Source: Cronobacter universalis NCTC 9529
GTDB lineage: Bacteria > Pseudomonadota > Gammaproteobacteria > Enterobacterales > Enterobacteriaceae
NCBI RefSeq assembly: GCF_001277175.1
Contig: NZ_CP012257.1
Location: forward strand, 1,736,001-1,800,000
DNA length: 64,000 bases
Direction of reading: 5' to 3'
Positions 1 through 64,000 of the stretch are shown piece after piece. Within the stretch, counting starts at the first letter, position 1. The number at the start of each line of letters is the position of its first letter. The notes under the pieces were generated by a model. It made no database searches. It was not told where the DNA came from and saw only the letters and a program-made list of their open reading frames with translations. Position numbers and translations under genes: made by a program.

Positions 1-93
1 CCAGAGCGCTTTGCCGTTAATGGTCTCTTCCACGACCAGGAATTTGCCCTGCGCGTGAACCACGCAGGCGACGGTGACATGGGGTTTGAACAT
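1..93 (-). CDS. nudJ: Phosphatase NudJ (5' part only)
   Basis: The first 31 codons of a Nudix hydrolase run off the left edge of the window, beginning [20 protein letters not shown]. In E. coli NudJ removes phosphate from HMP pyrophosphate and from nucleoside di- and triphosphates. Only the first beta strands are present; the Nudix box (GX5EX7REUXEEXGU) would lie outside the window. Identification rests on this N-terminus and on its place beside rluE, as in E. coli (mnmA-nudJ-rluE). It starts 10 bp downstream of the rluE stop, so the two are probably cotranscribed. Confidence 0.8.
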
Positions 94-103
94 CCGGTTC
101 TCC

Positions 104-760
104 TTATTTGAGCGGAACTTCTCGCCACTGGCCGCAGGCCAGAGAGTCAAGAGTATAGTCGCCCGTCGCGTAACGAATCAGCCGGAGCGTCGGGAACCCC
201 ACATGCGCGGTCATGCGCCGCACCTGGCGGTTGCGTCCTTCATAGAGCGTGATTTTAAGCCAGCTGGTGGGAATGGATTTACGCTCGCGGATCGGCGGAT
301 TGCGCGGCCACAGCCAGGCGGGCTCTTCAACGCGCTCCACGCCCGCCGGGAGCGTCGGCCCGTCGTTCAGCGTCACGCCACTGCGCAACTGGGCCAGTGC
401 GGCTTCCGTCGGCTCGCCTTCCACCTGCACAAAATAGACTTTGCCGGTGCGTTTGCCGGGCTGGGTTAATTTCGCCTGCAACGCGCCGTCGTTGGTCAGC
501 ACCAGCAGCCCTTCGCTGTCGCGATCGAGACGGCCCGCGGCATAGACATCCGCTACCGGGATGAAATCCTTCAGCGTCTGGCGGCCAGCTTCGTCAGTAA
601 ACTGCGGCAGCACATCATAAGGTTTATTGAAGAGGATCAGCCGTTTCGGGCCTTCGGGTTTGCGGCGCTTAGCGGAATGTTGTGAGCTGAATCGCTCAAG
701 CCGGTGATTTCTAAAAGAAGTTTTCTTCATACTATTTTCAGGCTTTATCAATTGCCGCAT
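104..760 (-). CDS. rluE: 23S rRNA pseudouridine(2457) synthase RluE
   Basis: RluE converts U2457 of 23S rRNA to pseudouridine. The 218-residue product matches the E. coli length. It has the RsuA/RluB/E/F hallmarks: the catalytic-Asp motif [19 protein letters not shown] in the middle, and the C-terminal [15 protein letters not shown] motif. There is no S4 domain, which is usual for RluE. The 5' end starts [23 protein letters not shown] hexamer (minus strand 764-759) overlaps the first ATG, so if that is the -10 box, translation would begin at the second Met (730). Divergent from icd. Confidence 0.93.
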
Positions 761-875
761 TATACCCTATTCATAAGGGCGTGGCATGGGGCAGAACATT
801 AAGGTAGTATTATCACGCCTATTACAAATCATTAACAAAATGAGTCACAACCAGAAGCGCTCGAAGGAGAGGTGA

Positions 876-2126
876 ATGGAAAGCAAAGTAGTAGTTCCGG
901 CGGAAGGTGAAAAGATCACAGCGCAAAACAGCAAGCTGAATGTCCCCCACAACCCGATCATCCCGTTCATTGAAGGCGACGGTATCGGCGTGGACGTGAC
1001 GCCGGCGATGCTGAAAGTGGTCGACGCCGCGGTTGAGAAAGCCTACAAAGGCGAGCGTAAAATTTCCTGGATGGAAATTTACACCGGTGAGAAATCTACC
1101 CAGCTTTATGGCCAGGATGTCTGGCTGCCCCAGGAAACCCTGGATCTGATTCGTGAATATCGCGTTGCTATTAAAGGCCCGCTGACCACGCCGGTTGGCG
1201 GCGGTATTCGCTCCCTCAACGTTGCCCTGCGTCAGGAGCTGGACCTTTACGTCTGCCTGCGCCCGGTACGTTACTACCAGGGCACCCCGAGCCCGGTTAA
1301 ACATCCGGAACTGACCGACATGGTTATCTTCCGTGAAAACTCCGAAGACATCTACGCCGGTATCGAGTGGAAAGCCGACTCCGCTGACGCTGAGAAAGTG
1401 ATCAAATTCCTGCGTGAAGAGATGGGCGTGAAGAAAATCCGCTTCCCGGAACATTGCGGCATCGGCATCAAGCCGTGTTCTGAAGAAGGCACCAAACGCC
1501 TGGTGCGCGCGGCGATTGAATACGCCATCACCAACGATCGCGAATCCGTGACCCTGGTGCACAAAGGCAACATCATGAAATTCACCGAAGGCGCGTTTAA
1601 AGACTGGGGCTACCAGCTGGCGCGTGAAGAGTTTGGCGGCGAGCTTATCGACGGCGGCCCGTGGGTGAAAATCAAGAACCCGAACAACGGTAAAGAGATC
1701 GTTGTGAAAGACGTGATTGCCGACGCCTTCCTGCAGCAGATCCTGCTGCGTCCGGCGGAATATGACGTTATCGCCTGTATGAACCTGAACGGCGACTACA
1801 TCTCTGACGCCCTGGCGGCGCAGGTTGGCGGCATCGGCATCGCGCCGGGCGCGAACATCGGCGACGAGTGCGCGCTGTTCGAAGCGACCCACGGCACCGC
1901 GCCGAAATACGCAGGCCAGGACAAAGTGAACCCGGGCTCTATCATTCTCTCTGCGGAAATGATGCTGCGTCATATGGAATGGTTCGAAGCCGCTGACCTG
2001 ATTGTTAAAGGTATGGAAGGCGCTATCAACAACAAGACCGTGACCTATGACTTCGAACGCCTGATGGAAGGCGCTAAGCTGCTGAAATGCTCAGAGTTTG
2101 GCGACGCTATCATCGCGAACATGTAA
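876..2126 (+). CDS. icd: Isocitrate dehydrogenase [NADP]
   Basis: A TCA-cycle enzyme that oxidises isocitrate to 2-oxoglutarate using NADP+. The 416 residues equal E. coli Icd. [13 protein letters not shown] carries the active-site Ser (about 113) phosphorylated by Ace[15 protein letters not shown] and [10 protein letters not shown] segments are also present. The last 54 codons (from about 1963) are duplicated at 22953-23121, so the 3' end of the working gene was most likely supplied by an integrated element, as with e14 in E. coli K-12. The sequence stays in frame and the product is intact (ends AIIANM). Confidence 0.98.
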
Positions 2127-2131
2127 TCCAG
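1963..2131 (+). repeat. attL: icd 3'-end direct repeat, left copy
   Basis: 169 bp identical to 22953-23121 except for two substitutions (c/g in an Ala codon and c/t in a Cys codon, both silent). It starts at tgctgcgtcatatgg inside icd, runs through the stop codon and ends five bases beyond it (taatccag). Homology resumes after a short mismatch into the terminator and the arm-like repeats, so both junctions descend from the same type of att site. Confidence 0.9.
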
Positions 2132-2148
2132 ATTCTGGGTTAGGTAAG

Positions 2149-2172
2149 AACGGGAGCCGGTTGGTTCCCGTT
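2149..2172 (+). terminator. icd terminator, element-derived copy
   Basis: Inverted repeat AACGGGA/TCCCGTT with inner G-C pairs just after icd, followed by tcgttatta, which is only weakly T-rich. The equivalent hairpin at 23139-23162 has a perfect stem and seven Ts, so the current icd terminator is probably the weaker one. Confidence 0.6.
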
Positions 2173-2193
2173 CGTTATTATTAGGTTTTGAAC

Positions 2194-2228
2194 GGTTATC
2201 AAAATTTTATCAAAACAAGTTATCAAAA
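2194..2228. repeat. Three TTATCAAAA repeats (putative integrase arm sites)
   Basis: Three 11-bp copies of NNTTATCAAAA start at 2194, 2205 and 2218, directly between the icd repeat and the integrase remnant. Closely spaced short direct repeats here are what is expected of arm-type binding sites of a lambda-like integrase. The same array with the same spacing recurs at 23182-23216, and a single copy lies at 22823-22833 inside the right end. Assignment as arm sites is inference. Confidence 0.6.
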
Positions 2229-2243
2229 CCCCACCCCAAAAAC

Positions 2244-2864
2244 CTAAATTGCAATCGTCGTCCAGCCCTTACCTCGGTCGTCGTTATAACGATCGGTCTG
2301 CTGCTGCGACTTGTGGCCGAGCAACTTTTTAGTGTCAATCCCCTGTTCCTTATAAAGACGTTCAGATAGCGAGCGCTGCTCGTGGAATGTCGCTGGCGTT
2401 CCTTCCCTCCAGTCAATTTCTGCCTTATCCCGAGCCTTACTAAAATTCATGGTTAGCGTGTTCGGTTTAACTTGGGCGCCACGTTCTGCTTGCGACGTGG
2501 CCCTGAAAAAATGGACGAGGTAAGGGCTAACCGCATAATCCCGACAGCGCGCTATAACATCCCGCAAACTCCAATTAATGGCATTCAGGCGGAGCGATAA
2601 TGGGATCGCTATTTTGCTTCCTGTTTTCTCCTGAACAATGTGTAAATGATCATCCCAGACATCGCTAAACTTCATTTTCGAAATATCACCAAGGCGCTGG
2701 CCGGTTACCAAAGCCAGCAACATAGCGTTACCCATATATTGATGGTTGGCGTCTGCAATCTCGAATATCCGCTGCCATTCCTCCAGACTGAGGCGCTGGC
2801 GGGTAACTTTTCGACGGGGCTTTTTAGTTGCTGAAGCTGGATCGTAAGTCTGTTTAAACAGGTT
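2244..2864 (-). pseudogene. Tyrosine integrase, C-terminal remnant (e14/IntE type)
   Basis: An open frame of 207 codons encodes the catalytic half of a phage-type tyrosine recombinase. It contains the Arg I region (LVTGQRLGDIS), the His-x-x-Arg box (ATFHEQRSLSERLY), and LLGHKSQQQTDRY with the last His and probable Tyr nucleophile. The N-terminal arm-binding and core-binding domains are missing: the frame is closed by a stop at 2865-2867 with no start there, and the first ATG (2735) lies within the catalytic domain. A full-length relative would be roughly 370-400 residues. Its place beside the icd repeat marks it as the integrase that inserted the island. Confidence 0.85.
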
Positions 2865-2962
2865 TTATTCACTCTCGTGAAAGGGGGCGGCCATCTGCAC
2901 TGGCCGCCAGGTAGTTTCTCCACACAACACAGAAGTGCACCTGCGGTTCGGAGTCCCCCCGG

Positions 2963-3349
2963 GTGGATTGGGTTATGAACCCGTTACGCCCGACACAGCT
3001 GGCAGCCTCTTTTGTGAAGGCGGACCGGGTCGCGCATATGATGAGCGTGCTGATTGACCATGATCCGGATGCTGTCAGCCTCACCGGTCCGGCAATATAT
3101 TATGATCTCGGCGATTCGTACTGTATGAATCCTTTCTGGAGCAACTGCCCGCACCGGATGGCGTGCATCGGTTGCGACTTTAATCTGCCAAAACAGAGCG
3201 CAAGAGGACTTCTGCTCGAAAGTAAGGCGTCCGTAAAAAGATATCTGGAGGAGGTGCCGCTGACGGTTGACGAGAGAGCCGTCGTGGAAGGAGATACGGA
3301 AAAACTGGAGGCTGCTCTGAGAAAAAGCGGTAAGGTTCTCATCCGGTAA
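2963..3349 (+). pseudogene. Large tyrosine recombinase, C-terminal fragment
   Basis: The frame (open from 2915, first GTG at 2963) contains CMNPFWSNCPHRMACIGCDF, a Cys-rich tail I associate with large tyrosine recombinases of Tn554-like and related mobile elements. It is followed by a helical segment (PLTVDERAVVEGDTEKLEAALRK). No R-H-R-Y catalytic core is present upstream, since the frame closes at a TAG (2912-2914). It lies between the broken integrase and the copper genes and probably marks the edge of a separately acquired copper module. Family assignment is from memory of the motif. Confidence 0.55.
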
Positions 3350-3580
3350 AAACATTTGTCCGGACAGCATATTATCTCAGGTAAGTAGCAGCACAGTGCG
3401 TGAGTTCTGCCTCGTAACAGAAAGCCAGCAGTCAAAGCTTATTCGCTGAGCCATACCTCTTTTTGCCGCAGTCATTCCGGTTTGGATTATTTCTTTTTTC
3501 TGCCTGTAAAAAGATAGATAAAGGCCCTCTCTGGGCCCTGCCGGTCGGTTGAAATACAATCTTCTGGTATCAGCTGTAAA
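3350..3580. other. Intergenic, hairpin after the copper cluster
   Basis: No convincing gene. A GGCCC/GGGCC inverted repeat (3522-3538) sits 43 bp after the stop of the minus-strand DUF305 gene. On that strand it is followed by a mixed T-rich stretch, so it may be a weak terminator of the copper operon. Confidence 0.4.
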
Positions 3581-3931
3581 CTATTTATTCAGCCATTTTT
3601 CCAGATGCTCAATCTCAGCCTTCTGTGCTTTGATGACATCTTCAGCCATCTTTCTCATTTCAGGATCTTTTCCGTACTTCAGTTCTGTTTCGGCCATGGC
3701 TATCGCGCCTTTATGGTGCTCTGCCATGCCTCTGGCAAAAGCCCTGTCTGCATCCTGCTCCTTCATCGCATCCATCATGCCGCGGTGCATATTCTGCATG
3801 CCGGCCATGTATTCTTTTGACGCCGGGGACATATGCATGTCCTGCGTCATCTTCATATCCGGCTTCTGGGCCATAGCCGCAACGGGCAGAACAACCAGCA
3901 GGGAAACCAGGGCTGTCTGTAATTTTTTCAT
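3581..3931 (-). CDS. DUF305 family periplasmic copper-associated protein
   Basis: A 116-residue protein with a cleavable signal peptide (MKKLQTALVSLLVVLPVAAMAQ). The mature part is Met- and His-rich (KPDMKMTQDMHMSP; MQNMHRGMMDAM) and has the DUF305 motif FARGMAEHHKGAIAMAE. DUF305 proteins such as CopM bind copper in the periplasm and are often found in copper or silver clusters. It lies downstream of pcoS on the same strand, in the position of a last operon gene, where classical plasmid clusters have pcoE. Metal binding is inferred from family and composition. Confidence 0.85.
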   Translation of the reverse strand: MKKLQTALVSLLVVLPVAAMAQKPDMKMTQDMHMSPASKEYMAGMQNMHRGMMDAMKEQDADRAFARGMAEHHKGAIAMAETELKYGKDPEMRKMAEDVIKAQKAEIEHLEKWLNK

Positions 3932-4075
3932 GATCCATTCCTTTACTGGGCTAAGAGACTTCAGTTTAGTTAAGCACCCGGGATCGTTTCACAAAACCGG
4001 GAAAGAAATCCTTGATTTAAAGCAGTTCAGAATTATTACGGGCGACAGCCCGAAGAAAGCGCACATCAACGTAAA

Positions 4076-5473
4076 TCATGCTGCCGGTATTTTTACCGTA
4101 AACGTAACGATGTCACCGTCCAGAAAAACCTGCAGCGTGCCATTGTGAGCCTGGACAACGGCACGCGTGATGGAAAGGCCCAGACCGGCACCGTCCGTGT
4201 TATGTTGCCTGGACGAGTCACCCCGGTAAAAGCGATCAAAAAGCCGGCCCAGATTTTCCTGTGTAATGGCTTCTGTACAGTTAGATATGTGAACAAACGC
4301 CATCCCGGCCTGCTGTTCAGCCCGGATCAGGATCGCCGCGCCGTCTGAAGAGTACTTTATGGCATTGGTTATCAGGTTGCTCAGCGCCCGGCGCAGCATC
4401 AGACGATCGCCCTTCATGCTGGCATCCCCTTCAAGCGCCAGGGTTTTACCGTTTTCAGCGGTCAGCGGCTCGAAAAATTCGATTAGTTCTTCGAGTTCTG
4501 CCTTTGCGGAAAAAATCTCATTTTCCAGCGCCAGCAGCCCGTTTTCAGACTTCGCCAGAAACAGCATGTCGCTGCTCATTCTGGCAAGCCGGCCCAGCTC
4601 CTCCAGGTTTGAGAAAAGCACTTCCCGGTAACTGGCAGCGTCACGCTCCCGGGACAGGGCAACCTGCGTCTGCATCATCAGGTTACTTACGGGAGTGCGC
4701 AGCTCATGGGCTATGTCAGATGAAAACTCTGTCAGGCGCCTGAAAGAGCCCTCCAGTCTCTCCAGCATGCTGTTAAACTCGACTACGGTAGGCATAAGCT
4801 CCGAAGGAAGGTGTCGGGCCGGCAGGCGCTCACTGAGATTATTAACGGTAATAGCCGAAGCCAGCCGGTTTATTTCATTCAGCGGCCGGAGTCCGATGCG
4901 GGTGGCAAGCCAGCCCAGCAAGACAGAAAGAAAAATCAGTCCCCCGTTAAGCCACATCAGCCACTCTTTCAGCTGGCCGATAAATTCATCATGAAAGCCA
5001 GTATCGTAGGCGGCTGTTATCAGCACGTCCTGGTGCCTGCCCGAGTTCTCTGTACCGATTTTTTTAATCATGACGTTATAGCGCCAGCCGTCTTCCTCCA
5101 CCGTCTGCAGGATGTTCAGCTTCAGGGCCTCACCGGCAAAGCGCTCAGCCGGAACCGGGAAGCCGGGAGAGAAATAGTCGGCGAGTATTTGATTATCGGC
5201 AGTCCTGATCGACAGATAAAGTCCGCTGTGGCCCACCATGGCGTCGGCAAGCTTGCGGGCAAGCCCGGCGGTATCAAGCTTTCCGGTACGGGCTTCACTT
5301 TCCAGCAGTTCGGTAGCCAGCTCAAGCTTACCGGTCAGCAGCGTAAGATCCTGGCTGCGAAAGTAACTGCCCAGCGCGGCAACCAGCAGAACGCTGGTAA
5401 GCAGCCAGACGGACATCATGACACCGGCAAAGACCAGGCTAAGTCTGGAAGTCAGAGACCAGTTACGCTTCAT
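4076..5473 (-). CDS. pcoS: Heavy-metal sensor histidine kinase PcoS/CusS type
   Basis: Inner-membrane kinase of 465 residues. TM1 is at about 10-36, followed by a periplasmic sensor domain, TM2 near 170-195 (LMWLNGGLIFLSVLLGWLA), HAMP, the H-box SDIAHELRTPVS (near 255), the N-box LSNLITNAIKYS and the G-box DGAGLGLSITRA. The HAMP-HisKA-HATPase order and the length match CusS/PcoS. It overlaps pcoR by four bases (ATGA), so the two are translationally coupled. It should phosphorylate PcoR in response to periplasmic copper. PcoS rather than CusS is chosen because the flanking genes are pcoDCBA. Confidence 0.9.
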   Translation of the reverse strand: MKRNWSLTSRLSLVFAGVMMSVWLLTSVLLVAALGSYFRSQDLTLLTGKLELATELLESEARTGKLDTAGLARKLADAMVGHSGLYLSIRTADNQILADYFSPGFPVPAERFAGEALKLNILQTVEEDGWRYNVMIKKIGTENSGRHQDVLITAAYDTGFHDEFIGQLKEWLMWLNGGLIFLSVLLGWLATRIGLRPLNEINRLASAITVNNLSERLPARHLPSELMPTVVEFNSMLERLEGSFRRLTEFSSDIAHELRTPVSNLMMQTQVALSRERDAASYREVLFSNLEELGRLARMSSDMLFLAKSENGLLALENEIFSAKAELEELIEFFEPLTAENGKTLALEGDASMKGDRLMLRRALSNLITNAIKYSSDGAAILIRAEQQAGMAFVHISNCTEAITQENLGRLFDRFYRGDSSRQHNTDGAGLGLSITRAVVQAHNGTLQVFLDGDIVTFTVKIPAA

Positions 5474-6150
5474 TCTTCACGTATCTCCAGCACGTAGCCA
5501 ATGCCACGCACGGTATGGATCAGCTTCGGGCTGAAGTCATCATCCACTTTGCTGCGCAGCCGCCGGACAGCCACATCAATTACGTTAGTATCACTCTCAA
5601 AATTAATATTCCAGACCAGGGAGGAGATGAGATTTCTTGGCAGCACTTCACCGCGACGCTGCAGCAGCAGCTCAAGCAGAACAAACTCTTTTGTGGACAG
5701 ATGAATTTTTTTGCCGGAACGGCTGACGCTCCGGCGGGATATGTCCATCACCAGGTCAGCTATTTCGTACATGCCGGATGCCAGAGAGCGGTTACGCCTG
5801 AGCTGGGTCCGGATACGGGCCAGAAGCTCGGCAAAATCGAACGGCTTGAGCAGATAGTCATCGGCTCCCAGGTCCAGACCTTTGATTTTTTCGCTGACGT
5901 TATCCCTTGCGGTCAGAAACAGCACGGGCTCTTCGTGGCGGGCCATTCTCATCTGCCGCAGAATGTCCCAGCCGTCCAGGGAGGGCAGCATAACGTCAAG
6001 AATAATCAGGTCGTAGCGCTGCTGCAGGATATGCTCCAGCCCCTGACGGCCGTCATTCACGAGGGTGACGTCATACCCTGCTTCCTGAAGACCCTGTTTC
6101 AGGTAAGTCCCGGTTTTAATTTCATCCTCGACGATCAAAAGAGTGGTCAT
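5470..6150 (-). CDS. pcoR: Copper response regulator PcoR
   Basis: OmpR-family regulator of 226 residues starting MTTLLIVEDEIKTGTYLKQG. The receiver domain has the acidic pair, the phospho-acceptor Asp in LIILDVMLPSLDGW and the Lys in LLKPFDFAELLAR. The C-terminal winged helix contains STKEFVLLELLLQRRGEV and VAVRRLRSKVDDDF. The ATG at 6150 gives the usual family length; the upstream extension of the frame is unlike the family. It should bind operators such as the imperfect palindromes at 10429-10480. Encoded between pcoD and pcoS. Confidence 0.93.
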   Translation of the reverse strand: MTTLLIVEDEIKTGTYLKQGLQEAGYDVTLVNDGRQGLEHILQQRYDLIILDVMLPSLDGWDILRQMRMARHEEPVLFLTARDNVSEKIKGLDLGADDYLLKPFDFAELLARIRTQLRRNRSLASGMYEIADLVMDISRRSVSRSGKKIHLSTKEFVLLELLLQRRGEVLPRNLISSLVWNINFESDTNVIDVAVRRLRSKVDDDFSPKLIHTVRGIGYVLEIREE

Positions 6151-6178
6151 GGTATAAGGGCCCTGCAGCTGAGTGTCG

Positions 6179-7111
6179 TTACGCCATACCGTTACCGGGC
6201 GACAGCGTGCCAAGCCAGGCTACGGTCGCCAGAATCAGGATAGACACGCTGAACTCTGTAATAATACTTTTGCGCATCAGCGCAATACCCGTCTTATAGT
6301 GGCCCTGACTGAGCGCATTTTCCAGTGCCGGCGCAAGCCGGAAGCGGTTCGCGGCAGCCAGCAACAGCATGACGAAAAACAAGCCTGTCTTGATTAGCAG
6401 GAGCAGCCCGTAGTGGCTGCCCGGCAAAGAGTTGACCGGGTCTTCCACAATGAAGAAAAAGTTAATGACGGCGGTGATGACAATACTCAGCACAATCACC
6501 GTGCCGGCCCGGGAAAAGCCCGTCAGGGCTTCCGCAAGCTGCCGGACGTGGCTGGCCGTCTGCGCCTTTTTGATGCATAACAGAATGGCAAAGGCTGTCA
6601 GCGCGCCCACCCATGCACCGGCTGCCGACAGGTGGATGATATCGCTCAGCAGATGCAGATAGTAGCTCATACCGTCGTTCATGGCCGCATGACCACCCCA
6701 TGCCAGGGTGGCCAGCGCTGTGCCTCCGGACAGCGTGAGAACGTAACGCGACAGAACGGCATTGCGCAGGCGCAGGCCCAGTCCGATGAAGGCCAGGACG
6801 AGTGCGGCAAGCCGGATAACCCAGCTGAGGCCGACCGCAGTCTCACCGATAACCATCTCTATGATGTGGAGCGTGATTTCACCTGCGTCGGCCACGCCAC
6901 TCATCGCCTGCGCGACCAGCAGCATATTCGCCAGCGACAGAACAATGCCGACGGATATCAGAATAAAGAAGAACGACCAGACGCTGAATAAAGACACCGA
7001 TTTTTTAAGCGTTCCCTTCACGGCATACAGTTCAAATAAAGGCAGCCCAAACAGAACCATAAGGTCAAGGTAAAGGAAAAAGCGGATGACAATAAAAGTC
7101 TGATCGTTCAT
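6179..7111 (-). CDS. pcoD: Copper resistance inner-membrane protein PcoD
   Basis: A 310-residue polytopic membrane protein of the CopD family with about eight hydrophobic segments and conserved His in WGGHAAMNDG and LSDIIHLSAAGAWVG. PcoD/CopD is thought to move copper across the inner membrane together with PcoC. Its start lies 4 bp from the pcoC stop, and its stop is 28 bp from the pcoR start, so it is part of one pcoABCDRS transcript. Confidence 0.92.
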   Translation of the reverse strand: MNDQTFIVIRFFLYLDLMVLFGLPLFELYAVKGTLKKSVSLFSVWSFFFILISVGIVLSLANMLLVAQAMSGVADAGEITLHIIEMVIGETAVGLSWVIRLAALVLAFIGLGLRLRNAVLSRYVLTLSGGTALATLAWGGHAAMNDGMSYYLHLLSDIIHLSAAGAWVGALTAFAILLCIKKAQTASHVRQLAEALTGFSRAGTVIVLSIVITAVINFFFIVEDPVNSLPGSHYGLLLLIKTGLFFVMLLLAAANRFRLAPALENALSQGHYKTGIALMRKSIITEFSVSILILATVAWLGTLSPGNGMA

Positions 7112-7115
7112 GGCA

Positions 7116-7496
7116 TTATTTCACGCTAAAGCTGACGTTGCCGGTGCGCGGGTGTGTATCGGAAGAGACCGCACGCCACTCCACCTTGTATGTGCCAGGC
7201 ACTAGAGCTTTGGCCGGCGTGATCACCATGGTTTTCGGATCGCCACCGGCGGCCACTTTTGCCGCAACCGCCATCGGGGCATGAGAGGACATGCCGGGCA
7301 TAGCGGTCATGACGAGACGTGCACCAGAAAATTTTGTGACCAGATTTTCAGTAAAGTGCAGCTCCACTTTTGAAGGCGCTGCCACCTGCGCTTTATCAGC
7401 AGGGACAGAAGAAGCCAGTTCCGGATGCGCCTGCGCGGCAAAAGCAGCAACAGAGGCGGCAACAGCGATGACGTAGCCAGCATAATTACGTTTCAT
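7116..7496 (-). CDS. pcoC: Periplasmic copper-binding protein PcoC
   Basis: A 126-residue CopC-family protein with a signal peptide ending AAQA before the mature N-terminus HPELASSVP, whose His supplies a Cu(II) ligand. Met ligands for Cu(I) lie in MTAMPGMSSHAPM, and SSDTHPRTGNVSF holds the second conserved His. CopC/PcoC is a small beta barrel that binds Cu(I) and Cu(II) at separate sites and delivers it to PcoA or PcoD. The Met at 7496 is chosen as start (a second Met two codons upstream is equally possible). Confidence 0.93.
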   Translation of the reverse strand: MKRNYAGYVIAVAASVAAFAAQAHPELASSVPADKAQVAAPSKVELHFTENLVTKFSGARLVMTAMPGMSSHAPMAVAAKVAAGGDPKTMVITPAKALVPGTYKVEWRAVSSDTHPRTGNVSFSVK

Positions 7497-7531
7497 ATTC
7501 ATACCTGTCTTGTTTGTTAGAATTAACTGCA

Positions 7532-8467
7532 TCAGAACCACACGCGGGCACCGAGAAGAAAGCGCACTTCGTTGTCTTTCTCTCCTTCACGGGTCGCCAT
7601 ATCGGCCGTGTTGCCATAAAGCTGGCTCCACGATACGCCCACGTAAGGCGCAAACTCCCGCTTCACTTCGTAACGAAGGCGCAGGGAAAGCTCGGTACCG
7701 GACAGCCCTTTCCCGGTTTCACGCACCTCATCATCCTTTCCGTAAAAATTAGCTTCAAAAGACGGCTGCAGGATGAGCCGGCTGGTCAGCAGCACGTCAT
7801 ACTCTGCTTCAAACCGGAGCGCGGTGCGTCCCTGCTCACCGGCAAACGCGGTGAGTTCAGTTTCGAGATTATACAGCGGCATGCCCTGAAAGCCGGCGGC
7901 GGCCCATGTCTGGGGCCTGCCTGGTTTAAAATCCTGTCGGGCGCCCGCAACCACGTCCCACCAGGGCGAGATAGCGTGCCCCCACAGGGCCTGCACCTCC
8001 GCCGACTCGGTTTGTCCGTCGCTGGTTTCCCCTTCGCTGCGCAGCCAGAGACGATCTATATCCCCGCCGGCCCAGCCGCTGACGTCCCAACTGAATCCCC
8101 CGGCCTCATTATTTTTCTGCCACTCAAGCTGATCGGCCAGCAGATACCAGTTCACGTTGCTGTCATGCACCTTATGGCCGTGTACGTCCGGAAACGCAGC
8201 CCGGCGGTCGGCGTCCGTCAGCACCGGAACAGGCGTTCTGCTTTCAGTCGGGGCAGCAGGCTGCATGGACTCCATGCCTTCCATCCCGGACATGGGTTCC
8301 ATATTGCCCATAGCGGAGTGGTCCATGCCCGACATTGCACCCATGTCATGCTCCTGCATGTTGTGCGCCGCTTCAGCCCGGGCATCAGGGGCGGCCGTAA
8401 GTGCACTGCCGGCAATGGCTGCGAAAACCAGCAGTCCGGCCGCCGGGCGGAAAAAGTTATATTTCAT
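7532..8467 (-). CDS. pcoB: Copper resistance outer-membrane protein PcoB
   Basis: A 311-residue protein with a signal peptide, a Met/His-rich N-terminal segment ([17 protein letters not shown]) and a C-terminal beta-barrel domain ending in aromatic [11 protein letters not shown]. Conserved blocks include [35 protein letters not shown] and [15 protein letters not shown]. PcoB is required for copper resistance in E. coli and is thought to work with PcoA in the outer membrane. It follows pcoA by 34 bp. Confidence 0.93.
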
Positions 8468-8501
8468 ATCACCACGCTCAGAAGCTGACATCAGAAGTAC
8501 C

Positions 8502-10298
8502 TCACTCATTAACCCGGACTTCACGGAACATGCCTGTTTCCATATGAAAAAGCAGGTGACAGTGGTAAGCCCAGCGGCCCAGCGCATCGGCCGTCACACG
8601 ATAGCTGCGGCGCGTGCCGGGCGGCATATCAATGGTGTGTTTACGCACCAGAAAATTCCCTTCTTCATCCTCAAGGTCGCTCCACATTCCGTGCAGATGA
8701 ATGGGATGCGTCATCATGGTATCGTTGATGAGCACGATGCGGACGCGCTCGCCATAGCGGAGCGTGACCGGCTCTGCATCGGAGAACTTGATGCCATTGA
8801 AAGACCAGGCAAATTTTTCCATATGGCCGGTAAGATGCAGTTCTATGGTGCGTGAGGGTTCGCGTCCGTCCGGATCGTCAAAAGTGCTCTTCAGGTCAGC
8901 GTAGGTCAGAACCCTGCGGCCGTTATTCCTCAGCCCGATACCCGGATCGCTGAGCTTCGGGACGGGCATCATGGCCTGCATGTCAACCAGGGGGTTGTTC
9001 GTTTCTGATGCCGGATGCTTCTGCATATCACCCATGCCGCCCATGCTGCTGTGATCCATGCCAGCCATACTGCCTGCCGGGGCGCTCTCCACAGCTGAAC
9101 CATCCATGCTCTGCATGCTACCGCCGTCCATACCCTGCATCTGCCCGTGATCCATACCCCCCATGCTGCCGTGATCCATTCCCCCCATTCCCATATCATC
9201 CATGGTGAGCCAGGGACGAGGATCGGTGGAAGGAACCGGGGCAGTCATGCCTTCACGAACGGCAAGCGTGCCCCGTGCATAGCCGCTTCTGTCCATGGAC
9301 TGGGCAAAGATGGTGCAGGCATCCTGGACGGGCTCCACAATGACATCGTAGGTTTCAGCCACGGCAATACGGAACTCATCCACGCTGACGGGGGTGACGT
9401 ACTGGCCGTCAGCAGCCACCACGGTCATCTTTACGCCGGGAATGCGCACATCGAAGTAGGTCATGGCAGAGCCGTTGATAAAGCGGAGGCGGATTTTTTC
9501 GCCTTTACGGAACAGCCCGGTCCAGTTTTTACCCGGGCCCTGACCGTTCATGAGGTAGGTGTACGTCGCACCGCTGACGTCTGCAAGGTCAGTCGGGTTC
9601 ATCTTCATTTCCGCCCACATCTTCCGGTCAGCCAGGGTATTACCCAGTCCCTTTTCCCGGGCATCCCGGAAAAAATCACCGGCGGTGGGCTTGGCGAAGT
9701 TGTAGTAGTCAGACTGTTTTTTCAGTTTTGCAAGAATGGTGGCGGCATTTTCATCTGACCAGTCGGTCAGCATTACCACATGTTCCCGGTCATATGTAAA
9801 CGGCTCAGGCTCAGCGGAATCAATGATAATCGGGCCGTAAACGCCTTCCTGCTCCTGAAGACCGGAATGACTGTGATACCAGTAGGTGCCATTCTGCTTC
9901 ACGCGGAATGAATAAATGAAGGTCTCATCGGGTTCAATACCGTGGAAGCTGAGGCCGGGTACGCCATCCATGTTGGCCGGCAGAATAATGCCGTGCCAGT
10001 GAATGGAAGTTGTTTCTTTCAGACGATTTTTAACCCGCAGCGTGACAGTATCACCTTCTTTCCAGCGCAGCAGGGGACCCGGCAGGCCGGCGTTGATGGT
10101 TTTGGCATAACGGATGTTTCCGGTGATATTCAGCGGCGTTTCGGCGATGAACAGGTCGAAATCGTTACCGGTAAGCGTGCGTGACTGTACCAGACTTACT
10201 GCCGAGAAAGCATCGAACGTCTTCATACCAAGACCGCCGACAATTCCGGCTGCTGTGATCCCTTTGATAAAATTACGTCGTGAACTTTTAAGCTGCAT
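8502..10298 (-). CDS. pcoA: Multicopper oxidase PcoA
   Basis: A periplasmic multicopper oxidase of 598 residues (from the Met at 10298) with a twin-arginine signal ([10 protein letters not shown]). Copper ligand motifs in order: [30 protein letters not shown] and the C-terminal [15 protein letters not shown], which supplies T1/T2/T3 ligands including the axial Met. Between cupredoxin domains 2 and 3 lies a Met-rich tract made of repeats such as [18 protein letters not shown]. PcoA oxidises Cu(I) to less toxic Cu(II). First gene of the pcoABCDRS transcript, divergent from the PcoE-like gene. Confidence 0.95.
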
Positions 10299-10428
10299 AA
10301 TTGGGCTCCGGCAAAATGCAGTTTGTCCCGGGAGAAACTTTCTCGGCGCCGGAAGCATGAATAATGCAACCCGGCCTGGAACGTTATTTCTGTTACCGGA
10401 AAACTATCACAACTGAAACCCCGACTTG

Positions 10429-10480
10429 ATTACATTTATGTCATGTCAGAACCTGCTGTTTTAAATTACATTTATGTCAT
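10429..10480. promoter_or_regulatory. Twin copper-box operators between pcoA and the PcoE-like gene
   Basis: The 16-bp word ATTACATTTATGTCAT occurs twice (10429-10444 and 10465-10480), 36 bp apart. Each is an imperfect palindrome (ATTACA-tttA-TGTCAT) of the type bound by CopR/PcoR/CusR dimers. One copy is closer to pcoA, the other to the plus-strand gene, so a divergent PcoR-controlled promoter pair is likely. The binding protein is inferred. Confidence 0.7.
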
Positions 10481-10588
10481 TTTCGTTCACGGTATTTTTT
10501 TTCGGATACGATAAAAATCACTGAGACCAGTGTAGCTCTGGTCCGGGATTAACTGCGATTCCCATCCTGTAAACGTAAGGAAGTACGA

Positions 10589-10819
10589 ATGAAAAAGATT
10601 ATGCTTGTCGCCGCTGCGGTCCTTCTTTCCATTTCGGCCGCTCAGGCACAGCAGACTCCCATGGACATGTCCTGCTGTATGAACAAAAAGGCCCCGGCAG
10701 CCTCCGTAAATGAGCATGAACTGGCGATTCAGGCACATCAGGGCATGAATAACAGCAGTTCTGCCGCACATCAGAACATTATTGAAACGCACCGCAAGAT
10801 GATGCAGGAAGATAAATAA
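10589..10819 (+). CDS. Short PcoE-like periplasmic metal-binding protein
   Basis: A 76-residue protein with a signal peptide (cleavage after AAQA) and a mature part of only about 57 residues. SSAAHQNIIETHRKMMQ resembles the PcoE motif NSAAHQDMAEMHKKMMK; an MDMSCCMN segment adds Met and Cys ligands. PcoE (144 residues on plasmid pRJ1004) is a periplasmic copper sponge, so this looks like a half-length relative. It is transcribed away from pcoA, from the region holding the twin copper boxes. Strong SD (aaggaag) before the ATG. Confidence 0.75.
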   Translation: MKKIMLVAAAVLLSISAAQAQQTPMDMSCCMNKKAPAASVNEHELAIQAHQGMNNSSSAAHQNIIETHRKMMQEDK

Positions 10820-10970
10820 GCGCAGATGACAGCCCGTAGCCTTAGCTGAAAAAACGCGGGCAAAAATCACCCGGATTTTGTCCTGGTTACTGTTGTTACA
10901 GAATGTGTTGTGCATTAACCCTCATTACACTGAGTTATCTGAAAAACTTTGTTGAGGCTGTAATCAGCCG

Positions 10971-10998
10971 GCCCGTCTGACTGTGGCGGGCTTCTTTT
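10971..10998 (+). terminator. Probable terminator after the PcoE-like gene
   Basis: GCCCG/CGGGC inverted repeat followed by ttcttttta, about 150 bp after the stop of the PcoE-like gene and before the Cys-rich copper-protein gene. Confidence 0.5.
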
Positions 10999-11113
10999 TA
11001 AAACCCTGTTTCACCCCTCTCCTGTTACCGTCTGTATAAAACGCTTTTGCAGCAATCAACATTTTGTTCCATGCTTACCACTTCTTTACATTTAACGATT
11101 ACGGGAAGAAATT

Positions 11114-11441
11114 ATGTCTGAACAATAACCGCAACTGCATTGAGGCCTGTTATATCTGCGCTGCAACCTGTGACTACTGCGCAACGTCCTGCCTGAAAGA
11201 AGAAAATATTGAGATGATGCGCGAATGCATCCGGGCGGACATGCAGTGCGCCAGCATCTGCCGCCTGGCAGCTGAGCTGATGACAATGGACAGTGAATTC
11301 GCTGCTCAGATTTGTAAGGTTTGCGCAGAAGCATGCCAGAAATGCGGTGATGAGTGCGCGAAACATGAGCACGAGCACTGTAAGAAATGTGCTGAAGCCT
11401 GTTACCGCTGTGCTGAAGAATGCCGGAAAATGGCAGCGTGA
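11114..11441 (+). CDS. Four-helix-bundle copper-binding protein (DUF326/Csp type), 5' frameshift
   Basis: The frame encodes about 108 residues with 20 or so Cys in CxxC/CxxxC repeats (CIEACYICAATCDYCATSC; CKVCAEACQKCGDECAKH; CKKCAEACYRCAEECRKM). This is the pattern of Csp-type copper-storage four-helix bundles. There is no signal peptide, so it is probably cytosolic. The natural start appears to be the ATG at 11114 behind gggaag, giving MSEQ, but a run of two As at 11127-11128 puts a TAA after codon 4. Removing one A restores MSEQYRNCIEACYIC. Either a recent frameshift or a sequencing error; otherwise initiation would need the TTG at 11064. Confidence 0.75.
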
Positions 11442-11801
11442 CAGCAAATGGAAGCTGTCCAGTCGCAGCTTCCGGAAAGTACCGCCTGTCTCATTCCAGC
11501 CGGTGATTTTTGATACATACACCCGGCGTCAGGGTGGTAAAAATCACCGTTCTTACCCGGACTGCCCGCCATACAGCCAGAAGGGAAATGCCGCGTCCCT
11601 GTTCAGGCTTTTTTAAACTGACATCCCCTATATTAAATATCGCAAAAGCCCGGGCGTGTTTTTGCAGCCGGTCGGTACATATGCCCTCTGCCTTATCCAC
11701 AAAAACGGGGGATAAGCCCTGTATAATTAATGTACAAATTTGTAGTGTACATCCTTTCAGAAAGATTTAAGTCTCGTGTTGAATTTCTATTCCACATAAA
11801 C
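11442..11801. other. Intergenic between the Csp-like gene and truncated umuC
   Basis: A GGAAGCTG/CAGCTTCC hairpin (11450-11473) follows the Cys-rich gene without a T-run. No gene is recognisable, and no LexA box (CTGT-N8-ACAG) is visible ahead of the umuC fragment. The umuC-like frame is open from 11730, but homology begins only near 11802. Confidence 0.4.
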
Positions 11802-12836
11802 GGTGATATGAGCCAGCGGGTAATGACCACGCTTGAGGAAATGTGCCCGCGCGTCGAGGTATACAGCATCGATGAGGCATTCTGCGACCTGACGGGCGTG
11901 CGGAACTGCCGCGACCTGGCTGATTTTGGCCGGGAGATACGCGGCACCGTCCGGCGCAACACCCGGATCCATTGTGGTGTCGGTATCGCCCAGACGAAGA
12001 CGCTGGCGAAGCTCGCCAATCGCGCGGCGAAGGAGTGGCCGCAGACGGGCGGGGTGGTGGACCTGTCGAACCAGGCGCGCCAGCGGCGGCTGATGGCGCT
12101 GATGCCGGTAGAGGAAGTGTGGGGCGTCGGTCGGCGTATCGCCAGAAAGCTGGAGGCAATGGGCATTAAAAACGCACTGCAGCTATGCGATACCGATATC
12201 CGCTTTATCCGCAAACACTTTAACGTCGTGCTGGAGCGCACCGTGCGCGAGCTGCGCGGCGAGCCCTGTCTGGAGATCGAGGAGTTTGCCCCGGCGAAAC
12301 AGGAAATCGTCTGCAGCCGGTCATTCGGGGAGCGTATCACCGACTATGAAGCGATGCGCCAGGCTATCTGCAGCTATGCAGCGCGTGCGGCGGAAAAGCT
12401 CCGCGGCGAGCATCAGTTCTGCCGGTACATTTCGGTGTTCGTGAAAACGTCGCCGTTCTCTGCTGAGCCGTATTACGGCAACCACGCCGGGACCAAACTG
12501 CTGACGCCCACACAGGACACGCGCGACATTATCGCCGCGGCGACGCGCTGCCTCGATGCCGTATGGCGCGATGGGCATCGGTATCAGAAAGCGGGAGTGA
12601 TGCTGGGTGACTTTTTCAGCCAGGGCGTGGCGCAGCTGAATCTGTTTGATGAGAACGCGCCGCGGGTGAACAGCGAGGCGCTGATGTCACTGATGGACAA
12701 ACTGAACCAGCACGGGCGGGGAACCCTGTATTTTGCGGGGCAGGGGATCCAGCAGTCGTGGCAGATGAAGCGCGAGATGCTGTCGCCGTGTTACACGACA
12801 CGGCTGGCTGATGTACCAACCGTACGGGCATGGTAA
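11802..12836 (+). pseudogene. umuC: umuC, 5'-truncated DNA polymerase V subunit
   Basis: The sequence matches E. coli UmuC from about residue 79 to the end: MSQRVMTTLEEMCPRVEVYS, then IDEAFCDLTGVRNC with the catalytic Asp-Glu pair, GVGIAQTKTLAKLAN, RKHFNVVLERTVRELRGEPC, and a C-terminus with QLNLFDEN (a beta-clamp-binding type motif) and GTLYFAGQGIQQ. About 78 N-terminal residues, including the first catalytic Asp of the Y-family palm, are absent. The upstream codons from 11730 are unrelated. No umuD lies upstream. It should not encode an active polymerase. Confidence 0.88.
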
Positions 12837-13161
12837 AAGGGATATCGTTCAGGCATTAAAGCAAAGAGAAGGTCCGCTTTGAGCGAAAAGCGGAATCCAT
12901 CCTGCCAGCCCGCACAATGTCCAGTTAATAATTTTTAAATTAAGACACGCCATTTCACCGAAGAATAACATTTTCCTGACACCTGACCTTTGCGCTGGAT
13001 AAAGCCTTTATTGCTGTAACACAAAGCGAGCGTGGATCTGGCGCATCGCGAACAGGACAAAAGGTGCATACACCATAACTGATATAGCACCTTGTTGGTG
13101 GGAGGCAGGATGCGTATCTGATGATAATGATTTATTTTGCGGAGTAGCTTAACGGTAATCT
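12837..13161. other. Intergenic between umuC remnant and ABC operon
   Basis: Contains a CCGCTTT/AAAGCGG inverted repeat (12874-12893) without a T-run. I see no open frame with family features. The ABC operon comes in on the minus strand and ends at 13162. Confidence 0.4.
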
Positions 13162-14262
13162 TTATCGTCCCAGCAATACCCGGCTGGAAAATTGTTTTTT
13201 GAGCTCAACGCTGTATGGGGCATTATAAAAGCTTACCCTCTGAAATTTATCATCAAATTCGTTATTCAGATGTTTATTCACAGGAATTGAACCAAAAACT
13301 TTATGGAGTTCGCTTTGCGTTTTCTCACTGACCAGCCAATTGACAAAAAGAGCAGACGCAGCGGGATGTGCTGAATTTTTAGCTATTACGACAGCGTTAG
13401 CTCCGGCAGGCATACTAAACCCGGGTACATAAAATTTTATACGTGATGTTACTGCACCTGTTTTTTTAAGAGTCAGCAGGTGATCTTCCCATGCAGGAGC
13501 CAAAACAAGCTCGCCATCATTGATGCGGGTAAGACTGTCTGCCTGAGATTTTGTGAGCGTGATCTTACTTTTATTTTTAATGAACCATTCCCATCCTTTA
13601 TTCCACTGCTGCAGAACGGCTGGGTCTGTTTTATCAGTTAATTTATGCTCTCCCTGTCCCTGGAGTGTCAATACTCTCTGTATAAAAGCTTCACCGGCCC
13701 CGCCATTTTGCGGATCATTGTACCCAAACAAATTTGGATTGCTGTCGATGAAGCCCTGAAGCTCCTCCAGAGTCTGAGGAAGCTTTTTGTTCTGCATTTG
13801 CAGCGGGTCATACGCAAACCCGGTCTGGCTTCCCCAGAATGCAAGGCCATATCCGAGGAAGTCAGTACCATGGAGTTTACTGTAGCCATTCTGGTATTCG
13901 GGAAGCCAGGCTACCGGCGAAACGGTATAAGAATTAAGGACAACCGGCATCTGGCTCATCGTGAAACCTACTACGTCAAGCTTCCCGGTTGCTTTATTTT
14001 TTTCAGCCAGTATTTTATTAAGATTCCCGTCTATAGTAGATTCGGGAATGATAACTTTGATGCCATACTCCTGTTCAAATCCTTTTACAAAACTTCGCCA
14101 TTGTGGCTTGAGATACCAGACATTAAAGCTAACTGATCCTTCTTTTTGCGCGCGGGAGACAACCTCGGCCCACGTCATTTCGGAAAGCTGCGCTCCCTCT
14201 GCCGCTGAAAAAGAGAGACAAGTAAGAATTATAACGGTAGTTAAAGTCCGAAAGCGTTTCAT
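13162..14262 (-). CDS. ABC transporter substrate-binding protein (family 1)
   Basis: A periplasmic solute-binding protein of 366 residues with a signal peptide (MKRFRTLTTVIILTCLSFSAAEGA). The fold signature is that of family-1 binding proteins: WAEVVSRAQKEGSVSFNVWY, an LDVVGFTMSQMPV hinge, and the late FVNWLVSEKTQSELHKVFGSIPVN motif common to iron, putrescine, phosphonate and sugar-phosphate binders. It is last in the operon, after two permeases and the ATPase. The substrate cannot be read from sequence; the divergent phosphodiesterase genes suggest an organic phosphodiester. Confidence 0.85.
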   Translation of the reverse strand: MKRFRTLTTVIILTCLSFSAAEGAQLSEMTWAEVVSRAQKEGSVSFNVWYLKPQWRSFVKGFEQEYGIKVIIPESTIDGNLNKILAEKNKATGKLDVVGFTMSQMPVVLNSYTVSPVAWLPEYQNGYSKLHGTDFLGYGLAFWGSQTGFAYDPLQMQNKKLPQTLEELQGFIDSNPNLFGYNDPQNGGAGEAFIQRVLTLQGQGEHKLTDKTDPAVLQQWNKGWEWFIKNKSKITLTKSQADSLTRINDGELVLAPAWEDHLLTLKKTGAVTSRIKFYVPGFSMPAGANAVVIAKNSAHPAASALFVNWLVSEKTQSELHKVFGSIPVNKHLNNEFDDKFQRVSFYNAPYSVELKKQFSSRVLLGR

Positions 14263-14271
14263 ATTAACCTC

Positions 14272-15114
14272 TTAATATTTGCCAGTTGACTCAGCTGAAT
14301 AATTATCCTTCAGCATTCTCTCAATAAAGATCATAAGGATGATGTTAGGAATGATGAGTATCATGGATACAACTGCTGCGTCTGGTCTTACAAACGCGTA
14401 TCCCAGATAAGAATAAAGTATTGTCGGAATGGTAATAAAATCCGGCGAACCCAGTACGTAAGAGACAGAAAACTCCTCAAGGCTCCTGACGAAACACAGA
14501 ATCAATGTCGCGAGGATAGCACTCCTCAGAAAAGGCAGATAAGCATTCCTGAATGTAGCCCACCTGTTCGAACCCAGATCGCGACTGGCGTCAATCATCT
14601 CCTGCGGAACAGCCCGAAAACCGGCGGAAAGTATTCTTATTGCATAAGGCAGCGCGAGCACAGTATGTCCTGTAACTATGCTGATAAAGGTGTTGTCGAT
14701 ATTGAGTTGCAAGATCATGGCACTGAAAAATATTCCGATCAGCATTCCCGGGATAACGAGGGGTATCAGTGTCAGGACTTCAGCTATTCCTTTTCCTCTG
14801 AACGGTATGCGACCGAAAGCATAAGCAGTAGGAAGAGCCAGTAACAGACTCAGGAGAGCCACTGTTAACGCTATCGAATAACTGTTGAACATAGCGTCAG
14901 GAAGCGATGTCGTCTGCCACATATTAACCCATCTCGTGAAAGAAAGGCTGTTAGGGAATATGTCAGGAAAACTCCAGGGATGAGCAGGGTCAACCATCGA
15001 CCACAGTACCGCCATGCCCACGGGCAGCCCAAGCCATATAAAATTAGCAATGAGAAAAAAAACCACCGAAACTTTCATGACAGCACCGGTTTTTTTTCGA
15101 CTCTTCATATTCAT
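14272..15114 (-). CDS. ABC transporter permease (second)
   Basis: A 280-residue inner-membrane permease with six hydrophobic segments and the EAA loop MIDASRDLGSNRWATFRNAYLP typical of binding-protein-dependent importers. The start is set at the ATG at 15114, which overlaps the TGA of the upstream permease (ATGA), as expected for coupled translation. It pairs with the preceding permease to form the channel. The arrangement SBP, two permeases and one ATPase matches the PotABCD/Fbp/PhnSTUV class. Confidence 0.88.
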   Translation of the reverse strand: MNMKSRKKTGAVMKVSVVFFLIANFIWLGLPVGMAVLWSMVDPAHPWSFPDIFPNSLSFTRWVNMWQTTSLPDAMFNSYSIALTVALLSLLLALPTAYAFGRIPFRGKGIAEVLTLIPLVIPGMLIGIFFSAMILQLNIDNTFISIVTGHTVLALPYAIRILSAGFRAVPQEMIDASRDLGSNRWATFRNAYLPFLRSAILATLILCFVRSLEEFSVSYVLGSPDFITIPTILYSYLGYAFVRPDAAVVSMILIIPNIILMIFIERMLKDNYSAESTGKY

Positions 15115-15980
15115 TTCAGGTCCCCTTTGCACGTCATAAAAGGTGTTATCAGTAACTTAACTAATATGCTGAACAAAAGTGAGGTTATCATGATGATCAC
15201 GGCAATCACGGCAGCGTTATTCCATTCTCCGTACTCCATGGCTGTTGACTGCATCAGTCGCGCAAGCGAATAAACATCATGAGGCCCGGCGACAGAATAA
15301 AAAGCAAAGTCACCGATCGCATCAATGAATACAATGATTAATGCCACTTGCAGAGCGGGCAGGGTAAGTGGAAGTATAATAGTGATAAACCGCTGCCATT
15401 TATTTGCCCCTAAATTTCCCGAGGCGTATAAAATATCATTTTTCACTGCATTCACTGAACTGCTTATCAGGATCAGAGCAAAGGGCATGTTCTTCCATAT
15501 CTGCAGGACAATGACTCCCGTTCCAAAACTGTCATTCTGCATACGCAGCGGTGTCCTGATAATGTTTGCAGCCAGGAGGAACTCATTAATAACACCATGA
15601 AAAGAGATGATATTAATAAACAAAAAGGCTGCAACCAGTCCGGGGATAAACATAGGTATACGCAATATGGCAATGATACTCTCTTTCATCGGCAGCGGCT
15701 TTCTCAGCCATAAAGCGATGGGGTATGCGAGAATAACGGCACCCAGTGCTCCCAGCAGTGAAACTTTAACTGAGTAAAGAAATGAGCTGATCAATACGGG
15801 ATCGCGTAGCATCCCGGACCAGTACTGAAGTGTAAAATAACTGTTGCCCGTCAGATTAAAATAGCCAATGCTCTGCGCAATCAGAACATAAAATGTAGAG
15901 CCCATCAGCAGAAGGATTGTACCAAGCCCGCTCATCATAAGGAGCCAGGCGAATAATTCCTGCCGGATAGTAGTTTTCAT
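15111..15980 (-). CDS. ABC transporter permease (first)
   Basis: A 289-residue permease with about six transmembrane segments (first at 13-35) and an EAA-loop region ILYASGNLGANKWQRFITIILP. Its start overlaps the ATPase stop in an ATGA and its stop overlaps the next permease start, so three genes are translationally coupled. Closest in layout to PotB/ThiP-half-type permeases. Substrate unknown. Confidence 0.88.
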   Translation of the reverse strand: MKTTIRQELFAWLLMMSGLGTILLLMGSTFYVLIAQSIGYFNLTGNSYFTLQYWSGMLRDPVLISSFLYSVKVSLLGALGAVILAYPIALWLRKPLPMKESIIAILRIPMFIPGLVAAFLFINIISFHGVINEFLLAANIIRTPLRMQNDSFGTGVIVLQIWKNMPFALILISSSVNAVKNDILYASGNLGANKWQRFITIILPLTLPALQVALIIVFIDAIGDFAFYSVAGPHDVYSLARLMQSTAMEYGEWNNAAVIAVIIMITSLLFSILVKLLITPFMTCKGDLK

Positions 15981-17047
15981 GTTACTGGCTCCAGAAATAC
16001 GATGGCGTTTTCAGGCAAATAGAAACATGCCTGCTCTCCGATTTTAAAGGAAGGTTTTTTTATAAGTTGCAGCCGCACGTCGGTTCCGTCACTTGTGTGC
16101 CCTGAAGCCTCGGTATGGCTTCCCATAAAAGCCATACTTTCAACCGTAATGGTAAAGTAATTAGCGCCTTTTTTGTTGTCGGGAATGTATATAGCATCTT
16201 CAGGCCGCCAGCATATCCAGCAATGGTCGCTTTCAGGTTCTCTCGAAGATCTGACGTAGAAGCCACCCATAGAAGTGGATACCCTGTAAAAACCGGGTTG
16301 TTCTGCTCTGCTTATGGTTGCCTTTATGATATTTGCTGCACCAATAAAATCGGCAATAAAGCGGTTTGCCGGATGATAGTATATCTCTTCAGGTGTGCCT
16401 GCCTGCGCAATGTTCCCGGCATTGAGCACCACAATTTTGTCCGACATGGATAGCGCTTCACTCTGGTCATGCGTCACATAAACTGATGTAAGATTGTGAC
16501 GACCCTGAAGCTGCTTGATTTCATATCTCACACTTTCACGCAGCTTTGCATCCAGATTGGAAAGAGGTTCATCAAAAAGCATGACAAGTGGCTTCGTTAC
16601 CATAGCCCTCGCGATCGCAACTCTTTGCTGTTGCCCGCCTGAAAGCTGAGAAGGCATTTTGTGTCTTTGTGATCCGAGCCCCATCTGTTTCAGAACGGTA
16701 TTGATCGTCGCTTTTTGTTCGGCAAGGGGAATTTTCTTCTGCTTCAGACCATAAGCAATGTTGTGCATAACATTCAGGTGCGGGAACAAAGCATAGGACT
16801 GGAAACACATTGCGGTGCTTCGCCTCTCCGGAGGAAGTGTATTAATTGACTCACCGTTCAGGATGATGTTTCCACTGTCCGGAGTAACAAATCCCGCAAT
16901 CATCTTCAGAAGTGTTGTTTTCCCGCATCCGCTCGGTCCAAGCAGGGTTACAAATTCTCCTTCTTCAACATCGAAAGAAATCTCTCTCGCCGCATAGTAA
17001 TCATCAAAACGTTTGGTGATCTTTTCAAGTCTTAGTTTAGCCATCAT
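15977..17047 (-). CDS. ABC transporter ATP-binding protein
   Basis: A 356-residue importer ATPase. Walker [10 protein letters not shown] (about 37-45), Q-loop [10 protein letters not shown], signature LSGGQQQR, Walker [13 protein letters not shown] and H-loop [11 protein letters not shown]. The C-terminal third is a TOBE-like regulatory domain, as in PotA, FbpC and UgpC. First gene of the four-gene transporter operon; its leader holds a palindrome (17076-17090) matching one in front of the divergent gene. Confidence 0.92.
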
Positions 17048-17075
17048 GCAGTCTCTTGATATTCATCTAAAATAA

Positions 17076-17218
17076 GTTTAGCTATTAAACATTAAAATTT
17101 TGTGACAGAGAATAGAAAGCTGATTTTTTGCACTATATCTGTGTTAACTTTATGATTTTATTTGATAAAAAATAAATTAAAATTTCGCTGTTTTTTTAAT
17201 TAAGTTTAGTTATTATAC
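17076..17218. promoter_or_regulatory. Paired palindromic operators in the divergent promoter region
   Basis: Two 15-bp boxes, GTTTAGCTATTAAAC (17076-17090) and GTTTAGTTATTATAC (17204-17218), match at 13 of 15 positions and are each near-palindromic (GTTTA-N5-TAWAC). They lie 128 bp apart, one beside each divergent start, in otherwise very AT-rich DNA. The likely binder is the ROK regulator encoded at 18118, with repression by looping as in NagC. Both role and partner are inference. Confidence 0.65.
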
Positions 17219-17260
17219 TTAATGCCAGTTGTTAATCTTTTTCTTCAGAAGGTGTAGAGC

Positions 17261-18088
17261 GTGTTCAACTTCCATCAGGCTAGTGAAGGTGTCGTGTTGG
17301 CGAACGGCCATCGCGGATACTCCAGCAGGTATCCTGAAAATACGTTATTGGCATTTGAAGGAGCTCGTCTGGCTGGTATGTCGAGCATTGAACTTGATGT
17401 GCACATGACCCTGGATGAGAAGATGGTGGTCACTCATGATTTCCGCATTGACAGAGTATCGGATGGCTCTGGTTATGTAGCAAATATGACGCTCGGCGAA
17501 CTGAGGGCTTATAATTTTGGCGTCAGCGCGCTCACTGAAGGTACAAATGCCGCCATCCCGGTCCTGGATGACATCTTCGACTGGGCGATAAGGCACGATA
17601 CGGGTCTTGTCGTGGAGATAAAACAGCGCAGTCGCCTCGACCGCTTTATTGAGAGATTCACTGAACTGGTTACCACCAAAACCGGCATAGTCGGAAGAAT
17701 ACAGTTACTCGGGTTTAACCATGTACTGCTTAATCAGATCAAGGACAGGGTTCCGGGACTGAAGATTCAGACAGTCTCACTTGAGCGATATAAAAATCAG
17801 CTTGAAGCGATTCTCAGTTCGAGCGCCGACTGTGTCTGTCTCGAATATGAACATACGCACATTGACGATCTGAAGGCGTATAAGCAGGCCGGGTTAGGTG
17901 TACGGCTTTATCTTCCACCGGGCAAGCTCGGTCTCGATACGCTGGAGTACTTCCGAGTTAAATTCGGGCATGATGTACGCAGCGAGATACTTTTCTGGAT
18001 GAAAGAAGGCCTGATTGACATGGTCAGCCATGATGATGTCCTGTATGTCAAAAGACTCATAGATGACGCTGGGTTAAAATGCGCTTAA
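17261..18088 (+). CDS. Glycerophosphodiester phosphodiesterase family protein
   Basis: A 275-residue GDPD-family TIM barrel beginning with GTG. Catalytic residues are visible: His17-Arg18 (NGHRGYSS), Glu26-Asn27 (PENT), Glu44/Asp46 (SIELDVHMT) and His59-Asp60. No signal peptide, so it is cytoplasmic, like UgpQ. UgpQ hydrolyses glycerophosphodiesters to glycerol-3-phosphate and an alcohol as they enter. It is divergent from an ABC importer operon, so it probably acts on the imported solute. Followed after 29 bp by the ROK regulator. Confidence 0.9.
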   Translation: MFNFHQASEGVVLANGHRGYSSRYPENTLLAFEGARLAGMSSIELDVHMTLDEKMVVTHDFRIDRVSDGSGYVANMTLGELRAYNFGVSALTEGTNAAIPVLDDIFDWAIRHDTGLVVEIKQRSRLDRFIERFTELVTTKTGIVGRIQLLGFNHVLLNQIKDRVPGLKIQTVSLERYKNQLEAILSSSADCVCLEYEHTHIDDLKAYKQAGLGVRLYLPPGKLGLDTLEYFRVKFGHDVRSEILFWMKEGLIDMVSHDDVLYVKRLIDDAGLKCA

Positions 18089-18117
18089 ATAATTAACGCC
18101 CGGATACAGGAATTAAT

Positions 18118-19236
18118 ATGAATTTAGTCAGTGCACCTTTAGAACTGAGCGCTACACAGCGTAACCTGATCGACCTTATCAGAAATCACGGTACCGTTAC
18201 ACGGGCCGAACTCAGTCGCCTTTCAGGTCTTACGCCGGGAGCCATAACACAGCAATGTCGTGAACTGATTTTTTCCGGGCTGATTGTTGAAGGTGAGCCT
18301 GTGCACGATGGCAAGCGTGGCCAGCCTTCGTTACCCCTGCGCCTGAATCCAGGAGGGGCCTGCTCTGTAGGTGTTTCCTTCAGTCCTGGGTTTATTGACA
18401 TTGCTGTCGTTGACTTAAGCGGAAAACCGCTCATACAGGTGTCAGAAAAACATACTGAAAATCGTGAAATAACCCTTACGGTCAATCAGGTTATACATAT
18501 GGTTGCCGGTGCACTTAAAAAGAAACGTTTAAGTAACTCAAGGATACTGGGAATTGGATATGCCGTTCCCGGATTCCTGAAAAAAGACGGACGTAAAAGA
18601 CAAACGGTAGCATGGCTTGATACCTGGAGGGAGGTTGACCTTCAGACGGTGTTTTCCGCAGCGTTACCGTACCCGACCTGGGTGGAAAACATCGTAAATG
18701 CTTCTGCTATTGCCGAGTATTACTCGGGTAATCACAGCAATATTTCTGATCTGGTCCTCATCGATCTGGGATATGGGATTGCTGCAGGCATTATTGCTGA
18801 CAGCAAACTGTTGAGTGGGGGATTTTCGAATGCCGGAGAGTTGGGAATGAGTTTCCCTCTCGATCTGCCAAGGCCTTCTTATAAAGATTTGCTTATCACT
18901 CTTGAGAAGGCCGGTCTTAACCCCGGAGATCTTGATAGTCTTTATGACAGCGGAAATACAGTTATTGAGTGCTGGATAGCGCGGGTCTGTGATCAACTGG
19001 AACCCATTATATTCAGTTGTATCCAGTGGCTTGATCCTGAAGTTATCACGCTAGGCGGCGCCATGCCCAAACAAATCGTCGGTCGCTTGGTAAAGGAACT
19101 CAACAAAAGGGTAAGAGGAAAACTGGAGCCGTTACGGCCATCAGCACAAATCGAAGCTTCTGCTTTCAGTAAAGAGGGTGCTTCACGTGGTGCAGCAATG
19201 CTGCCGTTATATTACACACTTAATATTAAAAAATAG
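18118..19236 (+). CDS. ROK-family transcriptional regulator
   Basis: A 372-residue protein with an N-terminal winged-helix DNA-binding domain (ELSRLSGLTPGAITQQCREL) and a C-terminal ROK sugar-kinase-like domain (LIDLGYGIAAGIIADSKLLSGG, NAGELG). The Cys-rich zinc motif (CxCGxxGC) and the preceding His of NagC/Mlc are absent; NAGELGMSF has Met where GH is usual, and no Cys follows. A ligand-responsive repressor of the flanking genes is likely. It overlaps neither neighbour; the next gene starts 70 bp downstream. Confidence 0.88.
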   Translation: MNLVSAPLELSATQRNLIDLIRNHGTVTRAELSRLSGLTPGAITQQCRELIFSGLIVEGEPVHDGKRGQPSLPLRLNPGGACSVGVSFSPGFIDIAVVDLSGKPLIQVSEKHTENREITLTVNQVIHMVAGALKKKRLSNSRILGIGYAVPGFLKKDGRKRQTVAWLDTWREVDLQTVFSAALPYPTWVENIVNASAIAEYYSGNHSNISDLVLIDLGYGIAAGIIADSKLLSGGFSNAGELGMSFPLDLPRPSYKDLLITLEKAGLNPGDLDSLYDSGNTVIECWIARVCDQLEPIIFSCIQWLDPEVITLGGAMPKQIVGRLVKELNKRVRGKLEPLRPSAQIEASAFSKEGASRGAAMLPLYYTLNIKK

Positions 19237-19306
19237 CAGCGCCACATTAGCGTTGCTCTGGTCTGCAGCATACGCCGGCCGTTATATTAATAAGAGAGGA
19301 TGGGAT

Positions 19307-20011
19307 ATGTCACGTGATGTTGTGAGTTACGCACCCGATGTGGGAAGAAAATTTTCATCTTCGGGGTGTCCTTTACCTTTCCCGGGTAATACATTTCTGG
19401 GGCACCTTGAACAGCAGGGGGGAGGATTTGATACTTTTGACACTATTCTTAATGTATACAGAGTCCTTCCGAAAAGCAGATTTTTCAGGAAATTGGCGGT
19501 TCTCCCCACCAGCAGTTACCACATTACGCTTTTTGTTGGTGTAAACGAGTACGATCGTCGTTCAGGTCCATGGCCTGTCGGTATATCACGTAAGGAGTCG
19601 ATGGAAAGCCTGAATACATCTTTTTTGAAGAAGCTTAAATTACGTCAGCCAGATATGTCAGCGCCCTTTGAATTTATTGTCGATTTAGATGCTCCATTGC
19701 CGGGAGAGAACGATAATCTTTTTATTCCACTTAAACCTGCCAGTCAGGAAATATATACCAGGCTACAAAATTTAAGGGATGAATTGTCAGATATAACGGG
19801 TATTCGTCGCGACGATCATAGTAGTTATCAGTACCACATTACCCTGGGGTATCTAGTGGCAACTCTTGATGAAGTGCAACTAACGGAATACAGAGCCAAA
19901 AACAGGGAGTGGAGAGAAATGATAGCGAAGGCCGGTAAAATTACCATTAAGAAATTTTATTTTTGCATTTTACAGGATATGTATTCATTCCGGAGCATTT
20001 GCGTAATCTAG
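19307..20011 (+). CDS. DUF1868-type 2H phosphoesterase
   Basis: A 234-residue protein with two His-x-Thr motifs, YHITLF (His72) and YQYHITLGY (His177), the signature of the 2H phosphoesterase (LigT/CPDase) superfamily. The N-terminal part (GRKFSSSGCPLPFPGNTFLG) is characteristic of DUF1868 as I recall it. 2H enzymes open 2',3'- or 1'',2''-cyclic phosphodiesters. The ATG at 19307 follows aagagaggatggg. Cotranscription with the GDPD and ROK genes suggests a second step on the same phosphodiester substrate, but no substrate is known to me. Confidence 0.78.
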   Translation: MSRDVVSYAPDVGRKFSSSGCPLPFPGNTFLGHLEQQGGGFDTFDTILNVYRVLPKSRFFRKLAVLPTSSYHITLFVGVNEYDRRSGPWPVGISRKESMESLNTSFLKKLKLRQPDMSAPFEFIVDLDAPLPGENDNLFIPLKPASQEIYTRLQNLRDELSDITGIRRDDHSSYQYHITLGYLVATLDEVQLTEYRAKNREWREMIAKAGKITIKKFYFCILQDMYSFRSICVI

Positions 20012-20151
20012 ATATGGTTTTGTTTACTTCCCGACAAGACAGTAATGAAATGCTCAGATAAAAGTTCGCCAGGTTAAACTGGACAGATTCAGGTTGAGCT
20101 GAATTCATAAAGAATTATTCAATTGCACTTTTATAAAGTTGAGGTTTTTCT

Positions 20152-20571
20152 GTGAACAAGACGTACATGCGGTGGATTTATTTAATTATACCTGTATTAA
20201 TACTGACTGGGTGTGCAGGCTCTCCACTCGGCAACCTGATTTTTAATAAACGTTATCAGACCAGTAAAGATGTCTCTGCATCATGGGTAGGTGCATCGAC
20301 AGATGAACTGATGATGGCTTGGGGACCACCACAAAACAGCCAGGCTCTGAGTAACGGAAGCAGCATACTGGTTTACCAATATGACTGGATTGTAAATGGA
20401 TACGATTCAAGCATGTGGAACTATATTCCTGAGTATGCAAACTGTGAAAGGCGATTTCTGGTCGAGAATGGGATAATAACAAGATGGTATTCGTCCGGTG
20501 GCTGCCCAAAAAGACCTAAAGGAGCAAAATTGATTGATGGAAATGTACCAGTACCTGAACCAACGCTTTAG
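20152..20571 (+). CDS. Small lipoprotein 1 (SmpA/BamE-like)
   Basis: A 139-residue lipoprotein with GTG start and lipobox LILTGC|AG. Ala at +2 predicts outer-membrane sorting. SASWVGASTDELMMAWGPPQ followed by a YQYDW strand is the pattern of SmpA/BamE-like beta-lactamase-inhibitor-protein folds, in which a helix with D/E-E-L precedes WGPP. It ends in a Pro-rich tail after two Cys that may pair. First of four lipoproteins in tandem. Function unknown. Confidence 0.75.
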   Translation: MNKTYMRWIYLIIPVLILTGCAGSPLGNLIFNKRYQTSKDVSASWVGASTDELMMAWGPPQNSQALSNGSSILVYQYDWIVNGYDSSMWNYIPEYANCERRFLVENGIITRWYSSGGCPKRPKGAKLIDGNVPVPEPTL

Positions 20572-20753
20572 CTACTCCTGCTCTTGAACGGTATTTATTT
20601 GAAGGAGCCTTAAAGAAACCAAGGTTCACAAAGAGAGTGCCAGTAAAAAAACAAGGGGCGTTTCGGTTAGAAGGACAAAATTGACTAAATTTTTGTTCAT
20701 AATCATTCAAAATCAAACCCAATCAATATAGGAAAAATGTTAAGGTCAATATT
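20572..20753. other. Gap between lipoproteins 1 and 2
   Basis: Reading gtaccagtac... to aatcaatata I find no open frame worth calling; the AT-rich final 60 bases could hold a promoter for lipoprotein 2. Confidence 0.3.
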
Positions 20754-21173
20754 ATGAAGACTCATATGGCAGTATTTGCATTGATGCTATTCGTTTCGGG
20801 ATGTAGCTCCTTCAGCGGTGAGGATAAGTTTACCCGGAGTTATGTTTCAGCTCATATCACGCCTAATAAAACAACGGAGTCTGAAGTTAAGGCTCTCTAT
20901 GGCACACCAGACAGACAGACATCCCATTCAGACGGTAGTTACGTATGGTCTTTTAATAAGGATGGTAATATGAGCACGCTTTCAACGGCTCTTTCTTACA
21001 TTCCTGGAACCTCAGTGCTAAGCGGTGCCGTGAATAGTGCGACTATGGCACAGAACACCAAGGATGATATAAGTTCTGTTTCTGATAAAATGACAGGAAA
21101 TTCAGAACACCGTAGTGACTCTTTAACCATTTATTTCACCAAAAACAAAATTGTCTCTGACTGGATTATGTGA
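20754..21173 (+). CDS. Small lipoprotein 2 (SmpA/BamE-like)
   Basis: A 139-residue lipoprotein with lipobox LFVSGC|SS. The sequence NKTTESEVKALYGTPDRQTSHSDG, then YVWSFNK, is typical of the SmpA/OmlA (BamE) fold, in which a helix leads to a G-x-P turn and paired strands. A Gly/Ala-rich middle (SYIPGTSVLSGAVNSATMAQ) could be a hydrophobic hairpin. No function can be assigned. Confidence 0.75.
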   Translation: MKTHMAVFALMLFVSGCSSFSGEDKFTRSYVSAHITPNKTTESEVKALYGTPDRQTSHSDGSYVWSFNKDGNMSTLSTALSYIPGTSVLSGAVNSATMAQNTKDDISSVSDKMTGNSEHRSDSLTIYFTKNKIVSDWIM

Positions 21174-21339
21174 CTTTCTATTAATAAGCTGGGGGTAAAT
21201 TACTTCAGGAGCGTATTTATACTTATTTGGAGCTTCCCTGATGCTCGTATCCGCCCTGTCCACCCGCCCGTCACCTCACCGGTAGCGAGTTGAAGCTAAA
21301 ATAGATTATCACCAGGCCGAAGGTAAACAGGTCTTAAAT

Positions 21340-21798
21340 ATGAATGAAAATATACATAAAATAGCTGTTACTACTTTAGCAGCCTGGCTGCTTTCAGGAT
21401 GCTCGACACTGGCTCCTGAGCGAACTGCAGCAGAAAATCTTATGGGGAAAAATGTTAGTGAGGCTTACAAGGTTTTTGGTAATCCATTGTTTATTAGTAC
21501 GGAAACAAGTGTCAGCAAGGAAAGTAAGTTTTACGGCCATAATTTTTATCAGTTTTATTTTAAGGGTCTTGAATACGATCGGGAAAAATTCAACGGTTCT
21601 TATATGGACACATCACAAGGCCGTCCGGTTCTGGTTAATGAGTTCGAAACAGAACATGTGCAGGAGTCATGTAAGGTTGGATTATGGGCTGATCCAAAAA
21701 CAGACATAATCGACTACTACGAAGTAAAAGGTAACTGTGGATGGGGAGGTTCGGGATTCGGTACAACCGGCATATTTCATTACTGGGGAATAAACTGA
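21340..21798 (+). CDS. Small lipoprotein 3
   Basis: A 152-residue lipoprotein with lipobox LLSGC|ST (outer membrane by the +2 rule). ENLMGKNVSEAYKVFGNP resembles the helix-turn of BamE-like lipoproteins. Two late Cys (QESCKV, KGNCGWGGSGFG) may form a disulphide. Its own start is preceded by a 166-bp gap that contains no other gene. Unknown function. Confidence 0.72.
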   Translation: MNENIHKIAVTTLAAWLLSGCSTLAPERTAAENLMGKNVSEAYKVFGNPLFISTETSVSKESKFYGHNFYQFYFKGLEYDREKFNGSYMDTSQGRPVLVNEFETEHVQESCKVGLWADPKTDIIDYYEVKGNCGWGGSGFGTTGIFHYWGIN

Positions 21799-21956
21799 CT
21801 TGCATACTTTCTGAGTATCAAACAGATCCCTAATCTTACAGGGATAACGCCTGTTAAATACCTGTGGGCATTCCCGGTGGGATAAAAAGCTTTTAACATA
21901 TTACTGTTCAATGTCAGTAATAAAAAATCAGACATAATCCAAAGTCCGGAGTTAAC

Positions 21957-22277
21957 ATGATGAAAAAAATTATCTGTATTTCAGCTGTTTCTTTTCTTTT
22001 AAGTGCGTGTACTACGATGTCCCCTGATCTCGCAATCCCGATACTGCAGGCTGATACTTCCAAAATGCTAGGTTTAGGGTCTTCCGATGAAATCACTGTT
22101 ACCAATGTTTCCATGTCTAAGCCTGACGCGCTCGGTTCTCAAGTGATATCGTACCGCGCAACTACCGATAAGGGGCGTATTTTGGACTGTGAGGCCCACG
22201 TGATTCCCGGCCTTCCGTTACAGGATCCAACCGTAAGCACTCCTACGTGTAAACCGGTTAAGACTTATAACAAATAA
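21957..22277 (+). CDS. Small lipoprotein 4
   Basis: A 106-residue lipoprotein with lipobox LLSAC|TT. The mature part has a predicted strand-rich C-terminal half with two Cys (LDCEAHV, TPTCKPV). No family recognised. Fourth and last of the lipoprotein row. Confidence 0.7.
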   Translation: MMKKIICISAVSFLLSACTTMSPDLAIPILQADTSKMLGLGSSDEITVTNVSMSKPDALGSQVISYRATTDKGRILDCEAHVIPGLPLQDPTVSTPTCKPVKTYNK

Positions 22278-22467
22278 AATTATTAGTTTTCAAAGGCCTT
22301 AGTAAACGCGCGGGGCGGCTCAGAATGACGGACATGCAGCGGATGAGCCGTAATGAAACAGCATGATATATGCCAGTGTAATTTACCTTATACATGCATT
22401 TTGTACGGATGCCCGCGTTTTTACGTTCAAATATCCTCAACATCAGGGACTAACCCAGAAGAACATC

Positions 22468-22677
22468 ATGAACAGACATGAAGTGAGATCCACGCTTTTC
22501 AGAAGTGCGGGATATGATGCGACTACAGGTGTGCTGGAACTGGAGTACCGGAACGGCGCGTGCAGGCGCTGGCTTGCCGTGCCGGCAAAAGTTTACCAGG
22601 CGTTCTGTGCGGCCGCAGACAGCGACACTTTTTTCAAAACCCGTATCGATGGTCGCTACCTATCTGATGCACGGTGA
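22468..22677 (+). CDS. KTSC-domain protein
   Basis: A 69-residue protein starting MNRHEVRSTLFRSAGYD. The pattern S-x-x-x-x-x-GYD, then L-E-L-E-Y-R-N-G, then Y-x-V-P-x-x-V-Y-x-x-F is that of the KTSC domain (lysyl-tRNA-synthetase C-terminal-like), common on phages and islands. The ATG at 22468 is preferred to the longer frame from 22363 because the domain starts there. Role unknown. Confidence 0.75.
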   Translation: MNRHEVRSTLFRSAGYDATTGVLELEYRNGACRRWLAVPAKVYQAFCAAADSDTFFKTRIDGRYLSDAR

Positions 22678-22952
22678 AAGCAGCTTTGAAGATGCCTGCA
22701 TCGTCAAACGTTCAGTGCTGGCCATCTACTGTGCGTACTTAATTAAGCAATGTCCGCTTCTGGCACAATGCGGGCATTATGAAAGGGATGTGCTCAAGCG
22801 AACCTCCATTTAGCCTTGAAGTGGTTATCAAAACTCTACGTAAACTATGCAAAATCAATGAGTTATGGCGAAGGCAAAAATAATAAGTTTAGATGCTTAT
22901 TAAGCATAAAAGTTTTTAAATTCAATCGGATGCAATGAATTTCTAAATCTAC
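22678..22952. other. Right end of the island, non-coding
   Basis: No convincing gene. A single GGTTATCAAAA word (22823-22833) matches the repeats beside the integrase remnant and may be the P'-arm site of the attachment region. Confidence 0.5.
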
Positions 22953-23121
22953 TGCTGCGTCATATGGAATGGTTCGAAGCGGCTGACCTGATTGTTAAAG
23001 GTATGGAAGGCGCTATCAACAACAAGACCGTGACCTATGACTTCGAACGCCTGATGGAAGGCGCTAAGCTGCTGAAATGTTCAGAGTTTGGCGACGCTAT
23101 CATCGCGAACATGTAATCCAG
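22953..23121 (+). repeat. attR: icd 3'-end direct repeat, right copy
   Basis: Contains the last 54 codons and stop of icd, in frame but without the rest of the gene. Two silent differences from the left copy. It is the displaced original icd 3' end, or that of an earlier insertion. It is followed by a strong terminator and a second set of TTATCAAAA repeats. Confidence 0.9.
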
Positions 23122-23138
23122 CGTCTGGGTTAGATGAG

Positions 23139-23168
23139 AACGGGAGCCGAAGGGCTCCCGTTTTTTTA
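23139..23168 (+). terminator. Displaced icd terminator
   Basis: A perfect ACGGGAGCC-GAAG-GGCTCCCGT stem-loop followed by ttttttta. It is the strong partner of the degenerate hairpin at 2149-2172. Confidence 0.85.
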
Positions 23169-23181
23169 TTCGTTTTCGAAA

Positions 23182-23216
23182 GATTATCAAAGATTTATCA
23201 AAACAGATTATCAAAA
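23182..23216. repeat. Second TTATCAAAA/G array
   Basis: Three words (GATTATCAAAG, ATTTATCAAAA, GATTATCAAAA) start at 23182, 23193 and 23206, with the same 11- and 13-bp spacing as the array at 2194-2228 and at nearly the same distance from the icd repeat (61 versus 63 bp). It lies outside the right repeat, where a single-insertion model would expect plain host DNA. Confidence 0.7.
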
Positions 23217-23521
23217 CCCTCACTTAAACAGATGTCGCTTCCTGTTTTTCTGCGTTCGCCATAACAATTTAACGCATGACATATTCGCTAATGTAAGTAA
23301 ATAACAGATATTTAGTTGTTTTACCTCCCAATATCAGGAACTGAAAAATCCGATTACCCTATCCTTAAGCCCCTTTATCCGGGATGGCTGGTTGTGTTCG
23401 CAATCTTGTCAATATACAAAAATAAACATTTTATTGTGCTATTAAAATCTTTGCATGTGTATTTATATGCTGGTAACACCATTTTATCTCTGTATATTTA
23501 AGTGGGATCTTTGGAGGCGCT
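23217..23521. other. AT-rich intergenic region
   Basis: Low-GC sequence with no recognisable gene or RNA. The last bases (ggaggcgct) form the SD for the Ail-like pseudogene. Confidence 0.3.
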
Positions 23522-23938
23522 ATGCATAAACCTAATCCTGCGGCTGCCTTTCTTTTTTCTGGCGCTTTTGCCACGCCTGTATCTGCTGGTGATTCAATGT
23601 CTGTGAATGATGCGCCAGGCAAAGAGCATGGTGCGGAAATAATGCATGGAGTGAATGTAATGCTTAAGCGCGATATGAATAATTTTACGCTGGTAGCCTC
23701 AGGGAATGATATCCGGAATATCAATGATTCTGTGGGGGATATTTAAAAATATACATCTGTTATTCCGTGGGTAGGTTTTAACGTCACGCAAGATATAAGC
23801 CTGTATGCGGTTGTTGGCCTTGCTTGTTGTTCAAGACTGAAACCTAATCAAAGGCATGAGATTTATGGAACTGCATTTGATGCTGTTTTTTTACAACTTA
23901 ACAGGCAGTTTATTATATTAATTATATATGCATATTTA
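23522..23938 (+). pseudogene. Ail/Lom-like outer-membrane protein, disrupted
   Basis: The frame begins MHKPNPAAAFLFSGAFATPV, continues through HGVNVMLKRDMNNFTLVASG, stops at TAA 23744-23746, and then runs on in the same frame as KYTSVIPWVGFNVTQDISLYAVVGLA. That last part matches the Ail/OmpX barrel pattern (Y-x-S-V-x-x-G-x-x-x-x-x-x-x-x-SLY-x-x-x-G). Loop and C-terminal strand sequence is degenerate and no terminal aromatic is seen. A former virulence-associated or serum-resistance barrel, now inactive. Confidence 0.6.
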
Positions 23939-24061
23939 CTTGAAGTGTGCATTGAGCACAATAAATCCTCTGATTCTATATATTGCGACGCTTATTACCG
24001 GAGCACTCACCACATTCTGATTTAGGTTGAACAGCATTGAGCCTTAAAGCGAGGGGGTAAT

Positions 24062-24196
24062 ATGTCAGTATTGTTTTTATGCATTTTTCTGGTGATGCTA
24101 ATGGTTGTTGTTTTTTATTTTGTTCGAATGAATAAAAAGAGTATGGATATAAGTAAATTCGCAGACTTACTTTATAAAGATGATAAAGAGAAATAA
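24062..24196 (+). CDS. 44-residue single-span membrane peptide
   Basis: ATG preceded by the strong SD gaggggg. The first 23 residues are very hydrophobic (MSVLFLCIFLVMLMVVVFYF), followed by a charged tail (VRMNKKSMDISKFADLLYKD). It ends 22 bp before the GTG of the flippase gene, so the two are probably cotranscribed. No family recognised. Its length is below usual calling cut-offs. Confidence 0.55.
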   Translation: MSVLFLCIFLVMLMVVVFYFVRMNKKSMDISKFADLLYKDDKEK

Positions 24197-24218
24197 ATAT
24201 TTAAATGAGGTTGGGTAA

Positions 24219-25523
24219 GTGTTGACTAAAACTCAAAACAATTTTTTGTGGATGATTACAGAGAAATCAATCGGCGTAGTAGGTCTTTTCTTTATAAACG
24301 CTTTAGTCGCTAAATACCTGGGGCCTGCTGTTATTGGGCAAATGGCAATCGCTACTGCTATTTTTCAAATTGTTCAGGTTGCCGGCGTGTTTGGTAGCGA
24401 TAGTATCTTCTATAAAAGAATAAGTACAAATTTAAAAAGCGGCATTGAATTAATGATGCCTGTATTTTTATTGAGAAGTGCGATATTTATCTTTTTTGCA
24501 AGCGCCTGTATGATGTTTTTGAATGCGAAGATGGATTTAACAGGGATGATATTAGCACTGTCAATATGTCTGGCTTACTATTTTTACACCATTGACACGT
24601 ATACAAGTTTTAATGAGTCATTGTTGAATTCAAGAATAAATGCCCTTGCAAACGTAACTGGCCTTATTGCTGGTTTGGTAGCAAGGGCATTAATGGTTAA
24701 ATATAAAGCACCGATTATACTTTTTGGATTGCCTCTTGTAATAATAAGTGCCATCCCTTATTTTCTGAAGTTGTATTTATTTCGAAAGCAATATGAAAAT
24801 AAAGGAACAATGAAACATAAAGCTTTAAGGAAAAGATTTTTTCATCTGAGTTGTGCTGGAAGCATTCTCGTTATTCCTTCTGTCATTGCATCGATCTATC
24901 CGAGATTAAATATAATGGTAATTTCATTTCTGTATGGTAATCATGATGTCGGGATCTATTCAGTTTCCCAAACTCTTGCTACGAGTTGGAGTTTCATTTT
25001 ATTATCGTTATTAACTTCTTGCCTTCCATCGATATTCCAGGATAAAAATTATCCGAAAATAATTAACCTGGGTGCCAGGTTACATCTGAATATCATTTTA
25101 TTGTCGATTCCAGTAATGTTACTAATGACACCTTTGATAAGCTTTCTAATTGTTTACATATACGGAGGATCGTATAAAGGGTCGATAACTCCCTGCATTT
25201 TATTATGTTTCGCAACAGTATTGTCGACACTTGGTATGGCTTCATCGAAAATAATAATTAAGCTTTCGGGATATAGATTTCTACTATATAAAACTATATG
25301 CATATTATTTTTGAGTCTGGTTCTTTCCTATTTGTTTTCTCTCAGGTACGGATTGATTGGCGCTGCCTCAGCGGTTATCATCACTGAAGTTTGCTCTCTG
25401 ACTGTTATTAACTATCTGTTCATGCAAGGCTTTATATTGTCAGTGCATATTGAGATGTTAAAAATGATATACGAACGCATACGAAATTTTTCTGGAGTAG
25501 TCAGATTAGATAAATCAAATTAA
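24219..25523 (+). CDS. Oligosaccharide flippase-family membrane protein
   Basis: A 434-residue integral membrane protein with about 12-14 hydrophobic segments. The N-terminal KTQNNFLWMITEKSIGVVGL and LVAKYLGPAVIGQMAIATAI are typical of Wzx/RfbX polysaccharide flippases (MOP superfamily), which move lipid-linked sugar units across the inner membrane. No glycosyltransferase or wzy gene lies nearby, so the partner pathway is missing here. The gene is visibly AT-rich against its neighbours, as expected for transferred surface-polysaccharide DNA. GTG start. Confidence 0.85.
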   Translation: MLTKTQNNFLWMITEKSIGVVGLFFINALVAKYLGPAVIGQMAIATAIFQIVQVAGVFGSDSIFYKRISTNLKSGIELMMPVFLLRSAIFIFFASACMMFLNAKMDLTGMILALSICLAYYFYTIDTYTSFNESLLNSRINALANVTGLIAGLVARALMVKYKAPIILFGLPLVIISAIPYFLKLYLFRKQYENKGTMKHKALRKRFFHLSCAGSILVIPSVIASIYPRLNIMVISFLYGNHDVGIYSVSQTLATSWSFILLSLLTSCLPSIFQDKNYPKIINLGARLHLNIILLSIPVMLLMTPLISFLIVYIYGGSYKGSITPCILLCFATVLSTLGMASSKIIIKLSGYRFLLYKTICILFLSLVLSYLFSLRYGLIGAASAVIITEVCSLTVINYLFMQGFILSVHIEMLKMIYERIRNFSGVVRLDKSN

Positions 25524-25589
25524 AGAAAGCCTCAAATGAATGAGTTAAATTAACAACAAGGATGGAAACTGTTTAGCCGGTAAGTGTCG

Positions 25590-26513
25590 CTAACCAATAC
25601 GCTGCTGCTGCGCACGCTCTGAAGCCACCCAGCCAACGACCGCATCGATAAAAGCGCGTACCTGCGGCAATAAAAAGTGGCGATCCGGGTAAACCACGGC
25701 AATCTGCATTTCAGTCCCTATGGTCTCCCGCAGGACCGGGACAAGAGCGCCCTGCTGCAGGTGTTCACGAATCAACTCTTCAGGCAAAAGCGCAATGCCG
25801 CGGCTATTAATGGCAGCCTCACAAAGCAGGGAGATATCGTCCGCGAAAAAGGCGCCGTCCACCTTTACCCGGTCTCCGGAAATGAGAGGCCAGTACATAT
25901 CGGGCAGCTCTCCACGGGCGAATCCCATCAGGCATTGATGATCGCTGAGGTCATTCAGGGTGACAGGAACCCCCATCTTTGAAAGATAATCCGGCGAGGC
26001 GACGGCAATAACCGGGTCGCGAAACAGCGTGCGGGCAATCAAACCAGGCTGCATTTGGCTACTGGCTCTCAGTGCAACGTCAAATCCTCCGCTTCGGAAA
26101 TCGATATGATGACTGGAGGTGTGAACATGGACGCGCAGCAAAGGATGCTGCGCGATAAATTCACACAGCATTTCCCGGAAGCTTTTTTTCATACCGGGAG
26201 GAAGCGATACGCGTAAGTCGCCCCGTAAACCCCCTTCGATTCTGGACACGCTCTGCTCTGCCTGCCTTATCGCCTCAAGCGCGATGATAGCCTCTTTATA
26301 AAAGATGATGCCCAGATCCGTCAGCGCCAGACTCCGCGTTGTCCGCAGGAGCAGACGTGCATCCAGTTTTTTTTCAAGCTGCGCAATCCGACGACTCAGC
26401 GTTGCCCGGGGAATGCCCAGTTCAGCGGCGGCACGGGAAAGCGACTTCGCGTCGACGGTTTTCGTAAACGCAATGAGCTCGGAGGTTTCTGCAGTAAGCG
26501 CCATAAGGATCAT
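25590..26513 (-). CDS. LysR-family transcriptional regulator
   Basis: A 307-residue LTTR. N-terminal helix-turn-helix (LSRAAAELGIPRATLSRRIAQL) and a PBP2-type effector domain (GGLRGDLRVSLPPGM, FRSGGFDVALRASS). Divergent from the NmrA-like gene, which it most likely controls. The small-molecule effector is unknown. Confidence 0.9.
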   Translation of the reverse strand: MILMALTAETSELIAFTKTVDAKSLSRAAAELGIPRATLSRRIAQLEKKLDARLLLRTTRSLALTDLGIIFYKEAIIALEAIRQAEQSVSRIEGGLRGDLRVSLPPGMKKSFREMLCEFIAQHPLLRVHVHTSSHHIDFRSGGFDVALRASSQMQPGLIARTLFRDPVIAVASPDYLSKMGVPVTLNDLSDHQCLMGFARGELPDMYWPLISGDRVKVDGAFFADDISLLCEAAINSRGIALLPEELIREHLQQGALVPVLRETIGTEMQIAVVYPDRHFLLPQVRAFIDAVVGWVASERAQQQRIG

Positions 26514-26643
26514 TTTCGGTCAGATGATGACAATTTAAAGAGTATTGTCACGGATTCCGCTCAGCGGCAAGCTTTGCCTGCGACATCCGGGCACCAGTCT
26601 GATGCCTGGCCATTTATCCAGAACGTTATCCAGAAGGTGTGAA

Positions 26644-27549
26644 ATGGCAGAAGAAAAGAAAATCATTGCAGTGTTTGGCGCAACCGGTCATCAGGGAAAA
26701 GGCGTGGTGCAGGCGCTAAAAGCCGCCAGTGAGTTCAGGGTGCGGGCGTTGTCCCGTAAGCCGCAGACTTATACCGGAGAGGCTGATGAAGCCCTGTATG
26801 CGGATCTTGAAAAGCCTGAAACGCTCAACGACGCCTTGAAAGGCGTATACGGCGTATTTCTGGTGACTGATTACTGGCAGCAGGGCACAGATGAGAAGAA
26901 GCAGGCAACATCAGCGATCGAAGCCGCAAAATCGGCTGGAGTGAAACATTTTATCTGGTCCACGCTTCCCGACATTGAATCTGTTACTCAGGGGGAATTC
27001 AAACTCCCGCAGTTTACCAATAAAGCCAGAATCGACAGTCTGGTAAAAGCGGCGGATTTCACTTATTACACCTTTGTCGTGCCACCAGCCTATTATCAGA
27101 ACTTCACAGGCCCCTTTGGCCCACAAAAACAACAGGATGGTACCTATGGATGGATTCTGCCGATTAACCCTGACGTTCGCTGCATTCATATGGGCGATAT
27201 AAACGAGCTTGGCAAAATTGTGGCCGGTGCGTTTGCAAATCCTGATATCGCCGGGCAGGGCGCTTACCTGCCGCTTGTCGGCGATTTCCTGAGCTTCAGT
27301 GAGATTGTAGAAACGCTAAACCGGCATGGACACCGCGTCACCTTTAAACAGGTTCCACGGGACGTCTATGCGGGTTTTTTTCCTGGCGCTGAAGCGCTGG
27401 GCGATACGCTGGCCTATTACGAGAAATATACCTATCTGGGGCCGGGTTCGCACGACGCTGCCATTGCCCTGGCAAACAGAGTCGCAGACTTTCATCCGGC
27501 CACGTTTGAATCCTGGGCCAGAGAAAACTTTATCCTTAACATGAAATAG
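26644..27549 (+). CDS. NmrA/HSCARG-like NAD(P)-binding protein
   Basis: A 301-residue Rossmann protein. KIIAVFGATGHQGKGVVQAL is the dinucleotide-binding Gly motif. FLVTDYWQQGTDEKKQATSA and HFIWSTLPDIESVTQG fit the NmrA/HSCARG family of atypical short-chain dehydrogenases, which act as NADPH-sensing regulators or reductases. The ATG at 26644 follows gaaggtg. An upstream extension of the frame to 26545 has no family similarity. Divergent from the LysR gene. Confidence 0.88.
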   Translation: MAEEKKIIAVFGATGHQGKGVVQALKAASEFRVRALSRKPQTYTGEADEALYADLEKPETLNDALKGVYGVFLVTDYWQQGTDEKKQATSAIEAAKSAGVKHFIWSTLPDIESVTQGEFKLPQFTNKARIDSLVKAADFTYYTFVVPPAYYQNFTGPFGPQKQQDGTYGWILPINPDVRCIHMGDINELGKIVAGAFANPDIAGQGAYLPLVGDFLSFSEIVETLNRHGHRVTFKQVPRDVYAGFFPGAEALGDTLAYYEKYTYLGPGSHDAAIALANRVADFHPATFESWARENFILNMK

Positions 27550-27611
27550 ATCCTCTCAGGTTGCCGCAATTTTTCACGGGTGGGTAATGATGTTGCGGCG
27601 ATCCTGATTAA

Positions 27612-28109
27612 TCACGTCTTCCAGCGAGGGCGAATCAGGGAACGATGCCCTTCAGGCGCCGCGGTAACCGAAATATTCATATATTTTTTGAATCCAGTAT
27701 CACGTTTTACCCCTTGCGGATCTGGCACAAAAGGGAGCCTGAACCGTGGTGTATCGGATACCGTCACAGTCCAGAGAGACTCACCGATAAACCTGAAACT
27801 GATGCTGTCTGCTGTAACCGATAACGCCTCAAAATATCCTGTGGCGTATTCATTGCCCACCCGGACAACCTCTTTGATACCGCCACGAAGATCAATGAGC
27901 GCGACTGTCAGCGATTCTTCGAAAATAACGTCGTCAGTGAGAAAAAGAACATAACGCTGTTCATTGATCAGAACAGCTGCCTCCAGTATTTCTCCAGGGA
28001 CAATAATCCCGGTGTTATTGCCATTAAGTACAACTTCAGAGCGGGCCTGTGACAAATTGGTCGCTTCCTGAACCTTCACCAACGAGAGTGAGTTAACCTG
28101 TTGCATCAT
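27612..28109 (-). CDS. Hypothetical protein
   Basis: A 165-residue soluble protein without signal peptide or membrane span. It is acidic and beta-rich with an even hydrophobic pattern (AAVLINEQRYVLFLTDDVIF, LTVALIDLRGG, FRFIGESLWTVTVS). A double Met start (28109/28106). I recognise no family. It stands alone between the NmrA-like and VOC genes, convergent with the former. Confidence 0.65.
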   Translation of the reverse strand: MMQQVNSLSLVKVQEATNLSQARSEVVLNGNNTGIIVPGEILEAAVLINEQRYVLFLTDDVIFEESLTVALIDLRGGIKEVVRVGNEYATGYFEALSVTADSISFRFIGESLWTVTVSDTPRFRLPFVPDPQGVKRDTGFKKYMNISVTAAPEGHRSLIRPRWKT

Positions 28110-28205
28110 TCATCCCATAAATGGCATCACCTTTATACATAATAACTTACAATAAGTTAGCCTCACTTCGCTTTCGCTGCAGAGAGCCGATACCGGAGAT
28201 AAAAC

Positions 28206-28622
28206 ATGTTGATGTACACGACGATAGGGACAAACCACCTGGATCGTATGACGGCGTTTTATGATGCCATCTTTGACGTACTGGGAATCCCACGGATCCC
28301 CTCATGGACTGAAGGCTGGGCGACGTGGGGAGAGCCATTAGGTGAGGGCTTCAGTTTTTGCATCTGTCCGCCGTTTAACAAGAAACCGGCAACGGCCGGG
28401 AACGGCACGATGTTTTCCTTCAAAGCCAGCAGCGCGGAAGAGGTGAGAAAATTCCATGCGGCAGGTCTGCGCAATGGCGGAACGGATGAAGGAAAGCCCG
28501 GCGTCAGAGAGGCGTATGGCCCGGATTTTTACGTGGCTTATCTTCGTGACCCGGATGGACATAAGCTGGCGTGCGTTTGCTATCCCTTCAGCCCGGAAAG
28601 TGATAAACCCGCGCAACAGTGA
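28206..28622 (+). CDS. VOC-family (glyoxalase/bleomycin-resistance fold) protein
   Basis: A 138-residue vicinal-oxygen-chelate protein. MLMYTTIGTNHLDRMTAFYD at the N-terminus provides the first metal-ligand region, and YVAYLRDPDGHKLACVCY the paired beta-alpha-beta module ending. Similar proteins are lactoylglutathione-lyase-like enzymes or antibiotic-binding proteins. Specific activity unknown. Confidence 0.85.
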   Translation: MLMYTTIGTNHLDRMTAFYDAIFDVLGIPRIPSWTEGWATWGEPLGEGFSFCICPPFNKKPATAGNGTMFSFKASSAEEVRKFHAAGLRNGGTDEGKPGVREAYGPDFYVAYLRDPDGHKLACVCYPFSPESDKPAQQ

Positions 28623-28747
28623 ATGTGGCGCTACGGGAAGAATAGCGGGCGGCAAAATGTCTTTTCCCTCAACCAGCCCAGGCGCAAAGCGTTATCAGCG
28701 ATAGGCCCGGTCTGAACATCGACAGTTGCAGGGCGGCAGAGCGGGGA

Positions 28748-29683
28748 TTATGAATCACGCAGAAAACATTTAAGCCCCTCAATAAAAGCCCGGACCCGAA
28801 CAGGAAGATGTCTGCGGTTGGGGTAAATGGCGTGGATGGCAGCCTCTTCGCCCAGTGTTTCGGGAAGCACATGTACAAGGCGGCCTGCCAGAAGATCGCT
28901 TTCCACCATAAACGTGGGTAAAAAGCCGATACCCAGACCCATTATCGCCGCGGTGCGAATAGCGTCGCCACTGTCAAATCTGACGTGGTGGCGGCCGTTC
29001 AGCGTGATTTGCTCCTGCTGCGCATCAACCAGAGTCCATGCCGTGGATGCCGCTCCCAGTCCATAAACCAGGCGGCGATGGTTTTTCAGTTCCTCAAGCG
29101 ATGCCGGTTCTCCACACTGACGCAGATAATCCGGCGACGCCAGAAGCAGTGGCCTTGTCCGGTCTATCACCTGCGTTATGTACTGATAGCTGGTAGCGCC
29201 ATTGCCCACACGAAGCGCAAGATCGAACCCTTCTTCGACAAGATCCACCACCCGATCGCTGAAGCTGACCTCGATACTGACCCCCGGCGAAGCCTGTAAA
29301 AATTCACGGATAAACGGCAGCACAATCATTTTGCCGTAACCTTCTGAGACAGTCAGTCGGAGGATGCCTTTTGGTAGCGGCGCGTTCTGACGGATACTGG
29401 ATTCGGCTTCTTCCAGGTCTTCCAGAATCTGACAGCAGCGGTGATAAAACTCGTGTCCCTCCGTCGTGAGAGACAGGCTGCGGGTGGTACGCTGAAAAAG
29501 CCGCGTCTCCAGGTAAGCTTCCAGACGCGCCAGCGCTTTGCCTGCCGCAGAACGCGTCAGCCCCATTGCCTTACCGCCCGCGACGAAACTCCCGGCTTCC
29601 GCCACCGCAACGAAGATACGTAATGCATGAATGTCCAGCCCGGCCCCGGTTGCGTTTCCCGAAGCGATTTTTCTGCCTGTCAT
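28748..29683 (-). CDS. LysR-family transcriptional regulator
   Basis: A 311-residue LTTR with the helix-turn-helix GKAMGLTRSAAGKALARLEA near the N-terminus and a PBP2 effector domain (PLPKGILRLTVSEGYG, VEEGFDLALRVG). Divergent (70-bp gap) from the alpha/beta hydrolase gene, its probable target. The spacer holds a TN11A-type LTTR context, but I do not define a box. Confidence 0.9.
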   Translation of the reverse strand: MTGRKIASGNATGAGLDIHALRIFVAVAEAGSFVAGGKAMGLTRSAAGKALARLEAYLETRLFQRTTRSLSLTTEGHEFYHRCCQILEDLEEAESSIRQNAPLPKGILRLTVSEGYGKMIVLPFIREFLQASPGVSIEVSFSDRVVDLVEEGFDLALRVGNGATSYQYITQVIDRTRPLLLASPDYLRQCGEPASLEELKNHRRLVYGLGAASTAWTLVDAQQEQITLNGRHHVRFDSGDAIRTAAIMGLGIGFLPTFMVESDLLAGRLVHVLPETLGEEAAIHAIYPNRRHLPVRVRAFIEGLKCFLRDS

Positions 29684-29753
29684 TGGGGAACCTCTTTCGC
29701 CAATAGATTAAATACAATCCCATTGTAGAAATTACACAACAGAGGTTTCAATC

Positions 29754-30698
29754 ATGCTCCCGAACAATGCCCAGGAGATCCTGAATAAATGGATCCATGT
29801 CGCCGGTCCCGTGGTAGAGAAATTGTATGGTCAGTCAGACGCGTGCTGGCCTGAGGTGCGCGCTCGCTATATGCAGGGGCTTGAAAAAATCTTTCCTGCA
29901 ATCGACGGGGTGTCTTACAGCACCGTTACGTTAAAAAACGTACCGGCGATGCTCAGCGAGCCGCATGAACAGGCAGAAAACCGGGTGGTGCTTTACCTTC
30001 ACGGCGGCGGTTATGTCCACGGCGGTGTCGAGGCATACCGTGGCCTTACTGGCCGCATCGCTGGCGGGCTGAAGGCCCGGGTTTACACGCCAGACTACCG
30101 GCAGGCGCCTGAATTTCCCTTCCCTGCGCCCGTTGACGATGCCTTTCTCGCGTATCGGGCCCTGCTTGATAGCGGCATCCAGCCTGAAGACCTCGTGCTG
30201 GTGGGCGATTCAGCGGGGGGAGCGATGGTGGTGACGATAATGCGCAGGGCCCGTGACGCGGGGCTGCCGCTGCCGGCGGGCGGGGTGGCGATCTCACCCT
30301 GGGCCGATCTTACCCATCGCGGTTTATCGGCGACCACGCGTGATGGGATCGATCCGCTCTGTCGCGTCGATTTTCTCAATGCGCTGGCACGATGCTTTCT
30401 GGCAGGCGAGCTGCCCACCCATCCTGATGCTTCCCCGGTTTACGCGAATGTTCACGGGCTTGCGCCGATCCTTATCCAGATCGGTGAGAATGAAGTCATG
30501 CTGAGTGGCGCTATCAGGCTTGCTTCAAATCTGGGGGAGGCGCGCGTGCGCACCACGCTCGAAGTCTGGCCCGGGATGTTCCATGTCTGGCATCTTCTGG
30601 CGGGTAACCTGCCGCAAGCCGATCGGGCGCTGCGTAACGCGCTTCGTTTTCTTGAGGACGCTTTTATTAGTGCGAAGGACGCGGCGAAACAAGATTAA
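29754..30698 (+). CDS. Alpha/beta hydrolase (hormone-sensitive-lipase family)
   Basis: A 314-residue esterase. The oxyanion-hole motif YLHGGGYVHGG, the nucleophile elbow VGDSAGGAMV, and WPGMFHVWHLL supplying the catalytic His are visible in order. Family members hydrolyse short-chain esters and acyl compounds. Likely cytoplasmic, since no signal peptide is seen. Probably regulated by the divergent LysR protein. Confidence 0.9.
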   Translation: MLPNNAQEILNKWIHVAGPVVEKLYGQSDACWPEVRARYMQGLEKIFPAIDGVSYSTVTLKNVPAMLSEPHEQAENRVVLYLHGGGYVHGGVEAYRGLTGRIAGGLKARVYTPDYRQAPEFPFPAPVDDAFLAYRALLDSGIQPEDLVLVGDSAGGAMVVTIMRRARDAGLPLPAGGVAISPWADLTHRGLSATTRDGIDPLCRVDFLNALARCFLAGELPTHPDASPVYANVHGLAPILIQIGENEVMLSGAIRLASNLGEARVRTTLEVWPGMFHVWHLLAGNLPQADRALRNALRFLEDAFISAKDAAKQD

Positions 30699-30854
30699 TA
30701 ATACGGATATGTCAAAAGTGCGCTGAGTATGCGTCTCCAGGCCGTTCGCGCCATGAAAACCGTGGCGTATGGCCAGATAAAGCGGATCGAGAGAGGGAAA
30801 GAGAAAAGGGCTGAAATGTCAGCCCTTGCATTAATGGGTACGTGTTGAGCGGTA

Positions 30855-31457
30855 TCAGAACCCAGGCGTGCGGGTCTGTTTGCTGTCCATAAACTTAATG
30901 CGCGCCTGGCTCCAGGAGGGGTCAGTGAGTTCGAGCGCGGTATTCGCCAGTTTCAGCGTGGCCTGGTTCATGTCATTGCTACACGCATCGCTCGCCATTT
31001 TTCCTGGATTCTTACACCACACCATGGGCGTGGTGTAGGTGCCGTTAGACTGAGGCCCATATTTTTCCAGGGCTGCCTTCTCCATGGCCGTTTTATTATC
31101 CGTTGACCACGGCAGCTTATAGGTAATCATGGATACCGCGAGAGGGTGCGCCGGATCTACCGGTACGCGGCCTTCAAAGTGCACCGAAAGCTCCACGCCA
31201 TCTTTTTCATAGCCGACATACTGCGGCTGCTTATTGCCGGTTACGGGATTCATCATCGGGAATTTATCAACGTTCAGCGCGGATGCCGGGACATGGAAAT
31301 GATCCGTCATCGCTTTCACGGCCTGATCGTAATCCATCCCCGTTTTGACACCGGCGACATCAAAGGTAGTCACATCAACGGCGCGAAGATTGTCGGCCTG
31401 CGCAAGCGGGGCGGCCAGCATTGAAAAGACAATAAGCGATGAGCAGCGTTTTAGCAT
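30855..31457 (-). CDS. Hypothetical periplasmic protein
   Basis: A 200-residue protein with a signal peptide cleaved after PLAQA. The mature part begins DNLRAVDVTTFDVAGVKTGM; an alpha-beta repeat with D-Y-D-Q-A-V-K-A follows. Two Cys (WCKNPGKMASDACSN) may form a disulphide. This resembles secreted proteins of unknown function seen in Enterobacteriaceae. Solitary gene. Confidence 0.65.
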   Translation of the reverse strand: MLKRCSSLIVFSMLAAPLAQADNLRAVDVTTFDVAGVKTGMDYDQAVKAMTDHFHVPASALNVDKFPMMNPVTGNKQPQYVGYEKDGVELSVHFEGRVPVDPAHPLAVSMITYKLPWSTDNKTAMEKAALEKYGPQSNGTYTTPMVWCKNPGKMASDACSNDMNQATLKLANTALELTDPSWSQARIKFMDSKQTRTPGF

Positions 31458-31612
31458 GGCGAACTCCTGTTCTTTATTAAAATCCCTGCGTCTGTTCTCA
31501 CGCAGGGATAACGGCGGAATGACGAACCTTACGCGAATCAGAAAGAAGATGAAAATGTTCCACGCCAGAATGTCCCCCCTTAATCTGGGGGGGACGACAC
31601 TATTACGGCCTG

Positions 31613-31731
31613 GATGATGGTTGATGCATTTTACAGTACAGCGCCCCCAGTAATGAGAGATCCATCAGCAGGGCGTCTGCCAGCGTTAGTCCGCTGTACG
31701 TATTAACCACAAAGATAATGGCGCCGTTACA
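31613..31731 (-). pseudogene. Possible PACE-type efflux transporter fragment
   Basis: In a minus-strand frame closed at both ends by stops, about 39 codons read FVVNTYSGLTLADALLMDLS and then LLGALYCKMHQ. This resembles the second half of a bacterial transmembrane pair (PACE) domain, where the A-L-L-M-D-L-x-L motif is common. It overlaps the chrA end by 5 bp. Too short to be confident; recorded as a relic. Confidence 0.3.
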
Positions 31732-32920
31732 TTAACGCGCCTGCCACGCCACAACACACCACCACCAGCCAGGGCGGCAGTTTCCAGAAGATGAGCGCCA
31801 CCAGCGCCACCAGGGCAACGCAAACGTCTTGCGGGGTATGGATTGCGCTGGTCCAGACGGGGTTATAAAGCGCCGCCAGCAGTAATCCCACCACCGCCGC
31901 ATTAATACCGGCCAGCGCGGCCCGCATCCGCACGTCGCCTTTTACGCGTTCCCAGAACGGCAGCGCGCCGGCCACCAGCAGAAAAGAAGGCGCGAAGATG
32001 GCCAACAGGCATAGCAGGCCGCCCTCCCAGCCCGAAGGGGAAGGGTTCATCGAGGCGCCAAGAAAAGCCGCGAAGGTAAACAGCGGGCCGGGCACGGCCT
32101 GGGCGGCGCCATAACCCGCCAGGAACGTGTCATTGCTGACCCAGCCGTTCGGTACGACGTCTGCCTGGAGTAACGGCAACACTACATGACCGCCACCGAA
32201 AACCAGTGAACCTGTCCGGTAGAAGGCGTTCACCATCGCGAGCGCAGGATGGGGACAGAAGGCGGCCAGCAGGGGTAATCCCGCGAGAAGTATCACAAAC
32301 AGCACCAGCCAGACAGCGCCGGAGCGAAGCCCTGGTGAGACCGTCAGGGCCTCAGATTTTTCGTCCGCAGCAGGTTTGCAAACATACAGCCCGGCGAGGG
32401 CCGCCGCGCCAATTACCGCCAGCTGGCTCACCGCCGCAGGGAAAAGCAGGAGAACGCAGGCCGCCGTGGCCATTATGGTCACACGCGTGGCATCCGGGCA
32501 GAGCGTTCGCGCCATCCCCCATACGGCCTGGGCGACCACGGCTACGGCGACCACTTTAAGACCGTGCAGCGCGCCGGAAGGCACGATGCCGCCGGAGCCT
32601 GAAAGGCCCAGGGCAAAAAGGATAAGTAAAATCGCAGACGGCAGCGTAAAGCCTGCCCAGGCGGCCAGCGCCCCGGCATAGCCAGCCCGCGACAGGCCCA
32701 GCGCGATGCCCACCTGACTGCTTGCCGGGCCTGGCAGAAACTGGCAGAGCGCCACAAGGTCTGAATAGTGTTGATCGCTTATCCATTTGCGCCGCGCCAC
32801 AAACTCATGCCGAAAATACCCCAGATGCGCAATCGGCCCGCCAAAGGATGTCAGGCCAAGCCGCAGGAATATCAAAAAGACGGCCAAAGGCGACTGGTCA
32901 GAACGCATGTCATGTTTCAT
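31727..32920 (-). CDS. chrA: Chromate transporter ChrA
   Basis: A 397-residue CHR-family protein with duplicated CHR domains and about ten membrane segments. The domain-specific FGGPIAHLGYFRHEFV and LCQFLPGPASSQVGIALG motifs are present in the N-terminal half; FGGGHVVLPLL and GAAQAVPGPLF are their counterparts in the C-terminal half. ChrA exports chromate across the inner membrane. Single gene with no chrB. Confers chromate resistance in family members; here the substrate is inferred from the family. Confidence 0.88.
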   Translation of the reverse strand: MKHDMRSDQSPLAVFLIFLRLGLTSFGGPIAHLGYFRHEFVARRKWISDQHYSDLVALCQFLPGPASSQVGIALGLSRAGYAGALAAWAGFTLPSAILLILFALGLSGSGGIVPSGALHGLKVVAVAVVAQAVWGMARTLCPDATRVTIMATAACVLLLFPAAVSQLAVIGAAALAGLYVCKPAADEKSEALTVSPGLRSGAVWLVLFVILLAGLPLLAAFCPHPALAMVNAFYRTGSLVFGGGHVVLPLLQADVVPNGWVSNDTFLAGYGAAQAVPGPLFTFAAFLGASMNPSPSGWEGGLLCLLAIFAPSFLLVAGALPFWERVKGDVRMRAALAGINAAVVGLLLAALYNPVWTSAIHTPQDVCVALVALVALIFWKLPPWLVVVCCGVAGALM

Positions 32921-33017
32921 CTCGTTAATTCCTGTGACGTAACCGTGCCCCGGTTTTTGTTTATCGCCGCTACCGGTAATGCATGAAGAGGATTCGCCGC
33001 GGGCGTAACCCTGCTGT

Positions 33018-33803
33018 TCAGACCATGTTGATGGTCCCGGTTAACCAGTCAGGCAGGTTTTCCCGGTACCAGTTCAGGTAGCGCGGTAGCGCCGCTTTTT
33101 GTCGCGCGTGAAGCAATATAACGACCTCGGTGACAATCCAGGCTTTGGCGAGGGCGATATCGCGCGCCAGCTCATTGACGTTATAGCGAGAAGCGAAGCG
33201 ATTGTAACGCTCCGCCAGTTCAACAAACGCCCGCCGCGTGCCCATGCCTTTAATCAGCGGCGCCAGGTCAATCGCCGGGCTTCCTCGTCCGAACCTTTCC
33301 CAGTCGAACAGCACCAGATCGCCGTTCTCTCTTTTTCCCCAGTTGCCCGCATTGCTGTCGCCAGAAATCAGGCAATCCTGATAAAACAGACCCTCACTGT
33401 GGCGGTGAAAAAAGCGTAATTGCCGGGCGGCTGTCTCAGGTAATGCCAGGAGCGCCAGCGATGTTTCAAGCGCAGCGTCTGACCAGCCATGCTCGTGATA
33501 GCGCCAGCCGGGATCCGCAGGGTAACAATGTAAGCGCGAAAGCATGTCGAGTGCGCTGTCGGCTGCCGCCGTTTCCTGGTCAACAGGGTAGGGAATCGAT
33601 TCAAGCGTCAGTTTTCGGAGCGCCGGGCTTGCGGCTAACAGGGCGGGCGTCTCCACTCCCGCCCCGGCGAGTTGCCGGGCGGCGTGATGATAAAAATGGT
33701 ATTCGACATCGCCGACAGGGCATTTCTCGATAACCTGGCGGCCTGTCTCATCCAGCGTCGCGACGACGCGGGCTTCGCCCATTCTGGATAAATCATCAGA
33801 CAT
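33018..33803 (-). CDS. APH-family phosphotransferase
   Basis: A 261-residue protein with the aminoglycoside phosphotransferase/choline kinase core: ISGDSNAGNWG (the H/S-G-D-x-x-x-x-N catalytic loop with Ser in place of His) and LFDWERFGRGSPAIDLA (the D-W-E metal-binding motif). The ATG at 33803 follows aaggaaggtcgc. The substrate may be an aminoglycoside, a sugar or an amino alcohol; sequence does not decide. It is unlikely to be a clinical resistance gene. Confidence 0.75.
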   Translation of the reverse strand: MSDDLSRMGEARVVATLDETGRQVIEKCPVGDVEYHFYHHAARQLAGAGVETPALLAASPALRKLTLESIPYPVDQETAAADSALDMLSRLHCYPADPGWRYHEHGWSDAALETSLALLALPETAARQLRFFHRHSEGLFYQDCLISGDSNAGNWGKRENGDLVLFDWERFGRGSPAIDLAPLIKGMGTRRAFVELAERYNRFASRYNVNELARDIALAKAWIVTEVVILLHARQKAALPRYLNWYRENLPDWLTGTINMV

Positions 33804-34056
33804 GCGACCTTCCTTAAGCGTGGGCCGGTTAATATTTTCTGTTGCGGATGAATATAGCGCCAACAGGATGCGATGCCGCTGATGGCATTCATCTTAAGTG
33901 ACAGTGAAGCGGCTGTTAACCCCGGCAGGAATGCGCCGCTCAGCTGAAAGAATCAAACAGCCGGGTCTGTTCGGTTACCCGGCTGTTTGGGACGAACAGG
34001 CTAACGGCGATGCCGTGTTGCTGTGTGCACCCGCGCCCTGCGCCCATGACGCTCTG

Positions 34057-35622
34057 TCAGTTCACTTTGAAGATATCCACGGTTTGCCTGAGCAGGTGAG
34101 ACTGTTCTTTTAATGACATCGCGGCGGAGGAGGCCTCCTCAACGAGCGCGGCGTTCTGCTGCGTTACCGCGTCCATTTGCGTCACCGCGATATTTATCTG
34201 TTCAATGCCGCGGCTCTGCTCGCGGGTGGAGAGCGCCAGCTCAGACATTAACACCGAGACCTGATTGACCGAGGTGATGATGGCTTTCATACTTTCACCC
34301 GCACGGGTTACTTTTTCGCTGCCGGAAGAGATATGGGTGCCGGACTGCTCAATAAGCTCTTTAATTTCCTTCGCGGCGGCGGAAGAACGCTGCGCCAGGT
34401 TCCGCACTTCGCTGGCGACCACCGCAAATCCGCGGCCCTGTTCGCCGGCGCGCGCCGCTTCAACGGCGGCGTTAAGCGCCAGGATATTGGTCTGAAAGGC
34501 GATGCCTTCGATGATCCCGGTAATGGAATCGATGCGTCTGGCGCTTGATTCAATCTCCATCATAGAGCCCACGGCTTCTTCCACAATCTGATTTCCTTCC
34601 TGCGCCGATTGACGCATCGAACCCGCCAGCAGGTCTGCATTATGGGTGTTATCAGACGTGTGCTTCACGGTGGAGGTCAGCTGTTCCATGCTGGCCGCGG
34701 TTTCGCCGAGAGACGCCGCCTGCTCTTCGGTGCGGGCGGAGAGATCGATATTCCCGGCAGCGATTTCATCAGCCGCATGCGCCACGCTGTCGCTGGAATC
34801 GCGGACCTGAATGATAATCTCGCGCAGCGACTGGCGCATCTGCTCAAGCGCGGCGAGCATCCTGCCTGTTTCATCGCGGGAATGCGAAATAATCGGATCC
34901 TGCAACTCTCCCCCGGCCATTTTCTGACAGTGCGCGTGGGCGATATCTAACGGCTTGAGGATCCGACGCTGGATAAGAATAAACACCGCAAGCAGGATCA
35001 GAACCAAAATAAGCGTAAACCCACCCAGTAACGTAAGGCTGTATTTAAATTGTTCCTGCGCATCCAGATTAAGCTTATGCGCATAATCTTCACGAAATGA
35101 AAGCAGCTTCAGCAATTCATTTTCAAACTGATAATCCAGCGCTGGCACCGTGAAGCTGGCGAGCTGGTTAAATCTTTCCGCGTCATTATTCGCCGCGGCC
35201 TCCATCATCGGGCGCAAACCGTTTTCGAGGTAATTCTGCCAGGTCTGGCGATAGGGCGCTAAAATTTTCTCTTCTCCCGGCGCGCGGGGCGAAGCCATAT
35301 ACGAGTCGAACGTTTCCGTGGCGTGCTGTAAGAATTCCCTGGCGCCCTCCAGTGACGTTTCCGCCTGTGAGGTTTTTCCTGACGACTGATTAATCATGGC
35401 TTCCATCAGGCGAACACGTACCGTCCGGCTGTGGTTGATCGGATCGACCACCGAAAGCACAACGCGGATTTCTTTATTCACATCATCCAGCGCCTGATTG
35501 CTGCGCATTAAAGACCAGAGATTAGAGAATGCGCTGGCAAGGAAAATGACTATTAACGCGCCCAGCGTTAAAAATGAAAAAAGCCTTATTGTCATGTTCA
35601 TTCCTTTTACATCCATTTTCAT
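34057..35622 (-). CDS. Methyl-accepting chemotaxis protein
   Basis: A 521-residue transducer. TM1 at about 10-30, a helical-bundle periplasmic ligand domain, TM2 near 190-215 (LTLLGGFTLILVLILLAVFI), HAMP, and a long cytoplasmic coiled coil with the hairpin tip RIDSITGIIEGIAFQTNILA and NAAVEAARAGEQGRGFAVVA. No C-terminal NWETF pentapeptide, so CheR/CheB would not dock directly. Lone gene with a sigma-28 promoter at 35669-35695. Ligand unknown. Confidence 0.93.
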   Translation of the reverse strand: MKMDVKGMNMTIRLFSFLTLGALIVIFLASAFSNLWSLMRSNQALDDVNKEIRVVLSVVDPINHSRTVRVRLMEAMINQSSGKTSQAETSLEGAREFLQHATETFDSYMASPRAPGEEKILAPYRQTWQNYLENGLRPMMEAAANNDAERFNQLASFTVPALDYQFENELLKLLSFREDYAHKLNLDAQEQFKYSLTLLGGFTLILVLILLAVFILIQRRILKPLDIAHAHCQKMAGGELQDPIISHSRDETGRMLAALEQMRQSLREIIIQVRDSSDSVAHAADEIAAGNIDLSARTEEQAASLGETAASMEQLTSTVKHTSDNTHNADLLAGSMRQSAQEGNQIVEEAVGSMMEIESSARRIDSITGIIEGIAFQTNILALNAAVEAARAGEQGRGFAVVASEVRNLAQRSSAAAKEIKELIEQSGTHISSGSEKVTRAGESMKAIITSVNQVSVLMSELALSTREQSRGIEQINIAVTQMDAVTQQNAALVEEASSAAMSLKEQSHLLRQTVDIFKVN

Positions 35623-35990
35623 ATTCGACGATACCTCTTCATTATGCGATCTCTATTAATCAAGGCATTTATCGGCGGCGGAATGGCGGCTTTTAGACGA
35701 GGAAAAAGTAAATAAAAGCAAAGAAGTGCAGGCAGACGTTTTGGCTTGTTAACCAAATGTTTTACGTTAACGGTTTATTATTAAAATAATGACGATTTCA
35801 TTAAGGGGATGTTTACAGGATTGCGCTTCGTTAATACCTGTTTGCGAGGTTGTAATGAGGTATTTATCGGGTAATAAGCGGGTGGCGTTATTAACAGGAG
35901 AGGCGTGAATATCGCCGGGCATGTCGGGAGCAAAATATTATTAAAAGCACCAGCAAAACCGGCGCTTTTAACCGGGGGTGAAAAAAGAGC
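35623..35990 (-). promoter_or_regulatory. Sigma-28 promoter of the chemoreceptor gene
   Basis: On the minus strand TAAAAGCC (35695-35688), an 11-bp spacer and GCCGATAA (35676-35669) match the flagellar class III consensus (TAAAGTTT-N11-GCCGATAA), with a perfect -10. The rest of this roughly 370-bp stretch holds no gene. Confidence 0.75.
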
Positions 35991-36164
35991 TTAGTATTGA
36001 TTCGCTGGGGTTTGCGCGGAAACAAATAAATGGTTGCAGGCGGGGCAGATGAGCGTTTTTTTCTTGTTGACGCGGGCGGAGCTGTGTTCAGATTTTTCGT
36101 TGCATTTCGGGCAGGTAACGCGGCTTAAGTAACTGTCTTGCGATTTTCTTTTATGAATAGCCAT
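35991..36164 (-). CDS. Small zinc-binding protein, YnfU family
   Basis: A 57-residue protein with two CxxC knuckles (CPKCNEKSEHSSARV, LICPACNHLF) and a basic middle (NKKKT). The layout is that of E. coli YnfU, a zinc-ribbon-like protein of unknown role. Start set at the ATG at 36164 (MAIHKRKSQDSYL), not the upstream one, because family members begin just before the first knuckle. Confidence 0.7.
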   Translation of the reverse strand: MAIHKRKSQDSYLSRVTCPKCNEKSEHSSARVNKKKTLICPACNHLFVSAQTPANQY

Positions 36165-36492
36165 AAGTATCTTCTTTGAATTGTGGAGGGTGCACCTTAC
36201 ACACATTGAGTACCAATAGCCCGATATTTATTTTTTAAATTAACGGCTGCTGCCTTTTTATACGACGCGACCACGATTCTGGTAGTTTCAGGGCGCGGGC
36301 CGCTGCGTATCGCACAGGTGCTGGTGGGAACCCTGTCATACTGCACGCGATAAAAACCGTCATCTGGCTGTTTACGACAGCACCGCACGGTCAATGCGGC
36401 GACTGCGGCAGTAGCAGTAGCGATTAAAAAAGCCCGGTGCGCAGCCGGGCTCCTGCGGGCAATAAGGTTAACCTTAAGGGCGCGAATGACCG
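36165..36492. other. Intergenic with queH terminator
   Basis: Mostly unassigned. A short minus-strand frame (36197-36394) resembles an N-terminal hydrophobic anchor with a charged tail, but the start is unclear, so I do not call it. The hairpin at 36431-36451 is listed separately. Confidence 0.4.
36431..36451 (-). terminator. queH terminator
   Basis: AGCCCGG/CCGGGCT stem with a 7-base loop, followed on the minus strand by six Ts. Intrinsic terminator about 40 bp after the queH stop. Confidence 0.8.
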
Positions 36493-37170
36493 TTATGACT
36501 CATCGCCATAATAGAGCGTGCCAATCTTAATTAATGGCCGGCCCTGCGCTTTACGGTGCAGGTTGGAGTCGCGCAGCGAATAAACACAGCCGCAATATTC
36601 CTGCTGATAAAACCGCTCGCGCTTGCTGATTTCAATCATGCGCGCCGATCCGCCCTGTTTACGCCAGTTATAATCCCAGTAGACCATACCTTCATAAGGC
36701 GCCGCGGCGCGGTGCCCACAGTCGTTAATTTGCTGCATGTTTTTCCAGCGCGAAATGCCGAGCGAACTACTGATCACCTTAAAGCCATTCTCATGCGCAT
36801 AGAGCGCGGTACGTTCAAAGCGCATATCGAAGCACATGGTGCAGCGCACGCCGCGCTCCGGCTCCCACTCCATCCCTTTAGCGCGCTCGAACCAGTTATC
36901 GGTATCGTAATCGGCGTCAACAAAAGGAATGCCGTGCTGTTCGGCAAAGCGGATATTTTCCTCTTTACGCAGCAGATATTCCTTCTGGGGATGGATATTG
37001 GGGTTATAGAAAAAGATGGTGTAATCGATACCGGAAGCCTGGAGCGCCTCCATGACTTCGCCCGAGCACGGGGCGCAGCAGGAGTGCAGCAGCAGTTTTT
37101 GTTCCTCATTAGGCAGCGTAAGCGTGGGCCTGACAAACGCGTTCATCATTACCTCGTTCAGTGTTGTCAT
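36493..37170 (-). CDS. queH: Epoxyqueuosine reductase QueH
   Basis: A 225-residue DUF208 protein that reduces epoxyqueuosine to queuosine in tRNA. The Cys pairs [30 protein letters not shown] and [12 protein letters not shown] supply the iron-sulphur and zinc ligands of the family. Start set at 37170 (MTTLNEV), with the ATG pair at 37149/37146 as an alternative (SD gagg). E. coli K-12 uses unrelated QueG for the same step, so this gene marks the non-E. coli lineage or redundancy. Confidence 0.88.
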
Positions 37171-37206
37171 CAGACAAACCTTAACAATATTTTGCGCATG
37201 ACGCAC

Positions 37207-37689
37207 GTCGACGCGCCGTTTTACCCCACCGGCGCACGCAACGAAAGAGTAAGACGTGGCTTATGGTAATGACATAACGCAACGTTAAAAAAATAGCGCC
37301 GCGCTTTAAACGACTGCGGAAAATATATTTCAGAAAAATAAACGGAACACGCCGCGACATTTTTTTAGCGCCCCTGCTATTTATTTTACGGTGGCACTGG
37401 CGATAAACGCGCGCATGAACTAGCGGTTATCGCTTCCTTTCTTTAAATATATAGTTTTGTAAAAGACACAGTATTGCTTGCTTAAAAAATCAGGGCGTGC
37501 GTTAATGAACTCCTCGGTTTGATACGCAGAACCCGTGTGCAGTGGTTGGTACGAGTCCTCCACTTCAGTAGTGCTCATCTCCAGACGTTATCCTTCGATA
37601 TCTCTTCTTTTGAGTTTCCTCTTAAGCACTGAATAATTCTGTCATGCAAACCATTTTTCGCCGCAAGGCTCAAGTATAAGGTATTAAAT
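37207..37689. promoter_or_regulatory. Long leader of the cold-shock gene
   Basis: No ORF. The region before the csp ATG resembles the long untranslated leaders of CspA-family genes that refold on cold shock; gccgcaaggctcaagtataaggtattaaat directly before the ATG is close to csp leaders. Structure not folded by me. Confidence 0.5.
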
Positions 37690-37902
37690 ATGGCTAACAG
37701 AATGAATGGTTCAGTGAAATGGTTTAACGCGGATAAAGGCTTTGGTTTTATCGCACCGTCTGACGGCAGCAAAGATGTTTTCGTCCACTTTTCCGCAATC
37801 CAGAGCGATAATTTTCGCACGCTGACCGAAGGCCAGCAGGTTGAATTCTCGGTTGAAAACGGCGCGAAAGGCCCGTCAGCCGTGAATGTGGTGGCGCTTT
37901 AA
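37690..37902 (+). CDS. Cold-shock protein, CspH/CspG type
   Basis: A 70-residue CspA-family OB-fold protein. RNP1 KGFGFIAP and RNP2 VFVHFSAI bind single-stranded [16 protein letters not shown] begins the fold. It lacks the usual last beta-strand Lys patch, and the sequence is closest in my reading to CspH/CspB. Member genes melt RNA structures in cold. Followed by the YmcF-like gene with 7 bp between. Confidence 0.92.
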
Positions 37903-37909
37903 AGACAAC

Positions 37910-38110
37910 ATGATCGCGGCAGGTTTGCATTTCAGATGTCCTGCGTGTCATGGCTCGCAGTATCGTACTTCCCGTTTCGACGTGACCGATAAAAATCCGC
38001 ACGGCGCAAAATGCATATTTTGCAAATCCGCCATGCTGGTTGGGATCGCGGCGGCTGAACGTTACGACAGTTACGCGATGATGCATTCGGAAACGAATAC
38101 GCACCGCTAA
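37910..38110 (+). CDS. ymcF: Cold-shock small protein YmcF
   Basis: A 66-residue protein. FRCPACHGSQYRTSRFDVT and NPHGAKCIFCKSAM match the E. coli YmcF/YnfQ small cold-inducible proteins encoded directly downstream of csp genes. Two CxxC knuckles suggest a metal-bound ribbon. Translated with the csp gene; a terminator follows at 38135. Confidence 0.8.
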   Translation: MIAAGLHFRCPACHGSQYRTSRFDVTDKNPHGAKCIFCKSAMLVGIAAAERYDSYAMMHSETNTHR

Positions 38111-38130
38111 AAAAAGTCCCCATTCAGTAA

Positions 38131-38155
38131 AAAAAGCCCGCTTGCGGGCTTTTTC
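38131..38155 (+). terminator. csp-ymcF terminator
   Basis: AAAAAGCCCG-CTTG-CGGGCTTTTT: short stem with A-run before and T-run after, so it can work on both strands. It also serves the convergent gene at 38248. Confidence 0.8.
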
Positions 38156-38247
38156 TTTTTCTGTTCCCGGCTGAAGGGAAATATTTATCACGCCGGGCAG
38201 AATTAAAAACGCGACGCCTGCGCGCCGCGCTTATTCCTTTGCGCTGA

Positions 38248-38484
38248 TCAGTGCTTACGGGCCAGCAGTTGTTCCACCACGGCGCGGGCGGCCGTAATTT
38301 TCTGCGCCCGCTCCGGGTCGCTGTTAACGCCCGCCTCAAGGCCTGCGAAGTGGTGGCGCGCATTATCGACCACCCGTTCTTTCAGCACGGCGGGCACTTC
38401 CTCCAGTAATGACTGGAACAGAATTTCATACGCCAGAATGCGCGTCTGGAGTTTTTCAATAATTTCGTCAATCGAGCCCGTCAT
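38248..38484 (-). CDS. Small helical protein of unknown function
   Basis: A 78-residue protein, likely all-helical (IDEIIEKLQTRILAYEILFQ; LEEVPAVLKERVVDNARHHF). No known motif. It sits alone between convergent and divergent neighbours. Coding character is supported by length, SD (aagaggt) and codon usage like its neighbours. Confidence 0.65.
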   Translation of the reverse strand: MTGSIDEIIEKLQTRILAYEILFQSLLEEVPAVLKERVVDNARHHFAGLEAGVNSDPERAQKITAARAVVEQLLARKH

Positions 38485-38631
38485 TTGTACCTCTTCTGGT
38501 GAGTGCGTCGGCGCTACGTTTCACTTTAGCCGCTTGACCGGGCGTTGGCGAGGGGGCAAGCGAGAAAAGCGTCCGGCGCCGGCAGGCCAGGCTACACTTT
38601 TTCTTTGTCCCATGGAAATGAGGAAAGCTTA

Positions 38632-38802
38632 ATGCCTGACAATCGCCATCCCGACAGACCGCTTGCGGACGATAATGAGCATCACGGCTTGCCCGAAGAT
38701 GCGCCGAACACGATAAACCCGTGGGAAGAGGATGACCTGCCGGAAAAAGAGGAGCCGCACGGACGTGAATCGCTGCGCGACGCGTGGCGCAAGGCGCCCT
38801 GA
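38632..38802 (+). CDS. Small acidic hydrophilic protein
   Basis: A 56-residue protein, low in hydrophobic residues and rich in D, E, P and H (RPLADDNEHHGLPEDAPNTI, NPWEEDDLPEKEEPHGRESL). Strong SD (gaggaaagct). A perfect hairpin with a T-run follows 14 bases after the stop, arguing for a real gene. Likely disordered. No family known to me. Confidence 0.6.
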   Translation: MPDNRHPDRPLADDNEHHGLPEDAPNTINPWEEDDLPEKEEPHGRESLRDAWRKAP

Positions 38803-38816
38803 ATTTACGCGCTTCA

Positions 38817-38846
38817 GAAGCCGCCTGCGGGCGGCTTCGTTTTTTT
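38817..38846 (+). terminator. Intrinsic terminator
   Basis: GAAGCCGCC-TGCG-GGCGGCTTC (9-bp stem), then gttttttt. Follows the acidic small protein. Confidence 0.9.
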
Positions 38847-38898
38847 GCGCTCGCTCTCCTTTTTGTTACCCACCGAAATTTTGTTGTCGCATTCCCCC

Positions 38899-38925
38899 TC
38901 TACTTTTTCCAAAACCTGCCGATAA
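38899..38925 (+). promoter_or_regulatory. Sigma-28 promoter of cheV
   Basis: A perfect -10 GCCGATAA (38918-38925) with a weak -35 (TCTACTTT) at the standard 11-bp spacing. Transcription would begin near 38932, about 100 bp before the cheV start. Confidence 0.65.
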
Positions 38926-39030
38926 CGATTTAAACCAAATTCAGGCACACGGATTGCCTGAAACCAGGCACCAGCGTGTTATCCCTTCGCTGCATGAGCC
39001 ATCACACACAAGCGTACCTTTGAGGTAAAT

Positions 39031-39999
39031 ATGGATAACTTCCAGAAAGATATCGATGAGAGGGCGAATCTCGCTTTATCGAACAAATTCGAATTGCTTC
39101 TCTTCCGGCTGGGATCTGCAAGTGAAGAGGAGAAACCTGAGCTGTATGGTATTAACGTGTTTAAACTGCGCGAAATCGTGCCGATGCCGACCATTACCAA
39201 AGCCGCAGGCATGCAGGCGCCGCTGCTCGGCATGGCGAACATCCGCGGGCAGATAATCCCGGTGGTGGATCTGCCGGCGGTCGCAGGCTGTAAACCGACG
39301 ACCGGGCTGAACCTGCTGCTGGTCACTGAATATGCGCGCAGCACCCAGGCTTTCGCGGTGGAATCGGTAGAAAACATCATCCGCCTCGACTGGAGCCAGG
39401 TGCATACGGCGGAATCGGGCGTCAGCTCACGCAACATCACCAGCATCGCGCGCCTCGACAGCGACAACCAGAGCAATGAACTGGCACTGGTGCTGGATGT
39501 TGAACAGATCCTTTATGACATCATCCCGTCGGTGCGCGACGGCCAGCCGAACACCGTGATGCAGGAGCGCAGCTTCAAACTGAAGCCGGGCGCGGTCGCT
39601 ATCGTGGCGGAAGATTCCAAAGTGGCGCGCTCGATGCTGGAGCATGGGCTTAAGAGCATGGGCATCCCGGCGCTGATGCACACCACAGGCCTGGAAGCCT
39701 GGGAAAAAATCAAGCTGATGGCGAAAGAAGCTCAGGCGGAAGGGCAGTCGATCACCGATAAGATAGCGATGGTGCTGACCGATCTTGAGATGCCGGAGAT
39801 GGACGGTTTTACGCTGACGCGTAACATCAAAATGGATGCGACCCTGAAGAAGATCCCGGTCGTGATCCACTCGTCGCTCTCCGGCAGCGCTAACGAAGAT
39901 CATGTACGGAAAGTGGGCGCGGACGGCTACGTGGCGAAGTTTGAAATCAACGAGCTTTCCGCGGCTATCCAGCGCGTACTCGACAAAGTGGCGAGCTGA
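39031..39999 (+). CDS. cheV: Chemotaxis protein CheV
   Basis: A 322-residue coupling protein. An N-terminal CheW-like domain (MPTITKAAGMQAPLLGMANI, RGQIIPVVDLPAVAG) links receptors and CheA; the C-terminal receiver domain carries the phosphorylated Asp in MVLTDLEMPEMDGFT, the Ser/Thr site in VVIHSSLSG and the Lys in YVAKFEINEL. CheV adapts receptor arrays via phosphorylation. Found in Salmonella and many enterobacteria but not in E. coli K-12. Confidence 0.93.
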   Translation: MDNFQKDIDERANLALSNKFELLLFRLGSASEEEKPELYGINVFKLREIVPMPTITKAAGMQAPLLGMANIRGQIIPVVDLPAVAGCKPTTGLNLLLVTEYARSTQAFAVESVENIIRLDWSQVHTAESGVSSRNITSIARLDSDNQSNELALVLDVEQILYDIIPSVRDGQPNTVMQERSFKLKPGAVAIVAEDSKVARSMLEHGLKSMGIPALMHTTGLEAWEKIKLMAKEAQAEGQSITDKIAMVLTDLEMPEMDGFTLTRNIKMDATLKKIPVVIHSSLSGSANEDHVRKVGADGYVAKFEINELSAAIQRVLDKVAS

Positions 40000-40123
40000 C
40001 GGCCAGGCTCCGGCCACCCCGGAGCCCGCGCTTTTCAGACAGACGGTAAGCGCGCCGCGCCTGCGAAGGCTTTCTGGTCAGCTACACTTAATGTGTTAAC
40101 TCTGATGGATACAGGAGGTCATC

Positions 40124-40297
40124 ATGTTTTTTGGTTTCGGATACTTCGGTGAATCGCAAAAAGAGCAGGCTTTTCGCTTACAGGCTGAAGAGCAGGGGGG
40201 CGGTACGCCGGGCCCGGAAGGGGAAGTGACGCGCAAGCGTGACGACAGCGATGACGACGAGAAAGGGCCGTATCGCTCGGAAGACGACGCAAAATAA
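40124..40297 (+). CDS. Small acidic protein of unknown function
   Basis: A 57-residue protein. An aromatic start (MFFGFGYFGESQKEQAF) is followed by a charged disordered tail (VTRKRDDSDDDEKGPYRSED). A perfect SD (aggagg) 7 bp before the ATG and a terminator 4 bp after the stop show a complete single-gene unit. No homologue recognised. Confidence 0.65.
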   Translation: MFFGFGYFGESQKEQAFRLQAEEQGGGTPGPEGEVTRKRDDSDDDEKGPYRSEDDAK

Positions 40298-40300
40298 AAA

Positions 40301-40322
40301 AACCGCCAGCAGGCGGTTTTTT
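40301..40322 (+). terminator. Intrinsic terminator
   Basis: AACCGCC-AGCA-GGCGGTT with six Ts, immediately after the small acidic gene. An A-run before the stem means it may also stop the convergent gene at 40338. Confidence 0.9.
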
Positions 40323-40337
40323 AATGGGCGCAAGGGG

Positions 40338-41534
40338 TCAGCGAAGCTTATCTTCCGCCTCTTCCAGCACCGCCTGCGCATGGCTGCGAATCAGCGCAAA
40401 GCGTGAGGCGAGCCCGGCGCGGGCGGCCGGAGTTTCGTCCGGTGTGATGTGGCAATATCCGCGCCCTGGCTGAAGCTCATGCGCCACGGCGGCCTCAAGC
40501 TGCGGATGCGCTTCCAGTGCCGCTTCGAGAGGGCGGTAGTCGAGCGGCTGAAAACGCCCGTCATCCCGAAAGCTGCGATACGGGGCTGTTAGCCCGCAGG
40601 CGGCAATATCCGCTGCCAGTCCCGGAACCCGTGCGACGATAGCGTCCATCCTGCCAAGTCGCGCCAGCGCGCAGGCGGCCCAGCTGCGGTCGCTGTTGTC
40701 CGCGTTCTCGTCATCCAGGTGCCCGCAGAGCGCGGTGATGGCCTCATCCGTGGCGTCGTTAATTTCGGCGATAAGTTTGCAGGCGTTCCAGCGCTCGCCT
40801 GGCGCATCACCGCGCACTACCGCCGCCAGCGGCGCCACGGCAGGGCGCCCGATAGCTTTCAGCAGTTCGTCATACCCCCCATACAGCGTGCCCCGGACGA
40901 CGCCGAGCGCCAGTGGCACCAGCTCGCGAAGCTGCTCTTCGAGGGGCAGGGCGGTCAGACGGCGGCGCTCTTTTTCGTCGGCGTCATATTGCGGAAAATG
41001 ACGCAGCAGCTGCGCGCGGGTGAGGCTCAGCGGGACCAGCTCACCGGCGTCGTCTTCGGCGATAATAATAAAATGCTTATCCACCACGCCTTCACGGATG
41101 AGTTGCTGACGCGCCTTTTTAGCGGCCTTCGGGAAGCGGCGCATAAAGTGGTCGTAAGTTTTCTCCCACACCGTAAAGGTGCCGTCGCGCGCTGCGAAAT
41201 CTCCGCACTTCTGCGCCAGCCTTTCAGCGTGCTCATCTGGTTCGATGTTGTAAGGCAGATCTGCCGAAGACCAGCGCAGGCTCTCGGTTAGCGATTCTGA
41301 CGATGAAGTATCGCCCTGCGCCTGATATTCCGCCACGCGCCGCGCGAGACTTTCCTCAGTCCCCACCGCGATGCAGGGCCAGTACAGGACGGATCCGTCG
41401 CCATAAAAAGCATGGAAGGTGGCGCCGTACAGACGCTCCTGCGGGTGCTGTTGATGCACGTTGCGAACCGCAGCGACCATCATCGTGACGGCAGCCTCTT
41501 CAAGGGCTTGCCAGTCGAAAGCCTGTTGTGCCAT
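40338..41534 (-). CDS. DUF4303-type protein with HEAT-like repeats
   Basis: A 398-residue protein. The N-terminal half (YGATFHAFYGDGSVLYWPCI, LRWSSADLPYN) resembles DUF4303 proteins. The C-terminal half has alpha-helical repeat stretches (RWNACKLIAEINDATDEAIT; SWAACALARLGRMDAIVARV) like HEAT/PBS-lyase repeats. No enzyme motif, signal or membrane span. Start MAQQAF at 41534 (SD caaggaaa); a longer frame upstream is not supported. Confidence 0.65.
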   Translation of the reverse strand: MAQQAFDWQALEEAAVTMMVAAVRNVHQQHPQERLYGATFHAFYGDGSVLYWPCIAVGTEESLARRVAEYQAQGDTSSSESLTESLRWSSADLPYNIEPDEHAERLAQKCGDFAARDGTFTVWEKTYDHFMRRFPKAAKKARQQLIREGVVDKHFIIIAEDDAGELVPLSLTRAQLLRHFPQYDADEKERRRLTALPLEEQLRELVPLALGVVRGTLYGGYDELLKAIGRPAVAPLAAVVRGDAPGERWNACKLIAEINDATDEAITALCGHLDDENADNSDRSWAACALARLGRMDAIVARVPGLAADIAACGLTAPYRSFRDDGRFQPLDYRPLEAALEAHPQLEAAVAHELQPGRGYCHITPDETPAARAGLASRFALIRSHAQAVLEEAEDKLR

Positions 41535-41629
41535 GCGTTTTCCTTGTGGGCGATGCAAAACCTGACGCAGTCTACCAGGATGACGGCGGGCGGGTAAGCT
41601 GCGCAAACCTGGGGGAACGCCATAAAAAA

Positions 41630-41647
41630 GGCGGCCAGAGGGCCGCC
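41630..41647 (-). terminator. Terminator of the VirK/YbjX gene
   Basis: GGCGGCC-AGAG-GGCCGCC; on the minus strand followed by a T-run (TTTTTTATG). Confidence 0.85.
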
Positions 41648-41653
41648 TGAGCA

Positions 41654-42595
41654 TTATCGCGAGTTCAGCGCGCGCCACTGCTCCGCCAGAGCATCCAGCA
41701 GCTCGTAGCGTTTGCGGTACTCTGAGCGTTTTTTGCTGGCGACCTCTTCCAGCGGCTTACGCGCTGCCGTGAGCGGCAGCGTGAAGCAACGTGCGCCGCG
41801 CCGCTCGCCGCCGATCGATTCCCAGAACTCATCGTAGCTTGCAAAAAAATGCCGCCCCTTGCTGAAGCGATAGCGCAGCCCGCGAAAGACGTGGCCGTTA
41901 TTGCTCACCGCTTCGAAGCGCGTCATCCCATGTTGCTGAATCATCAGCCAGAGCACTTCCATCAGCAGACGCTTCGGAAAGACGCCAAAGCAGGCTTTTG
42001 TGGCATCACGAATGGCTTCATGCGGCACGCCTCTGCGCGGCCCCTGCAGGCCGCCGATGGCGATGCCATAGCCCGTGGCGTCGCGCACCACGCTGAACGT
42101 CAGGCTGGCGAGCAGGACGTCATCACAGTACAGCCACAGCGTGCTTTCGCCTTCGCGCTCGGCTTTATGGGCCGATGAGGCGCTGATGACGACGGTTTTC
42201 TCTTTCGCCGCGAGGGTAAACAGCGGCTGCGGGCTGGTGGCGCAGAGCGCATCGGCAAGGCGCGTCGCCGCCTTGTCGCGGATGAAATCGTAGTGATTGA
42301 TAATGGCGCCGGCACGCTCGCCCGCGCTTAACCCAAGACGCAGATAGTGACGATGAATTTTGCCAGGCAGCGTGTTCTGTACGCTCAGCAGTTGCTCAAA
42401 GCGCGGATTAGCGGCAAGCGCGTCCATAAAGCGCAGCGTGGCAGGCAGGTAGATAGCGCTGCGCAGCGCAAACTTCAGACGATAGCTTTTTTTCTGCCAC
42501 AACCCGCCGGGCATCAACTGGCCGGTGGTAAGGGCTTTAATAATATCCATGCCGCTGCGTGGGGAGGGGGCAGCGTGAGAGGTGATGACCGACAT
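41654..42595 (-). CDS. VirK/YbjX family protein (DUF535)
   Basis: A 313-residue protein of the DUF535 family (VirK in Shigella, YbjX in E. coli and Salmonella SomA). Typical patterns: RHYLRLGLSAGERAGAIINH, SLTFSVVRDATGYGIAIGGL, QGPRRG and EAVSNNGHVFRGLRYRFSKG. Members are needed for outer-membrane integrity or virulence in some hosts; the molecular role is unclear. PhoP control is known for homologues, but I see no clear PhoP box here. Confidence 0.85.
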   Translation of the reverse strand: MSVITSHAAPSPRSGMDIIKALTTGQLMPGGLWQKKSYRLKFALRSAIYLPATLRFMDALAANPRFEQLLSVQNTLPGKIHRHYLRLGLSAGERAGAIINHYDFIRDKAATRLADALCATSPQPLFTLAAKEKTVVISASSAHKAEREGESTLWLYCDDVLLASLTFSVVRDATGYGIAIGGLQGPRRGVPHEAIRDATKACFGVFPKRLLMEVLWLMIQQHGMTRFEAVSNNGHVFRGLRYRFSKGRHFFASYDEFWESIGGERRGARCFTLPLTAARKPLEEVASKKRSEYRKRYELLDALAEQWRALNSR

Positions 42596-43030
42596 AAGAA
42601 AAACCTGAAAAATGGCAACCAGCCAAGTATATCGGGCAAGCGCAACGGCTTTTTAAACGGTGGCTCAATACCTGTTAATCAGGCTAATTCCAGGGGAAAA
42701 GCGCATGAAAAAAATACCCCGCAAACGCAGGAAGGGCATAAAGGGCTGTCGTTATCCGCCGCACGGACAGGGCAATTATCCGTACCGCGCTATCATGGTG
42801 CCGTAAGCCACGTCTGCTGTGGGGTAAGATGAGGCTAAATCAGTGCAGTGATGTGGGTCATCACAATAACAGCGGTAGCATACCGAACAGGCGAAACGGA
42901 AGAATGAAGAAATCAGGGAGATTTGCCAGCAAAACGCACATTTTTTTGATCCAGAAATCTTTACATCGCGACATAAGAATGTTCTGATCTGCGCGTGACA
43001 TTTATTGTTTATTGCGAACGCGGAAAGACC
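42596..43030. other. Intergenic region with a possible peptide
   Basis: 435 bases between divergent genes, holding promoters in both directions and one short frame (42705-42806) described separately. No RNA gene recognised. Confidence 0.4.
42705..42806 (+). CDS. Possible 33-residue basic peptide
   Basis: ATG after a strong SD-like caggggaaaa. The peptide starts MKKIPRKRRKGIKGCRYPPH, is strongly basic and ends in RAIMVP. No family. Only the SD and composition support it, so it could be chance. Confidence 0.25.
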   Translation: MKKIPRKRRKGIKGCRYPPHGQGNYPYRAIMVP

Positions 43031-43336
43031 ATGCAACAACTCAAGCCAGGCGCTCTCGCCATTATCATCGGCGCCCGTACCGCTGCCGGACGGGAGAATA
43101 TCGGTAAATCTGTTGAACTGTTCAGCCTCTGCCAGCCGGGCGAGCGCTTTATCAATCCGGTTACGGGGTTTATGACCGAACTGCCAAAAGCCTGCGCGCG
43201 CCCGCTGTGGCTGGTGACCGGCGATGTCATGGCCGCTGACGGCCAGGCGGGTTTCGCCTTTGTGCGCGCCGAACACCTGATGCCGCTGGACGGTCAGTTG
43301 CTGCCGCTCGAAGAGACGGCGCTACTGCTCGATTAA
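43031..43336 (+). CDS. Hypothetical protein
   Basis: A 101-residue soluble protein: LKPGALAIIIGARTAAGREN and a following NPVTGFMTELPKACARPLWL. Strong SD (cggaaag). Small beta-rich domain pattern; no family recognised. Its stop overlaps the convergent DUF488 gene by four bases. Confidence 0.6.
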   Translation: MQQLKPGALAIIIGARTAAGRENIGKSVELFSLCQPGERFINPVTGFMTELPKACARPLWLVTGDVMAADGQAGFAFVRAEHLMPLDGQLLPLEETALLLD

Positions 43337-43689
43337 GCCTTTTCAGCAAGCTCCCGGAGCCACGCCGCCAGGATTTGCGCGTGGTTCTGGCGCCTGTCTT
43401 TCGCCGCATACAGGAGAGTGAGCGTTCCTTTGCGGGAAATCGCCGCCAGGCGCTCGCCGTCTTCCTGCCGCGCCGTAAGCTCTTCACGGTAGCGCGCGCT
43501 GAAGTGCGTAAAATCGATAACCTCGCCGTGCAACGCCTTGCGAAGCGCCGTCGAAGGGGCCAGCGCTTTATTCCATTCGTCTAACGGCAGATCCGCTTTC
43601 TTTATGCCGCGCGGCCAGAGTCTGTCCACCAGCACCCGGTAGCCGTCCTGCGCGTCCGGCTCGTCATAAACGCGTTTCAGCGTAATCAT
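43333..43689 (-). CDS. yeaO: DUF488 protein YeaO
   Basis: A 118-residue DUF488 protein: VLVDRLWPRGIKKADLPLDE, then LHGEVIDFTHFSARYREEL and TLLYAAKDRRQNHAQILA. YeaO stands near yeaN in E. coli as well. Biochemical function unknown; a role in phosphate-ester or thiol chemistry is speculative. The ATG at 43689 follows aggaggcaa. Confidence 0.88.
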   Translation of the reverse strand: MITLKRVYDEPDAQDGYRVLVDRLWPRGIKKADLPLDEWNKALAPSTALRKALHGEVIDFTHFSARYREELTARQEDGERLAAISRKGTLTLLYAAKDRRQNHAQILAAWLRELAEKA

Positions 43690-43896
43690 GTTTGCCTCCT
43701 GGCGTATTGTTATGCACTGCCGGATTATCCGTCTGGCGAGGGTATGTGGCAAACCGCAGGACATGATTGCCCGAGACGTCTCGCAAAATTTATGCGCCAT
43801 TGACTGCTGATTTTGGGTGTTGTTAGCGGCCGCGCAGATCGGTATGCTGACGCTCCTTATGTTGTGTTTAATTCACTCAGGCATAAGGAAAACCCC

Positions 43897-44604
43897 ATGG
43901 AAACCTCTCCGCTCACTTCCACGCTGCGCATTGCGCTGGTCGGCGACTACAACAGCGCGACCGTCGCGCATCAGGCGATCCCACTCGCGATTGACGACGC
44001 TGCCGCCGTACTGGAACTCACCGCCGATTACGACTGGCTTGCGACAAAAGATATTAAAAGCCCGGAAGATCTGGTGGGCTATGACGCCATCTGGGTCGTG
44101 CCTGGCAGCCCGTATGAAAACGAAGATGGCGCGTTTATCGCCATCCGCTACGCCCGTGAAAACGCCATTCCGTTTCTCGGCACCTGCGGCGGTTTTCAGC
44201 ATGCGGTGATTGAATACGCCCGTAACGTCCTGGGCTGGCGCGATGCCAACCACGGCGAAACCGCGCAGGACGGCAGGCTGGTGATCACGCCGCTCAGCTG
44301 CTCGCTGGTGGAGCAGACCGGCGAGGTGGAGCTGCGCCCGCATACGCTTATCGCGCGCGCTTACGGACGTGAGGAAATTGCAGAGGCGTATCGCTGCAAT
44401 TTTGGCGTGGCGCCGGAGTTCGTCGAGGCGCTGAACGCGGACGCGCTGAAAGTTACCGGTTGGGATAACGACGGCGACGTGCGCGCCGTCGAGCTGACGA
44501 CGCATCCGTTCTTTGTGGCGACGCTGTTCCAGCACGAGCGCGGGGCGCTGGAAGGACGTCCGGTGCCGCTGGTTCGCGAATTCCTGCGCGCCGCCCGCCG
44601 CTAA
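43897..44604 (+). CDS. CTP-synthase C-terminal-like glutaminase homologue
   Basis: A 235-residue type-I glutamine-amidotransferase fold without a synthetase domain. The nucleophile elbow FLGTCGGFQ is present. In the usual His-Pro-Glu place the sequence HPFFVATLFQHE has Gln where CTP synthase has the catalytic His (FHPE). Known as the 'CTP synthase C-terminal region-related (seleno)protein' family. Glutaminase activity is therefore uncertain. Converges with yeaN. Start at 43897; the upstream frame to 43813 is not family-like. Confidence 0.75.
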   Translation: METSPLTSTLRIALVGDYNSATVAHQAIPLAIDDAAAVLELTADYDWLATKDIKSPEDLVGYDAIWVVPGSPYENEDGAFIAIRYARENAIPFLGTCGGFQHAVIEYARNVLGWRDANHGETAQDGRLVITPLSCSLVEQTGEVELRPHTLIARAYGREEIAEAYRCNFGVAPEFVEALNADALKVTGWDNDGDVRAVELTTHPFFVATLFQHERGALEGRPVPLVREFLRAARR

Positions 44605-44605
44605 C

Positions 44606-45790
44606 CTACGGCGCGCCGATTTCCCGCGTGCGCCCGGCAAACCCGCCCGCGATCGCCATCACCACGGCGAGCGCGGCGCAGACCATCAACGGCAGGCTCC
44701 AGCTGTGCAGCAGATCGTGGAGCCTGCCGATAGCGGGCGGCCCGCACGCCGCCAGCAGATACCCCACCGACTGCGCCATCCCCGACAGCGCCGCAGCCTG
44801 ATGCGCGGAACTGGCGCGCAGGCCGATAAACGTCAGGCCGAGGATCATTGTCGCCCCTGAGCCGAAACCGAAAATCACCACCCACCAGGCGGCAAAATGC
44901 GGGAAAAACCACAACCCGACAGGGCTTGCGGCGCAGAGCAGCGCCGTGAGAATGGCGATGCCGCGCTGGTCTCGCAGTTTTGCAAGCAGCAGCGGCACCG
45001 CAATGCCCGGCACGGCGGTCGCCAGCTGCATCAGGCCATGCAGCGAACCGGCCTGCGCTTCGCTAAACCCGGCGCTTATCAGTATCGACGGCAGCCAGCC
45101 GATGACGATGTAATAGATAAGGGAGTTCACGCCCAGAAAGAGCGTGACCTGCCAGGCGAGCGCAGAACGCCAGATACTGCGGCTGCGCGTCGCCGCATTG
45201 CCGCCGACGGCATCATGTCGGGTGGCGCGCAACTGCGGCAGCCAGAGGAGCAGGGCGAGGAGCGGAAAGACAATCAGCGCCAGCAGCGCGCCGCGCCAGC
45301 CGCCGCTGAGTGTGGCAACCGGCACCACCAGCGCCGACCCTGCGGCCGCCGCAAGACCCATCGTCAGTGAATACGCGCCCGTCAGTTTCGCCACTTTCCC
45401 CGGAAAATCACGCTTAATCATGCCAGGCAGCAGTACGTTGCCGATGGCTATTCCACAGCCGATAAGCGCGGTGCCCGCAAAGAGCGCCGTCGCGCTGCCG
45501 GAGGCGCGCAGAAGAATGCCCGCGCTGATAATCAGCAACGCGCCGAAGAGGCTGCGCTCCATACCGAAACGCCGCGCGCTGCCCGCCGCCAGCGGCGACA
45601 CCAGCGCGAAGGCGAGCAGCGGCAACGTCGTGAGAAGCCCGGTGGCGGCGGTCGAGAGCGAGAAATCGAGGCGAATGGCGTCCAGCAGGGGAGCCGCGCC
45701 GGTAAACGTAACGCGCAAGGTGGTGGCGATGGTCAGCAGGCCCGCCAGCAGCAGCCAGCCGCCGAGACGCGAAGAAATCAGGTTAGTCAT
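44606..45790 (-). CDS. yeaN: MFS transporter YeaN (CynX/NimT family)
   Basis: A 394-residue transporter with 12 membrane spans (LLLAGLLTIATTLRVTFTGA at the N-terminus, SAARFGMERSLFGALLIISA-type loop 2-3). Related to CynX and NimT; YeaN has been linked to 2-nitroimidazole export under NimR control. The E. coli neighbour yeaM (nimR) is not next to it here. Reads from the right; the yeaO homologue lies to the left. Confidence 0.87.
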   Translation of the reverse strand: MTNLISSRLGGWLLLAGLLTIATTLRVTFTGAAPLLDAIRLDFSLSTAATGLLTTLPLLAFALVSPLAAGSARRFGMERSLFGALLIISAGILLRASGSATALFAGTALIGCGIAIGNVLLPGMIKRDFPGKVAKLTGAYSLTMGLAAAAGSALVVPVATLSGGWRGALLALIVFPLLALLLWLPQLRATRHDAVGGNAATRSRSIWRSALAWQVTLFLGVNSLIYYIVIGWLPSILISAGFSEAQAGSLHGLMQLATAVPGIAVPLLLAKLRDQRGIAILTALLCAASPVGLWFFPHFAAWWVVIFGFGSGATMILGLTFIGLRASSAHQAAALSGMAQSVGYLLAACGPPAIGRLHDLLHSWSLPLMVCAALAVVMAIAGGFAGRTREIGAP

Positions 45791-45865
45791 TAATACCTCA
45801 TGGGCGCGCAGGCCGCGTGGCGCTGCGCGAGTACGGCAGGTGAAAACAGGGGGTTAAACGCACGC

Positions 45866-46312
45866 CTACTGACGGCCAATCAGCAAGGAAACCAGCCCTG
45901 CGGCGATAAGCGGACCGACCGGGACGCCGCGAAAAAGCGCCACGCCAAGAACGGTGCCGACTAATAATCCGGCGACTATCGACGGCTGGCTGCTCATCAG
46001 CGCCACGCCCTTGCCGCCAAGCCAGGAGACAAAAACGCCCACGACGATAGCGACCAGCGATTTCCAGTTTAAAAAGGCGTGAAACAGTGTCGATGTGGGC
46101 AGCGTTCCGCTGGCGATGGGTGCCATTACGCTGATGGTCAGAATAATAATCCCGACGGTGACGCCCTGTTTCTCCACCCAGGGAAACCAGGCGCTGAGCG
46201 GCGTCATACGAATTACAATCAACACCAGTACGGACACCGTAACGGCCAGATTGTGGCTGACAAACCCAAGCCCGGCCAGCGCCAGCAGGATCAGCAGCGT
46301 GATATCAAACAT
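45866..46312 (-). CDS. yeaL: DUF441 inner-membrane protein YeaL
   Basis: A 148-residue protein with four to five spans ([38 protein letters not shown]). Same length as E. coli YeaL. The ATG at 46312 is chosen, as upstream codons encode a hydrophilic stretch without support. Function unknown. Confidence 0.9.
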
Positions 46313-46430
46313 GAAAAGCTCCTTGCCAGAAAAGGGTATGCACGGCCTGTCGTCATTATTCTGCAATCAAAAGGCGCTATCAGTGTGAGCAGCATCCCCC
46401 CGATGTTTACGCGATAAACCTGGAGAAACG

Positions 46431-46535
46431 ATGAACGATCTGCTGTCGCCCGACGCGCTCTGGATAACCACGTTCTTTCTCGCTACCGCCGCCACGCTGA
46501 TTATTGCGGTGCGGTATCTGGAGCGGCGCTGGTAG
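46431..46535 (+). CDS. yoaI: Small membrane protein YoaI
   Basis: A 34-residue single-span protein (ALWITTFFLATAATLIIAV, then RYLERRW). Position between yeaL and yeaK and orientation equal that of yoaI in E. coli. SD tggagaaacg. Its last 35 bp overlap the end of yeaK on the other strand. Too short for standard callers; unknown function. Confidence 0.7.
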   Translation: MNDLLSPDALWITTFFLATAATLIIAVRYLERRW

Positions 46536-47025
46536 ACGGCGCGCGATGGAAGGCCACCAGTGTCGGCCTGGCGAGGCGCAGATAGTCGGCGGTGTCCATG
46601 ATAATCGATTTTTCGAGCAGGCCGGCATTAAAGGCGATTTCGTCATGGCGCTCAAATAACAGCGGGTCGGCCACCAGTCTGAGTTCCGGGTGAAAACTGA
46701 ACGGCGGGATGGCGCCAAAGACGCAGCGGGTGAGTTCATCCACTTCCGCCGGGCTTGCGAGCGACGCCTTTGTCCCGCCCAGATGCTGCGCAAGCAGGGC
46801 GAGATCCGCCTGGAGGTCGGCGCCGAGCACCGCCAGCACAACTTGTTTCACCCCGTTGCCTTTGATTTTACAGACCAGCGCTTTCGCCCCCTGGCTTAGC
46901 GGCGTACCGCGAATTTCCGATACCGCCTCGCATTTACCCACCGCCTCATGCTCCATCACGCGAAAGCGCGCCTGGCCGTGGGTCAGTAAATCCACGAGCT
47001 GCTGGTGTATATCCATACCTTTCAT
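46501..47025 (-). CDS. yeaK: Mischarged-tRNA deacylase YeaK
   Basis: A 174-residue YbaK/ProX-type editing protein. KALVCKIKGNGVKQVVLAVL contains the conserved Lys; GAIPPFSFHPELRLVADPLL and FNAGLLEKSIIMDTADYLRL shape the aminoacyl pocket. E. coli YeaK hydrolyses mischarged Ser-tRNA and others. Start at 47025 (MKGMD); the second Met at 47016 is possible. Confidence 0.85.
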   Translation of the reverse strand: MKGMDIHQQLVDLLTHGQARFRVMEHEAVGKCEAVSEIRGTPLSQGAKALVCKIKGNGVKQVVLAVLGADLQADLALLAQHLGGTKASLASPAEVDELTRCVFGAIPPFSFHPELRLVADPLLFERHDEIAFNAGLLEKSIIMDTADYLRLARPTLVAFHRAPSTSAAPDTAPQ

Positions 47026-47141
47026 TTTCTCGCCTCGTTTTCAGGATAATGAATGCAACCTTACTGGCGCTTCGCTTATTTTGCAACGCCGGGAAATTTT
47101 CACAAAATAAAAGCAAATAAAATAAACAAGCTAGGGTCATT

Positions 47142-47466
47142 TCACACAGAAAATATCATCCTGTCGTTTGGCTTACTTTGCAAAGCTGTATTACAGTCAT
47201 AAGAGTGACTAATGAAGCTGGCGCCAGTGATAATGCGGATATTAATAACGCCGTCCTGACGCCTCGTAATAAGCGCAACGCCGGAATGTGGCGAAGCAGT
47301 TTCACAATCGGGGCTCTGGCGGGAATAACCCGTACAAAGCGACGTTTGCGGAAGAAATGCACGGAAGCGCGCTCTGACCGGTAAGCGTAATGATACCTTC
47401 GGCAGGCGATAATTTTTTAAAATTGACGTTTTTTCTGGTAACACTAACCCAATCTCGGAGGCTGTT
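47142..47466. other. Intergenic upstream of the KGG protein
   Basis: No recognised gene; open frames here on the minus strand are shadows of the KGG repeat. SD ggaggctgtt before 47467. Confidence 0.4.
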
Positions 47467-47640
47467 ATGGCTGAACATCGTGGTGGTTCCGGCAACTTTG
47501 CCGAAGATCGTGAAAAAGCATCAGAAGCGGGTAAAAAAGGCGGACAGCAGAGCGGCGGGAATTTTAAAAATGACCCGGAACGTGCGTCTGAAGCAGGTAA
47601 AAAAGGCGGCCAGAACAGCCACAGCGGCGGACGTAAATAA
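47467..47640 (+). CDS. KGG-domain stress protein (YmdF/YciG family)
   Basis: A 57-residue, very hydrophilic protein with two repeats (FAEDREKASEAGKKGGQQSG; NDPERASEAGKKGGQNSHSG). It resembles YmdF/YciG and GsiB of Bacillus, general-stress desiccation-type proteins induced through RpoS or SigB. Its terminator is at 47670. Confidence 0.88.
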   Translation: MAEHRGGSGNFAEDREKASEAGKKGGQQSGGNFKNDPERASEAGKKGGQNSHSGGRK

Positions 47641-47669
47641 TCCGGCACGTTGATTTTATCTGTGATCGC

Positions 47670-47695
47670 AGCAGCCTCAGGGCTGCTGTTTTATT
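47670..47695 (+). terminator. Terminator of the KGG gene
   Basis: AGCAGCC-TCAG-GGCTGCT, then gttttatttt. It ends at the stop of the convergent EAL gene. Confidence 0.85.
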
Positions 47696-49253
47696 TTGCC
47701 TGCATCGTCAGCAATAAGCGTAACGCCTGGCGGTCGACAGGGCGGGAAAACCACCAGCCCTGGCCGTAACAACCCGGGAAATTATCCTGCAAATAATCCA
47801 CCTGCAACCGCTGCTCCAGCCCCTCAAATACCACTTTTTGCGGCATCGCTTTCAGCATCTCAATTAAATTAACCAGTAGCGTTTTATTAAGCGTCGGCGT
47901 GCCAATCGCCTCGGTAATGCTTTTATCCACTTTAACTTCATCTATCGACAGCCGCGACAGCCAGGATATCGTCGAATACCCGGTGCCGAAATCATCGAGC
48001 GCGATTAAAAACCCCTGCTGCTTGAATAAAGCGATCGCCGCTTCCATATGCGCCAGCGTCGCATTTTCCCGCTCCGTTATTTCCAGCATTATGCGATTCG
48101 TTGCAAGGCCGTTTTTCCGGGTGAGTTGCGTCAGAAAATCAAGATAGTGACGGGAGAAGAGATCGTTGAGGCTGATATTAATACTTAGCGTCAGGTCATA
48201 GGGTGTCAGCAATTCCGCCATCTCCGTAATGGCCCGCGTCGTGACAAATTCAGTGACCTTACTTATCATCCCTTCTTTTTCGGCCAGCGGAATAAAAATA
48301 TCCGGCGAGATAGCCTCGCCATTATTATCATGCCAGCGAAGCAGCGCCTCCATGCCTTTCATTCGTCCCGTTTCAATCTCATAAATAGGCTGGTAAGCCA
48401 CGCACATCTCACCGTTTTTTAAGGCGTTTTCCAGACGGGCCGGGAGAGAGGCTTTTTTGCCGCGGTAAAGCGCGAGGCCCACGCACAGCAGCAGGCCGAC
48501 CGCAAGACCGAGCGCGGCAATCAGCAGAAGGGTATACCAGCGCGCCTGCAAAAGACCATAAGGGTGCGTGCCGGCAATAACGCAGATATCGTATTGCGTA
48601 TTGCAATGCTCACGGGTGATGTAATACCAGGCATAGTGCGAGCCGGTGTCCGTTTCGGATAATAGCGCCTGCGTCGGCCCCAGCGTAAACCAGCGGCGGT
48701 CGCGCTGTGAATTTGTAATAATCGCGCTGTAATGCGCCGTCGCGGCGTCATTTTCAAAGCGGGTAAAAACGAAAGGAGAAAATATCACCAGCAGATTGTC
48801 GCGCCACCAGGCGCTGACGCTAATCGTTTCTGTCAGCGGCAGATTTAATAACCAGCGAGCGCCGTCGCGGCTGACGATATTTTCCGTTGCGGCCAGCGGC
48901 TGTGGGACAGGAAGATGGCCCCAGAGCGCCGAGCAGATAATCCCGCGCGCGCCGGTACGACCAACATCTTTGATCATCTGGTATTCCCACAATAATGTGC
49001 GCAGCGCATTGAGATCCGCTTCGCTGCAGGGGGAATAGTGGGCCATTTTCATCTCGCGGGCGGCAAGGTTGTTTGCCTGCTGTAAAAGCGTTACGCTGCG
49101 CTCCAGCACCGCCTGGCTATAATGGTCAATCCGGTTTGTTTCTAATCGCCAGTACACTATTTGCGCAACAGCCAGGACGGCGAATATGCTGGCGATGATT
49201 ATCCCCACCATCCCGGAAGTTTTATTCAAGCCCAATGAGACCCTGTTAAACAT
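47691..49253 (-). CDS. Cyclic-di-GMP phosphodiesterase (CSS-EAL)
   Basis: A 520-residue inner-membrane protein. TM1 at about 15-35, a periplasmic CSS domain with Cys in YSPCSEADLN and GIICSALWGH, TM2 near 240-260, then an EAL domain: MEALLRWHD, NISLND, EITERE, ALDDFGTGYSTISWLS, and DEVKVDKS with the catalytic Glu, Asp and Lys sites. Of the PdeB/C/D type, in which the disulphide state controls activity. It takes the place of the diguanylate cyclases yeaI/yeaJ of E. coli. Confidence 0.88.
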   Translation of the reverse strand: MFNRVSLGLNKTSGMVGIIIASIFAVLAVAQIVYWRLETNRIDHYSQAVLERSVTLLQQANNLAAREMKMAHYSPCSEADLNALRTLLWEYQMIKDVGRTGARGIICSALWGHLPVPQPLAATENIVSRDGARWLLNLPLTETISVSAWWRDNLLVIFSPFVFTRFENDAATAHYSAIITNSQRDRRWFTLGPTQALLSETDTGSHYAWYYITREHCNTQYDICVIAGTHPYGLLQARWYTLLLIAALGLAVGLLLCVGLALYRGKKASLPARLENALKNGEMCVAYQPIYEIETGRMKGMEALLRWHDNNGEAISPDIFIPLAEKEGMISKVTEFVTTRAITEMAELLTPYDLTLSINISLNDLFSRHYLDFLTQLTRKNGLATNRIMLEITERENATLAHMEAAIALFKQQGFLIALDDFGTGYSTISWLSRLSIDEVKVDKSITEAIGTPTLNKTLLVNLIEMLKAMPQKVVFEGLEQRLQVDYLQDNFPGCYGQGWWFSRPVDRQALRLLLTMQAK

Positions 49254-49469
49254 GATTCACGGTGGTCCTGCGACGGCGCCGCGTCGTTATTTATAGTGCC
49301 GCTCACTATAACTGATAGCGAACCGGCTGTAAGTAAAATCTGTAGGGTTATTAATACAGAGGCGTTGTACTGCTAAATATTCTGAGCCAGAAGATTCATT
49401 TAATTAAGCAGGGCTGACATTAAAGTTAAGTGTTGCTTTAATTGCAGGTGAGAAATAAAAAGCGTTAAA

Positions 49470-49488
49470 GGCCGGCGCATGGCCGGCC
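49470..49488 (-). terminator. yeaGH terminator
   Basis: GGCCGGC-GCATG-GCCGGCC hairpin right after yeaH; on the minus strand a modest T-rich stretch follows. Confidence 0.7.
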
Positions 49489-49495
49489 CCGCTGG

Positions 49496-52836
<3,341 letters not shown>

Positions 52837-52922
52837 GGCATGCCGTCCTTTCGTTTTTTAGCACAGGTTAAAGAGCCGTTCATATGAATAGTGGAGGCTC
52901 CAGGAAGACGTATTCTGAGTAC

Positions 52923-52938
52923 AGCAACCCTAATGCCA
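52923..52938 (-). promoter_or_regulatory. Sigma-54 promoter of yeaGH
   Basis: On the minus strand TGGCAT-TAGGG-TTGCT matches the -24/-12 consensus (TGGCAY-N5-TTGCW) without mismatch, 87 bp before the yeaG ATG. NtrC control is known for E. coli yeaG. Confidence 0.85.
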
Positions 52939-53271
52939 ACTTAAGCATTTTTTTGCGCGTTGCACTGTGCTACTGCGGTCAGGGTAATGCACCTTCTTAA
53001 TTTTAAGCGTAGATGGCATTTGAAAATCTTGCATGCCGCCTTATGTGACATTCAGTGATATATCAAGCACTCATCCCGTTGTTTCTGCTACAGCATTTGC
53101 ATACGACATGCGGATTAACGCCAAAGTCATAAAATTGCAAGGCGGCTGTCACGCGAAAATGCGAGGCTGCGCGATCCAGTGATGTAAAGAAGTGCGAAAA
53201 AATTTGGGGTGAAGCGTAAGGGGCGGTTACACTTCGCGAGCCGATCATTTGACTAAAGGACTTGATGGATT
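52939..53271. promoter_or_regulatory. yeaG-mipA divergent control region
   Basis: About 330 bases without a gene; likely enhancer sites for the sigma-54 promoter and the mipA promoter. I define no further box. Confidence 0.4.
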
Positions 53272-54018
53272 GTGAGCACATTCAAATTTCTGGCACTGGG
53301 TGCCGTGATGGCTTCAGCCGCTACCTTTGCGCATGCAGAAGGAAAACTGTCAGTTGGCGCGGGTGCAGGATGGGTAGTGAATCCTTATAAACAGTACGAC
53401 CGCGACGTTTACCCTCTGCCGGTTATCAACTATGAAGGCGATAACTTCTGGGTACGTGGGCTGGGCGCGGGATACTACCTGTGGAATGACACTGCCGATA
53501 AACTTTCCATTATGGCGTATTACTCGCCGCTGCACTTCAAGCCGGGCGACAGCGACAACAGCGCGTTACGCCGTCTGGACGAACGTAAGTCCACGCTGAT
53601 GGCGGGCCTCTCTTACGTACACAATACGCCGTATGGCTATCTGCGCACCTCTCTCGCGGCCGATACGCTGGATAACAGCAACGGTATCGTGTGGGATCTG
53701 GCGTGGCTCTATCGTTATACCAACGGCGGCCTGACCCTGACGCCGGGCATCGGTGTCGAGTGGAGCAGCGAAAACCAGAATGACTACTACTATGGCGTGA
53801 GCGGCAAAGAGTCGCGCCGCAGCGGGCTTAGCCGCTATGATGCTGACGACGGCTGGGCGCCGTATGCCGAGCTGACCGCCGTCTATCGTCTCTCTGACAG
53901 CTGGAGCGTTTACGGCAGCGGCCGTTACACCCACCTGAGCGACGAAGCGAAAGACAGCCCGATGGTAGACCGTTCCTGGTCTGCGCTGCTCTCTACCGGC
54001 GTGACTTACACGTTCTGA
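53272..54018 (+). CDS. mipA: MltA-interacting protein MipA
   Basis: A 248-residue outer-membrane scaffolding protein with GTG start. Signal peptide ends THAHA-like (TFAHAEGKLSV). Conserved INYEGDNFWVRGLGAGYYLW and a C-terminal strand ending in Phe (SALLSTGVTYTF). MipA bridges MltA and PBP1B in murein synthesis. Confidence 0.93.
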   Translation: MSTFKFLALGAVMASAATFAHAEGKLSVGAGAGWVVNPYKQYDRDVYPLPVINYEGDNFWVRGLGAGYYLWNDTADKLSIMAYYSPLHFKPGDSDNSALRRLDERKSTLMAGLSYVHNTPYGYLRTSLAADTLDNSNGIVWDLAWLYRYTNGGLTLTPGIGVEWSSENQNDYYYGVSGKESRRSGLSRYDADDGWAPYAELTAVYRLSDSWSVYGSGRYTHLSDEAKDSPMVDRSWSALLSTGVTYTF

Positions 54019-54035
54019 CGAGCAACGCTATTTTG

Positions 54036-54059
54036 GGGCGCCTTATGGCGCCCTTTTTT
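54036..54059 (+). terminator. mipA terminator
   Basis: GGGCGCC-TTAT-GGCGCCC followed by ttttttat, directly after the mipA stop. Confidence 0.85.
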
Positions 54060-54100
54060 ATGGCGCAGGCTCAGGAGAAGTGGGGAAGGGGGATTAAAAA

Positions 54101-54125
54101 ACGGCCCCGCTAATCGCGAGGCCGT
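54101..54125 (-). terminator. yeaD terminator
   Basis: ACGGCC/GGCCGT hairpin with inner GC pairs and on the minus strand a run of six Ts. Confidence 0.8.
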
Positions 54126-54131
54126 TGGTTA

Positions 54132-55019
54132 TCAGGCTTGCTTAACCACGCGCAGCGTCTGGGAGAGGCGTGACGGTTTATCTTCACGCGTCTGCTGCGG
54201 TTTCGTGACGCAGGCGGTTTCCACGCAGACAAAGGTTTTGTAACCGTCGTCCGGCATGTCGCCCATGCTGGCAGAGAGCGCCGGGCCGGGGTTCCAGCCC
54301 ACCACATTACTGTTGTGATGATGCACCACTTCAATGGTGCGGTTAAGCGCACCGTCGTGGATCAGGCTGCACCCTTCCGGGCCCAGGTAGACGCGATCGG
54401 TACGGTCCGGGAACGCCTGTACGCCGCCGTTGAGTTTGCCTTCCTCGCCGCCATTCACTTTGTCGATATACGCTTCGCCAAGACCGCTCACTTTCACTTC
54501 AGCGATATCGCCAACGTTGAAATAGGAGTGCAGCGCGGAGGTGGTTTCAAATTCGCCGTGCGCTTCCAGTTCCATTTCACAGGTCTTGCCCAGTTTGTAG
54601 CGCGCATAAAGCGTGAAGTCATGCGGCCAGTACTGGCGGCTCGCATCGCTGGCGTGCAGTTCAAACGTCAGCACGACGCCGTTGTCATCTTCATTATGGG
54701 CGCTCAGGTTCCACGGCAGGTTGCGGGCGAAACCGTGCGAAGGCAGATCTTTTTGCGCCGAAGGGCCAAACCACGGCCAGCAGATCGGCACGCCGCCGCG
54801 GAGCGCGACGCCTTTTTTAAACGGCGTGTTGGCGCTCAGCCATAACACCTCTTCTTCGCCAGCCGGTTTCCAGCACAGCAGGTGCGCGCCCTGCAACGCC
54901 ACGGCGGCGCGAACCTGCGGGTGGTCGATAACAATAATATCCAGTTCGTCATGCTGACGACGGGAGAGGTAAGGCGTTAACTGCTCAGACACCGGTAGGG
55001 CAAAAAGCGTATTGATCAT
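54132..55019 (-). CDS. yeaD: D-hexose-6-phosphate epimerase YeaD
   Basis: A 295-residue aldose-1-epimerase-like protein: RGGVPICWPWFGPSAQ, LPSHGFARNLPW, FETTSALHSYFNVGDI and VVGWNPGPA. It interconverts anomers of glucose-6-phosphate. Start at 55019 matches E. coli. Possibly cotranscribed with gapA. Confidence 0.93.
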   Translation of the reverse strand: MINTLFALPVSEQLTPYLSRRQHDELDIIVIDHPQVRAAVALQGAHLLCWKPAGEEEVLWLSANTPFKKGVALRGGVPICWPWFGPSAQKDLPSHGFARNLPWNLSAHNEDDNGVVLTFELHASDASRQYWPHDFTLYARYKLGKTCEMELEAHGEFETTSALHSYFNVGDIAEVKVSGLGEAYIDKVNGGEEGKLNGGVQAFPDRTDRVYLGPEGCSLIHDGALNRTIEVVHHHNSNVVGWNPGPALSASMGDMPDDGYKTFVCVETACVTKPQQTREDKPSRLSQTLRVVKQA

Positions 55020-55052
55020 TTCTGGCAATCCTCTGTCTTAAATCCAAATAAA

Positions 55053-55074
55053 AAGGGCGACCGAAGTCGCCCTT
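55053..55074 (-). terminator. gapA terminator/attenuator
   Basis: AAGGGCGAC-CGAA-GTCGCCCTT perfect stem downstream of gapA; on the minus strand TTTTATTTGG follows. Confidence 0.85.
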
Positions 55075-55095
55075 AAGATCAGAATCTCATCTCAC

Positions 55096-56103
<1,008 letters not shown>

Positions 56104-56299
56104 CTATTTGTTAGTGAATAAAAGGTTGGCTGTAAAATTACAAAAACCTTACGCAGCGTCAAGCGGAATCGTGTCAATCATTGCGACAAATCAATCCTGT
56201 GGACAAGCTTTGCACGACTGACTCACCTCACTCTTCCTTTTGGGCTCAGGTCCATATGGGGACGCTGACAGGAATTTAAAAGGGCGTCGAAAACAAAAG

Positions 56300-56315
56300 T
56301 GTGATGCTGGTCACA
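56300..56315. promoter_or_regulatory. CRP-binding site between gapA and msrB
   Basis: TGTGA-TGCTGG-TCACA, perfect half-sites. It is about 209 bp from gapA and 120 bp from msrB. CRP control of gapA is known in E. coli. Confidence 0.75.
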
Positions 56316-56435
56316 TTTGCCTGTCTGCTGCATTTTCAGTGCTAAGTTTAGACCAAAAGTGTACGCGTTACTGTTAATGTTTTGTTAGAATATTACAGGT
56401 AATGTAACTGCTTAAACCCCCCGAGATGTCACCTT

Positions 56436-56849
56436 ATGGCCAATCAAAACTCCCAGGACGATCTGAAAAATACCCTGACGGAAATGCAGTTTTACGTCAC
56501 CCAGAATCACGGCACGGAACCGCCGTATACCGGGCGTTTGCTGCATAACAAACGCGATGGCGTCTACCACTGTCTGGTGTGCGATGCGGCGCTGTTTAAC
56601 TCCGGGACCAAGTATGATTCCGGCTGCGGCTGGCCCAGTTTTTACGAGCCGGTGAGCGAAGACGCGATTCGTTATATCAACGACTACTCGCACGGTATGC
56701 AGCGCATTGAGATCCGCTGCGGTAGCTGCGACGCGCACCTGGGGCACGTTTTCCCTGACGGCCCGCAGCCCACCGGCGAGCGCTACTGCGTCAATTCGGC
56801 GTCGCTGAGCTTCACCGATGACGATAACGGCGAGCAAATCAAAGGCTGA
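56436..56849 (+). CDS. msrB: Methionine-R-sulfoxide reductase MsrB
   Basis: A 137-residue enzyme. Zinc ligands CLVCDAAL and [14 protein letters not shown]; fold motif [11 protein letters not shown]; catalytic RYCVNSASL. Repairs R-methionine sulfoxide. Divergent from gapA, as in E. coli. Confidence 0.96.
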
Positions 56850-56889
56850 AGAATCGATTCAGCAAATTATTCCACTGGAGCGTGATGTT

Positions 56890-57168
56890 ATGAACCTGGA
56901 AGACCTGATTAGCAGCATGACGCCGGAAGTGTACGAGCGTCTCGCGACCGCCGTTGAACTCGGAAAATGGCCCGACGGCGTGGCGCTCACCCCCGAGCAG
57001 AAAGAGAACAGCCTGCAACTGGTGATGCTCTGGCAGATGCGCCATAACACCAATCCGCAGCATATGACGATCGGCACTGACGGCCAGCTGGTGATGAAAA
57101 GCAAGCAGCAGCTTAAGGCGGAGTTCGGCATTAACCAGCAGCCGATCGCCACGCTTAAGCCAGAGTGA
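56890..57168 (+). CDS. yeaC: YeaC family protein
   Basis: A 92-residue DUF1315 protein: MTPEVYERLATAVELGKWPD, LTPEQKENSLQLVMLWQMRH. The ATG at 56890 matches E. coli (90 residues). Unknown function; close after msrB, so probably cotranscribed. Confidence 0.9.
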   Translation: MNLEDLISSMTPEVYERLATAVELGKWPDGVALTPEQKENSLQLVMLWQMRHNTNPQHMTIGTDGQLVMKSKQQLKAEFGINQQPIATLKPE

Positions 57169-57192
57169 GCTGACGTGTGCTGAAGCATAAAA

Positions 57193-57218
57193 AAGGCCGC
57201 GGATCGCCCGGCGGCCTT
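57193..57218. terminator. Bidirectional terminator yeaC/pncA
   Basis: AAGGCCGC/GCGGCCTT stem with A- and T-runs on the two sides, between convergent yeaC and pncA. Confidence 0.85.
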
Positions 57219-57250
57219 TTCTTTATGTTGCAACGTATGCCTGATGAGGC

Positions 57251-57892
57251 TTACGGCTGGGTTTCGCGCCAGTCGTCGAGCGTATAGAGCGTGGCGCCGC
57301 TCGCCGCCATCTCCTGAAACGCCAGCATACTGGCCTGCGGCGTCAGGTTCACGCCCCGGCAGCCGTCCGTAATCACATTCACCGAATACCCCAGGCTCAG
57401 CGCGTCGAGCGCCGTGTATTTGACGCAGTAGTCGGTGGCAAGCCCCATGACGATCAACTCGCTTACGCCGCGCTCACGCAGCCATGCGTCGAGCGCGGTT
57501 TTCTGACGGTGTCCGTTATCGAAAAACGCGCTGTAGCTGTCGATAGCCGGGTTTTCGCCTTTATAAAAGCGCTGTTCAATGGCTTTCTGGTTCAGGAGCG
57601 GATGGAGCGCCGCGCCCTCGCTCTCCTGAATGCAGTGATCGGGCCACCAGGTTTGCGGCAGGCCGTCGAGCGTGCCTTGCGTGAACGGCTCGGCGTGCTG
57701 AACAGAGGCAAAACTGCCGTGGTTCGCCGGGTGCCAGTCCTGGCTTGCCACCACCGGCTCGCCGCGGCTCTGGCACCATGCAATCATCGCGTTCGCGATA
57801 TCCACCGTGCTGTCGCCTTCCGCGACCGCCAGCGCGCCGCCGGCGCAAAAATCGTTTTGCAGATCCACCAGCAGCAGGGCGCGTGAGTTCAT
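57251..57892 (-). CDS. pncA: Nicotinamidase PncA
   Basis: A 213-residue enzyme that deamidates nicotinamide to nicotinate for NAD salvage. Active Asp in VDLQNDFCAGG, metal-binding QDWHPANHGSFA, catalytic Cys in GLATDYCVKYTALDAL. Follows ansA by 12 bp. Confidence 0.95.
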   Translation of the reverse strand: MNSRALLLVDLQNDFCAGGALAVAEGDSTVDIANAMIAWCQSRGEPVVASQDWHPANHGSFASVQHAEPFTQGTLDGLPQTWWPDHCIQESEGAALHPLLNQKAIEQRFYKGENPAIDSYSAFFDNGHRQKTALDAWLRERGVSELIVMGLATDYCVKYTALDALSLGYSVNVITDGCRGVNLTPQASMLAFQEMAASGATLYTLDDWRETQP

Positions 57893-57904
57893 ACCATGCT
57901 CCTT

Positions 57905-58921
57905 TTAGTCGTCCGGGGTCAGTTCGCCGCGCAGGTTACGCATCATCGCTTCGCGGATCGCCTGCGGCTCCAGCCCCTGGCTTAACAGATAGTGCAGTTT
58001 GGTCAGCGTCGCCTCGACGGTCATGTCGAAGCCGCTGATGACGCCGGCATGGGCCAGCGCGTTGCCGGTGGCGTAGCCGCCCATGTTTACTTTGCCGGAC
58101 ATACACTGCGTCAGGTTAACCACCACAATCCCGCGCGAGCACGCTTCCTGCAACTCTTTCAGGAAATCGCCATGCTGCGGCGCGTTGCCGACGCCGTAAG
58201 AGCGCAGGATCAGCGCCCGCACCGGCTGGCGTAAGAAGTTACGCACCACGTCAGCGGAAATTCCCGGATAAATGGTCACCACGCCGATAGGCTGCGGCGT
58301 AATGGTATGCACGCGCAGTTCGCCGTGGCCGTGTGGGGCAGGCGGCGTATTCAGGCGACGAATATGAATGCCCGCTTCCAGCAGCGGCGGCAGATTAGGG
58401 GAGGCGAAGGCGTCAAAACCATCGGCATGGGCTTTAGTGGTGCGGTTGCCGCGATAGAGCCGGTTGTTGAAGAACAGCGTCACTTCGCTAATCGGGTAGT
58501 TCGCCGCCACGTAGAGGGAGTTCAGCAGGTTGATCTGCCCGTCGGAGCGCAGCTCCGCCAGCGGGATCTGCGAGCCGGTCACAATAACCGGCTTGCTGAG
58601 ATTCTCCAGCATAAACGACAGCGCCGAGGCCGTGAACGCCATCGTATCGGTGCCGTGCAGGATAACAAACCCGTCATACTCATCGTAATGGGCTTTAATG
58701 TCTTCGGCGATATGCTGCCAGTCCTGCGGCGTCATATCGGAGGAGTCCATCAGGGGCGCATATTCGTGAATGGTGAAATCCGGCATTTCGGGGCGGTGGA
58801 ACTCCGGCATCTGCGCCAGCTGCTGCTGGAGATGGCCGGAGACGGGAATGTAGCCGTGTTCGGAGCGTTGCATACCGATGGTGCCGCCGGTATAGGCAAC
58901 GTAAATCGATTTCTTTTGCAT
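57905..58921 (-). CDS. ansA: L-asparaginase I (AnsA)
   Basis: A 338-residue cytoplasmic asparaginase. Thr in YTGGTIGMQRS, and Thr-Asp in LHGTDTMAFTASALSF, make the catalytic site. Starts after the sppA terminator and is coupled with pncA. Confidence 0.95.
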   Translation of the reverse strand: MQKKSIYVAYTGGTIGMQRSEHGYIPVSGHLQQQLAQMPEFHRPEMPDFTIHEYAPLMDSSDMTPQDWQHIAEDIKAHYDEYDGFVILHGTDTMAFTASALSFMLENLSKPVIVTGSQIPLAELRSDGQINLLNSLYVAANYPISEVTLFFNNRLYRGNRTTKAHADGFDAFASPNLPPLLEAGIHIRRLNTPPAPHGHGELRVHTITPQPIGVVTIYPGISADVVRNFLRQPVRALILRSYGVGNAPQHGDFLKELQEACSRGIVVVNLTQCMSGKVNMGGYATGNALAHAGVISGFDMTVEATLTKLHYLLSQGLEPQAIREAMMRNLRGELTPDD

Positions 58922-58979
58922 AGGTTAGCTTTCGTTGTGCATAAACCCGCGCAGTATAGAGGCGCTGCGCAAAAAAATC

Positions 58980-58999
58980 AGCCCGGCGCTGGCCGGGCT
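58980..58999 (-). terminator. sppA terminator
   Basis: AGCCCGGC-CAGC-GCCGGGCT, then GATTTTTTT on the minus strand. Confidence 0.9.
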
Positions 59000-59022
59000 G
59001 TGACAGGGTCGACGCTGACGCG

Positions 59023-60873
59023 TTAGCGCACGTCGCCGCAGGTCAGGCAGAAGGCGTAACGGTTCTGCGGATCGTTAAAGGCGGCGAGCTTATCGCCTTC
59101 CTTCTTGGCCGCCAGCGCCGCATCGGCCACCGGCGCAGGCAGCCAGGCCTGAAGCGCCTGCGGCAGCATCGCGTGCACCGAGCCGGTCAGGTTGGCAATC
59201 ACCATATCGATAAAGCCCGGCTCATCCTGATAGAAATCGAGATGCCAGGTTTTCAGCTTCGCAAGCTCGGCGGCTTTCTTCACGGCGTCGTCGAAATCGC
59301 CGAGGCTGTCCACCAGACCGTTTTGCTTCGCGTCTTCACCCGTCCAGACGTGGCCCTGGGCTATCTGGTCGATCTGCTGCGGCGTTTTGTTACGCGACTG
59401 CGCCACCAGGCCGATAAAGCGCTGATAGCCGTTTTCGATGGTCAACTGCATCAGCTTCTGCACTTCCGGCGGCAGGGCTTTGGTGACCGCCACATCCGCC
59501 AGCGGCGAGGTCGCCACGCCGTCGGTATGCACGCCAATGGAATCCAGACTGTTTTCCACCGTGTTGATAACGCCAAAGATGCCGATAGAGCCGGTGAGCG
59601 TGCTGGGGTTCGCAACGATGTAGTTAGCGGGTGTGGAGATCCAGTAACCGCCGGACGCCGCCATGCCGCCCATCGACACCACCACCGGTTTACCGGCTTC
59701 TTTCGCTGCCGCCAGCTCCTGGCGGATGGTTTCTGAAGCCGTCACGCTGCCGCCCGGGCTGTTCACCCGCAGCACAATGGCTTTCACTTTCGGATCCAGA
59801 CGCGCGTCGCGGATCTGCGCGGCAGTGGTATCGCCGCCGACGTTCCCCGGCGTCTCTTCGCCATCCATGATGGCGCCATTAGCGAACACCACGGCAATGC
59901 TCTCGCCCTGTTCGGACGGCTTGTTCACCGGGTAGTCGTAAATACTGACGGCGCGGAAATCTTTATCCTTGTCGCTCCAGCCAAACTGTTTCACCAGCGC
60001 TTTGTCGATGGCCGCGCTGCTCGCCAGTTCATCCACCAGCTTATTGTCGAGCGCGTATTTCGCGGTATCGCCGCCTGCGGCTTCAAGACCCGCAATCATC
60101 GCCTGAGCGCCAGGGAAGATCTGGCTTGCCGGTACCTGACGGTTAGCCGCGATCGTGCCGAGGTAGTTCTGCCACAGTTCGCCAATCCAGCGGCTGTCGG
60201 CTTCACGGGCGGCGGGCGACATATCGTCGCGGATAAACGGCTCGACGGCGGATTTATAGGTGCCGACGCGGAACACATGCGTGGTCACTTTCAGCTTATC
60301 GAGCAGGGATTTGTAGTAGAGGCCATTGGTGGCGAAGCCGTGCAGATCGACGGTGCCCTGCGGCGAGAGCCAAATCTTGTTGGCGAAGCTCGCGAGGTAA
60401 TACTGGCCCTGGCTGTAGCTTTCGCCGATGGCGTACACCGGTTTGCCGGCGTCGCGGAATTCACGCAGCGCCTTGCCGATATACTGCATCGACGGCTGGT
60501 CGGCGCCGGCGAAATCTTTCAGATCCAGCACGATGCCGGTGATATTGCGGTCGTCTTTCGCCTGGCGGATCGCGTTGACGATATCAAACAGCGAATTTTC
60601 CTGTAAGCGGTCGGAGCTTGCGCCAAAGAGCTGACGGCCCAGCGCGCCAAGCTTATTATTGACCGACGGTTTATCCACCACCACGCCGCTGATATCAAGC
60701 AGCAGCGCGCCGCGTCCGGGCTCAGACGGGCCGCTGTTAAACTGCATCCAGACGCCGACGCACACCAGCACCAGCAGCAGAAACAGCAGATTCATCACCA
60801 GCTCTCTGATGATATTGAGCAGGCGCCAGGTCCACTTAAAGAATCCGGCAATAATTCGCCAAAGGGTACGCAT
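59023..60873 (-). CDS. sppA: Signal peptide peptidase SppA (protease IV)
   Basis: A 616-residue membrane-anchored serine protease. TM at about 24-44 ([20 protein letters not shown]), tandem S49 domains; catalytic Lys in [13 protein letters not shown] and Ser in [15 protein letters not shown]. It degrades cleaved signal peptides. Confidence 0.96.
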
Positions 60874-61047
60874 TTACTCTCCCTAATCCGTGAATAACGG
60901 GGAACCCCGTAACCTCCCGCTACAGGCGGGACGCCGACAAAGTGTAAATACCACGGGCGGGCTTGTCAGCAGGAAACGCGGGCAGGGTGTAACAAAACAT
61001 ACCGCTGTGTTAATTTTATGAGTAAAAATCATCAAAGGAGAGTTGAG

Positions 61048-61599
61048 ATGGATGCATTAGATATGCTGGTCAACCGCCGCAGCGCCTCACGTCTCGCTGA
61101 GCCTGCGCCAACGGGCGACGCGCTGGAAAACATTCTGCGGGCGGGCCTGCGCGCGCCGGATCACGGCACATTACAGCCATGGCGTTTCTTTATCATTGAA
61201 GGCGAAGGGCGCGAGCGTTTCAGCGCGCTGCTGGAGAAAGCCGCCATCGCTGACGGCCAGGATGAAAAGGCCATCGACAAAGCCCGCAACGCGCCGTTCC
61301 GCGCGCCGCTGATCATTACCGTGGTCGCGCATTGCGAAGAGCACCACAAAGTGCCGCGCTGGGAGCAGGTGGTCAGCGCCGGTTGCGCGGTGATGGCGAT
61401 GCAGATGGCGGCGCTCGCCCAGGGCTTTAACGGCATCTGGCGCAGCGGGCCGTTCACCGATAACGCTTTGGTGCGCGAGGCGTTTGAATGCCGCGAGCAG
61501 GATCAGATTGTCGGTTTTCTCTACCTCGGCACGCCGCAACTGAAGGCCTCCACGACGATTAACCTGCCGGATACCGCCCCCTTCGTGCGTCATTTCTGA
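61048..61599 (+). CDS. ydjA: Nitroreductase-family protein YdjA
   Basis: A 183-residue FMN-binding nitroreductase-fold protein: [10 protein letters not shown] and [20 protein letters not shown] bind FMN phosphate. Start ATG 61048 with SD aaggagagttg. Divergent from sppA. Confidence 0.93.
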
Positions 61600-61750
61600 A
61601 GCCCGCGCGCAAAACTGTCTGGATTGTGAGCGAAAGCGGCGCAATTCAGACAGCCATACTTACCACCCCGTCTTTCTGGCGCTACCATAAGCGCGCTTTA
61701 TTTATCGAATGATAACGATCACCTGATTCTGACCAAACAAGGAGCGGTCC

Positions 61751-62794
61751 ATGAGTGAGCAAGCGATTCGTCTGACCCAGTACAGCCACGGAGCAGGTTG
61801 CGGTTGTAAAATTTCCCCGAAAGTGCTGGAAACCATCCTGCACAGCGATCAGGCGAAGTTTATCGACCCCAACCTGCTTGTCGGCAACGAAACGCGCGAC
61901 GACGCGGCGGTGTACGATCTCGGCAACGGCACGAGCGTTATCAGCACCACGGACTTCTTCATGCCTATCGTGGACAACCCGTTCGATTTTGGCCGAATCG
62001 CTGCGACCAACGCCATCAGCGACATCTACGCGATGGGCGGCAAACCGATCATGGCGATTGCGATCCTCGGCTGGCCGGTTAACACGCTCGCGCCGGAAAT
62101 CGCGCGCGAGGTGGTGGAAGGCGGCCGCTTTGCGTGTCAGCAGGCGGGCATTGCGCTCGCGGGCGGCCATTCCATCGACGCGCCGGAGCCGATTTTCGGC
62201 CTGGCGGTCACCGGCGTCGTGCCGACCGAACGCGTGAAGAAAAACAGTACCGCCGAGGCGGGCTGCAAACTCTTTCTCACCAAACCGCTGGGTATCGGCG
62301 TGCTGACTACCGCTGAGAAAAAATCGCTGCTGCGCCCTGAGCATCAGGGGCTGGCGACAGAAGTCATGTGCACCATGAATAAAGCGGGCGCTGATTTCGC
62401 AGAGATCGACGGCGTGCGGGCGATGACTGACGTGACTGGCTTCGGGCTGCTGGGCCACCTCAGCGAAGTGTGCCAGGGCGCGGGCCTGCAGGCGGAGCTC
62501 TGGTATGAGGCTGTGCCGAAACTGCCGGGCGTGGAAGAATACATCGCGCAGGGCGCGGTGCCGGGCGGCACCAGCCGTAACTTCGCGAGCTACGGCCACC
62601 TGATGGGCGACATGCCGGACGCCTGGCGCAGTTTGCTGTGCGATCCGCAAACCTCCGGCGGCCTGCTGCTGGCGGTGGAGCCAGCAGCAGAAGCGCAGGC
62701 GCAGGCCGTGGCGGCGGAGCATGGCATCACGCTCAGCGCCATCGGCGAGCTGAAAACCGCGCGCGGCGGCCGCCCGATGGTGGAGATTCGCTAA
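61751..62794 (+). CDS. selD: Selenide, water dikinase SelD
   Basis: A 347-residue enzyme making selenophosphate from selenide and ATP. Catalytic Cys17 and Lys20 in [10 protein letters not shown]; Gly-rich [19 protein letters not shown]. Cys replaces Sec here. topB starts 3 bp after the stop. Confidence 0.97.
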
Positions 62795-62797
62795 TCG

Positions 62798-64000
62798 ATG
62801 CGGTTGTTTATTGCCGAAAAGCCCAGCCTGGGGCGCGCCATCGCCGACGTGTTGCCGAAACCGCACCGCCGGGGCGACGGGTTTATTGAGTGCGGGAACG
62901 GCCAGGTGGTCACCTGGTGCGTCGGACACCTGCTGGAGCAGGCGCAGCCGGACGCCTATGACAGCCGCTATGGCCGCTGGAATCTCGCCGACTTACCCAT
63001 CGTGCCGGAAAAGTGGCAGCTTCAGCCGAAACCGTCGGTCGCAAAGCAGCTCAATGTGATTAAAAAGCTGCTGCGCGAGGCGCAGGAGATTGTTCACGCA
63101 GGCGACCCGGATCGCGAAGGGCAACTGCTGGTGGACGAAGTGCTCGACTACCTGCAACTGCCCGCGGAAAAGCGCCAGCAGGTGCGTCGTTGCCTGATTA
63201 ACGATCTCAACCCGCAGGCGGTGGAGCGCGCCATCGATAAGCTGCGAGAGAACCGCGAGTTCGTGCCGCTCAGCACCTCGGCGCTCGCCCGCGCCCGCGC
63301 CGACTGGCTGTACGGCATTAACATGACGCGCGCCTGGACGCTGCTCGGGCAGAACGCGGGCTATCAGGGCGTGCTCTCGGTAGGCCGCGTCCAGACGCCC
63401 GTGCTGGGGCTGGTGGTGCGGCGCGACGAAGAGATTGAAAACTTCGTCGCCAAAGATTTCTTTGAGGTCAAAGCGCACATCGTTACGCCCGCGCAGGAGC
63501 GCTTCACCGCGCTCTGGCAGCCGAGCGAGGCCTGCGAGCCGTATCAGGATGAAGAAGGGCGGCTCCTCAACCGCGCGCTGGCGGAGCATGTCGTTAAGCG
63601 CATTGAAGGACAGCCTGCGGTTGTCACCAGCTACAACGACAAGCGCGAAAGCGAAGCCGCGCCGCTGCCGTTCTCCCTCTCGACGCTGCAAATCGAGGCC
63701 GCCAGACGTTTCAACCTGAGCGCGCAGATGGTGCTGGATATCTGCCAGAAGCTGTACGAAACCCACAAACTCATTACGTATCCGCGCTCCGACTGCCGCT
63801 ACCTGCCGGAAGAACACTTCGCGGGCCGCCATGCGGTGCTGAAGGCGATAGGCGTACACGCGCCGGATCTCCTGCCGCAGCCCGCGGTCGATCCTGAGCG
63901 CCGCAACCGCTGCTGGGATGACAAAAAAGTGGACGCGCACCACGCTATTATCCCCACAGCGCGCAGCGCGCCCGCGTCGCTCTCTGACGGCGAGGCGAAA
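62798..64000 (+). CDS. topB: DNA topoisomerase III TopB (5' part)
   Basis: A type IA topoisomerase, truncated by the window edge after 401 codons. [46 protein letters not shown]. Active-site Tyr328 in [13 protein letters not shown]. Directly behind selD (3 bp), as in E. coli. Confidence 0.97.

Follow-up and report, generated by a model that had tools for sequence, protein, structure and literature searches.

Gene organization of the locus

The window, the whole 64,000-nucleotide stretch of Cronobacter universalis NCTC 9529 DNA that was analysed, contains a 9.9 kb island (12872-22775) with REP-like hairpins at its left (12872..12895, + strand) and right (22752..22775, + strand) edges. All seven open reading frames that a preliminary description placed here are intact, and the two divergent units it proposed, a four-gene importer and a GDPD/ROK/2H group, are borne out. 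Pfam matches also agree with the families it had assigned (SBP_bac_8, two BPD_transp_1, ABC_tran, GDPD, ROK and DUF1868/2H).

The importer unit lies on the minus strand. It comprises an ABC ATPase with ABC_tran and TOBE_2 domains (15977..17047), permease 1 (15111..15980, BPD_transp_1), permease 2 (14272..15132, with a GTG start; in the Kosakonia record the annotated start gives a shorter gene) and a 366-residue solute-binding protein of the SBP_bac_8 type with an N-terminal hydrophobic, signal-like stretch (13162..14262). The genes are tightly packed, with overlaps of 4 bp and 22 bp and then a 9-bp gap. Facing away across 213 bp, the plus strand encodes a GDPD-family enzyme (17261..18088, GTG start codon at 17261), a ROK regulator with a winged HTH (18118..19236, ROK and HTH_24) and a 234-residue 2H phosphoesterase of the XanP-type DUF1868 family (19307..20011), separated by gaps of 29 and 70 bp. 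Neither enzyme has a signal-like stretch. The most likely start of the 2H gene is the ATG at 19307, after AAGAGAGG, rather than position 19178, which lies in the overlap of the open frame with the ROK gene; relatives of the protein also begin at the position equivalent to 19307. Four small lipoprotein-like genes on the island (20152..22277, + strand), which have no Pfam match, probably lie outside the pathway.

The 2H phosphoesterase and XanP

The 2H protein matches PF08975 (DUF1868) at 88.1 bits, where the cut-off is 21. In the tree it forms a clade with a DUF1868 protein of Xanthomonas sacchari (P0019) at a support of 100/100, and the two share 45-47% identity over the full length. The HxT motifs of the 2H protein are found at residues 72 and 177, a spacing of 105, and the spacing is likewise 105 in P0019, which has H99/T101 and H204/S206. 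These are the catalytic residues of XanP (PMC12807533). From the family and the residue numbers P0019 appears to be XanP, a comparison that is made with a single Xanthomonas sequence. XanP hydrolyses xanthosan, which is bis-(1,6)-cyclic galactose phosphate, to pGal-pGal and Gal-1-P, and the other phosphoesters tested were spared (PMC12807533).

A Tat-like N-terminal stretch is present in the Xanthomonas protein but not in the 2H protein of the window, and it is absent from all 12 of the importer-linked 2H proteins. The missing stretch probably reflects a difference in location rather than in family. Importer genes accompany every copy in the XanP clade whose surroundings are visible (5/5; one copy, at a contig end, holds two of the four), and the next clade out, represented by L023 of G129, has none. 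Within the tree the 2H protein falls in the XanP clade, separate from the other importer-linked DUF1868 proteins. The sole solved relative found by sequence is Atu0111 (2fsq), which belongs to the same Pfam family but is distant (73 bits). The predicted structure of the 2H protein was too poor for use (pLDDT 49.2).

The preliminary description had stated that the idea of a shared pathway falls if the enzymes occur without the importer in most genomes. Read literally, this counts against the idea for DUF1868, since the phylum draw found 16 places, of which 14 lack such an importer within the roughly 6-9 kb examined on each side, and DUF1868 was rejected as a generally importer-linked family. 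The 12 DUF1868 loci L046-L057 have no importer of this subfamily next to them. In the other direction the objection fails, as the importer subfamily is accompanied by one or both enzymes at every locus counted.

The importer and its subfamily

The binding protein scores 79.8 bits against SBP_bac_8, also matches SBP_bac_1, SBP_bac_11 and SBP_bac_6, and reaches 538 bits against a profile of its own subfamily. GDPD, DUF1868 or both are found at 23 of 23 loci of this subfamily and a ROK regulator at 22. The 23 do not include L021, which is cut by a contig end and has no binding protein, or L146 from Deinococcus, where a more distant importer lies beside DUF1868; one comparison group excluded L023 and L058-L060. 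When loci were found through the binding protein alone, all 16 had GDPD or DUF1868. Ten control importers, drawn as some of the lower-scoring matches, had no ROK or DUF1868 gene, one GDPD and two IMPases. Members of the subfamily carry names from Salmonella, Klebsiella, Vibrio, Pasteurella, Providencia and Agrobacterium, and some are found on Ti plasmids.

Sister loci hold further sugar genes, none of which is present on the island of the window. Among them are galE with galT, galT with IMPase, and a phosphogluco/phosphomannomutase gene. IMPase also occurs with sucrose phosphorylase, aldose epimerase or alpha-galactosidase, and some loci add sugar genes of opine plasmids.

The structure of the binding protein is predicted well (pLDDT 91.0). 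In a fold search, binders of sugar, sugar phosphate, phosphonate, citrate and iron tie at the top within about 1 Z unit, and therefore no ligand is inferred for it. The ATPase reaches no cut-off among the 25 NCBIfam models listed of the 186 matched.

The GDPD enzyme

The GDPD enzyme scores 94.6 bits against its Pfam family and has the catalytic set H17, E44, D46, H59, E119 and K121 (L028, whose GDPD contains a withheld stretch, is left out of the statement on these residues). The curated model it matches best is UgpQ, at 70.1 bits of 264. Identity is 30.5% to an annotated accF and about 35% over 106 residues to the GDPD type of Ti plasmids. The window GDPD and those from E. coli, Vibrio and G043 have a C-terminal stretch that is absent from the Ti-plasmid type.

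The ROK regulator and operator-like boxes

The intergenic region contains two operator-like boxes on the + strand. Box 1 (17071..17097) adjoins the start of the ATPase gene, and box 2 (17199..17225), which is nearly palindromic, adjoins that of the GDPD gene. With matrix scores of 25.4 and 27.8 they are the second best and the best site in the window, and in each box 19 of 27 columns are invariant across five close loci. The known motifs CxCGxxGC, GExGH and DxGGT were searched for in the ROK regulator and none was found. No Xanthomonas name occurs among the ROK matches listed, for which 8000 candidates were scored. A promoter scan returned fewer sites (6) than shuffled sequence (13.8), so it gives nothing to use; a terminator scan returned 11 sites and the shuffles 7.3.

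Probable mobility of the cassette

The island is common to a Kosakonia plasmid and Pantoea. The seven genes are found in identical order and orientation on Kosakonia cowanii plasmid p128063, in Pantoea sp. Mb-10 and in Ca. Pantoea gossypiicola, which indicates that the cassette is not a chance grouping. A contig end of P. anthophila has four of the seven complete and a fifth in part. Protein identities to the Kosakonia and Pantoea relatives are 74-96%. Of 23 plasmid records in which the cover was 80% or more, 14 were examined, and the other nine look like near-copies of these by organism group and identity; the order, class and phylum surveys were draws rather than censuses.

Of 5426 E. coli genomes, 18 match a six-gene form with the importer, GDPD and ROK genes. 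This E. coli cassette (L148, L149) shares the divergent layout, the families and similar operator boxes but has no 2H gene. In the tree the cassettes with both GDPD and 2H are nested among GDPD cassettes at a support of 97/98. We propose that the cassette moves horizontally and that an older cassette of importer, GDPD and ROK may have gained a xanP-like gene.

Comparison with known systems

The xanthosan system of Xanthomonas consists of AvrBs2, XanT, XanP and xanR (PMC12807533). It resembles the cassette in having a 2H enzyme of the same clade, an adjoining regulator of the ROK family and a function in uptake of the compound. The differences are several. The Cronobacter genome has no match over the AvrBs2 cut-off, and no TonB-dependent transporter like XanT is found among the cassette genes, where an ABC importer and a GDPD take their place. 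The 2H enzyme of the cassette is without the signal-like stretch, and the cassette is carried on a mobile island in Enterobacterales.

A second comparison is with agrocinopine uptake by the acc system of pTiC58. Here too a sugar phosphodiester is imported by an ABC transporter and a GDPD-family enzyme, AccF, follows. The binding protein AccA, the structure of which is given in PMC4526662, is of class C (PMC4526662). Binding proteins of class C are SBP_bac_5-like; that of the window is SBP_bac_8. The two systems also differ in the regulator and the 2H enzyme. Clusters with importer, GDPD, IMPase and ROK genes on Ti and other plasmids of Agrobacterium (L064, L065, L141, L144 and L145) share the importer subfamily and the ROK family with the cassette. 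They have the other GDPD type, add IMPase, a Na/Pi cotransporter, sugar genes and traR, and lack the 2H gene.

Proposed function and alternatives

The preliminary description proposed that the locus scavenges a glycosyl or cyclic phosphodiester. This is supported, and it is sharpened by the 2H enzyme, which clusters with XanP, an enzyme that acts on a cyclic phosphodiester of galactose. Judged from the sequence comparisons, the cassette is probably an import-and-hydrolysis system for a sugar phosphodiester that gained a XanP-type enzyme, with xanthosan or a close cyclic hexose-phosphate analogue as its most likely substrate. That the solute is a sugar phosphodiester of some kind appears highly probable; that it is xanthosan or a near analogue is about evenly balanced.

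The solute would cross the outer membrane through porins, and the binding protein and ABC importer would carry it intact into the cytoplasm. There the XanP-type 2H enzyme would open the ring and may cut further, as has been demonstrated for XanP itself (PMC12807533), and the GDPD would cut the linear sugar-phosphate-sugar diester. Hexose-1-phosphate could then enter the Leloir pathway by way of chromosomal galT, a homologue of which is present in the genome (69% identity). The ROK regulator may control both divergent units at the two boxes and answer to a sugar phosphate. In Xanthomonas, xanthosan did not induce xanT or xanP, and lesions were of the same length when xanR was lost (PMC12807533). 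These data speak against simple induction through ROK in that organism.

The strongest alternative, possible although we consider it unlikely, is that a linear sugar phosphodiester of the opine type, either agrocinopine-like or with some other sugar-phosphate-sugar structure, is the solute and that the GDPD does most of the cutting, with the 2H enzyme removing cyclic by-products or widening the range. The nearest relatives of the importer are in cassettes with GDPD only. Such cassettes occur on Ti plasmids of Agrobacterium together with IMPase, sucrose phosphorylase and traR, and these sister cassettes suggest that the older solute of the importer was a linear diester. Because XanP alone completes both cuts, GDPD would be dispensable for xanthosan. 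Both points count against the explanation we favor, as do the absence of the extra sugar genes from the island, the many DUF1868 genes that have no such importer and the tie between unlike binders in the fold search. The linear diester, however, accounts poorly for a 2H protein in the XanP clade, apart from the other importer-linked DUF1868 proteins, and the window GDPD is not of the Ti-plasmid type (the ~35% identity noted above). A further reading makes the GDPD-like protein a synthetase, of the AvrBs2 or agrocinopine-synthase kind, so that the locus would make and recycle a sugar phosphodiester. The C-terminal stretch that sets the window type of GDPD apart from the Ti-plasmid type fits this. 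Synthesis is not excluded by the residues of the window GDPD, since AvrBs2 keeps the canonical GDPD residues (PMC12807533). This reading is nevertheless very improbable: a search of the genome with the AvrBs2 profile gave nothing over the cut-off, its best match being the cassette GDPD at 23.1 bits over about 70 residues, against 70 for the UgpQ profile, and a synthetase inside an uptake cassette makes little sense.

The GDPD family, the best curated model (UgpQ) and the presence of M. tuberculosis UgpB among the tied fold matches would agree with glycerophosphodiester scavenging of the Ugp/UgpQ type, with glycerol-3-phosphate as the product. We regard this as improbable. The importer is not Ugp-like, as the preliminary description had noted (the ATPase scores 325.9 bits and the UgpC cut-off is 432), the regulator is a ROK protein, sister loci have galT, galE, phosphohexomutase or IMPase, and a 2H enzyme of the XanP clade would have no role. 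Least probable of all, to the point of being rejected, is a ferric iron or polyamine importer beside unrelated enzymes. The preliminary description had conceded that importer homologues known to carry iron or polyamines would undo the shared pathway. The solved binding proteins nearest by sequence are mostly ferric-binding, but they are remote (47.2 bits at best). A di-tyrosine is the iron ligand of ferric-binding proteins; the binding protein has no YY, and WEDHL replaces it. PotC and PotB are the best-scoring models of the permeases, yet the Pot scores are far below the cut-offs (PotA 339.8 of 482, PotB 81.5 of 348 and PotC 89.2 of 326 bits), and the constant company of GDPD or DUF1868 enzymes in the subfamily also argues against this reading.

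Implications

A paper of December 2025 presented xanthosan as a Xanthomonas-specific nutrient, a food that the bacterium causes infected plant cells to make for it (PMC12807533). If xanthosan uptake by the cassette is true, this nutrient would be open to theft by Pantoea, Kosakonia and their relatives, and other plant-associated bacteria might eat it. We tentatively suggest such food piracy, and consider it somewhat doubtful at present: plant-associated Enterobacterales (Pantoea, Kosakonia, Enterobacter and the present Cronobacter strain) would take up xanthosan by means of a mobile cassette and could thereby profit from infected leaves while having no effector themselves. On a broader view, and with the same reserve, the importer subfamily would serve hidden sugar-phosphodiester nutrients of plant, animal and marine bacteria. 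The cassette would also provide an inner-membrane route for xanthosan-like compounds, and the importer subfamily would gain a candidate function, together with a specific compound on which to test it.

Gene content and operator-like sites

The preliminary description of a seven-gene divergent locus, with an importer on one side and GDPD, ROK and 2H genes on the other, is confirmed by reading of the ORFs at 13162-20011: there are two divergent units, all seven genes are intact and the families are as stated. By Pfam profile the minus-strand unit encodes an importer made up of a solute-binding protein, an ATPase and two permeases. The plus-strand unit encodes a GDPD-family enzyme and a ROK regulator together with a DUF1868 2H enzyme, whose gene most likely starts at 19307. 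The GC content of 14001-20000 is 44-45%. In the same genome, the initial 20 kb of the second contig (130 kb) find their best matches in C. sakazakii plasmids (91% over 80%) among 87 matching records, 48 from Pantoea and 31 from Cronobacter, which suggests a Cronobacter-like organism. Two 27 bp operator-like boxes, at 17071 and 17199, were marked on an alignment that includes the window. A matrix made from 12 boxes at six loci other than the window (four close loci and two from E. coli) ranked them as the top two sites in the 64 kb (27.8 and 25.4; best elsewhere 6.5), and the maximum score in 500 simulated intergenic stretches was 20.2. With an E. coli-only matrix, sites at both boxes came first and second at 16.9 and 15.6, a thin margin over an unrelated site at 13.1. 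Each box keeps 19 of its 27 alignment columns unchanged across five close loci, against 56 of 136 columns elsewhere. We infer that the ROK protein binds both boxes.

The 2H and GDPD enzymes

Judged by its sequence, the 2H protein is XanP-like. It is 45-47% identical to P0019, the DUF1868 protein of Xanthomonas sacchari, which was the only relative from outside the Enterobacterales among the matches listed in a protein search (19 proteins found). PMC12807533 names H99/T101 and H204/S206 in XanP of X. oryzae pv. oryzicola, and P0019 has these residues too. In a 33-row tree P0019, the one sequence representing Xanthomonas in this comparison, and six enterobacterial sequences form one clade (100/100), a DUF1868 protein of genome G129 (locus L023) is the next branch (89/85) and the remaining importer-linked DUF1868 proteins are placed outside. 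Thirty-four residues, a set chosen on the XanP-like clade so that sharing within it is built in, are invariant there and found in at most 2 of 22 other sequences; L023 has 12 of them and seven other importer-linked proteins have 1-3. At L023 (8911-11189) the Tat-bearing XanP-like gene adjoins a DUF4432 gene and PAS-chemoreceptor genes, and the G129 importer cassette with GDPD and a porin is a separate locus, L129. At another locus, L046 (3452-12683), inspection by eye suggests that a rhizobial-type DUF1868 gene has phn (C-P lyase) genes around it.

A Tat-like N-terminal stretch, called from a twin arginine and hydropathy and not by a signal-peptide program, is found in P0019, L023 and an E. 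coli plasmid copy (L069) and is absent from all 12 DUF1868 copies adjoining importers. XanP would thus be exported in Xanthomonas. A cytoplasmic 2H enzyme would need an inner-membrane importer, and the island provides one.

In the GDPD protein H17, E44, D46, H59, E119 and K121 are conserved across the 14 rows compared, and we take it to be a predicted hydrolase of linear diesters. Among curated models UgpQ scores highest on it (70.1 bits against a cut-off of 264), and the model of AvrBs2, the synthetase of the xanthosan system, gives 23 bits over about 70 residues. Since AvrBs2 itself retains the canonical GDPD residues (PMC12807533), synthesis would also be compatible with them.

The importer subfamily

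In a phylum draw of 299 genomes the binding-protein profile found four genomes at 465-596 bits, of which only G129 is independent of the rows of the profile; the next place scored 121. At 23 importer loci, each scoring at least 440 bits and including three found via DUF1868 (L025, L026, L045) as well as the window and its close copies (four), GDPD is found at 13, DUF1868 at 6 and both at 4. A ROK gene is present at 22 of the 23, with GntR instead at L066. The co-occurrence survey that the preliminary description had proposed gave GDPD and/or DUF1868 at 16 of 16 loci found via the binding protein alone, several of them near-copies of one another. Ten lower-scoring control importers had no ROK, no DUF1868, one GDPD and two IMPase genes. 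Together with the XanP-like clade, this co-occurrence supports the earlier reading that a glycosyl or cyclic phosphodiester is scavenged.

Additional genes at sister loci point to sugar phosphates: galE and galT in Vibrio scophthalmi, galT and IMPase in Parasedimentitalea, a phosphogluco/phosphomannomutase gene beside the importer, ROK and DUF1868 genes of Vibrio THAF191d (L070, 2565-10313), and, on Agrobacterium plasmids, IMPase plus sucrose phosphorylase, aldose epimerase or alpha-galactosidase, often with traR. Five loci on Agrobacterium Ti and other plasmids (L064, L065, L141, L144, L145) combine the importer subfamily with GDPD, IMPase, a Na/Pi cotransporter and sucrose phosphorylase or aldose epimerase; traR is close by at most of them. 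These are predicted opine-like sugar-phosphodiester loci, but their binding protein is from a different family than that of acc, the agrocinopine system. On a Deinococcus gobiensis plasmid (L146, 3851-8690) a LacI regulator is followed by one gene run with a more distant importer and DUF1868.

History and mobility of the cassette

In the binding-protein tree the four cassettes with both enzymes form one clade (100/100), nested (97/98) in GDPD-only cassettes of E. coli, V. scophthalmi and genome G043. Of 5426 E. coli genomes, 18 have matches to the six-gene importer, GDPD and ROK cassette; the two loci inspected (L148, L149) share the divergent arrangement of the window and lack a 2H gene within 10 kb. 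Because of this nesting and these E. coli loci, the 2H gene probably joined a pre-existing cassette. In V. scophthalmi galE-galT occupies the slot of the 2H gene, downstream of GDPD and ROK. The ROK protein has relatives at 55-61% under names from Salmonella, Klebsiella, Yersinia, Proteus and Providencia. On sphingomonad plasmids (L150, L151, L152) ROK genes about 32-36% identical to that of the window lie beside TonB-dependent receptors, and L151 additionally carries a GDPD gene.

The cassette is part of a mobile block. A conjugative Kosakonia cowanii plasmid matches 12870-22776 at 88.6%, and two Pantoea loci match most of it at 82-87%. In two genomes of the same genus, G005 and G003, homology ends at 12894, within a REP-like hairpin, and restarts at 22752 or 25586 in G005 and at 25559 in G003; in either genome the binding protein has only a relative at 26% identity. 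The pattern GTCCGCTT-N8-AAGCGGAC (up to 3 mismatches) has two occurrences in the window, one at each island edge (12872-12895 and 22752-22775), where 0.34 occurrences are expected and 6 of 100 shuffles gave two or more. The left-junction hairpin is also present in same-genus genomes, and the block may move by exchange between hairpins. A scan of the island that covered its small ORFs in part turned up no recognisable integrase. Across the order DUF1868 is uncommon, with 5 places in 4 of 197 drawn genomes. Also carried along with the cassette are four small lipoprotein-like genes (20152-22277), which match no Pfam family and are found again at loci L020 and L022.

Relation to the xanthosan system

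Several points in PMC12807533 count against a xanthosan-related reading of the cassette: XanP alone makes both cuts, xanthosan did not induce xanT/xanP, and loss of xanR left lesions unaltered. Sister cassettes without the 2H gene suggest that the older solute may have been linear. AvrBs2 and XanT are two of the defining parts of the published system, and since the cassette has neither it is not classed with it. Among the listed titles and abstracts from literature searches, with subscription journals mostly outside coverage, none describes the cassette, and within the same coverage no paper names DUF1868. In its predicted working the cassette resembles the uptake-and-use half of the xanthosan system, with a different transporter. 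In one study, Pantoea accounted for 28.6% of isolates from wheat lesions caused by X. translucens (PMC8170138); at most, its presence there makes it plausible that Pantoea has access to xanthosan.
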